Position numbers and translations under genes: made by a program. The notes under the pieces are model-generated. The model saw nothing but the letters and a program-made list of their open reading frames with translations, made no database searches and had not been told where the DNA came from. A DNA stretch of 64,000 nucleotides from Siphlonurus alternatus (Eukaryota > Arthropoda > Insecta > Ephemeroptera > Siphlonuridae), in contig OX463779.1 in NCBI GenBank assembly GCA_949825025.1, positions 35,908,203-35,972,202 on the forward strand, in the 5' to 3' direction. Below, one piece after another: positions 1-64,000 of the stretch (the stretch's first letter is position 1; the number at the start of each line of letters is the position of its first letter).

Positions 1-96
1 TTCAGAGCTACTTTGACCATTGTTGTGAGTCCACAAAATTAATTTGAAGAAAATCTGTTGTAGCGAATTCTTCGTCCAAATTTCTCAGGTTAAGCC

Positions 97-501
97 TTAA
101 CACTTTTTTTCCTCTTTTTTTTATCAGGTTTTTTTGCTAAAGGCCTCTAAATAGTCTAAATAAATCTTAAACACGAGTCATTTTTTTAACATTTATTTGC
201 CACTTATCGTTTAAAATTGCAAGAAACAAAGTGTATTATAAAAACCAAAGATCGGATGCAGATGCAAGATGCACACGGATGCGCAAAAATGGGCTTGCAT
301 CCGCATCCGTGCATCCCAGATGCACGGGAAAAAATTAATGCATCCGGATGCGCATCCCAGATGCATGGAAAATAAATTTGCATCCAGATGCATGAAAAAT
401 AAATTTGCATCCGGATGCGCATCCATGGATGCACGAAAAATTAATTTGCATCCGGATGCGCATCTCGGATGCACGAAAAAAATGCGTGCATCCGGTCCCT
501 G
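97..501. mobile_element. hAT-type non-autonomous element, right part
   Basis: This stretch is closely similar to the element at 26781-27188. It shares the T-rich start, the middle block near 120-240 and the hexamer-rich end. From about 245 to 500 it is packed with GCATCC and its complement GGATGC, often joined as GCATCCGGATGC, and it ends with GCATCCGGTCCCTG at 501, the same terminus as the other copy. The left terminus is not visible, so this copy is truncated or continues before the window. Short open frames here are by-products of the hexamer repeats and are not genes. Confidence 0.7.
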
Positions 502-604
502 CAATAAACACAACAGCACTCTGACGTTTCGTGCTATCACGGATCTGACGAGGTGCGCACGCGGTGCGTATAGAGTAGTACTATATAAAGGGAGTTACCC
601 CAGA

Positions 605-1741
605 TTAATATCAGGTCAGTCCAATAAGGAGATGGGCTTGGGTCAATAGATTTCGATGAATTTCACATATGTTACACATCTAACCTATAGGTTTTGATGA
701 GGTTTGGGCATTATTTTTTGAAATTTCAAAAAAACCCGAATTTCAGGAATTTTCAAAAAATCAATAAAGAGGGCAATCTCGAGAGATAAAAAAATTTGTA
801 TCTTAAATTCTGCTCCACATAGATTTATAATTTAAATTTTTTCAAGTTTGTAGTCAGATTGCCAAACTTTTTTTGCATCGAAAATTTTGACCCTGAAATT
901 TTATTAAGGTCAAATGCCAGAGGTCGAACTACAAAAACGTATAACTTCATACCAAAGCACATTGTTAAAAAAATCAAGATATATATAGGTTTAAATCCTT
1001 CTATAAAAAACCGTTTTGAGAAATTCAAAATTTTGAAATTGCGTTTTTTTTTATTAATTATTCCGAGGTTTTTTGAAAAATATTTTCAAGTTTTGTCATG
1101 AATTTTACACAGGTTACTCATCTGACCTAGGTTGATAAGGTTTGAAAATAATTTTTTTTTTAATTTGAAAAAATTATTTCCTAATCTTATCAACCTGGGT
1201 CAGATGAGTAACCTGTGTAAAATTCATGACAAAACTCGATTTTTTTTTCTAAAAACCTCGGAATAATTAGTAAAAAAAATCGTAATTTCAAAATTTTGAA
1301 TTTCTCCATAAATTTGAAACCAGTTTTTTTATAGAAGGATAACCATTGTTTAAAACCCATATCTTGATTTTTTTAACAATGTGCTTTGGTATGAATAAGT
1401 TATACGCTTTTTGTAGTTTGACCTCTGACTTTTGACCTTAATAAATTTTCAAGGTCAAAATTTTCAATGCAAAAAAGTTTGGCAATCTGACTAAAAACTT
1501 GAAAAAATTTAAATTATAATTCTATGTGTAGCAGAATTTAAGATACATTTTTTTTTATCTCTCGAGATTGCCCTCTTTATTGATTTTTTAAAAATTCCTG
1601 AAATTCGTTTTTTTTTCGAAATTTCGAAAAATAATGCCCAAACCTCATCAAACTAGGTTAGATGTGTAACATAATATATGTGAAATTCATCGAAATCTAT
1701 TGACCCAAGCCCATCTCCTTATTGGACTGACCTGATATTAA
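605..1741. mobile_element. Foldback element with TTAA target duplication
   Basis: Almost the whole 1.1 kb is one inverted repeat: the sequence from 609 reappears as its reverse complement ending at 1737. The arms meet near 1150-1170. Both ends are flanked by TTAA (605-608 and 1738-1741), the target duplication typical of piggyBac-type and some other cut-and-paste elements. The terminal sequence is TATCAGGTCAGTCCAATAAG. There is no transposase frame, so it is a non-autonomous element. The transposase family cannot be assigned from the target site alone. Confidence 0.8.
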
Positions 1742-3780
1742 CCCCCAGTAGCTTTTGCAAGGAAATACTCGAGAGGTACATCGAGATTATTTTTGATTCT
1801 TACTAATTAAGATACGATCGAGGATTCCAGTTGTGTCATTAAAATTCTCCTAAAGTTTGAATGACATTGACTTTTTTGGCCCGCAAAGTAGGTACCTTAA
1901 CGAATTGTAGTATTGTACCCTTTCTCGTTTACTGTGCCATTATATAGTTGAGAAAAAAAAATATTTTTAGGAGTTTTATGGTAAGAAGAGATGTTTAGGA
2001 GCTATATAGAATCAATTTTTTATTTAAAAAAAATTTAGCCTATATTTGGGCTGCGGAAAGCAAATGCTTCAAAAACGTCATACTTGGCTTCCGGGAACCG
2101 GTATAACAAAAAAACTAAAACCCATAGAGAAAATCTGAAAGCAGGATGTTGTAGACACATATAATATGGTTGTGCATCCATAGAAAAAATCAAATTTAAT
2201 TTATGCATAATATTTTCCGAGTTACTGGAGCCGCCGTATGCTACATTTGCATTCTGACGCTATTTCATATTTGCCCATTGTCCCTCAATTTTGAATATTT
2301 TTGAAAAATACAAAAACTATTTTTTTAGGTTCATTATACGAACATGTCCTCTGTGATTTAATTTTATTAAAATCAAAGAACTTTAATATTTGGTGGTGTA
2401 GGTGGCCACTATGACGTGAAATGGTATATAATATTCGATGTTGCTTTTAGAAGGTTAGCTATATAGTACATTTTTGGAGCTATAAGCTTAGTACTCGAAA
2501 AATACATGAATTAATTTATAGACGTACCAAATAATCGGAGTAATGAAGTACGTATGTACGTCATGCAGACCATGCAGTTTATTATATATTTATTAAAGTA
2601 GAGTGACGATCGAGCGATTGCATTTTTTTAACATTTTATTTTCTTCCGATAAAAAATTCTTCACCAAAAAAATTCCCAAAGTTGGTGTTTTGGAGGTCTT
2701 TTAAATTTTTAACATGTAGTCTTACATGGAACAGAAAACAGCTTTTTACTCGAAACTTATTAATTAATTGGTCCAAAAAGTTCCTATCTAGCTATAATAT
2801 ATAATGAATTCTTCAATGCATTTTCAAATATTTTTTTACGGACCATTTTCCTGGAAAAAAAATTGGAATTTTTGTGGGTTTTAATTGCCCATAAGGAATA
2901 TTTCAATGGGAATCTTTGACCTGCCAATTTGGTCGCCATATTTTTACTGGAAGATATTCGTATGTTGAAGATCAGCAGATTTTGACACCATGGGCATGGC
3001 ATATATTGCGCAAATTTCCCGCTCCAAAATCAGAATTAATACAAGTACCGCGATTTTTTTTAGAGTTTCTTTTTACTTAAACTGAGCTGGGGTCTGTGGG
3101 GTTGCAATTAAATAATATTTTAATAGTGGCAAATGTAAAAGGTTATTGACAATACGTGATTTTCAATTCGGAAACAGAACTTGTGTAAAGAATTAATTAA
3201 CAATACCGCGATCGAAAAATTGCTGCGTATAAATATAATAGGATCTTACGTGTAGTGCGCCCAATCTGTTCTTAATTGTAAAAGTATAATGTTAGGACAA
3301 AGGTCGCGATGACGTCAAGGTCACAGCTTCCCATTAATATATAATTATATATATTTCACTCAATTCACGTACGCTTTTATTTCTTATGCCAGTTTTGCCG
3401 GAAAGTTTTTTTTTTTTTATACCTTCGTCGTCACTTAATTGCACTATCTGCCTTTTAGTTAAATTAATTTAGTATATGATTATATAATATATGTTATATA
3501 TATTATATATATAATATAGTATATATTATAATATATATATATAATTATTTATATACAGAATTAATTTTACAGTTGCGAATTTTTAATAATATATTTTAAT
3601 AATTTAATTATGATATTATATATATATATGCACTATATAAATATAATATATTTTACAATTAATAAATATAAAAATTACTACAGACTCTGCATAATACCGT
3701 TTATTACAATCAATTATAATATAATTACACGTACAAGTCAGTGGAGTAAAAAATTTGAACAATTAGCTCCGTTTATTGCA
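1742..3780. other. Intergenic or intronic DNA without recognised genes
   Basis: AT-rich DNA with no convincing exon on either strand. It may be intron of the RNF14-like minus-strand gene, whose later exons are not in the window. An AT-only tract lies at about 3475-3550, and one TGACGTCA site lies at 3310-3317. Confidence 0.5.
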
Positions 3781-3797
3781 TTTATTTGTTATATTAG

Positions 3798-3864
3798 TGA
3801 CGTCATGAATCATATGTTTTATACAACCGACGTAGGTTTAATAGAGCTACGTCGGGTGACGTCA
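3798..3864. promoter_or_regulatory. Pair of CRE-like TGACGTCA palindromes
   Basis: Two exact TGACGTCA sites (3798-3805 and 3857-3864) lie 51 bases apart, with inverted ACGTCGG-like words between them. This octamer is the consensus for CREB/ATF factors. The first site sits in a 22-base stretch repeated exactly at 61745-61766. Whether the sites act on the nearby RNF14-like gene is not shown; the position is inside or downstream of its first intron. Confidence 0.35.
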
Positions 3865-4284
3865 CGGATGTTTTGAACATTGAAAAAGTTCCGGCGTACA
3901 TTTAATGCGTCTACGACCGGCGTAGACCCAGACAGTTCCCCGCAAAAAATCAAGCTCGCTCCTATTTTCTTGCGGAGCTACATTTTCTGTGTCGTGTTGC
4001 TGCAAGATTACACAGCAATTTTTGTAGTATGCATATAATATAATTATACTGTATATCCATTTACTGGATGTGAAAGCACCTTATTAATATACTGTAGCTG
4101 ATGTCATATGCAATATGATGCAATTTCCTTTCAGTAGAAAAATTTAAGCATTATATAAGCATAAACATATGTTTCAAATGTTTAAAGATTTATTTTGAAA
4201 TAATATGATATGCATTAATTATGTCGGTGATACTGTATTATATCATAAATATGCATATATTAAATATACAGTTATTATGCTTAC

Positions 4285-4468
4285 CTCTCTTCTCACGAAA
4301 ATACCGTGGTATTAATTTGTAAACTACTTGAAACTTAGGGGGAAGATCAATGTAAGCAAAAAATTGTCCTCCAGGTAAATCACTTTGTTCGTTAACTTTG
4401 AACTCATCCTTGTTGTAGATGCTTTGCAGAGCCTCCAGCTCATCTCTTTGTGATTCCAAGTCAGTCAT
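4285..4468 (-). CDS. RNF14: RNF14-like RWD-domain protein, first coding exon
   Basis: This 61-codon exon starts at the ATG at 4468 and ends at a clean GTAAGC donor after 4285. Its start, with DELEALQSIYNKDEF and then a YIDLPP motif, fits the N-terminal half of an RWD domain and looks most like RNF14 (ARA54), an RBR-type ubiquitin ligase. RWD domains in RNF14 bind partner proteins; the RING-IBR-RING part would follow in later exons. No matching exon was found between 1 and 4284, so the rest of the gene must lie beyond the window start. Other RWD proteins (GCN2, IMPACT, RWDD family) are possible because only the RWD start is visible. The gene diverges from the small plus-strand gene at 4930 and shares its promoter region. 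Confidence 0.65.
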
Positions 4469-4702
4469 TCTGGTGATCGAGACTATACGGCGACCTTAAA
4501 ACACAATATTTAGCACAATCAAACCATTTACTACGCTGTTTGAAATGAACTTACCACAGATATTAAGTTAGATTATAAATATTATGTCTTTGATGCCTGT
4601 TGCCATTGAGAATTTACATAAAAAAATAACATTTGACTGAAAAATTCTGAACGAGTTGCATAGAGCAAACAGCTGTTCGATATCCCGCTGCCGGGAAAGT
4701 GA

Positions 4703-4749
4703 AAGTGCGCATGCGCTAGCAGTGCCGCAAACGCGCATGCGCGGCATGC
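4703..4749. promoter_or_regulatory. Two NRF-1-type palindromes in a divergent promoter
   Basis: GCGCATGCGC occurs at about 4706-4715 and again near 4733-4742, the second followed by a further GCATGCG. This is the consensus of the metazoan factor NRF-1, which commonly drives housekeeping and divergent promoters. The sites lie between the minus-strand RNF14-like start (4468) and the plus-strand ATG at 4930. They stand out as a GC-rich island in very AT-rich DNA. Confidence 0.6.
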
Positions 4750-4768
4750 GAAAAATTATATATTAGTT

Positions 4769-4795
4769 CATAGCCCTCTGCACCAGAGGGCTATG
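4769..4795. other. Perfect 12-bp hairpin in the promoter or leader
   Basis: CATAGCCCTCTG is followed after three bases (CAC) by its exact reverse complement. If transcription starts upstream, the RNA would carry this strong hairpin in the leader of the gene starting at 4930. No T run follows, so it is not a terminator. Confidence 0.5.
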
Positions 4796-4929
4796 ATTCG
4801 CTATGATCATGGCGATGCGACTTCCCGAGCGGCCCAAATATTTGTATTTTCTTGGCCCTCAAGCGGTTGTTTCAGGAAGTTTCACTTTTTTTCTCAGTTT
4901 TTTTATAATATCAGCTTCTTAGGAAAAAC

Positions 4930-5403
4930 ATGGCGACTTCAATACGGCAGCGGAATGGCGCTTATCGTCGTCTCGATTATAATTTCTTGTATTTGATTTA
5001 TTGAAGAGTTATAAATGTGTGTGTAACTTTTGTAAGCCTTTATTGTGACTGCAAGAACTGTATCACCACTATATAATGAAGACAAGAGATGGATTCATCC
5101 TGATATGAACGAACGAAGTAAAGGTTAGTACATGACCAAAAGATCGGGACATTAGGCGTTGTTTATGTCCGGTTTTCATCAGTTTTGTTGCAGGATGTAA
5201 TTTTTCGTTCTCTTGTGGCTATTCTGTGTAACCTATTAATATAGTAATTACCGATATATGCATGTTTATAGCTATTTTTTTTTCATGTTACAGCAGAAAC
5301 AATTAGCTGGCCAGGCCTGGACCCACCCATTGGATTTGCATGCCAAGGAGGAGGAAAATCTCGCCCGCGGAGTGGAAAACTCGAGCCTGGGACCATTTTG
5401 TGA
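4930..5403 (+). CDS. Predicted small three-exon gene, 78 residues, unknown function
   Basis: Predicted exons are 4930-4988, 5056-5123 and 5294-5403, with phases that fit throughout. The protein begins MATSIRQRNGAYRRLDYNF, has a middle with RWIHPDMNERSK, and ends in a Gly/Pro/Lys-rich stretch with WPGLDPP and GTIL at the C terminus. It is soluble and basic, with no membrane segment or known motif. The second donor (GTTAGT) and the last acceptor (TACAG, with an alternative CAG three bases on, a NAGNAG site) are good. The first donor (GTATTT) is weak, so exon 1 is the least certain part. An AATAAA lies 110 bases after the stop. The gene diverges from the RNF14-like gene. I do not recognise the family. 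Confidence 0.45.
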
Positions 5404-5513
5404 CAACTGTCAAATCTATTATGATGTAAAATTTCTTAAATACAAGTTATAAAACCCATTTTCTCTGTGTTCTTTTGTAAATAACCATAAAATAGTAAGC
5501 AAATTAATTAAAA

Positions 5514-5519
5514 AATAAA
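5514..5519 (+). terminator. Polyadenylation signal AATAAA
   Basis: An AATAAA about 110 bases after the predicted stop of the 78-residue gene, and upstream of the amnionless start at 5890. It fits as the cleavage signal of the upstream gene, but the motif is common in AT-rich DNA. Confidence 0.35.
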
Positions 5520-5889
5520 CCGGAAGTGGAAGCCATTTTTATTTAGTGTAAGAAAATGAATAACGCAAAGCGCAACTTGACAAAGCTTGACCGACGTGCC
5601 ACCTGGTGGTTGTTTCCGATAACATTTTCATGCGAATTGTACATATTTCGTTACATACAGAAGATGATCGGCCGTGCTATGATTAGTTATAATATTACGC
5701 GGTAATAGTTTTGAATGTCATATCGAATTACCACAATCTTTGTCCGTCCCTAATATAATTATATATAACAAAACCCAGACTGAATTTCTATCATAAACGC
5801 CCCTAAACTAAAAAGCAGTACTAGTTCTCGATTTTTAACTGTTAAAAGTGAAGAGAGAGTACGAAAAAGAGTTGAAATCAAGCAGAAAC

Positions 5890-17632
<11,743 letters not shown>

Positions 17633-17758
17633 TTATTTATAATTAATAATTTAATACTTTATTGCTATTTATATAATATAATATATTACATATATATCCA
17701 TAGAGAAAGAAATATAATCTTTGATATACTATCATTTATTATATGCGATGGACGCGAT

Positions 17759-18119
17759 GGTTATACAATGGACAACATATAATACATGATGAAAAAATTT
17801 TATTGCAGAAATAAATAGAGGGTACCAAATTATGCTACTCTGAATTTTTTCAGATTTTTTTGAGACCCGAAACTATTTTTAAATAATTATTGAAAGTCCT
17901 GTGACTTCAGTTGGCACCCCTGAATCCTTAATAAAAAGGATAGAGACTGGACGCCTATTGACGCCTCCAGGGGGCGTGGCCGCACTTTCAATAATTATTT
18001 AAAAATAGTTCTGGGTCTAAAAAAAATCTAAAAAAAATTCAGAATAGCATAATTTGGTACCGGCCTCTATTTATTTTTGCAATAAATTTTTTTCATGTAT
18101 GTTGTCCATTATACCTTAA
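17759..18119. mobile_element. Foldback element downstream of AMN
   Basis: The arms share TATACAATGGACAAC, TTGCAGAAAT and TTATTGAAAGT words with the element at 10413-10734. The right end is followed by TTAA at 18116-18119; the left TTAA has decayed. The loop is GC-rich, with GACGCCTCCAGGGGGCG. Confidence 0.65.
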
Positions 18120-18542
18120 TTATACCTGTCTTATAAATTAATTATAATAATTTTTGTTTTGCATGTAGCATATATATATAAATATATATTAATTGCTGTA
18201 TAATAGGACACAAATTTGTTAAATACATACTATAATTTAAATTCCAATGTATTTTTTTAATAAACTACAATAAATTTATTTCAAATTTTCTGCAAGTGGT
18301 AAAACTCGACGCCTATAGTTGAACAGAGAACACAGGATTTTGAAAAATTATAAATTAAAAGAATTTTGAACGCAAGATCTCTCTATGCATCAGTCAATTA
18401 ATATTTAAATGAAATTAAGCCGCAAAATTAATGTATGAGGCAACTTAAATTTCCCTTGATAATTCTGCCCCCCCTTTACAAAACCATGTAGCTCAAATTA
18501 AACGACCGCGTTTATGCAATTAATCGAAGCCTTGAAAATATA

Positions 18543-18604
<62 letters not shown>
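18543..18604. repeat. (TA)n microsatellite
   Basis: About 30 TA units directly abutting the small mariner-like element at 18607. Confidence 0.9.
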
Positions 18605-18606
<2 letters not shown>

Positions 18607-18609
<3 letters not shown>

Positions 18610-18736
18610 GTCTGTTCGTAAATACACAATCGGAAATAATCGATTATTATTGATGAACCTTCTCTACATGGAACATATATAAGGATCATCAACAATTAAT
18701 CGATTACTTCTGATTGTGTATTTACGAATAGACCTA
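18607..18736. mobile_element. Small mariner-like foldback element (TA target)
   Basis: A 126-bp element with about 40-bp inverted termini starting GGTCTGTTCGTAAATACACA, bounded by TA on both sides (18607-18608 and 18735-18736). This is typical of Tc1/mariner-derived miniature elements. Confidence 0.75.
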
Positions 18737-18822
18737 ATATATCGATCAACTAGCTGAAGTCAGCGTGTACCTGAGACTCAGTAACATCATGACGTGTTTA
18801 ATTAATAAACCATGCAATGACA

Positions 18823-18825
<3 letters not shown>

Positions 18826-18915
<90 letters not shown>
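18826..18915. repeat. (TA)n microsatellite
   Basis: About 45 TA units immediately left of the inverted repeat that starts at 18921. Confidence 0.9.
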
Positions 18916-18919
<4 letters not shown>

Positions 18920-18920
18920 T

Positions 18921-19220
18921 ATATTTTAACAATCTATCTTAATTTTATCTTTTATTTCATATATATAGATAGTATTCTCAACTTCTATTATAGCTTATTA
19001 ATTAACTTGATTGAAATAGCAGATAGCTCCCATACAGCTCCAAATCCAGAGACCCTGCTCCTGTACATGTAAGTAGGAATTTTCAATTGCCGCATACAGT
19101 TTTATATAATCTGGATTTGGAGCTGTATGGGAGCTATCTGCTATTTCAATCAATAGTAATAAGTTATAATAGAAGTTGAGAATACTATCTATGAAATAAA
19201 AGATAGATTGTTAAAATATA
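18921..19220. mobile_element. Foldback element next to TA repeats
   Basis: Arms of roughly 120 bases are reverse complements: TATATTTTAACAATCTATCT on the left and its complement on the right. Inner blocks GAAATAGCAGATAGCTCCC and GCTCCAAATCCAGA are mirrored around a short loop. The right arm lacks about 15 bases found in the left arm. Confidence 0.7.
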
Positions 19221-19491
19221 ATATATATATATATATATGCGTGGGCTATATATACCATTAATTGGTTTTACTTTTTTCGCGATTTGATCACTTCTGGAAA
19301 TGATCATACAGTTTGAAATGATGAGCAAATCCCGAAATAAATCTTCTTGTTGGGTTTAATTTACGTTTTTTTTTTTTATAATATTTGATCATGCGCGCGT
19401 ATACTTCTAGATATGAGTAAATTTAAATTCAATTAGCAAAATTCTAAATATTTTTTGTTAATGTAGGTTTTAATTGGTGCCAATTAATATA

Positions 19492-19526
<35 letters not shown>

Positions 19527-20839
19527 TAACATATATATATTATACGCACGACGCACGCGTATATTAATTATAATTAACTTTAATCAAATTTTCATCAGCA
19601 TCTCAGATCGTATTAATTAATTATGCATATATATTATATAATACAAAAAGTGTTAATTGAGATTTATAATAATTATTATAAATATAATATATATATAGCC
19701 AATTTAAACGAGTACAAAATAGACTTGTAATGTATATAAGTATGCTATATTTACATTTTTTTTCAATATATATATATATATATATATCCCTTGTAAAACA
19801 CTATTATACTCAAGTATACTTGCAAAGTATAATTATTATATTATACTAATGTATAATATATTATAAATTATTTTATTATAATAACTTTGTACATATTATT
19901 ATACTTTAGAAGTTCTAGAAGTATACTAAGCATAGAAAAAAGTATAATAAATTAATGATTAATTATACAAATTAAATCATAAAAATTATAATATTGTATA
20001 ATTATAATATTACAGGATTATAATAAAATAAGTATACTAAATTATAATTAAGTATTATTTTATTATTATACAAGATGGCTACTATTAAAAACAAATGAGC
20101 ATCAGAAAGCGTTGTAATAATTTAGTCAGCTGATGGGAAATTTCTGTGAACACGACGATGGCGTCTTTTGATGAAAATACAGAAAAATGATGGGAAGTAT
20201 CCATAATTGATTTTCTTCTTGTTAATATTTACATTCATTAACGTAAAAGGATACTTTTTGATGATTTTCTTTTATAATTAAAGATCGAGCTTTTTGTTGA
20301 GAGATTTTACAATGCAAGTTTAGTCACATAACCCCAAACCTCCTTGATCCATGCACGCTTGCTCTATAAATTTAACATTGCATGATGCTATTATTATTGC
20401 TAACTGCTCCAATTTTGATCTTGGTTCAAAATTTCTGGTATCTGGTAGTTCTTGTACTATTTATTATAATACATATATAATATATATATTATATATAATA
20501 TTGGTCTTTTATTTTCCGTTAGTGCATAATTTTCATTTGTTAAATTCTATATATTTTTTTTTCTTCTTTTTATATTACGCCATGCTAATACTTTTAGTTG
20601 CTGTATTAAAAAAACTTATGTATGAATAGTTATTTGGCTGATAATAAAAAAGAAAAAAAAAAACAGATTATGAAATTTTGAAAATTTTCATGACGTGTAC
20701 TCGGACAAATTATTTTTTTGTGCCAAAGCGACAAAAGTCAAACGGGGATAATAACCATGGCATGATCTTATGTGCAATACTGACCTATCTGCTATATCAG
20801 ATGAATGCAATTAGGAGCTTGAAAAATATATAAAATAAA

Positions 20840-21554
20840 GCCCCAGCTAACACGCAGAAGCTGGCCAAGACCTGGCCAGATTCTGGCATGCCAGATTGGC
20901 AGACGCTTGGTCAGCCATTCATGGGCCATTTAATTTATGGCAAGCTGGGCTTAAAACGGCCAGAGGTTTTTGCCGTTCTTGGGCCAAGCTTGGCGGGCCA
21001 GGGTCATTGCATTTCACCTTTATTTCAGTAAAATTTGCTTCCCCCCCTTTTTTTTTGTGTTTATTTATTATTTTCTACGCATTTGGGTCCCAAAAAAACA
21101 AAAAAAAAATGTAAAAAATTTGGACGGGGAGAGAATCGAACTCGGCACCTTTGGATCCGCAGCTGAAGGTCCTTACCGCTAGGACACTGCCTTTCTTAGA
21201 AGAGAATGGTAAATTTAGGTTTATAAACTTTACATTTGGAATACTTAACAAAAATATTTTTATTCCGACCTAAGTTTTTAGCTACATTTATTTTTTAAAC
21301 GTTAATAATTATGTAACAACGATTGTTAATTATACTTATTATTTATTATGTGAATATGTTATTGAAAATATTCTAAGTCCCTGTTACGGCTTGTGGTTTG
21401 AAGCCCCAGTCCGGCCCAGGTCTGGCAAGCCATTTACGGCTGACAGTAAGACGGCCAATGAATGGCCCGCTTCTGGTAGGCCATAGCCAGAAGCTCGCCA
21501 AGACGGCCACCAGAGGGCCAGCTCTGGCCCGGCCTGTTCGTGCTAGCTGGGGCT
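20840..21554. mobile_element. Nested GC-rich-ended inverted-repeat element
   Basis: The ends are GCCCCAGCTAACACG and CGTGCTAGCTGGGGC. Both subterminal regions are dense in TGGCC and GGCCA words (for example AAGCTGGCCAAGACCTGGCC on the left), a possible set of repeated binding sites. A degenerate tRNA-like segment lies inside on the minus strand. Target duplication not clear. Confidence 0.6.
21121..21192 (-). pseudogene. Degenerate tRNA-like sequence inside a mobile element
   Basis: Read on the minus strand, TAGCGGTAAGGAC gives a D-arm with a GTCC/GGAC stem. GAGTTCGATTCTC resembles a T-arm and B box. The acceptor ends do not pair and the anticodon arm has an oversized loop, so it is not a working tRNA gene. 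A tRNA-derived SINE remnant is the likeliest origin. Confidence 0.35.
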
Positions 21555-22050
21555 CATTGTTGGCAATCATGTACATGAAATAGAATAAGATATATATCAT
21601 ATGTCTTATTATTTCACACAAGATCTTGGTAACATATTATTATTGTTCATTATTGCAGACGTGGGACGATTTACTAATTTTTATGCTATTTTAATTATAG
21701 AAACTATACTAAGTATAATAATTTTAGTATATTTAGTATAATAAATTTAATATAATTAAGTATAATAAATTTTTGATATATCAAACATTTATTATAATAA
21801 ATTTAGTATACTAACAAGTATACTAAATTACACGAAATAAGTATTATAATTATACTTTTTTATTATACTAAAGTATACTTTATTATAGCTGGAAGTATAC
21901 TATTTTTATTATATTATACTTAATTGTTTAATGTATGATAAAGTATATATACTAAATTATAAGTTTTTTTTACAAGGGTATATATATATGAATCCATAAT
22001 TTAATTAATTGAATTATATATTAATTATACTGCTTCAAATTCAAATGATT

Positions 22051-22472
22051 AGGCGTGGCGCAGCTAGTGCATTGACCGGTTCTCGCTAGATCACCGAAGT
22101 CAGGCTACGTCGAGCGCCGTGGCTATATAGTACTTGGATGGGTGACCGTTTCAAGTAAAAAATTTAATACGCTGCTCGATCCCTCCCTGGGGTAAATTCA
22201 TCTCGCTTTCCACCCAGTGCATTGATGCACTTGTGTGTTGTTCCCCAGGTATTGGACATTGCTTTGGTCCACTAGCTGAGAAAAAGTAGATTCGAGGTGT
22301 CCGTCCTGACTGAGGTTTTCCACGGTTCCCTCAGTCTCACCTCAGCGAATGCTGGGACGCGTAAGCATGCAGGCCGTGGTCACTATCCGTTCCCTACCTT
22401 ATCCCTACCCAGTACCCCGCCGCGAGCTGTAAGCTCTTAGGGGTGTATCCTTTTGTAAAAAAAAAAAAAAAA
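22051..22472 (+). mobile_element. 5S-rRNA-derived SINE
   Basis: The 5' part carries a recognisable 5S rRNA segment: AGTACTTGGATGGGTGACCG at about 22132-22151 matches the universal 5S C-box region, and the preceding bases at 22095-22130 align with the A-box/IE region. A 300-base body follows, ending in a 16-base A tail at about 22457-22472. This is the arrangement of SINE3-type elements, transcribed by RNA polymerase III from a type 1 promoter. It is GC-rich relative to its surroundings. Target duplication not obvious. Confidence 0.75.
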
Positions 22473-22486
22473 TAAATAATATATTT

Positions 22487-22916
22487 CTTTCTGAAATCTT
22501 GGCTTTTATGATAAAATATTAGAACATATATTTCAAGGTCTCTGAGCATATTTTAATTATGCAGAGAATACTGAAATTTAAAGCACTCATGCAGAGAAGA
22601 CCCTCTATACATGGCAGAGCACAGACCCTATATATATTAGCTGTTAGGGTCTCTCTGAAAAGCCGGAAAAGCACTAACATTTGAATTTCAAATATTACGC
22701 GGTTATTCCATAATAAAAAAACAGCGAGCGAAAACAGGCTGAAACAGCTGTGAAGAAAAAGGTAAAAAAAATAATTTGATATTTTTAAATATATTCCTTG
22801 AAAAAGGTGTCGGAAAAGCGAGCTACACGACATTTCCTTCCCCCCTTTTCGCTTTATAGTGATAAATAATAACTTGTGTTCTGTAAAAAATCAACATTTT
22901 AAGTTTTAAGATAAAA
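22487..22916. other. Upstream region of ANAPC10
   Basis: About 430 bases between the SINE tail and the ANAPC10 start codon. It has AT-rich sequence and no recognised element. The minus-strand open frame through it is not supported by any motif. It should contain the ANAPC10 promoter. Confidence 0.4.
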
Positions 22917-23570
22917 ATGACTGCAAAAACGAATGAAACTTTTGATCCTGTTCGTGAGGAGTGGTCCGGCAAAGTTCGTGAGGTTGGTGCCCAAGCCATC
23001 TGGAGTTTATCGTCTTGCAAACCTGGTAAATTATTACTATGCTAATACTAAATTATATAATCATTTAGGTAATTAAGTACAATACTTTATTTTTATATGC
23101 ATACTGTATTACAATTTTCAGGTTTTGGAGTAGACCAGCTTCGTGATGAATGTATGGACACATATTGGCAGTCTGATGGTCAACTGCCTCACCTTGTCAA
23201 CATTCAGTTCCGACGCAAAACTACAGTGCAGAACATTGCAATTTACACTGACTACAAACTGGATGAGAGTTACACACCTAGTAGAATATCTATCAGAGCT
23301 GGCACACACTTCAACGACTTGCAGGAAGTGGAAGTTGTGGACTTAAGCGAACCAAGTGGTTGGGTCATGGTACCCATAAAAGACATTCATGAAAAACCAC
23401 TGCGTACATTTATGATTCAAATTGCAGTGATAAGTAATCATCAGAATGGTAGAGACACTCATATGAGACAGATTAAAATACACTCACCAACAGAAAACAA
23501 AGCTGTTACATTAGGTAATATGGGAAACCTGTCTACCATCGAGTGTCGTCAATTCAGTTGTATAAGATAA
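22917..23570 (+). CDS. ANAPC10: Anaphase-promoting complex subunit 10 (DOC1)
   Basis: Two exons, 22917-23025 and 23122-23570, joined in phase across a 96-base intron, give 185 residues, the same length as human APC10. APC10 is the processivity and substrate-recognition subunit of the APC/C ubiquitin ligase; its DOC domain forms a D-box co-receptor with CDH1 or CDC20. The DOC fold is recognisable throughout: SSCKPGFGVDQLRD near 31-44, TYWQSDGQLPHLVNIQF near 47-63, and NHQNGRDTHMRQIKI near 141-155. The protein ends in Ile-Arg, the conserved IR tail that docks on a TPR subunit (CDC27/APC3). The gene faces RIDA tail to tail, and an AATAAA occurs near 23701. The gene looks intact. Confidence 0.95.
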
Positions 23571-24053
23571 ACTCCGTAGCCTACTGTAAGTGTTTTTATT
23601 GTATTTTTTAAAAAAGTTATCAACCATTTCATTTAACTAAAATTTTTTACCTGGAGATGAGAAGACCCAGGTCATGTAGTAATTTGCAACTTCAGATTTA
23701 AATAAATTAGGATAAGCATACAGCATAGGGTATGTATATGTATGATGTTATAATATTAATAAGTATAATAATTTGAGAAGCTTAATTTAATTTATACATT
23801 TAAAATTTGCTAAGACACTCCACAGAAAATTCACTTCTTGATTTTGATACTGAGTTATACAGTATGCCTACTGTATTTTCTATGGCGTATTGTAGTGTCA
23901 ACTGCATAGCAATTTTTGATTAATTATGTAAAAAACTATCTGGCAACTTTACTACAGTATAAGATATGCATACTGTACAATTCATAATTATACCCTAGCT
24001 ATCATCATGGACATTTTACCTACTATGTAAAAATACATTGTGTACTGTACTTT

Positions 24054-24164
24054 CACTACGTTTACATGACGGTGTTTAATGCGTATTCGTTGACGACGGA
24101 TAATGTTATTCTTATGAGGCGTCGTCAACGAATACGCATTAAACACCGTCATGTAAACGTAGTG
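24054..24164. mobile_element. Miniature foldback element between ANAPC10 and RIDA
   Basis: A 111-bp element with 44-bp perfect inverted termini starting CACTACGTTTACATGACGGT, around a 23-base loop. It sits in the short 3' intergenic region. A TTT on each side could be the target duplication. The transposase family is uncertain. Confidence 0.75.
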
Positions 24165-24290
24165 TTTGTGTAGTGTACTGCATATTGTAAGATAAATAAA
24201 ATTACCAACATCTTTCAGAAAAAAAAATCCTTTTAATACAGTTAATGGATTTGAATTCCTTGCACAGTAATTCAGTGTTAAATTTAGATT

Positions 24291-27200
24291 TCAAAGAGAT
24301 GACTTCACGGTCTCCATTTCTCCAACAATAGCCACTGCATCAATTTCAATTTTGGCTCCCTAAAAATCATAAAATAATAATATTAACATGCAAGTATATT
24401 TTCATGAGTTCACTTACGTAAAGCTATTTTTCTACATTATCTATATGTACTGTATATAGTAAAAATTTACCCACACAATTTACCACAAGGCTTCTCTGCA
24501 TGAGCACCGTATACCGTTTGTAAACCCGGCACACGTCCGGACGGACCTCCAATTCTCGCCACACGTTGCCAGAATAGCCGGCGTGATTAATCTGATTGGT
24601 GTTGTGATGAGAACTTGAGGCAGTGGAGGCCCGTCCGGACGTGTGCCGGGGTACCAACGATGCTCATGTGGAGAAGCCTTGTGGTAAATTGTGTGGGTAA
24701 ATTTTTATTCAAACGAATAATTAAATAAGGACAATCTCTTTGAGATGACAGCTGATTCTGCGGAGTTTGGAGCTCAGAAACGGCCATTTTTGTTCCTTTT
24801 TCGTTTCAAAAGAAAACAAGTCCATACAATGCTTTTTTGCTTGCAATTTTGAAAATGTTAATTGTTGAGCTTTAATTTGATATATAACAAGTTCATGTTA
24901 CCATCCTGCTTCATACTTTAATTTGCCTGTCAATTCGTGCGCATTTCTATGGACACCCTGTATATTTACAATATAATGTAAGGTTCAATGTCATTATTAA
25001 TTGAGAGTTACAGTATTTTAAAGATGCAGAATGAATGAATTTTTTTATCAAGGATGTCGTGGTAAAAATGACTAACAGGTTTTACATCAAAGTCATTTTT
25101 ACCGTGGTATCGTCAATATTTATATGAAATACTAATGTATACACTATATCTTACCAAAGGTAGTTTAGCAACTTGATATGCCATCCTTGCTGGGTACGGT
25201 TCATTAAAAACTGAAACATAATTGATAACAAGAATTAAAAGTGCAGTACATAGTTATATCACTTATTTTTTTAGTACACAGTAAATAATTCAGGGGGAAA
25301 AAAAAAATAAGAAATAAAATTATCAATAAAAATAAGACTAAGTTTTGTGTTTTTTCGTGTTTTAACTACAAACTCATACAATAACACAATGTTATGTTGT
25401 ATATTATTATAGTATATATACAATTAATTATCAAGGCTGCCCAAGCCTGCATCGCCCAGTCATTTAGTGTCTACTGCGTTTGCTAAAAGATATTAGAGGA
25501 ATGAGAGTTTTAACTGAAAACAATTAGTCAAACCTTCGGACCATAAAAGTTGAAGTTTGCTATACTGGGATCTTTACAGCTATCAATGAATGATAGTGTT
25601 GAACTGTAGGTAATAAAAAATGGGTGAAGCAAAATTTTCTTTAGTGTCACAGTTAATTATTATTGGCTATAAGCGTGCCATCGTTTCCGGCCACCTCCCC
25701 CCAACTTCAGAGCAAATACATTATTTTCATGTGTATACAAGCATGAAATATTTTAATGTCCCCTATCCTTTCAAAATATAATTACCGTACTTACATTGCT
25801 TGTAGATATTATTCACCACAGCAAAGTCATTAAGATCTGCTAGGAGAACTGTAGTTTTTACAACTGCAACACAATACATTTTAACTATAAATACAGATGA
25901 AAAGAAACAACATAGTTACAGTATATAAATCTATTAAGATAAGATTTCTGATTTGTATGTAGTTAATATAATAATTAAAGTGCTTTTAGCATTGTCAGTC
26001 TTGTCACTCGCCATTGTCAAAAGATGTTCCTGCAGCAGCTAGCACATTTTTCATATGGGTGAGTGCGGCCCTTGCCTCCTCTGCAATGCCTCCCGGCACC
26101 AGCTTGCTTTCCTCATCTGTGCCAATCATCCCGGATACATAGAGCGTATTGTCCACCTGCACAGCTTGGCTGAAGGCAGAAGAAAACAGGATTTTTCAAC
26201 ATTATTGCATTAAGATATATTTATGCTAAACAAACAAAAAATTATACTGCTTAACTCGATCGCTGCCGTTTTTTTTTTTTTTTTTTTTTTTTCCCAGGAA
26301 TAAGGTCTTTTGCCAGCCCTGCATTAATTATTATATAATTGTAAAATTGGACCCTTTTATATCACTTTTATGTATAAAATTATATCGCATACTTTTTTCT
26401 GTGATTCAGACTCCGATAAAATGCTAATTAAAAAAAAAAAATCTTAAGGATTGACCTCAGTTGATTGAGATCTCGAAATCGGCCCCCTTAAATGCTACTA
26501 GATTTGTTGAGAACATCAATAGGTGGCATGTAAATTTTGAAGTAGATCGGTCTTATCAGTTTTGAGCAGGGATCGGATGCAGATGCAAGATGCACACGGA
26601 TGCGCAAAAATGGGCTTGCATCCGCATCCGTGCATCCCAGATGCACAGGAAAAAATGAATGCATCCAGATGCACGGGGAAAAATGAATGCATCCGGATGC
26701 GTATCCCAGATGCATGAAAAATAAATTTTTACATCCGGATGCGCATCCACGGATGCACGAAAAATAAATTTGCATCCATTTAACACTTTTTTTTTTCTCT
26801 TTTTTAATCAAGTTTTTTGCTAATGGCCTCTAAATAAATCTTTAACACGAGGCATTTTTTTAAAATTTATTTGCCACTTGTCGTTTAAAATTGCAAGAAA
26901 CAAAGTGTACTATAAAAACCAAAGATCGGATGCAGGTGCAAGACGCACACGAATGCTCAAAAATGGGCTTGCATCCGCATCCATGCATCCCAGATGCACG
27001 GGAAAAAATTAATGTATCCGGATGCGCATCCCAGATGCATGGAAAATAAATTTGCATCCGGATGCGCATCCCAGATGCATGAAAAATAAATTTGCATCCG
27101 GATGCGCATCCATGGATGCACGAAAATTTAATTTGCATCCGGATACGCATCTCGGATTCACGAAAAAAACGCGTGCATCCGGTCCCTGGTTTTGAGAAAA

Positions 27201-27772
27201 CTGAAGTAGAAGTTTAACATTGGCCTTATGGACGGAAACCGGAAATGGAGCTATTAATTGTAAGGAAACCGCCCCCGTGAATCTGATTAAACCATAAGCG
27301 TATAAGTTTTAGGGCACCTCGAATTTTTAAAATTTATTTCATTCGATTCCGTCACGTCTGACAGAAATTTCCTTTGACTTTTGCGTAGTAAAACTGAGGT
27401 CAATCGTTATAATTTAAAAAGCAAATTTGCCTATAATATAAAAATTTGAGGTTTTTAAGTAAAAATCTCACTACATAATTTCACTTTATATATTGCATAT
27501 TTAAAAGAAAAAAAATGTCAAACCTATAATTTAATAACAATAATAAAACCATAGAGACCCTGCAAGAGCAGGTATTTAAAGTGGGCGTGTACGTAATATA
27601 AATAATATAATATATTGTAGATATTATATTTTATACAAATTTTCATCCAAGGAATATTAATTTGATAGCAAAATTCAAATTAATAAACTTTTTAAATTTT
27701 AAAATACCTGTATGGTGCTAAAGGTTTTGGTCCCAAAGGAGAAGAAATTATTTTTCGAATGACTTTAGCCAT
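24291..27772 (-). CDS. RIDA: 2-iminobutanoate/2-iminopropanoate deaminase (RidA/YjgF)
   Basis: Five exons in transcript order: 27772-27708, 26169-26012, 25863-25795, 25210-25155, 24359-24291. All phases fit and give 138 residues, close to human RIDA (137). The enzyme hydrolyses reactive enamine/imine intermediates from PLP enzymes and works as a homotrimer. Family signatures: LAPYSQAVQVDNTLYVSGMIG, VKTTVLLADLNDFAVVN, and PARMAYQV with the conserved active-site Arg, ending GAKIEIDAVAI. Intron 2 starts with GC instead of GT (base 26011 downward, GCGAGT) because the reading frame needs the exon to end at 26012. Intron 1 carries a hAT-type element and intron 4 a small foldback element. Expression level and localisation cannot be judged from the sequence. 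Confidence 0.93.
24461..24706. mobile_element. Foldback element in RIDA intron 4
   Basis: About 246 bp with imperfect arms: AAAAATTTACCCACACAATT on the left and its exact complement on the right. Inner blocks CCACAAGGCTTCTC and CCGTCCGGACGTGTGCC are mirrored. No coding capacity. Confidence 0.75.
26559..27196. mobile_element. hAT-type non-autonomous element with 8-bp target duplication
   Basis: The 622-bp element runs from 26567 (CAGGGATCGGATGC) to 27188 (GCATCCGGTCCCTG). It has complementary ends with the CAGNG start typical of hAT elements, and exact 8-bp flanking repeats GTTTTGAG (26559-26566 and 27189-27196). The interior is largely arrays of GCATCC/GGATGC words spaced by AAAATAAATTT. It looks like a truncated hexamer block (26567-26780) followed by a unit like that at 97-501. 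There is no transposase. It lies in RIDA intron 1. Confidence 0.85.
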
Positions 27773-28423
27773 GTTAAGAGTATCTTGCACTGCTGCTGGT
27801 CAGACTGGAAGGCTTCAACTTGAATTCTTAACTATCTGCTGCCAGTTTTGTTTGCGACTCAAAGGTCCAGTCAATCATGTGCTTTAAAATTAACAGTGTT
27901 ATCTCCAGTTAACACGATACAAGGTCAAATGCTGCGCGACCATCTGCAGCTTAATCCACCTGTTACGTCATATTAAACAAGCAGCTGGACCATAAATCTG
28001 TTGAGTTGCAAGTTTTTTTTTATAGTCAGTGTCGCCAACTAGAGGGAAATATTTTAATATTGATGGACAACGTCAAAAATTAAAGAGTTAAATTAATTGG
28101 TAAAATAAAAAGTAATTTAAGTCATCTATATTATGGTACGACAGGAGAATTCTTCGCTCTAACGTATACGAAAAGTAAGCACATGATAAAATTCTACGTG
28201 TAAATTGAAGGCCAATAAGAGTATTCATTAAGCGGCAAATTGCATAATTAGCGAGTAATTGAATTAATAAGATTACATGTTAATCATATGGAGGGATAAG
28301 AGGCCGCTAAATTTGGCAACGCAAGATGGATTCTCAACCACTTTGAACAGTCGTGAAGTTGGCATCGACACGAAAAAACCAATCCGACCAATCAGCGTTT
28401 AGATAGTTAATAGTTAAACCTGT

Positions 28424-29387
28424 TGGGGGGTCGATCGCGTAAGGCATTCGAATTGAACGATTCGTTAGAACGATATCGTTTTGAAGATCACTCGACAAAA
28501 AAAAGTGCGATCACGTAACTTAAAACTCGTTTTCGTTTCTCGTTCGAGCTCGAAAACGTGATCGTTCCGTGAACGAACGAATCCTACCGGAGCATTACCG
28601 GAACAACTTTGTAGACCAATCAAATCGCTTGCATTTTCCACGTGACACTCGTGCTGAACGACATCGAGTTCACTAACGAGCACGAAAACGTTAACGATAA
28701 AATCACGCAACGTTCGTTGCCAAGTTCGAGAGGCGCGAACATTATTTGCCCCATTTAAATGAATTAATGAATTAAAATGAAAGTTGCTGAAATTTGGTAC
28801 ACGTCATCTTTAGGCTATTAAAATGACATTGAATTCATTAAAAATTAAATTTGTGAAAAATTCATGGAGTTATGACACTTTTAGTGTCACCTTTTTTCCA
28901 ATTTTTTTATAAATTTTGGAAGGTTTAATCATCGCAATTAGAGGTTTCACGCAGCACATTGGTTCATTCTTTACATTATAGAAGCATTTATAAATTGATT
29001 TGAAGCGTTAAAGTATTTATAATCATTAATTTAAGATGACATGACGCCATCGATTTCAGCAAACGTCTAGAAAATAGCACTCGTTTTCAAAACGTGATTT
29101 TTGCGGCTCGAATCGTTTTGAAAACGACACGAATTGAAAACGAATGCTTACGCGATCGCACTTATCGAACTTGTCCTCGTCGAATCGTTTTGAAAACGAC
29201 ACGAGTTGAAAACGATACGAATTGAAAACGACTCGAATTCGAAACGACACGAATTGAAAACGAAAGCTTACATGATCGCACTTATCGAACTCGTCCTCGT
29301 TATCGATATGAAAACGATGGCCACGCCCCCCTAAACGAAAAAAAAAGCTTACACGATCGACCCCCTGGGGGTCGATCGTGTAAGCTT
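28424..29387. mobile_element. Element inserted in the left arm only
   Basis: The right arm passes directly from the AACTATTAACTATC block to TGGCCATACTGTCC (about 49797-49830). The left arm has about 960 extra bases between the same markers. The insert begins GGGGGGTCGATCGCGTAAG and holds an inverted CTTACACGATCGACCCCC near its right end. Its middle is rich in short repeats of GAAAACGACACGAATT (about 29090-29260). It has no convincing protein frame. Confidence 0.6.
29345..29387. repeat. Perfect 43-bp palindrome
   Basis: Two 21-base arms, AAGCTTACACGATCGACCCC plus C and its exact complement, separated by a single T. It looks like two element termini joined head to head at the right border of the inserted element. 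Confidence 0.8.
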
Positions 29388-30499
29388 TGGCCATACTGTC
29401 CTCAAAAAGTGCGAAAGGGCACTAAAAATTTAAAGATCAAGGTTTTATCTACATTAAAATGTATTTTTGTTATTGTATATAATTATAATATTATAGTTTC
29501 ATGACCAAATCGAAGCATGTTGCAAGATTACACGGCATATTAAATACATAAAAACGGCATTACTTAGAGAGAAACTCGCATAAAACGGAGATATAATAAT
29601 TATAAGTTTCTCAATTAGTTCACATAAGTACTTTATATGCATGTTATATATGCAATTAATTGCTGCATGGCATATAATTATGTGGCCGAGATTTATTTCT
29701 TCCGACGGTTTCATTATAAAGAACTACTGCGTTGCCGAAATGATAATTTGAAACTATTATGTACCTAGCAAGCATGTTATATATAAATATCGATCTGTCC
29801 AAACATTTATTAAATATATATATATATATTAATATATATGGTATATAATTTTAAAATTAAATATTCACTTTATTTTAGATTAAATTGAAATGTGGAATCA
29901 GATTTCTCCATGATGATTAAACATTGAATATAACTGTTGAGTTTTTATTAATCTAGTTTTTATTAATTCGATAATCTAGCATCCTGCAATATTTTTCAAC
30001 CATCTTTTTAACATTAATATGTTATATATTATATATATCACAAATATTATATATTATAGCTCTCTGCAACTCATTATCTCAAAAAGTCATTGGAAATATG
30101 GAGAATCTTAACAAATGAATTTAGAATGAGAATATTACATTAAAAAATTTTTGATTATACTACACAGGAGACATGAAACTCTTTCGAAGTTATTTTTCTA
30201 AGTTTTGAGGTTATAACAATTTACTGAACAAATTTAGTATGATATATATATACGAATTAAATTTAATGTCGTTTAAATTAACAGCAGAGGAATCTTTTAA
30301 AATGATTCTGAAATGGCAATAAAGAATTTTCTGTTATATATTACAGGGAACAACTTTTTGATTCACATTTTTCTGAGTTTTAATGTTAATATATTTGTTG
30401 AATTAGATTCCAATGTTTAAATATATAATCAAAATTTTCATGTCGCGTCGTTGAAACAGCGGGAAATTTGTCGATTGATTGTAAAATGGTTTTAAACAA

Positions 30500-33400
30500 T
30501 TTTCTGAGGTGGTGATGATCAATTTTCTCCCTGACATTTTCCTGAATTTTGATGTACTAATTAATGCATTATTTTACTATGTTAAATATACTATTAAATA
30601 TTCAAGGACGTTGTAACAGCAGGAAACTTGACGAATGAATCTAAATTGAATTTAAAGTAATTTCTGAGGTGGTAATGATCAACTTTCTCCCTGACATTTT
30701 CCTGAATTTTGATGTTACCATTATAATTAATGCATTATTTTACTTTGTTAAATACACTATTCAATATTCAAGACGTTGTAACAGCAGGAAACTTGACGAA
30801 TGAATCTGAAATGAATATAAAGTAATTTCTGAGGTGGTAATGATCAACTTTCTCCCTGACATTTTCCTGAATTTTGATGTTACTAATTAATGCATTATTT
30901 TACTTTGTTAAATACACTATTCAATATTCAAGATGACGTTGTAACAGCAGGAAACTTGACGAATGAATCTGAAATGAATATAAAGTAATTTCTGAGGTGG
31001 TAATGATCAACTTTCTCCCTGACATTTTCCTGAATTTTGATATTACTATTATAATTAATGCATTATTTTACTTTGTTAAATACACTATTCAATATTCAAG
31101 ACGTTGTAACAGCAGGAAACTTGACGAATGAATCTGAAATGAATATAAAGTAATTTCTGAGGTGGTAATGATCAACTTTCTCCCTGACATTTTCCTGATT
31201 TTTGATGTTACTAATTAATGCATTAATATACTTTGTTAAATACACTATTCAATATTCAAGACGTTGTAACAGCAGGAAACTTGACGAATGAATCTGAAAT
31301 GAATATTAAGTAATTTCTGAGGTGGTATTGATCAACTTTCTCCCTGACATTTTCCTGAATTTTGATGTTACTAATTAATGCATTATTTTACTATTTTAAG
31401 TATACTATTCAATATTCAAGACGTTGTAACAGCAGGAAACTTGACGAATGAATCTGAAATGAATATAAAGTAATTTCTGAGGTGGTAATGATCAACTTTC
31501 TCCCTGACATTTTCCTGAATTTTGATGTTACTATTATAATTAATGCATTATTTTACTTTGTTAAATACACGTACTATTCAATATTCAAGACGTTTTAACA
31601 GCAGGAAACTTGACGAATGAATCTGAAATGAATATAAAGTAATTTCTGAGGTGGTAATGATCAACTTTCTCCCTGACATTTTCCTGAATTTTGATGTTAC
31701 TAATTAATGCATTATTTTACTTTGTTAAATACACTATTCAATATTCAAGACGTTGTAACAGCAGGAAACTTGACGAATGAATCTGAAATGAATATTAAGT
31801 AATTTCTGAGGTGGTAATGATCAACTTTCTCCCTGACATTTTCCTGAATTTTGATGTTACTAATTAATGCATTATTTTACTATGTTAAGTATACTATTCA
31901 ATAATCAAGACGTTGTAACAATTAGGAAACTTGACGAATGAATCTGAAATGAATATAAAGTAATTTCTGAGGTGGTAATGATCAACTTTCTCCCTGACAT
32001 TTTCCTGATTTTTGATGTTACTAATTAATGCATTAATATACTTTGTTAAATACACTATTAAATATTCAAGGACGTTGTAACAGCAGGAAACTTGACGAAT
32101 GAATCTGAAATGAATATTAAGTAATTTCTGAGGTGGTAATGATCAACTTTCTCCCTGACATTTTCCTGAATTTTGATGTTACTAATTAATGCATTATTTT
32201 ACTATGTTAAGTATACTATTAAATATTCAAGGACGTTGTAACAGCAGGGAACTTGACGAATTGATCTAAAATGAATATAAAGTAATTTCTGAGGTGGTAT
32301 TGATCAACTTTCTCCCTGACATTTTCCTGAATTTTGATGTACTAATTAATGCATTATATTACTATGTTAAATATACTATTAAATATTCAAGGACGTTGTA
32401 ACAGCAGGAAACTTGGCGAATGAATCTAAATTGAATTTAAAGTAATTTCTGAGGTGGTAATGATCAACTTTCTCCCTGACATTTTTCCTGATTTTTGATG
32501 TTACTAATTAATGCATTATTATACTTTGTTAAGTACACTATTAAATATTCAAGACGTTGTAACACCAGGAAACTTGACGAATGAATCTGAAATGAATTTA
32601 AAGTAATTTCTGAGGTGGTAATGATCAACTTTCTCCCTGACATTTTCCTGAATTTTGATGTTACCATTATAATTAATGCATTATTTTACTTTGTTAAATA
32701 CACTATTCAATATTCAAGACGTTGTAACAGCAGGAAACTTGACGAATGAATCTGAAATGAATATAAAGTAATTTCTGAGGTGGTAATGATCAACTTTCTC
32801 CCTGACATTTTCCTGAATTTTGATGTTACTAATTAATGCATTATTTTACTTTGTTAAATACACTATTCAATATTCAAGATGACGTTGTAACAGCAGGAAA
32901 CTTGACGAATGAATCTGAAATGAATATAAAGTAATTTCTGAGGTGGTAATGATCAACTTTCTCCCTGACATTTTCCTGAATTTTGATATTACTATTATAA
33001 TTAATGCATTATTTTACTTTGTTAAATACACTATTCAATATTCAAGACGTTGTAACAGCAGGAAACTTGACGAATGAATCTGAAATGAATATAAAGTAAT
33101 TTCTGAGGTGGTAATGATCAACTTTCTCCCTGACATTTTCCTGATTTTTGATGTTACTAATTAATGCATTAATATACTTTGTTAAATACACTATTCAATA
33201 TTCAAGACGTTGTAACAGCAGGAAACTTGACGAATGAATCTGAAATGAATATTAAGTAATTTCTGAGGTGGTATTGATCAACTTTCTCCCTGACATTTTC
33301 CTGAATTTTGATGTTACTAATTAATGCATTATTTTACTATTTTAAGTATACTATTCAATATTCAAGACGTTGTAACAGCAGGAAACTTGACGAATGAATC

Positions 33401-34720
33401 TGAAATGAATATAAAGTAATTTCTGAGGTGGTAATGATCAACTTTCTCCCTGACATTTTCCTGAATTTTGATGTTACTATTATAATTAATGCATTATTTT
33501 ACTTTGTTAAATACACGTACTATTCAATATTCAAGACGTTTTAACAGCAGGAAACTTGACGAATGAATCTGAAATGAATATAAAGTAATTTCTGAGGTGG
33601 TAATGATCAACTTTCTCCCTGACATTTTCCTGAATTTTGATGTTACTAATTAATGCATTATTTTACTTTGTTAAATACACTATTCAATATTCAAGACGTT
33701 GTAACAGCAGGAAACTTGACGAATGAATCTGAAATGAATATTAAGTAATTTGGGAGGTGGTAATGATCAACTTTCTCCCTGACATTTTCCTGAATTTTGA
33801 TGTTACTAATTAATGCATTATTTTACTATGTTAAGTATACTATTAAATATTCAAGGACGTTGTAACAGCAGGGAACTTGACGAATTGATCTAAAATGAAT
33901 ATAAAGTAATTTCTGAGGTGGTATTGATCAACTTTCTCCCTGACATTTTCCTGGATTTTGATGTACTAATTAATGCATTATTATATTTTGTTAAATACAC
34001 TATTAAATATTCAAGACGTTGTAACAGCAGGAAACTTGACGAATGAATCTAAAATGAATATAAAGTAATTTCTGAGGTGGTAATGATCAACTTTCTCCCT
34101 GACATTTTCCTGAATTTTGATGTTACTAATTAATGCATTATTTTACTATGTTGAGTACACTATTAAATATTCAAGGACGTTGTAACAGCAGGGAACTTGA
34201 CGAATTGATCTAAAATGAATATAAAGTACTTTCTGAGGTGGTATTGATCAACTTTCTCCCTGACATTTTCCTGAATTTTGATGTACTAATTAATGCATTA
34301 TTTTACTTTGTTAAATACACTATTAAATATTCAAGGACGTTGTAACAGCAGGAAACTTGACGAATGAATCTGAAATGAATAGTAAGTAATTTCTGAGGTG
34401 GTAATGATCAACTTTCTCCCTGACATTTTCCTGATTTTTGATGTTACTAATTAATGCATTATTATACTTTGTTAAATACACTATTCAATATTCAAGACGT
34501 TGTAACAGCAGGAAACTTGACGAATGAATCTGAAATGAATATAAAGTAATTTCTGAGGTGGTAATGATCAACTTTCTCCCTGACATTTTCCTGATTTTTG
34601 ATGTTACTAATTAATGCATTATTATACTTTGTTAAATACACTATTAAATATTCATGGACGTTGTAACAGCAGGAAATTTGACACATGATTGTAAAATGAT
34701 TTTAAACAATTTCCTGCGTT
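30500..34720. repeat. Tandem ~160-bp repeat array, left arm
   Basis: About 26 units, each with TTTCTGAGGTGGTAATGATC, TTTTCCTGAATTTTGATG, TTAATGCATTATTTTACT and CAGCAGGAAACTTGACGAAT in order. Spacing measured at 30661, 30827, 30989, 31154 and 31314 is 160-166 bases. Units at the outer edge are more diverged. A higher-order period exists: a block starting near 30712 recurs near 32656 (offset about 1944) with the same private variants, for example a 4-base insertion in the ACACGTACTATTC word. No protein is encoded. Confidence 0.9.
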
Positions 34721-34741
34721 ACTTATGATCAACTTTCTTCG

Positions 34742-34855
34742 GTATCCGGAGAACTCGGAGCGCGGACATCCTGGAGCCAAGGCAGGACAACTCGGAGCAC
34801 GGACAGCTCGGAGCGCGGACATCCTGGAGCCTAGCTAGGACAACTCGGGGCACCG
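34742..34855. repeat. GC-rich minisatellite, left inner arm
   Basis: A short array of CTCGGAGCGCGGACATCC and AGGACAACTCGGAGCACGG words, GC-rich in an AT-rich setting. It is the mirror counterpart of the much longer array at 35780-36180. Confidence 0.8.
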
Positions 34856-34978
34856 TTTTATTTAAATTACAATTAATGAATTTCAAAATAAAAATTGATA
34901 TATGCCGAGAATGTATCGTTAATCGTAACATTTATTGTTATATTACTTATATTATTTATTAATTATATTTATTACGTT

Positions 34979-35671
34979 TCTGATGATGCAACAGTGAGGT
35001 ACGTTTTACTGTGTAATATATGGAAGTAAAGTTAACCTTATGCGGTCAAATGTTCACTTTTTTTTTTTTAACACTGGTGGCATTATCTTACTGATTAATG
35101 ACTGATTAATTCCTAGGCTGATTAATGATTCAATTAGCAGTAAGTTAACGCAACACATGCTGTATCAACTTTCCCATGACGATCATTGTTAATTGAACAT
35201 TGTGAATACTTTTGTTTATAGTAAATGACATTACATAAGTTAGGAATCATTTTGATAATCTAATATAATATTATGTGAAATAATAAAGTACACAGTTTTG
35301 ATAAAATCTTTGTGCTGTATTATTTAATTACTAAATTTAGATATACAATAAACTTAAAAATGAATTTAAGTTGGTAAACTTTGAGAAAGGAGACTAAAAA
35401 GTAGATAGATAATTTCTGTAAATATTTTAGATAAGTCCAACTCATAATTTTTCTTTTTTTATAAAATCAATATTGCATAATATATTTAAAAGTTAAAAGT
35501 TTAAAAGCATGCAAATATAAAAAAATGAAATCTTTTTGGCAGAAAAAAAAAATAGGTTGTATAATATTAATTTGCAGAAATTTAATAATATAATAATAAT
35601 TCATGATATAATTTTTGGATTATCTCTTATCAGATACATCAGATCAGAAAACTTGATAATTTTTTTGTACA
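34979..35671. other. Central spacer of the giant foldback
   Basis: The two arms stop matching here. The sequence is AT-rich and single-copy in the window, with no open frame over 60 codons and no recognised motif. No transposase or other mobility gene is present in the centre. Confidence 0.6.
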
Positions 35672-35779
35672 TACGTAATAAATATAAGTAATATAACAAT
35701 AAATGTTACGATTAACGATACATTCTCGGCATATATCAATTTTTATTTTGAAATTCATTAATTGTAATTTAAATAAAAC

Positions 35780-36180
35780 GGTGCCCCGAGTTGTCCTAGC
35801 TAGGCTCCAGGATGTCCGCGCTCCGAGCTGTCCGTGCTCCGAGTTGTCCTACCTAGGCTCCAGGATGTCCGCGCTCCGAGCTGTCCGTGCTCCGAGTTGT
35901 CCTGCCTTGGCTCCAGGATGTCCGCGCTCCGACCTGTCCGCGCTCCGACCTGTCCGTGCTCCGAGTTGTCCTGCCTTGGCTCCAGGATGCCGCGCTCCGA
36001 GCTGTCCGTGCTCCGAGTTATCCTGCCTTGGCTCCAGGATGTCCGCGCTCCGAGCTGTCCGTGCTCCGAGTTGTCCTGCCTTGGCTCCGAGCTGTCCGTG
36101 CTCCGAGTTGTCCTAGAAGCACGTTTGGCTCCGAGCTGTCCGGCTCCCAGTTGACCGCGCTCCGAGTTCTCCGGATACCG
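35780..36180. repeat. GC-rich minisatellite, right inner arm (expanded)
   Basis: About 400 bases of repeats built from CTCCGAGCTGTCCGTG, CTCCGAGTTGTCCTGCC and GGCTCCAGGATGTCCGCG. The composite unit is about 52-70 bases. It is roughly four times longer than its mirror at 34742-34855. Open frames on both strands here are repeat artefacts. Confidence 0.85.
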
Positions 36181-36189
36181 AAGAAAGTT

Positions 36190-39100
36190 GATCATCAGTA
36201 ACGCAGGAAATTGTTTAAAATCATTTTACAATCATGTGTCAAATTTCCTGCTGTTTCAACGTTCATGAATATTTAATAGTATACTTAACATAGTAAAATA
36301 ATGCATTAATTATTAACATCTAACATCAAAATTCACGAAAATGACAGGGAGAAAGTTGATCATTACCACCTCAGAAATTACTTTAAATTTAATTTAGATT
36401 CATTCGTCAAGTTTCCTGCTGTTACAACGTCCTTGAATATTTAATAGTATATTTAACATAGTAAAATAATGCATTAATTAGTACATCAAAATTCAGGAAA
36501 ATGTCAGGGAGAAAGTTGATCAATACCACCTCAGAAATTACTTTATATTCATTTTAGATCAATTCGTCAAGTTCCCTGCTGTTACAACGTCCTTGAATAT
36601 TTAATAGTGTATAATTTAACATAGTAAGATATTCCATTAAATTTTAACATCAAAATTCAGGAAAATGTCAGGGAGAAAGTTGATCATTACCACTTTAGAA
36701 ATTACTTTAAATTCAATTTAGATTCATTCGTCAAGTTTCCTGCTGTTACAACGTCCTTGAATGTTTAATAGTATATTTAACATAGTAAAATAATGCATTA
36801 ATTACTACATCAAAATTCAGGAAAATGTCAGGGAGAAAGTTGATCAATACCACCTCAGAAATTACTTTATATTCATTTTAGATCAATTTGTCAAGTTTCC
36901 TGCTGTTACAACGTCCTTGAATATTTAATAGTATACTTAACATTGTAAAATAATGCATTAATTAGTAACATCAAAATTCAGGAAAATGTCAGGGAGAAAG
37001 TTGATCATTACCACCTCAGAAATTACTTAATATTCATTTCAGATTCATTCGTCAAGTTTCCTGCTGTTACAACGTCTTGAATATTTAATAGTGTATTTAA
37101 CAAAGTAAAATAATGCATTAATTAGTAACATCAAAATTCAGGAAAATGTCAGGGAGAAAGTTGATCATTACCACCTCAGAAATTACTTTATATTCATTTC
37201 AGATTCATTCGTCAAGTTTCCTGCTGGTACAACGTCTTGAATATTTAATTGTGTATTTAACAAAGTATAATAATGCATTAATTAGTAACATCAAAAATCA
37301 GGAAAATGTCAGGGAGAAAGTTGATCACAACCACCTCAGAAATTACTTTATATTCATTTCAGATTCATTCGTCAAGTTTCCTGCTGTTACAACGTCCTTG
37401 AATGTTTAATAGTATATTTAACATAGTAAAATAATGCATTAATTACTACATCAAAATTCAGGAAAATGTCAGGGAGAAAGTTGATCAATACCACCTCAGA
37501 AATTACTTTATATTCATTTTAGATCAATTTGTCAAGTTTCCTGCTGTTACAACGTCCTTGAATATTTAATAGTATACTTAACATTGTAAAATAATGCATT
37601 AATTAGTAACATCAAAATTCAGGAAAATGTCAGGGAGAAAGTTGATCATTACCACCTCAGAAATTACTTAATATTCATTTCAGATTCATTCGTCAAGTTT
37701 CCTGCTGTTACAACGTCTTGAATATTTAATAGTGTATTTAACAAAGTAAAATAATGCATTAATTAGTAACATCAAAATTCAGGAAAATGTCAGGGAGAAA
37801 GTTGATCAATACCACCTCAGAAATTACTTTATATTCATTTTAGATCAATTCGTCAAGTTCCCTGCTGTTACAACGTCCTTGAATATATAATAGTATGATA
37901 CTTAACATAGTAAAATAATGCATTAATTAGTAACATCAAAATTCAGGAAAATATCAGGGAGAAAGTTGATCATTACCACCTCAGAAATTACTTAATATTC
38001 ATTTCAGATTCATTCGTCAAGTTTCCTGCTGTTACAACGTCTTGAATATTGAATAGTGTATTTAACAAAGTATATTAATGCATTAATTAGTAACATCAAA
38101 AATCAGGAAAATGTCAGGGAGAAAGTTGATCATTACCACCTCAGAAATTACTTTATATTCATTTCAGATTCATTCGTCAAGTTTCCTGCTGTTACAACGT
38201 CTTGAATATTTAATTGTGTATTTAACAAAGTATAATAAAGCATTAATTAGTAACATCAAAAATCAGGAAAAAGTCAGGGAGAAAGTTGATCATTACCACC
38301 TCAGAAATTACTTTAAATTCAATTTAGATTCATTCGTCAAGTTTCCTGCTGTTACAACGTCCTTGAATATTTAATAGTATGATACTTAACATAGTAAAAT
38401 AATGCATTAATTAGTAACATCAAAATTCAGGAAAATGTCAGGGAGAAAGTTGATCATTACCACCTCAGAAATTACTTAATATTCATTTCAGATTCATTCG
38501 TCAAGTTTCCTGCTGTTACAACGTCTTGAATATTGAATAGTGTATTTAACAAAGTATAATAATGCATTAATTAGTATAACATCAAAATTCAGGAAAATGT
38601 CAGGGAGAAAGTTGATCATTACCACCTCAGAAATTACTTTATATTCATTTCAGATTCATTCGTCAAGTTTCCTGCTGGTACAACGTCTTGAATATTTAAT
38701 TGTGTATTTAACAAAGTATAATAATGCATTAATTAGTAACATCAAAAATCAGGAAAATGTCAGGGAGAAAGTTGATCACAACCACCTCAGAAATTACTTT
38801 ATATTCATTTCAGATTCATTCGTCAAGTTTCCTGCTGTTACAACGTCTTGAATATTGAATAGTGTATTTAACAAAGTAAAATAATGCATTAATTATTAAC
38901 ATCTAACATCAAAATTCAGGAAAATGTCAGGGAGAAAGTTGATCATTACCACCTCAGAAATTACTTTAAATCTAATTTAGATTCATTCGTCAAGTTTCCT
39001 GCTGTTACAACGTCCTTGAATATTTAATAGTATATTTAACATAGTAAAATAATGCATTAATTAGTACATCAAAATTCAGGAAAATGTTAGGGAGAAAGTT

Positions 39101-40131
39101 GATCAATACCACCTCAGAAATTACTTTATATTAATTTTAGATCAATTCGTCAAGTTCCCTGCTGTTACAACGTCCTTGAATATTTAATAGTATACTTAAC
39201 ATAGTAAAATAATGCATTAATTAGTAACATCAAATTTCAGGAAAATGTCAGGGAGAAAGTTGATCATTACCACCTCAGAAATTACTTTATATTGATTTCA
39301 GATTCATTCGTCAAGTTTCCTGCTGTTACAACGTCTTGAGTATTTAATAGTGTATTTAACAAAGTATAATAATGCATTAATTAGTAACATCAAAAATCAG
39401 GAAAATGTCAGGGAGAAAGTTTATCATTACCACCTCAGAAATTACTTAATATTCATTTCAGATTCATTCGTCAAGTTTCCTGCTGTTACAACGTCTTGAA
39501 TATTTAATAGTGTATTTAACAAAGTAAAATAATGCATTAATTAGTAACATCAAAATTCAGGAAAATGTCAGGGAGAAAGTTGATCATTACCACCTCAGAA
39601 ATTACTTTATATTCATTTCAGATTCATTCGTCAAGTTTCCTGCTGGTACAACGTCTTGAATATTTAATTGTGTATTTAACAAAGTATAATAATGCATTAA
39701 TTAGTAACATCAAAAATCAGGAAAATGTCAGGGAGAAAGTTGATCACAACCACCTCAGAAATTACTTTATATTCATTTCAGATTCATTCGTCAAGTTTCC
39801 TGCTGTTACAACGTCCTTGAATGTTTAATAGTATATTTAACATAGTAAAATAATGCATTAATTACTACATCAAAATTCAGGAAAATGTCAGGGAGAAAGT
39901 TGATCAATACCACCTCAGAAATTACTTTATATTCATTTTAGATCAATTTGTCAAGTTTCCTGCTGTTACAACGTCCTTGAATATTTAATAGTATACTTAA
40001 CATTGTAAAATAATGCATTAATTAGTAACATCAAAATTCAGGAAAATGTCAGGGAGAAAGTTGATCATTACCACCTCAGAAATTACTTAATATTCATTTC
40101 AGATTCATTCGTCAAGTTTCCTGCTGTTACA
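36190..40131. repeat. Tandem ~160-bp repeat array, right arm, before the LINE
   Basis: The same unit as the left array in reverse orientation (ATGTCAGGGAGAAAGTTGAT, ACCACCTCAGAAATTACTT, GTCAAGTTTCCTGCTGTTAC). The stretch from 37731 to about 39420 is repeated almost exactly at 46112-47801, beyond the LINE. The 87- and 103-residue open frames that recur here are read-through of the repeat, not genes. Confidence 0.9.
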
Positions 40132-40331
40132 CCTGAGAGCTTAACTACAATATTTTCACTGCTCCGTAATTTTTAAAGATTAACCTTTTTATCTATCATT
40201 TAATTAAAAAGAAAGTCTGTTCATCGGAAAGTTGAAGTTTTTTTCTATTAAGTGATACATTACTACTAAGTGTCCTGTGCATTGAACTTTAAATATAAAG
40301 GTGTGATAAATATTCTCTTGAGAACAACATC

Positions 40332-42668
40332 ATGACGGACCTACGCTCCATGCGTGCTACACCTCAGTTCTGCTCTCCGCTCGTACCACACTGGCCGCCA
40401 CCTGCTAGAACTACACCGGAGGTTTTTAACTCACAATTTATTAATTATGATAAAAATAATTCTGATATACATATGTCCAATGAAAGCCTATCAAATGATC
40501 TGACTGTACATCCAATGTACAAATTAATTCAACATAATATTAAGGACTTATTTACTGACTTTAGAGAAGAAATTAAATGCACTATTAAATTAATGTTAAA
40601 TGAAAGAAATGGAATTTCTTCTGCAAATAACTTTAATAATGAGGGAAATTCAAATCATCAATGTCATATACAAACAGCTGATTATGACAGGTCACCAGTT
40701 CAATTCTCGCGACCTTGGAGGACGGCTGGTTACACAAAACAACGCCCACCTCAGCCGACGTCGTTCACTAGAGTGCCACAGCAGCAGCAGCAATCACGCC
40801 AGCAGCAGCAGCAACAATCTGAGCAATCACGCCAGCAGCAGACACGCCGGCAGCACGTTGTAAGTCAGTATCAACCTCGTCGCCCGCTCCAACACCAACT
40901 GAGCGCTCAGCGACCGCACCCTACCCAGCTGCCGCGCCAAAGCCAGGGTGCCCAATTGCGCCCCCCAAGACCTCCTTATAATCCGTGGGGTGCGACAGTA
41001 CCAACATCAAACTCATTTTCAGTACTACAACATATTAATAATGAGTCTTTTCCGACTTTACATCAGAAAAATACCAATAACCATAATATAAAAAGAAAAC
41101 ATCAAAATTTCCGTTTCATTGAAAAGAAAGGAAATTTGTTTGACGCACCACCAGGCACATCCTACGCCCACTGCGTTGATAAAACATTTAAACAAGGACG
41201 TGGAGTTGCAACTCAATTTAAAAAAAAACATGGACAAACCCCTTTTTTAAAGAGTCAACTCAAAAATACTGGTGAAGTAGCTGTTTTATCTTCAGATGAC
41301 AGTTTTATTTTCTACTTAGTTACTAAATCTGTCCATAACAGCTATCCTGACCACTCAAATATACTACTTGCATTAAAAAATTTAAGAAATATCTGTGAGA
41401 TTTTAAGTATAAAAAAACTCGCAATTCCTCGTTTAGCATGTGGCAGAGACGGTTTCAACTGGTCTACTATAAAACAAGACATTATTTCAGTGTTCAAAGA
41501 TCTTGACATTGAAATTGTTGCTTATTATGGATGGAAGACATTAGCAAAGAAAGTTGCAAGTAATGATGATGAAACAGCTGTTAAAGAACTCTTTGAGGAA
41601 TCAGCCCAATCTACTCTAGCAAACGTCATTACCGCTAGGGCCCCTCCTTCTAATAACCTGGCGGTCCTTGTAAGTTCCGGGCAATGCCAGACCTCTACCT
41701 TGCGAGCGAGTACCCGCCCCTCAATTGTCACGCCTGACATAGTGAGGGTGGAGGGACTGCCAGTGCCAGCCACGAAGGAGCAGATGTCTAATACCCGGGG
41801 CGAGAAGTCAGGCCTCGCTCAGGTGAACGACGGTACCACCCCGGGCGAGGAGTCAGGCCTCGCTTCGGTGAACGACGGTACCACCCCGGGCGAGGAGTCA
41901 GGCCTCGCTTCGGTGAACGACGGTACCACCCCGGGCGAGGAGTCAGGCCTCGTTTCGGTGAACGACGGTACCACCCCGGGCGAGGAGTCAGGCCTCGCTT
42001 CGGTGAACGACGGTACCACCCCGGGCGAGGAGTCAGGCCTTGCTCCGGTGAACGACGGTACCACCCCGGGCGAGGAGTCAGGCCTCGCTTCGGTGAACGA
42101 CGGTACCACCCCGGGCGAGGAGTCAGGCCTCGTTTCGGTGAACGACGGTACCACCCCGGGCGAGGAGTCAGGCCTCGCTCCGGCGAACGACGGTATTGCC
42201 CCGAGTGAGGAGTCAAGTCTTGTTTTGGTAAACAATAGTTTGCCTGAATCAGGACCACCCTTACCAGATCCTGTATGTTCTCTTGAATTGAATCAAGATA
42301 TTATAGATCTGAACTCATTACATCCAAGACTCAAAGCTTTTTTACTAACGATTTTAGATAATAAATTCCAATTTACAAATGATCTATTAAAAAATGATGA
42401 AACCGCTGCTAAGAAAAGTGCAATTAATTCAGAAAAATCAATTAATGAAATTTCATCTGTTGTCTCACCATCCATTATTAGTAAAAATGATACTATTAAT
42501 GATAATGTTTTGAGTTCAAATGTTGATAATTTTAATCTGGCATCTCAATTGAAATCCCCCATTAAAAATTCTCAGGAAGATACACAATCTTCCCCTGTGA
42601 GATCACGGCTCCGTGCCAGTACACTAAACAGTATCTCCACCAAATTGCCCAACAAAAAAAAAACTTAA
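40332..42668 (+). CDS. LINE ORF1 protein with TARG1-like macro domain
   Basis: 778 residues. Order: a disordered N terminus; a Gln/Arg-rich stretch at about 150-210; a macro domain at about 260-402; ten 15-residue repeats at about 488-637; and a low-complexity acidic/basic tail. The macro domain has NLFDAPPGTSYAHCV, GVATQFKKKHG, GEVAVL, FYLVTK and LACGRDGFNW. These align with human TARG1/OARD1, which removes ADP-ribose from acidic residues. The TARG1 catalytic pair Lys84/Asp125 corresponds here to Lys332 and Asp373, the same 41-residue spacing. No RRM, CCHC knuckle, esterase or coiled coil typical of LINE ORF1 is seen; the Gln/Arg stretch may bind RNA. Activity is inferred, not shown. Confidence 0.88.
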   Translation: MTDLRSMRATPQFCSPLVPHWPPPARTTPEVFNSQFINYDKNNSDIHMSNESLSNDLTVHPMYKLIQHNIKDLFTDFREEIKCTIKLMLNERNGISSANNFNNEGNSNHQCHIQTADYDRSPVQFSRPWRTAGYTKQRPPQPTSFTRVPQQQQQSRQQQQQQSEQSRQQQTRRQHVVSQYQPRRPLQHQLSAQRPHPTQLPRQSQGAQLRPPRPPYNPWGATVPTSNSFSVLQHINNESFPTLHQKNTNNHNIKRKHQNFRFIEKKGNLFDAPPGTSYAHCVDKTFKQGRGVATQFKKKHGQTPFLKSQLKNTGEVAVLSSDDSFIFYLVTKSVHNSYPDHSNILLALKNLRNICEILSIKKLAIPRLACGRDGFNWSTIKQDIISVFKDLDIEIVAYYGWKTLAKKVASNDDETAVKELFEESAQSTLANVITARAPPSNNLAVLVSSGQCQTSTLRASTRPSIVTPDIVRVEGLPVPATKEQMSNTRGEKSGLAQVNDGTTPGEESGLASVNDGTTPGEESGLASVNDGTTPGEESGLVSVNDGTTPGEESGLASVNDGTTPGEESGLAPVNDGTTPGEESGLASVNDGTTPGEESGLVSVNDGTTPGEESGLAPANDGIAPSEESSLVLVNNSLPESGPPLPDPVCSLELNQDIIDLNSLHPRLKAFLLTILDNKFQFTNDLLKNDETAAKKSAINSEKSINEISSVVSPSIISKNDTINDNVLSSNVDNFNLASQLKSPIKNSQEDTQSSPVRSRLRASTLNSISTKLPNKKKT
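41793..42242 (+). repeat. 45-bp coding minisatellite within ORF1
   Basis: Ten units of exactly 45 bases, starting at 41793, 41838, 41883 and so on to 42198. Each encodes a 15-residue unit of the form TPGEESGLASVNDGT. The first and last copies are diverged; the inner eight are nearly identical. It is strongly GC-rich while the rest of ORF1 is AT-rich. The antisense frames over it are repeat artefacts. Confidence 0.95.
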
Positions 42669-42765
42669 TGTTCAGGTTCACTCAGCCCCATGTAATATTA
42701 AAATTCTTCAGCTTAACTTACCAGGCCTAAAAAATAAATTACCAAAATTTGAGTATTTTCTTGAA

Positions 42766-45669
42766 ATGGTTGATTGTGATATAATTATATTATGTGAACA
42801 TGGGCTGAATGAATCTGAAATTATAACAATAAATTTTAAAAATTTTATGATAGTTTCATATTACTGTAGAGATATTCAAAAATGTGGGGGAGTAGTAATT
42901 CTATCTCGTAAAGGTTCAAATATAAATGATATTAAAATAAAATCCATTGAATCAGTTTTTGAATGCTGCATAGCGAAATTAGTAATTAACAATACAACAA
43001 ACATTTATTTTGCTTCTATATATCGCCCACCTAATATATCTAGAGTGATGAAAAAAATTCAGAATTTTGACAACACAGAAAATAATATAAAACCATTCTT
43101 AAAAGAATTTGAAATGTTATGCAAAAAATTAATTAAATACTGTAAAAATAATGATGATTTTTTTATTATTGCGGGTGACGTAAATCTTAATTTATTTATT
43201 GATGATGCAAATGTAATTTTATATAAAGATATACTGGACTCATACAAGTTGGAAATTGTTAATAGTTCCGCTACTAGAGAAACAATGAAAACGGCTACTT
43301 TAATTGATCATATTATTAAAAGTACATCTGCTATTAATACTAATTATAAAACTGAAAAAACAACTCTGTCGGACCATAACTATACTATAGTCACAATAAC
43401 ATTAAATAACTCGAAGAACATTGATAAAATACAAGAAAAACAATTTTATTATAAACGAATATTTGACAAATGCAATTTAGATAATTTTCTGCTCCTATTA
43501 ATTCGTGAAGAATGGAATGATTTATTAAATCCTGATCTCAATTCAAATGAGAGATGGTCAAAATTTCTTGAAATTTTTATTTATCATTTCAACGAGGCTT
43601 TTCCTGTTGTTAAAAGAAAAATTTCAAGTAACAAAAATAAACCTTCCTGGATACTCAATAACCCCCATCTTTACGAACAAGGGATTTCTTTAAAACGCTT
43701 ACACTATGATGTAAAATTTACTGACCCAAATTTAGAGTCTACTTATAAAAAAGAAATGAAATCTTATAAACAAAATATGGCCACCGCTAAATTTAAAGAG
43801 AATGACCATGAAATAAAAGGAGCTAATAATAAAATTAAAGCTACGTGGAATATAATTAATAAAGAATGCAAAACAAAGAAAACAAATGTTAATAATAAGA
43901 ATAATTATGAATTATGTATAAATAGTGTAACGATTACAGACCCCAAACTAATTTGCAATTTATTTAATAATTTTTTTGTCAAGACAATTGAAAATATAAT
44001 AACAGAAAAATTTCCTTTTAATTATTCTAATACTTTAATTATTGTCGATTCTGATAAAAGTAAAACGAAATTAAATTTTAGTTCGATAGACCCGATTTAT
44101 ATTTTAAATCGAATGAAATCCCTTCCTAATAAGTATGCAGCTGGCCCAGACGAAATACCATATACTGTTGTAAAATATTGTGCTTCTGTTTTGTCTGTCC
44201 CTTTATCTAATTTAATTAACCATTCAATATCAGATGGTATATTTCCTGATTGTTTAAAGGATTCTAAGATTTATGCAACTCATAAAAAAGGCCCAACTTT
44301 CATTATTGATAATTACAGACCAATATCAAATACATCTGTTTTTGGCAAATTATTTGAGAATACATTAGACGATCAAATTACGGATTATCAAACAGAAAAT
44401 CATTTAATTGCTCCCTGTCAACATGGATTCTTGAAAGACCGTTCTACTGATACAGCACTATTTGATCTTTTAAGCCACGTTTATATGGCAATAGATAATA
44501 AACTATTTTGCGTTGCAATATTTTTTGATTTATCTAAAGCGTTTGATAGTCTAAATAAAGATGTATTATTGAATAAATTTGATAACATGGGAATAGGAGT
44601 TTCGAGTCGTAATCTATTAGATTCATATCTAACTAACAGACAACAATATGTTGAATTAAATTCAAATTCTAACGGCCAAAATATTACATATAAATCAGAC
44701 AAATTACCGATTACACTTGGAATTCCTCAAGGAGGAAAAATGTCAGCCACATTGTTTAATACAGGAACAAATGACTTATCAGATCATGTCAAGAATGCGG
44801 TATTAGTAAAGTATGCTGATGATATTACAGCTATAATCACAGCAGAAGCCGAAGATGAATTAATTCGTAAGATTAAACTTACTATTGAAGAGGTACATAC
44901 ATGGTGTACAAATAATAAGCTAATATTAAATTCAACTAAAACCGAATACATCCAATTTCATTCCCCTAGACAAATCCCTTTGAATAGTTATTTGTTGCAA
45001 TTAGCCGGGAAAACAATTAAAAGAGCAGAGTCTGTTAAGTTTCTTGGTCTACACATTAATGAAAGTTTGGATTGGTCTTTACATGTAAATGCGATTTGTA
45101 AGAAGATAAATTCGGCCAATTTTATGTTATATACAATCAGGAATCATGTATCTCATGAAACCTTGCTAACCATATATTATGCGTATGTTTATCCACATTT
45201 GGCATATGGCATAATAAATTGGGGATGTAAATCGGAACTATTGAATCGATGTTTTGTTTTGCAAAAGAGAGCACTTAGAACGATTTTAAGAATACCAAAA
45301 GGACAGTCGTGTGTTTCACATTTTAAGGCTAATAAAATGTTAACTGTCCCTTGCATTTATATTTTAAATTGTGCCTCATTCAAAAAAAATCATCCAAATT
45401 TTTATGTTCAGAATGATGGCTATCATGACTATAATACTAGGAATAAATCGAATGTAGTTACTGAAAGACATAACACACAATTTTTCAAAAACTGTGCAAT
45501 GTATCAAACAGCAAAATTTTATGAATTTTTACCAGCATGTTTGAAAGAAATAAAAACCAGTAAACTTTTTCGCACAAAATTAAAGAATGTATTGATCAAT
45601 AAAGAGTTTTACTCTATTAAAGCTTTTGAGAGTAATAAAATGTCTGAAAAAGTATTATCAGGATTATAA
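42766..45669 (+). CDS. LINE ORF2: AP endonuclease and reverse transcriptase
   Basis: 967 residues from the first in-frame ATG. Endonuclease: Glu11 in LCEHGL, YRPP near 87-90, GDVNLN (Asp138, Asn140), LIDHI near 184-188 and SDHN (Asp203, His204). Reverse transcriptase: [28 protein letters not shown] with Asp588, [12 protein letters not shown], and YADD with Asp685/Asp686. A C-terminal region after about 800 is present. The catalytic residues look intact. The frame is open upstream to about 42650 and encodes ILQLNLPGL, the usual first endonuclease motif, before any ATG. The true protein therefore probably begins upstream by recoding from ORF1. It is in the +1 frame relative to ORF1. Confidence 0.93.
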
Positions 45670-45716
45670 AATAAACAAAATTATAAATTTACATATACAT
45701 TGTATTGACTGATATA

Positions 45717-45774
45717 TATATATGTATGTATATGTATATATACATATATGTATGTGTGTGTATATGTGTATGTG

Positions 45775-45815
<41 letters not shown>

Positions 45816-45850
45816 ATGTGTATGTATGTATGTATATATATATATGTATG

Positions 45851-45883
<33 letters not shown>

Positions 45884-45886
45884 GTT
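45717..45886 (+). repeat. TA/TATG microsatellite in the LINE 3' UTR
   Basis: Alternating runs of TA, TATG and TG units just after the ORF2 stop. The alternating Tyr/Ile/Val/Cys frames here are artefacts. Confidence 0.9.
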
Positions 45887-46111
45887 CCACATAAACTAAA
45901 ATTTATCAGTATTAATGGTGACTTTGGCTTGTATTTTGTTTTTATTATTTTGTCAGTGATTGTGTTTGATAGTGTTAAATAACTTATGTAAATGTGTTTA
46001 AGTTTGATGTTTTTATGTTGTATTTTGTCCAATTTTGACTTGAACATATGTTTGTCTTGTACAACCAAAAAGAAGTTCCAAAATAAAAATAAATAAATAA
46101 ATAAATAAATA

Positions 46112-48700
46112 GTGTATTTAACAAAGTAAAATAATGCATTAATTAGTAACATCAAAATTCAGGAAAATGTCAGGGAGAAAGTTGATCAATACCACCTCAG
46201 AAATTACTTTATATTCATTTTAGATCAATTCGTCAAGTTCCCTGCTGTTACAACGTCCTTGAATATATAATAGTATGATACTTAACATAGTAAAATAATG
46301 CATTAATTAGTAACATCAAAATTCAGGAAAATATCAGGGAGAAAGTTGATCATTACCACCTCAGAAATTACTTAATATTCATTTCAGATTCATTCGTCAA
46401 GTTTCCTGCTGTTACAACGTCTTGAATATTGAATAGTGTATTTAACAAAGTATATTAATGCATTAATTAGTAACATCAAAAATCAGGAAAATGTCAGGGA
46501 GAAAGTTGATCATTACCACCTCAGAAATTACTTTATATTCATTTCAGATTCATTCGTCAAGTTTCCTGCTGTTACAACGTCTTGAATATTTAATTGTGTA
46601 TTTAACAAAGTATAATAAAGCATTAATTAGTAACATCAAAAATCAGGAAAAAGTCAGGGAGAAAGTTGATCATTACCACCTCAGAAATTACTTTAAATTC
46701 AATTTAGATTCATTCGTCAAGTTTCCTGCTGTTACAACGTCCTTGAATATTTAATAGTATGATACTTAACATAGTAAAATAATGCATTAATTAGTAACAT
46801 CAAAATTCAGGAAAATGTCAGGGAGAAAGTTGATCATTACCACCTCAGAAATTACTTAATATTCATTTCAGATTCATTCGTCAAGTTTCCTGCTGTTACA
46901 ACGTCTTGAATATTGAATAGTGTATTTAACAAAGTATAATAATGCATTAATTAGTATAACATCAAAATTCAGGAAAATGTCAGGGAGAAAGTTGATCATT
47001 ACCACCTCAGAAATTACTTTATATTCATTTCAGATTCATTCGTCAAGTTTCCTGCTGGTACAACGTCTTGAATATTTAATTGTGTATTTAACAAAGTATA
47101 ATAATGCATTAATTAGTAACATCAAAAATCAGGAAAATGTCAGGGAGAAAGTTGATCACAACCACCTCAGAAATTACTTTATATTCATTTCAGATTCATT
47201 CGTCAAGTTTCCTGCTGTTACAACGTCTTGAATATTGAATAGTGTATTTAACAAAGTAAAATAATGCATTAATTATTAACATCTAACATCAAAATTCAGG
47301 AAAATGTCAGGGAGAAAGTTGATCATTACCACCTCAGAAATTACTTTAAATCTAATTTAGATTCATTCGTCAAGTTTCCTGCTGTTACAACGTCCTTGAA
47401 TATTTAATAGTATATTTAACATAGTAAAATAATGCATTAATTAGTACATCAAAATTCAGGAAAATGTTAGGGAGAAAGTTGATCAATACCACCTCAGAAA
47501 TTACTTTATATTAATTTTAGATCAATTCGTCAAGTTCCCTGCTGTTACAACGTCCTTGAATATTTAATAGTATACTTAACATAGTAAAATAATGCATTAA
47601 TTAGTAACATCAAATTTCAGGAAAATGTCAGGGAGAAAGTTGATCATTACCACCTCAGAAATTACTTTATATTGATTTCAGATTCATTCGTCAAGTTTCC
47701 TGCTGTTACAACGTCTTGAGTATTTAATAGTGTATTTAACAAAGTATAATAATGCATTAATTAGTAACATCAAAAATCAGGAAAATGTCAGGGAGAAAGT
47801 TTATCATTACCACCTCAGAAATTACTTTATATTCATTTCAGATTCATTCGTCAAGTTTCCTGCTGTTACAACGTCCTTGAATGTTTAATAGTATATATTT
47901 AACATAGTAAAATAATGCATTAATTACTACATCAAAATTCAGGAAAATGTCAGGGAGAAAGTTGATCAATACCACCTCAGAAATTACTTTATATTCATTT
48001 TAGATCAATTCGTCAAGTTCCCTGCTGTTACAACGTCCTTGAATATATAATAGTATGATACTTAACATAGTAAAATAATGCATTAATTAGTAACATCAAA
48101 ATTCAGGAAAATGTCAGGGAGAAAGTTTATCATTACCACCTCAGAAATTATTTTATATTGATTTCTGATTCATTCGTCAAGTTTCCTGCTGTTACAACGT
48201 CTTGAATATTTAATAGTGTATTTAACAAAGTATAATAATGCATTAATTAGTAACATCAAAATTCAGGAAAATGTCAGAAAGAAAGTTGATCATTACCACC
48301 TCAGAAATTACTTTATATTCATTTCAGATTCATTCGTCAAGTTTCCTGCTGTTACAACGTCTTGAATATTTAATAGTTTATTTAACATTGTAAAATAATC
48401 CATCAAATATTAACATCAAATTTCACGAAAATGTGAGGGAGAAAGTTGTTAATCAGCACCTCAGAAAATTGATTAAAATCATTTTGCAATCATTCGTCAA
48501 ATATCCTGCTGTTACAACGCCCATGAATATTTAATATTGTATTTAGCAAAGTGAATTAATGCATTAAATATTTACATCAAAATTGAGGAAACTGTCAGGG
48601 AGAAAATTGATCATCACCACCTCAGAAAATTGTTTAAAACCATTTTACAATCAATCGACAAATTTCCCGCTGTTTCAACGACGCGACATGAAAATTTTGA
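46112..48700. repeat. Tandem ~160-bp repeat array, right arm, after the LINE
   Basis: Continues the right-arm array. From 46112 to about 47801 it copies 37731 to about 39420, including private variants such as GAATATATAATAGTATGATA and AGTATAACATC. Without the LINE the offset would be about 2.4 kb, so the LINE lies between two members of a large tandem duplication. Units after about 48400 are increasingly diverged, mirroring 30100-30500. Confidence 0.9.
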
Positions 48701-49289
48701 TTATATATTTAAACATTGGAATCTAATTCAACAAATATATTAACATTAATACTCAGAAAAATGTGAATCAAAAAGATGTTCCCTGTTATATATAACAGAA
48801 AATTCTTTATTGCCATTTCAGAATCATTTTAAAAGATTCCTCTGCTGTTAATTACAACGACATTAAATTTAATTCGTATATATATATCATACTAAATTTT
48901 TTCAGTAAATTGTTATAACCTCAAAACTTAGAAAAATAACTTCGAAAGAGTTTCATGTCTCCTGTGTAGTATAATCAAAAATTTTTTAATGTAATATTTT
49001 CATTCTAAATTCATTTGTTAAGATTCTCCATACTTGCAATGACTTTTTGTGATAATGAGTTGCAGAGAGCTATAATATATAATATTTGTGATATATAATA
49101 TATAACATATTAATGTTAAAAAGATGGTTGAAAAATATTGCAGGATGCTAGATTATCGTATTAATAAAAACTAGATAAATAAAAACTCAACAGTTATATT
49201 CAATGTTTAATCATCATGGAGAAATCTGATTCCACATTTCAATTTAATCTAAAATAAAGTGAATATTTAATTTTAAAATTATATACCAT

Positions 49290-49297
49290 ATATATTA

Positions 49298-49356
<59 letters not shown>

Positions 49357-49378
49357 ATATATATATATATATATATTT
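49290..49378. repeat. (TA)n microsatellite in the right outer arm
   Basis: Interrupted TA runs totalling about 85 bases. The mirror position in the left arm (about 29816-29840) has only a short run, so it expanded on one side only. Confidence 0.85.
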
Positions 49379-50283
49379 AATAAATGTTTGCACAGATCGA
49401 TATTTATATATAACATGCTTGCTAGGTACATAATGGTTTCAAATTATCATTTCGGCAACGCAGTAGTTTCTTTATAATGAAACCGTCGGAAGAAATAAAT
49501 CTCGGCCACATAATTATATGCCATGCAGCAATTAATTGCATATATAACATGCATATAAAGTACTTATGTGAACTAATTGAGAAACTTATAATTATTATAT
49601 CTCCGTTTTATGCGAGTTTCTCTCTAAGCAATGCCGTTTTTATGTATTTAATATGCCGTGTAATCTTGCAACATGCTTCGATTTGGTCATGAAACTATAA
49701 TATTATAATTATATACAATAACAAAAATACATTTTAATGTAGATAAAACCTTGATTTTTAAATTTTTAGTGCGCTTTCGCACTTTTCGAGGACAGTATGG
49801 CCATCTGTTGGCACAAGGTTTAACTATTAACTATCTAAACGCTGATTGGTCGGATTGGTTTTTTCATGTCGATGCCAACTTCACGACTGTTCAAAGTGGT
49901 TGAGAATCCATCTTGCGTTGCCAAATTTAGCGGCCTCTTATCCCTCCATATGATTAACATGTAATCTTATTAATTCAATTACTCGCTAATTATGCAATTT
50001 GCCGCTTAATGAATACTCTTATTGGCCTTCAATTTACACGTAGAATTTTATCATGTGCTTACTTTTCGTATACGTTAGAGCGAAGAATTCTCCTGTCGTA
50101 CCTATATATTATTACAATATATTGCAAATTTAATATAATTATATTTATATAAATACATGCAAATTTATATATAATTAAACACATAAAATATATTAATTTT
50201 ATGACATTTTATGCATATAATATGATTTACTTGTGTTTTGCTAGACCGGCTTTGCTCATTTTGACGTGCGCTCCCTAAAACAA

Positions 50284-50842
50284 TGGGGAATTCTCCTACA
50301 TTTATTTTTATTTTTTTTTTCAGATGCTCTATGCCTTGAAACTAAATGTCCCAAAACAAAAAAGTTTCAATTTTCAAAATTGGAGACAAGGGAATTTTTT
50401 AAAAATCTTCCTTCTTTTGAATTTAGCGCCAAAACGTGACGTAGAAACTGCCTAGCAGGCGTAATTTTCCTGCAATAAATTTATATTTTCGATTATTACT
50501 CTTAAAGTAAACTGATATTAGAGACATAACTATAAATATATTGATACTATTAGGGCAGAAAAACCCGCTGACTTCGATCGTGCTACTAAAATTTATAGCC
50601 AATCACTCCTTGACGCTCAAAATATGATATCAGGCAATTGTTGTGTGTTAACTAGAGAGTTTCTACGTCACAATTTTCAGGTTTGCGCGCGGGTTGCATA
50701 CTTTGCCCCTATTCTAATAATCCCTTCAGAGTCCACAAATTTGAGTTAAAAAAGTTTCAAACTTAAGTAAAACTTATTGTATATATATATTTATCATAAT
50801 ATAGTAGTTAAATTAGAATTTGAGTTGTAAGAGAATTCCCCA
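50284..50842. mobile_element. Degenerate inverted-repeat element
   Basis: GGGGAATTCTC near 50284 pairs with GAGAATTCCCC near 50831. Inner pairs include AAAAAGTTTCAA with its near-complement and GTGACGTAGAAACT with AGTTTCTACGTCAC. The arms are imperfect and the termini approximate. Confidence 0.45.
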
Positions 50843-53498
50843 TTAAAATCATTTAAAAAGAAAGGCACACATTAATAAGAACCATACTAATATAACCTTT
50901 TATTAATTTTTATTCAGAAGAAACACATAGTATGTGACAAAAGAATTACTACATATTATAGAATTGTTACAGTAAAACAGGATAGGAGTTTGGGGAAAAC
51001 TCGCGGCGTCGATCATTAAACGGGGAACCTGAGTGCCTTTCAGAGACACGTCTCAATGTCATAAATGAGTTTGTTCGATCATGACAGTCGATCATGAATC
51101 ACTGTTATGTCATATTATGTACGTTTCATTATCCCGCCAGCATCGCAGCATGGCAGCCTAATGATTCAAAATATTCAGATTCAAAATATTCAGATTCAAA
51201 AGGCTTTTATTCAGAAAACACATTACAATACAAGTTTGGGTTTAAGTACAGGACTTTTTAACCAGATCAGCCATAAAAAATGTAATAAAAATACATTGTT
51301 ATGCATCGAATAAAAAAAATACATATGAGACATAATTTCAGTTTAAATAGGAAATGTTCTGCTTGATTATATTTAATAAGTTTTTATTGTTTTTCTTTCG
51401 TAGATAATATTGACTTTATTAATTGCACACACTGCATGTAATACATTGCACTGACACTTTTATGGTGAGAGCGGCTTTAAATTGCACTTCACTGCCCCTC
51501 TTTTTTCAAGATATTGGGTTACACACTCCCTATGGTTGGCGGCGTATTAAGAAACATTCGACTCGCTCGAATAAAATTAAGAAACATGCCGCCCAGACAA
51601 ACATGGGACACTGATTTATAAATGCCATATACAGTTAGCATAACCTTGTTACTGTGACAGATAATTATTATTAACATTTTTAGATTTTTGCCCTAATACA
51701 ATCTTACAAAAATTATAAAATAATGTTATAAAAATATATGCATACGAAAAGAAAAACTAAAGAAATAACATTGCAAATTAAATTGAATATAAAATACATG
51801 AAAAATTATTGTATTATGTTAAATCAAAGAATTAATTCTTTGGTTAAATTATAATATAATACTAGACAGCACAGTAAATATTCCATTGCGGCCCCTGCCG
51901 CTTATGTAACCCTCTTCGTTGTGATGCTTAACAAGTTGCCTAACCTCACGGGTAGATGCATTTTATTGGTTTGGGACCGTTTTGGTGTTATTTGTAATCG
52001 GATACCACATAACACTTTATGCATACTATAAAAACGAAAAAAAAAAAAAGATTCTATTCACTTTTTCATTTCAAAATAATTAAATTTTTTGTACTGTGCA
52101 TGTATGACGATATATTATGCGGTATGTACATTTTTGGTTTATGAATTAAGTTTTCAATTGTTATAATGCGCTGACTTAACTATCATTTGATAAACCTTCT
52201 TAATTGTCTAAAACAGTTTTGCAGCATAGCATTTGTAAGGAATCGAATTTTGGAGCAAAGCTTAAAACGCGTTGCCTAGCAACAAGTTTGAAAACAACAA
52301 GGGGAATTATAAGACCGCGTTATCAATTGATGAGTATTATCAAGCAAAAACCTTTTGTGCGATAAATTTTTATTTTTTATATTAATAAATAATACAATGT
52401 AAATATTATATAATTAAATCTAAAGAAATTATATTAATATAATATGTTCGAACCATTAATTGGCTCCTTTAATTTTTACACAATTTAATGTATAATAAAG
52501 ATTTATTGAAAGAGTCTTACAGTCTTTATTTATAAGTAAATATATATTTATGTCACTAAATTAACTAAATTTAAAAAGTGTCTTACTTCATCACCTTTTT
52601 CTAATATTTTATTCGAATCGTATTAATAATATTGCATTAATTGCTTAACAAGTTTATTTGAAATTTATGAAATCGTTGATTTCATTTTCATCCTCTGGTT
52701 TTACGTAGTTTCTACTGTACATGTAAAAGCTTTATAATCTTTTATATGCTAGATTCTTCCATAAAATTATTATGTATATATTCAATGAAGGCTTTACTTT
52801 GAATCCATATATACAGAATTAATATTAAATTCCTGAACGTTAATTGTAAATTTCAAACATTGAATTATTTGCTGTAAATATATTACATTGTGTCAATGTA
52901 TACTTTCCTCTCTTAAAAAAAATAATGTTTTATTTTAAAAAAATGAAAAAGAAGAGTTACATGTTTATAAAAAAGCAGCGTACTCTTTACATTCATCTGG
53001 AGAGCCAAACAAAAACAAACAATACGTGTCGATGCTTTTTCTTAATTCATTTAAATATCTAAATTTGTTTCCGAGGATTGCAATTTTTTTATAAATTCTT
53101 CTACACTTTTGTAGCTTAATTCTTTGCAGGCAGGCGCGGATCCAGGAGGGGAGCTTCCCCCCCTCCCCCTCTTCCCCCCCCCCCGCCCTGAATTTAGATT
53201 TAACATGGGCAATATAGGCATTTCCCCCACTTCAATATTTTTTTAAACATTGACCTTATGGAGTACTGCATGGAACTAAATTTTCATCTTTGAAAATCAA
53301 TTATATTTAATATTTATTTATGTATTATTTCACATTGCAATTAGAATAAAAATCACAATATTATAATGTAAAAGAGGATCTTACAATTTTACTTGCCATA
53401 TTCGCATTAAAAGTTGCAAAACACACGTGTCCATCTGTCAGACACAACAACTGTAAAAGTTCTTGTGTCTGATTTGCATATATTTGGCGTTACGTTCC
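50843..53498. other. Intergenic DNA without recognised genes
   Basis: AT-rich and single-copy. No exon with a known motif was found on either strand. Short direct repeats of ATTCAGATTCAAAAT occur near 51167-51200, and a C-rich run lies near 53156-53183. A single X-box-like site lies at 52271. Confidence 0.5.
52271..52283. promoter_or_regulatory. X-box-like palindrome (RFX site)
   Basis: GTTGCCTAGCAAC matches the RFX X-box consensus with imperfect dyad symmetry. Such sites mark promoters of ciliary genes in animals. No gene start is identified within a kilobase, so its target is unknown. Confidence 0.35.
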
Positions 53499-54001
53499 TC
53501 AGCGTCCAGCACGTTCAAGAGGTAAGCAGCAGTACTGCTCCGGTTGATACTCATACTCAAACAAGTTAAAAATAAAAAAAAAAAAAAAGGAAAAGCATAA
53601 TTTTTATTTTATATACCTGAAAATCTGCCAAAAGCTGCAACAGATAGTAAGAAAATATAGCTGATGGAATGCTACAATTCAATGTTAAATCAGTGCAATT
53701 CCCATTGTTTATGTATGTAGTGATTATCGAGGCTGTTGGTCGTGCAACAAAAGACGTCCGCTCGCTTGACAGGTAGGTTGGGATTGGACCCGAAGAGGTG
53801 GAGCGTGCGCACCTTTTCACTTACGAAACCAGCAATTATTTCCTTGTCTATACACAAAATTAATAAGCATAGTTTATGACCATTTGGCACTGATTTTCCA
53901 GCGGTTAAGTTTCTCTTCAAAATAAACTCAATACAAAGCATCAAAGTGAAGGTAAGGAATATTCTCAAAATTTTTAATATTACCATTTGATAAAATGCCA
54001 A
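53499..54001 (-). CDS. Tentative three-exon gene, 125 residues, unknown function
   Basis: Predicted exons in transcript order: 54001-53825, 53760-53617, 53555-53499. Donors are GTAAGT and GTATAT. The second intron (61 bases) has a strong T-rich tract before its AG; the first has a poor one. The frames join in phase 0 throughout. The N terminus is hydrophobic (VILKILRIFLTFTLMLCIEFI), which suggests a signal peptide or membrane anchor. The rest matches no family I know. An alternative is a single read-through exon ending at 53690. A TGACGTCA site lies upstream at 54327-54334, next to a good donor, so a 5' non-coding exon is possible. Confidence 0.3.
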
Positions 54002-54556
54002 GATTAATTTATTCTATTTTTGAACTATATTATGTACTACAATTATGTATTAGGTAAACAAATTAAATGATGGTAGATAAAATATAGCAAGAAATTTAAT
54101 ATACATTGTATATTAACTGCAATACATAATATTATTACATATACAGTATTGTCATGACATCCATATGACATTGTACAGGTACATTATAATTATAATTCCT
54201 TGCAAAGTTTCCACATTTTTCACTATGGATAATATATTGATAACTTATTACAAGATAATTGCAATCATGCTTGATTTGTTCGCGGGAACTGTATTTTAAA
54301 AATAAATTAATTAATTTCTTACCGCGTGACGTCATTGGTGTTCACAAAAATGTGACATTTGTGACGTTATAAAATAATAAGTTTTCGACTATTTTAAAAT
54401 CAAAAGTTTTGAACTTGCATATGGTATTCACAAATAAGTACATGCATGTATTTTTTGCTTTTGCTTTAAAATTTTATATATCCATTCATACTATAAATAT
54501 TAAATTTATAATACAAAATATATTTTAAATAAATAAAATAAAGATGATGGTGGTAA

Positions 54557-54628
54557 GCTCTAGTAGTTCAGTTGGAAGAGCATCCGAGCGCAAATTGTAA
54601 TGTCCCAGGCCGAGATTACTCTTTTCTT
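54557..54628 (+). pseudogene. tRNA-derived pseudogene
   Basis: TAGTTCAGTTGGAAGAGCA is an excellent tRNA A box and D-arm, preceded by GCTCTAG in the acceptor position. The 3' half (GTCCCAGGCCGAGATTAC) is a damaged T-arm with the TTCGA core changed, and the acceptor 3' strand is missing. It is a dead tRNA or a SINE head. Confidence 0.5.
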
Positions 54629-55619
54629 TCGAACGCTTTTACTTTTGGATTTGTATGAATTGTATGATACCTATCGATGACGGAAAAAGCACATGGAATG
54701 AAATAACAAAATATATTGTCAATATAATATATTCTTTGTATGCGTAAAAATAATAAAACCGCAGTGAAAACTTTAAAACCTAACTTTTAGACAAACAAAT
54801 GGAAGTAGTGTAATTCTGTTACTTTTGAACCTATAAGCTAATTTGATCTGAATATTGCATTGACAGGTAATATATAAGTAATAACATTATCATGTAAGCA
54901 TATCCCAAATATTTTCCAGCTCACTAACTCGGTACCAAAGTTTTTTTTTTATTATTATTTCAACTTCACTAAATTTTTGTCATCACTTATTATAACCCTT
55001 AAAAATTCCTAAATCGGAGTCTTTTTAACTGATAATAATATTTTTTATAAATTATTGTCAGAACCTTTTCAAAATTTCGTGTTCTTTAGAATCTTTACAA
55101 AAGAAGCAATATATATAACCATACAAAATAAATGGAATTGAATTACCTATTATATAATAATGTTATAGTTAGTGATCAAGGTTTCTGATCTTCAAATTTA
55201 AAATATAGTGCTCAAAGTTAATTAGAGATTAGTACATTCCATGATGGATGTGGTGTTCTAGAATAGAATTAATTAATTGGAACCAGGGAATACCATATGA
55301 TCTTTTCTCTGTTGGGAACTATACATGCACGTGATATGACTTGCATTTTTTATTCATTGTTTTGAAGTAGAAAAAAATCTTAATTGATTCAATAATAAAT
55401 ATTATTTTATAAATTAATTATGATAATTTAAAAAAAAATGCTTGTTCTTAATAGGTTGTTCGAAATTACTCAAATTATTTTAATGGAAGCGATTTGATAA
55501 ATATTTTTTATATTATCGTATAGTAAAATTGAAAAATTGATCTGTTCATGCAGTTGGATGATAATATTGTTTTTAATGTATTTTTTGTTGGACTATAGCT
55601 CCTACGAAATCTGTTTTCA

Positions 55620-57915
55620 ATGGTTCCATGTGACGCTGACGAGCCAGTTAATAGTGCTGTGTGTACCGTCTCGAGGTAAACCAAATTCTGCAACTATGTT
55701 ACTCGAACAAGTGCGGATAATTAGTGTTCCATTTATTTCAGATCTTGTATGCATGATCATCTCAAAATATTTGGCTGCTTCATACTACTCCTGTTTCCTA
55801 CATTGCTTCTGATTCTTCTTTTAACCATACTATTGAACTTCAATGACGCTGATGTACCGAGGTACGTTTATATAAAAACGAAAAGAAAAAATATATCATG
55901 AGTGGTATTCGGCAAAGCTTTTTATTTTTTTCCGCAATATAAATAGAAATTGAAAATTACTCAATAGTATTTTTTTAATTTAATTTAATTTAATTTAATT
56001 TAATTTAATTTAATTTAATGTAATTTAATTTAATTTAATTTAATTTAATTTAATTTAATTTATTATCAAATTGAATATTTGCGGGGGAGAGCTATAATAG
56101 GGAGCGTTAAGTATTTAGTACTTGTAAGTATTTTAATATCTTTTATAAAAATGCAGAGAGTATCAATGTTATATATCTTGAAAAAGAAAATTGCAAGCGA
56201 GGTTTCATAATGAGTGTACAGTACCTTACTGGGCTATTATTTTACACTCATGCCCTCTATATAGGCCCGATATGAAGTGTAGTTGCGCTTAATAGTTCGT
56301 GATTAGTGATTATGTTAAATTTCTATTTGCAGTTTAGCATCTTACATACTATTAAATATATTGTATTTTTCTTAAAATGCATGCAATTACCTGAAACGCT
56401 CTATATAACAAGTTAAGCCATTTAATGTAAAAATTCAGCAGTATTATGTCATTTTGTAATAGTGCCTGATGCTAATAAAATTGTAAAACTTAGTGAAAAA
56501 ATTTGTTAACAGAGGTTCAGAGGTTCAGACCCAGGCTCGGACTGTTCATAAAGCTGGGTCAGAGATATGACTGGCCTCTCCACTTTTTAGTGAAAAAATT
56601 TGTTAACAGAGGTTCAGAGGTTCAGACCCAGGCTCGGACTGTTCATAAAGCTGGGTCAGAGATATGACTGGCCTCTCCACTTTTTAACACAGAGAGCATA
56701 CAAAAAGTGGCCTTAGGCCCCCTTCCAGGTGCCATACAGTATATGGCTCCTGCTGCCTGCATGTAATGCTTATAATATGATCCCGTTTGGCCCCTAGCTC
56801 CCCAGTCCGAGCCTGCTGATCAGACCTTGTCGTTTTGTTCAACTTTTTCCTCTGCTGTATTATAAGCAACAAAGTGGAGGAAAAAGTTCAACAAAACATA
56901 GACACTGATAATTATATCAATTTTATACTATTATTATTCTCGTCGTGGGACAATAATATATATGCGAAAGTTGCTCCCTCTACGTACGTTGTATTTAGGT
57001 GTTTTCATATATATGAAGATGAATTGATGTGTGATGATATTTGAAGGGGGGGGGGGTGGAATAAATAAACAGTGTGCTCTTATTTTTTTTTTAAACCCTC
57101 CTTTTCCTATTGGGCGCTCAAGTGGCTGATATTTTTCTCGATCAACAGAGCTGCAACCCGCAATACAAACGTGCTCGAAAAGTTGCATACATCTAGCTGC
57201 AAACAGAATTATCGGAAAAAACAACAAAACACATCAAACATAAATATAATTTATACATGTAGCAAATTGAGCAGTAAAAAAATTAATATATATAAGTCTT
57301 ATCATGGCGTTATGCATATAATTATTATATATTTATGAATAACAGAAGGGGAGAAGGCACACAGTACAGTACACTTTTTCGCTTTGAAAATTTTCCGCTC
57401 GCAGCTTAATTTGTTAATCGTTATTGTGATCGAGTGTATCACAGAGAGCATGGTGATCGATTAACAAAACTGCAAAAGGAAATCTTCCGCGGCGACGAGA
57501 ATGAACTCGATCGTCATTCATTCTCTTGTTTATTTGTAATATATGAATATAATAAAATGTTCTTTGTCATCGCCTCAGAATATAAGTGCCCTAAGCACCA
57601 TGAGGTTTTGATGCAAATGTGAGCCTTATGCTACTGTAACATAATTAAGGCTTACATTTGCGTCAAAACCTCGTGGTGCTTTTTTTAGGGCACTTATATT
57701 CTGAGGCGATGACTTGTATTTTTGCTATTATAATATATAAATACTGCGTAATAATGATTGATCTTATGTTTGTGTGCAGCGTACTGAAATGGTTGGGGAT
57801 TTCTTTGCTGGCTTTCACGCTGTTCTTCGTACCTGCGACCTTCTTTGTCGCAAGCAGGGTAAGAAGTAATTATCAAAGTAACGACACGAGACGCGAGCCC
57901 AACAACGGACCATAA
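55620..57915 (+). CDS. Predicted two-membrane-segment protein, 103 residues
   Basis: Exons 55620-55675, 55742-55861 and 57780-57915 join in matching phases. The protein has a short Cys-containing N terminus, a first membrane helix at about 28-50 (LKIFGCFILLLFPTLLLILL), a short loop NFNDADVPS, a second helix at about 60-82, and a polar tail ending NNGP. It would be a small hairpin membrane protein. The first Met is preceded by an in-frame stop. Intron 2 (1.9 kb) contains a pentanucleotide repeat, a tandem duplication and a foldback element. I do not recognise the family; VMA21 and TMEM230-type proteins were considered and do not match clearly. Confidence 0.5.
55976..56063. repeat. (TTTAA)n microsatellite
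   Basis: About 17 pentanucleotide units with one G interruption, in intron 2 of the predicted two-helix protein gene. Confidence 0.95.
56492..56685. repeat. 97-bp tandem duplication
   Basis: Two practically identical 97-base units starting AGTGAAAAAATTTGTTAACA at 56492 and 56589. Part of the unit (CAGGCTCGGACTG) is also partly complementary to sequence near 56800, so the block may belong to a damaged inverted-repeat element. Confidence 0.85.
56832..56897. repeat. Perfect 21-bp inverted repeat with 24-base loop
   Basis: GTTTTGTTCAACTTTTTCCT plus C at 56832-56852 is exactly complementary to 56877-56897. It is probably the inner stem of a larger decayed foldback. Confidence 0.7.
57566..57713. 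mobile_element. Miniature foldback element
   Basis: A 148-bp inverted repeat with ends GTCATCGCCTCAGAATATAA and its complement, and a loop of about 30 bases. It lies in intron 2 of the predicted two-helix protein gene. Target duplication unclear. Confidence 0.75.
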
Positions 57916-58772
57916 ATAATAGTGAATTTATTTAATTAGATTTTGCTGTAATTATAAAAATGTTATCTATATATTCATGTTTTTGTACGTCCTGTAATTT
58001 AATGCTGCCGTGAAATAAATTAAAAACTATATATTGTATTGTTTTATAATAATTACATTTATTTTATTTAAATTTTAAAATCATGGAGACTTAATTAGAA
58101 AGTGAAATAAGTCTCTATATGGTAAAATGTTATATGATTTAAATTGCATTTTTTTACTTTTTGTCCTATGGGTGATGTACTTTAGTGATGCTGTCACGTA
58201 GGGTATATAAATTAAAAACAATAAAAACTTAAGCTGTAATAAATTTCTAGATTTTACAATAAATTGCTAATTATATAATTTATGTTCCCCATAAGGTTTC
58301 TGAATAGTGAATTTATATCTTTATCTTTTATTTGATTCTCTTGTTAACTGTATATATTTAATTCATATTATATAATTATACTGTATATATTTGTAATTAT
58401 CGAGCCTGTATTTTTTGCGGTTTTCAGCAAATAATAAAATTTGCAACATATATTATAATACAATATATCATGCACTATATAATTATGGTTGTGATACACA
58501 ATATACTTTATAAATATTTTTATAATATATATATTTTTAGCCGATCCCTTGTAAAAAGGGTCAATTTTTTATACTAAATAATTAAAATAAATTTAATATA
58601 AAAAATTTCCTATAATTAATGTTGACGAATATGAATAATTTATTAGCACGTATATGTATATATATATATATGCACTTATATAATTTCACGATCGATACTT
58701 TATTTATTTTATTATATTAAATTACGTACAGTATAACAGTATATATAGAATTAATTAATTATTATATTTCTA
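57916..58772. other. AT-rich intergenic DNA
   Basis: No exon recognised. A lone CCCTTGTAAAAAGGG terminus near 58546-58560 is a solo end of the family at 58773 and 19788. Confidence 0.5.
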
Positions 58773-59143
58773 TACCCTTGTAAAAAGGAATTATACTTAT
58801 TACAAATTAATAAAGTATAATTCCTATGCTTAATTCGTCTAATTTAGTATAATTTCTGAATGCTTAATATACTAAATTACAGATTAATTATACTAGTTTT
58901 TATTTTATTATACTAAATTATAGAAAAGCATTTTTCCAAAAATAGTATTTTTCCAAAGTAAAAAAAATATTGAACCCTGTATGATTGCCTTGAAATGATT
59001 TAAAGAGGTATACTATTTCTATAATTTAGTATAATAAAATTAAACAGCAGAAATTATACTAAATTAATAGACGAATTAAGCATAGGAATTAGGAATTATA
59101 CTTTATTAATTTGTAACAAGTATAATTCCTTTTTACAAGGGTA
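58773..59143. mobile_element. Foldback element with CCCTTGTAAAAAGG ends, TA target
   Basis: Arms from 58775 and back from 59141 are complementary (CCCTTGTAAAAAGGAATTAT and its complement), flanked by TA. The arms are made of TATACT and AATTTAGTATAAT words. Same family terminus as 19788-21978. Confidence 0.75.
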
Positions 59144-59187
59144 AATAGCATTTTTCAAATGTAAAAAAAAAACATATAATGCAAAAG

Positions 59188-59648
59188 TTAAGGTATAGAG
59201 ATTATACGGATCAGCTTGCCCAATGCTAAAAAAATTCCATTAAAAAATTATGAAAATTTTTTTAAATGTTCTCCTAAACATTCCCCTATCATGCAGCAGG
59301 TAAAAAATCGTCACAGGTGCATAACAAAAACGAGCTAGTTTTTTTCGAGTAATTAATTTTTAAAGTTCTCTAATTTAACATGGAGAAATGGAACTTCCAT
59401 GTTAAATTAGTCAACTTTAAAAATTAATAACTCAAAAACTAGCTCGCGTTTTTGTACAAAGTTCCTCTAGAGGAACTTTGGTTTTTGTACCTTATATTTT
59501 ACCTATGATAGGGGATGTAGAGAGAGGCCAGAGCATAATATACAGTATATGATACAACTAGAGGAGAACATTTTAATTTTTTTCATAATTTTTATGAATG
59601 GGGTTTTTTTAGCATTGGGCCAGCTGATCCGTGTTATCTCTACCTTAA
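59188..59648. mobile_element. Foldback element, TTAA target, GGTAGAGATAACACGG termini
   Basis: Flanked by TTAA (59188-59191 and 59645-59648). The right terminus reads GGTAGAGATAACACGG on the minus strand; the left has three changes. An inner palindromic pair with AAAACTAGCTCG lies around 59330-59450. Same family as 7465-7859. Confidence 0.75.
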
Positions 59649-59749
59649 TTAAGCACCATTCAAAAGTCGGAAAAGGTCTCTTAATCTACATCACTCGAAT
59701 CTGCATTCAAGTAGAAATTTTGAACTTCAGCCTCGCATTCGTTGCATTT

Positions 59750-61730
59750 GGGCAGAGCGAACCAGGGTTATTCTCCTATTGTTATCTTATTCTCCTATTG
59801 TTATCGGGTATACGCGCATCAGAAAAAGTGGACATTTTCATTGTTGGGGATACGTGACTCATAATGTTAAAATCGATTTTTTCGATACTTTTTCTGGAGC
59901 TCCAGAGGATTTACATTCTTAACCAAATGCACCTGGGGGTTTTAAAAGGTGAAAAGAACGATTTTTGAGACGATGGAGTCATTCACTCAGTGAAATCATT
60001 GATTTTGAAGCATAAAAAGTTGGACGCTTCTGATTGGCTGATCAGAGTTTGTTGATTTTTCAGTTGCACATTCCTATTGTTGAAATTTTGCGCTTGGTCC
60101 CTGTATAAATAATTAATATTTTTGAAATAAATAAATATAACAAATTATAACACTATTTTCTACCATTTATGATTTTTTAAATAATTTTTATGGTGTAAAA
60201 AGCATGATACAACTATAATAGATAGGTCCATCAGCCCTACGAATTTGGACTGATCTGCGCATTTTGGCCAAAAACACCCAAGGTGACGTCACGTAGTGAG
60301 CTCAAAACAGCTGTTTTGCTGAACGAGGGGCCCCTACCGGAGCAGAATTTTTGATCAACATTAGCGAGAACGTTGCTTTTTATCTCATCTCAAATTTGAT
60401 ATTTATTTGCAATACTACAAGCCAAACCGGTTGCAGTAACGTATTAAAAGAATTTTTGAACACTGCAATTCGCAAGCAATCTGGGGTAGAAGTTCGTATC
60501 TTTGTTCATAAAGCATACAAAGTTGCTATTGGCTGTGCGCAGATTAGTCACCTAGCGTTTGCGCAGCTTTATTTGGATTCAAGCTTTTTTATCATGCACA
60601 CTTTGCAGAGCCATGCGCAGTAGACTACTAACATTTAAAACTCGTTTCTGCGCAGCTTTTCTAAGCCGTGGCTATTAATTTACGGAAAACTCTATAATAG
60701 AGCAGAAAAAATTAAACGTATGCACCGTGCGCATGGGACGGCCCTGTGTAAAAAGTCTTTTTTTTAATTAAAATACAGTCTTTCAAACGTTAGAATACCC
60801 CATTGAGCTCTATACAAGGCTAGAGGGCTAATCAGCTGTTTTAGGCGCGCACGGCGTCTGGGAGGAAAGTGGGTGGTGGTCGGTGCTATCGAATGCCTGG
60901 TTGACCAACCTAAGAAAGTTTCCTTATAAAATAAATATTAAAAGTTACACTGCAGTTGGCAATTCTGAGGAGAATACGTTGGAATGTGTGACGAAAGCGC
61001 AATCTCCCACCCACTTCCTCCCGCCGGACCGTGCGCACAGTTTAACATTGAGAAGTATAGGGCATTATCCCTCTAGCCTTGTATAGAGCTCAATGGAATA
61101 CCCCTGTCAATCATCTTCGGCGTAGTGATTTGTATTCTTCCGACCCATGTTGCCAACAAAATACAACAAAATAGTTCTTTCACTAGAAAAATAAAGTAGC
61201 TGAAAATAAATCAAAGACACTCGATACCTGTTGCATAATAATTGCTAAATTATTGAAACTTCTTTGCAATATTATCTGTCTCGACTTATGTGAAAATTTT
61301 CGTAAAATATGAACATATATTTCTGTCCACTAGCTCTATTGAAATTTTTTTTGAGTTGGCTGCCATTTTTTACAGCTGTTGCAGTTGATTGACAGGTCAT
61401 CCATGAACTATTTTCCATGGGTATTCTAACGTTTGAAAGACTGTATGGGCAAGCAAAGTGTTTTTTTATTGCAGCTCTCTGATTGGTTGAAAAGTGGACA
61501 TTCTTTAACCAATGATATCGCTCGAAAATTTTCAACAATTAAAATTTCAGCCAATTAGAAAAAAATCAACAACTTTATTTTGGCCAATCAGAGCAATTCC
61601 AAATGACCACTTTTAAGCCAATCAGAATTCAGTATTTAGCGCCATAAGCCAGACAGTGGCGCGTATACCCTCTATTATAGGAGAATAGCCCTGGAGCGAA
61701 CTTGAGTAGAGTACGCTCTGATTTGGGCAT
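59750..61730. mobile_element. Composite ~2-kb inverted-repeat region
   Basis: The outer pair is CCAGGGTTATTCTCCTAT at about 59761 and ATAGGAGAATAGCCCTGG ending near 61693, followed inward by matching GGGTATACGCGC and GCGCGTATACCC. Another pair, CTTTCAAACGTTAGAATACCC and its complement, lies near 60781 and 61425. Several ATTGGCT/CCAATCAG words recur in both arms. Arms are imperfect, with nested insertions. The open frames inside are not supported. Confidence 0.55.
60793..61103. mobile_element. Nested element with 8-bp target duplication
   Basis: Element 60801-61095 has exact 20-bp inverted termini CATTGAGCTCTATACAAGGC and is flanked by exact 8-bp repeats GAATACCC (60793-60800 and 61096-61103). 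An 8-bp duplication is typical of hAT and P superfamilies. About 295 bp, non-autonomous. It interrupts the left arm of the surrounding inverted repeat. Confidence 0.75.
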
Positions 61731-61744
61731 TTGTTCGATATTCA

Positions 61745-61766
61745 TGACGTCATGAATCATATGTTT
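61745..61766 (+). promoter_or_regulatory. CRE-containing 22-mer upstream of MRPL38
   Basis: A TGACGTCA palindrome (61745-61752) at the head of a 22-base stretch that also occurs, unchanged, at 3798-3819. It lies about 155 bases before the MRPL38 start codon, a plausible promoter position. Confidence 0.4.
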
Positions 61767-61920
61767 ACTAGTTTCACTTTTAAAAATATTAAAAATTATC
61801 AATCTTCGTATGCTTAGTTCAGGTTTAGTTGCAGTTTCTTCTTATTATTTATGAAAAATTCATGCACAGCCAGCATATGGATAACTTCTGAACTGTGCAT
61901 TTAGAATTCAGTTGGACAAT

Positions 61921-63640
61921 ATGGCATTTTGTGCTTCGAAAGCCGTAGTTTTGAAGAGGGCACCCGGCTTGTGCCTGTCCCTCGTGCGTTTTGGTCATCA
62001 CCTTCGAGGCAAGCCGCCTGGAGTGGCCCGATCTCTGAAGCAGAGGCTTGCAGGTAAATATTATTTAATTAGTATGCCTGCATTTTATGACCTTACTCAC
62101 AGTTATTTAATAAACAGGATGCATACTGTGCATGGCATATCATTCATACATACTGTACTGCATAAAAAATTGTACTGTATTGTTTTATCATACACTCGAC
62201 AACACTCCTCGCCTCTGAAAAGTTCCCTTCTGCAGCCTTCGTATTCACCATGGCCCATAACTCCCATAAGTAACACACACGGCATGGTGATTAACAAGGC
62301 TGCAGAAGGGAACGTTTCAGAGGCGAGGAGTGTACAGAGCATAATATATAATTTATTAAAGAAATGCAGCTTGCAATTTACATTATGTGTATATATATAT
62401 ATATATAATTATATTTTTTTGTACAGTGCAGGACGTATTCTATTATGTTATAAAACCAATTCCCCCTCCCCTCTTTTTATTTTCAGAAGAAAACAAGATT
62501 GATGAGAGCCTGCATTTTAAAGTAGACATTGGCCTACCTCAACTGAAGCGTTCTAGAGCAAAGGATCTTGCTGTGAGAGTTGCTCACTTGAAAACCACGC
62601 TGTTTGACCCAACGCTAGAGAAGCTTGCTCGTACCGGCCAGTGTAAGTTTACCAAAGTGTTTGCTAGCTTTTGGTGGCTCATTATTAAGAGATTTGTCTC
62701 CAGAACTAGCAGTTAGTGCTAAAAATTGCACAGATCCCATCTTGCGTAAAAATTTTCTAAAATATTGTTTGCTTCCCTTATGAGCCGCCAGGTATTCTGT
62801 ATTATATATATATATATCTAGAACGTTGACTATTTTTTTAACCTCTATTTTTTTTTGCTTCAGTACGTGTGCCACTAGACAAAATCAAGGAAGAATGGTG
62901 GCAAACCACTGGGCCGTATCAAGTGCGTCAGGTTGCCCAACACTATGGCGTCTTTGAGCATTTATTTGGAGATGCCTTCTTTACGCCACGAGTGTCTCTT
63001 GACATTTCCTACCCTCTGGAGGGTGGTAAAATGGCTCCAGTTTGTTATGGCAATGTTCTGAAACCCAATGAGGTGAGTGAACACCTTTCTTTAATGCTAC
63101 AATAAAATTAATTGCTTTAATTTATTTTTTAAACAAACCTCGATTGATCATTGTAAAGAGTCTTAAAACTTTTATTTTGTCTTCTTTTTTATCATTTTCT
63201 TTATAATGTAGAGTGTAGACCTTATTTTTGCATTGTGTACAGTTATACCCATTTAAGCTATGTAGTTTGGATTTTTCTGTTTTATTTGTCTTGTATTAAA
63301 CAAAGATACTGTAAATAATACACTCCGCGGCTTGAAAATTCCCTCACCAATCTAATGGGGATAGTATCATTGTTCAAACAATGCATTAACACTACTGCTT
63401 AAAGGAATTTTTCCAGGGCCAAGACTGTACAACTACCTTAGTCAAATGTACTGTCATGTTTATTTTATATTCTCATGGCTTGCTTATTTTTATGGTATTT
63501 TGTTACTTGTGTTTTCCCCAGGCTAAATCACAGCCCTCGGTAAGTTTTACCAGTGCATCAGACTCCCTGTGGACCCTGGCCCTGACCAATCCTGATGGCC
63601 ATCTTACTCAGAGTGGTGCAGAATATGTACACTGGCTGGT
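61921..63640 (+). CDS. MRPL38: Mitochondrial ribosomal protein L38, 5' part
   Basis: Four exons visible: 61921-62053, 62487-62642, 62864-63072, 63522-63640. All phases fit, and the last ends in phase 2 at a GTGAGT donor with the gene running past the window. MRPL38 (mL38) is a large-subunit protein of the mitochondrial ribosome with a PEBP-like domain. The first 44 residues are basic and hydrophobic, as expected for a mitochondrial presequence (SLVRFGHHLRGK). Then come EEWWQTTGPYQVRQVAQHYG, FTPRVSLDISYP, and the PEBP core SLWTLALTNPDGHL and GAEYVHWLV. About 205 residues are present of an expected 380 or so. Intron 1 holds a small foldback element. The start ATG is at 61921; upstream in-frame sequence has no ATG. 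Confidence 0.9.
62202..62333. mobile_element. Miniature foldback element in MRPL38 intron 1
   Basis: A 132-bp inverted repeat with ends ACACTCCTCGCCTCTGAAA and its near complement, and mirrored AGTTCCCTTCTGCAGCCTT blocks. The 196-residue open frame that spans it crosses the exon 1 donor and is not the real protein. Confidence 0.75.
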
Positions 63641-64000
63641 GTGAGTACTTTCCCACCGTATGTTCAGAATTGTTCTCCAACATCTATTTCTGTCTTTCTT
63701 TCTCTCATATAATAGTTTCTTTTTTTAAAAGACAGATAAATTTACTCATATATTGTTTTATTGAATTGAAATATTGTAATATGAATTATTGTTGATGGAT
63801 ATCAATTTACATAGAGCCTCTATCATATACAGTGTAATGCTGGCTTTGTTTACAACTTTTCATTACAATTTAATTTATCCCCTCTTGACACGGTTACATC
63901 AATAAATTTGCCTACAGCCAATTTAAAACAAATCAAATTTTAAATCAACTGTTTTATTTCACAAGAGAAACCAAAAACAACTACTAGTTTCATTTGATCA

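Follow-up and report, generated by a model that had tools for sequence, protein, structure and literature searches.

The first open reading frame (ORF1) of a LINE in the mayfly Siphlonurus alternatus almost certainly contains a TARG1/OARD1-type macro domain. The element was found in a 64,000-nucleotide stretch of genomic DNA, referred to here as the window (Table 1). The macro ORF1 is not the capture of one element, but is shared across LINE families of the genome. Macro-domain erasers occur in hosts, some RNA viruses, and bacterial toxin-antitoxin systems; here, a predicted eraser forms part of the first protein encoded by young retrotransposons, where it is maintained by selection. We propose, with a probability of roughly 45% for the explanation as a whole, that the domain is a TARG1-type eraser of ADP-ribose, which is carried by ORF1 and acts at the nick made during insertion.

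Table 1 Features of the LINE and its surroundings. Positions are those of the window, except for the last row, which is numbered within locus L058.
Feature	Position	Strand	Remarks
160-bp satellite arrays	30449-34738, 36182-40131, 46108-48680		30449-34738 reversed relative to the other two
LINE element	40132..46107	+	~6 kb, from satellite junction to end of AAAT-repeat tail
ORF1	40332..42668	+	778 aa
TARG1/OARD1-type macro domain	41106..41537	+	ORF1 residues ~259-402
Arg in place of GAGIA-loop Ala	41199-41201	+	residue 290 of window ORF1
Lys332	41325..41327	+	counterpart of TARG1 Lys84
Asp373	41448..41450	+	counterpart of TARG1 Asp125
45-bp tandem repeat	41793..42215	+	15-aa units; C-terminal part of ORF1
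ORF2 open frame	42628..45669	+	1013 codons plus stop
EEP (apurinic-type) endonuclease domain	42685..43434	+	part of ORF2; Pfam and PDB profile matches
Reverse transcriptase core	44083..45000	+	part of ORF2; includes YADD
Different ORF of L058	L058 435-1067	-	non-macro ORF1, adjoining the endonuclease

ORF1 is composed of an N-terminal part rich in Gln (36 among residues 1-258), the macro domain, and a C-terminal part with a tandem repeat that encodes TTPGEESGLASVND-like units. The only Pfam matches of the window ORF1 are Macro and NifZ, the latter at E 0.27. The initial annotation had proposed a TARG1/OARD1-type macro domain with both catalytic residues kept at identical spacing, and sequence and structure searches agree with it: TARG1 is ranked first by the structure search, the predicted fold being nearest to TARG1, and the domain is 34-37% identical to human TARG1 structures. 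The catalytic dyad of TARG1 is formed by Lys84 and residue 125 (PMC7050489). The corresponding Lys332 and Asp373 have the same spacing of 41, and both residues of the dyad are present in 26 of 26 LINE-type domains, which comprise 23 loci (near-duplicates L033, L038, and L042 included), the window, and the proteins P0002 and P0003. At E 0.01, 15 of the 18 aligned domains, a set that includes the host gene, are recognized by Pfam Macro. The Ala of the TARG1 GAGIA loop is replaced by Arg in 22 of the 26 domains (the exceptions are L045, L054, L055, and L057), which could alter binding or catalysis, and Ser35 of TARG1 is conserved neither in the LINE domains nor in the host gene. We predict with good confidence that the LINE macro domain is catalytically active.

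The element is an APE-type LINE, with an EEP endonuclease and a reverse transcriptase in ORF2, and with dispersed young copies, most of which share a 5' end. The reverse transcriptase of the window matches Pfam RVT_1 at E 4.9e-30. The scores of the window's own endonuclease fall below the curated Pfam cut-offs; PF03372 is found in 10 of 10 aligned ORF2 N-termini and PF14529 in 9 of 10 at E 0.01, and, in the PDB, L1 endonucleases are matched by a profile of the 10 N-termini (best E 7.9e-9). There is no Pfam match to RNase H, which fits the Jockey superfamily (CR1/L2/Jockey lineages), and the C-terminus may also resemble the kind seen in that superfamily. Of 20 ORF2 frames measured, with that of the window among them, 13 stay open for 995 codons or more, and seven are shortened by a stop or frame break (L031, L033, L038, L045, L047, L048, and L050). 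The ORF2 open frame of the window overlaps the 3'-terminal 41 nt of ORF1, which is read in a different frame, and the first listed ATG of ORF2 is at position 42766. Such an extension of the open ORF2 frame back over the end of ORF1 is present in 19 of 20 elements. The starts of ORF2 were surveyed in the window (42628-42766), L031-L047, and L050, and in 17 of these 19 cases there is no ATG in the ORF2 frame upstream of the first Asn of the endonuclease. A run of 10 A is positioned directly upstream of the ORF1 stop in the window. ORF2 is likely translated via a frameshift or from a non-AUG start.

The macro domain is common to about 20 LINE families of one genome, the families being set without a formal threshold. 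In the 456-Mb assembly that holds the window, 150 of 315 candidate macro-domain matches were scored. They yielded 150 matches with 37-100% identity, some of them pieces of one copy; 48, including the window's own, are 100% identical, and 146 have no internal stop. We hand-picked 24 loci to cover the range of identities, 20 first and four later, the added ones not all from the listed spans. LINE ORF2 sequence is located downstream of the domain in 23 of the 24 loci (19/20 and 4/4). At L048, the reverse transcriptase part alone was recognized, beginning about 1 kb past ORF1. The one locus without ORF2, L049, contains a 167-residue open frame with the TARG1 signatures GAGIA and GCGLD, and is probably the host's own OARD1. 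The window and the 23 loci, minus the three near-duplicates, represent 21 distinct domains. The initial annotation had allowed for a one-off chimera; the domain was found in many further copies and families, so it is not one. A protein search with ORF1 identified P0002 and P0003, which come from other records and are known here as proteins. P0002 aligns over the entire ORF1 (47% overall), and P0003 is 33% identical over 222 residues. The protein search with the bare macro domain gave no match, and no relative was found in the scanned viral contigs and genome contigs.

The macro domain is under purifying selection. By the Nei-Gojobori method, the domain has a dN/dS of 0.04-0.21 in eight of ten pairs, and synonymous sites are saturated in the other two; the ratios are rough, since several dS exceed 1. 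The macro part of the window ORF1 shares 78% identity with that of P0002, against 42-60% for the remaining parts, and the dyad is intact in LINE domains that are only 37-43% identical to that of the window. At least one macro-ORF1 LINE family is young. For the best 30 loci, identity to the window is 99.86-99.97% along 2.1-2.9 kb. Of these loci, 24 start at query position 1 and six at positions 4-823, and their flanks differ. At least 129 reverse transcriptase matches have 100% identity (129 of 3997 candidates scored).

The macro domain has been exchanged between ORF2 lineages, and the trees of the macro domain and of ORF2 are in conflict. L043 and L044 share 92% identity in the macro domain and 50% in ORF2, L039 and L036 87% and 50%, and L046 and L050 80% and 32%, respectively, while L039 and the window are 63% identical in the macro domain and 71% in ORF2. 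In topology tests, for which the groups were chosen post hoc with the trees already seen, three macro groupings were rejected by the ORF2 data (p 8e-4 to 5e-61), and two of three ORF2 groupings were rejected by the macro data, the third (L048 with L050) having p 0.33. Strong nucleotide similarity between L039 and L036 covers the 5' part including the macro domain, to about 290 nt past the domain, and that between L039 and the window begins near the end of ORF1. The similarity of L039 thus switches from L036 to the window there, which places the join within the C-terminal part of ORF1. L043 and L044 form a single long nucleotide alignment in which no join was located. L031, L039, L043, and L044 were each fetched from one locus, and their ORF2 was seen at that locus alone; they are probably not single chimeras, because the match list holds two or three rows of equal or near-equal score to each of them.

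Two further loci are related to L050 through ORF2. The ORF2 of L058 is 56% like that of L050 in the reverse transcriptase part. There is no macro domain within the 2.6 kb fetched of L058, and its endonuclease is adjoined by a different ORF, possibly RRM-like. The non-macro ORF1 gave one Pfam match, below the cut-off (WDCP, E 0.043), and none in the PDB. This one locus suggests that differing kinds of ORF1 alternate in the ORF2 lineage of L050 and L058. The ORF2 of L059 is 87% like that of L050 in the reverse transcriptase part, with no macro domain or recognized ORF1 in the 2.0 kb upstream of its endonuclease.

The tree of the domain, which omits the near-duplicates L033, L038, and L042 as well as L054-L057, separates the LINE, host, and human domains from three plasmid-borne bacterial sequences with support of 100/97, on long branches. 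The LINE domain is therefore of the animal TARG1 type. A single clade of all LINE domains has support of 33/1, and p 0.45 without P0003; the alternative groupings of the host with L045, which retains the host-like GAGIA loop, and of the host with human have p 0.45 and 0.15, respectively. The comparison with host OARD1 that the initial annotation had put forward upholds the animal-type grouping, and neither shows nor rejects a single LINE clade. The domain may be a captured host gene or an ancestral fusion, and may go back to one capture or to several.

TARG1 acts on mono-ADP-ribosylated acidic residues and on ADP-ribosylated 5' or 3' terminal phosphates of DNA and RNA, taking the modification off in each case; it also binds RNA and travels to sites of damage in a PAR-dependent manner (PMC8053099). 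In nicked and gapped DNA, the ends favoured by PARP2 are 5'-phosphorylated (PMC8053099), and at the break where L1 integrates, PARP2 assembles in a complex with PARP1 (PMC8535693). A nick of this sort is what the LINE endonuclease should produce, and the insertion site is therefore our first choice for where an ORF1-borne eraser would be best placed. We hypothesize that the ORF1 protein, bound with the LINE RNA and ORF2, would carry the hydrolase to the target site, where nicking by the ORF2 endonuclease would activate host PARPs. The domain may then free acidic residues of ADP-ribose, or do so for the terminal phosphates of the nicked strand or of the cDNA, or both, and this removal would let strand synthesis and joining finish. 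That PARP products at the insertion site are the domain's main substrate is a tentative assignment, for which we put the chances a little below even. The retrotransposition of human L1 drops on loss of PARP1 or PARP2 (PMC8535693); PARP activity therefore helps there, and an eraser could be harmful unless it acts late. The domain suggests that such LINEs may edit a host damage or defence signal during insertion. It is about as conceivable as not, with a slight lean against, that the macro ORF1 forms a class of its own, in which an active TARG1 eraser of animal origin serves as an exchangeable 5' module, recombined among LINE lineages and in at least one lineage alternating with another ORF1, since retrotransposition rises once PARP products are cleared from the nick or RNP. 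With these elements, one can test directly if retrotransposition is limited by ADP-ribosylation, be it at the LINE nick or on the RNP.

The predicted fold, the catalytic residues, and the selection fit equally well with a role in counter-defence, in which the domain would clear ADP-ribose added by host PARPs from the LINE RNP, RNA ends, or silencing chromatin, and not from the nick. The spread of the module among lineages is what would be expected of such a trait, RNA ends are among the substrates of TARG1, which also binds RNA (PMC8053099), and suppression of RNA silencing has been connected with a viral helicase that LINEs captured (PMC5563155). We consider this role unlikely, at odds of one against several. 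Somewhat more doubtful is that binding of ADP-ribose, poly-ADP-ribose, or RNA is the main role of the domain, with catalysis incidental, and that the domain either tethers the RNP to damaged chromatin or replaces the usual RNA-binding part of ORF1. CCHC and PHD patterns are absent from all 20 LINE ORF1s scanned, the window ORF1 has no RNA-binding Pfam match, L058 with its L050-related ORF2 adjoins another ORF1, and the RNA binding and PAR-dependent recruitment of TARG1 (PMC8053099) would suit such a function. Binding alone needs no full dyad, but none of the LINE-type domains examined, even at 37-43% identity to that of the window, has given up Lys or Asp. That the domain is a neutral passenger, or stems from a single chimera or an assembly error, is contradicted by the mostly stop-free genomic matches, the number of families, the alignment of P0002 from another record over the whole ORF1, and dN/dS far below 1, and is highly improbable.

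The LINE domain resembles TARG1 (OARD1, C6orf130; the ALC1-like class of animals) in fold, size, sequence identity, and dyad spacing. It differs in being internal to ORF1, in most cases in the Arg of the GAGIA loop, and in that its hydrolase activity is predicted. Identity to three entries of the DarG macrodomain, the antitoxin of bacterial DarTG, is 23-25%, and DarG keeps the dyad Lys alone (PMC7050489), whereas the LINE domains keep both Lys and Asp. Khazina and Weichenrieder's scheme, which is set out in PMC4120745, divides LINE ORF1s into types I-V. The macro ORF1 is similar to these in being the first ORF of an endonuclease-reverse transcriptase LINE and in its modular, reticulate history relative to ORF2 (PMC4120745). 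The domains listed there for the five types are RRM, CCHC, coiled coil/Tnp22, PHD, and esterase, and the macro domain lies outside them, as had been claimed from the sequence. The word "macro" occurs 0 times in the text of PMC4120745, nor does it occur in that of PMC7140322. None of the literature matches listed, judged by titles and the starts of abstracts and with Repbase and most subscription journals outside, appears to describe a LINE ORF1 with a macro domain. The macro ORF1 is likely a new ORF1 type or part of the unclassified type V, and it may have been noticed earlier. Domain capture by LINEs (PMC5563155) and reticulation of ORF1 (PMC4120745) are already known. The helicase LINEs of insects (TRAS in ORF2, Jockey in ORF1) likewise hold a captured enzyme domain with its motifs kept, which is however an RNA helicase of viral origin and not an animal-type ADP-ribosyl hydrolase (PMC5563155). 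The about 20 divergent, maintained TARG1 homologues provide a natural set for enzymology.

The LINE of the window is surrounded by arrays of a 160-bp satellite on both sides. The LINE begins at the satellite junction and lacks the last 8-14 nt (ending GGCAGCA) that stand ahead of this point in those 24 of the 30 inspected copies that share its start base. The 693 bp to the right of the LINE (46108-46800) are 100% identical to positions 37728-38420. GC-rich 53-bp repeats (TGTCCGCGCTCCGAGC...) with open frames on both strands are located between satellite arrays at 35703-36195. Short repeats of about 40/80 bp with GCATCC/GATGC words are present at 310-459 and 26969-27169.
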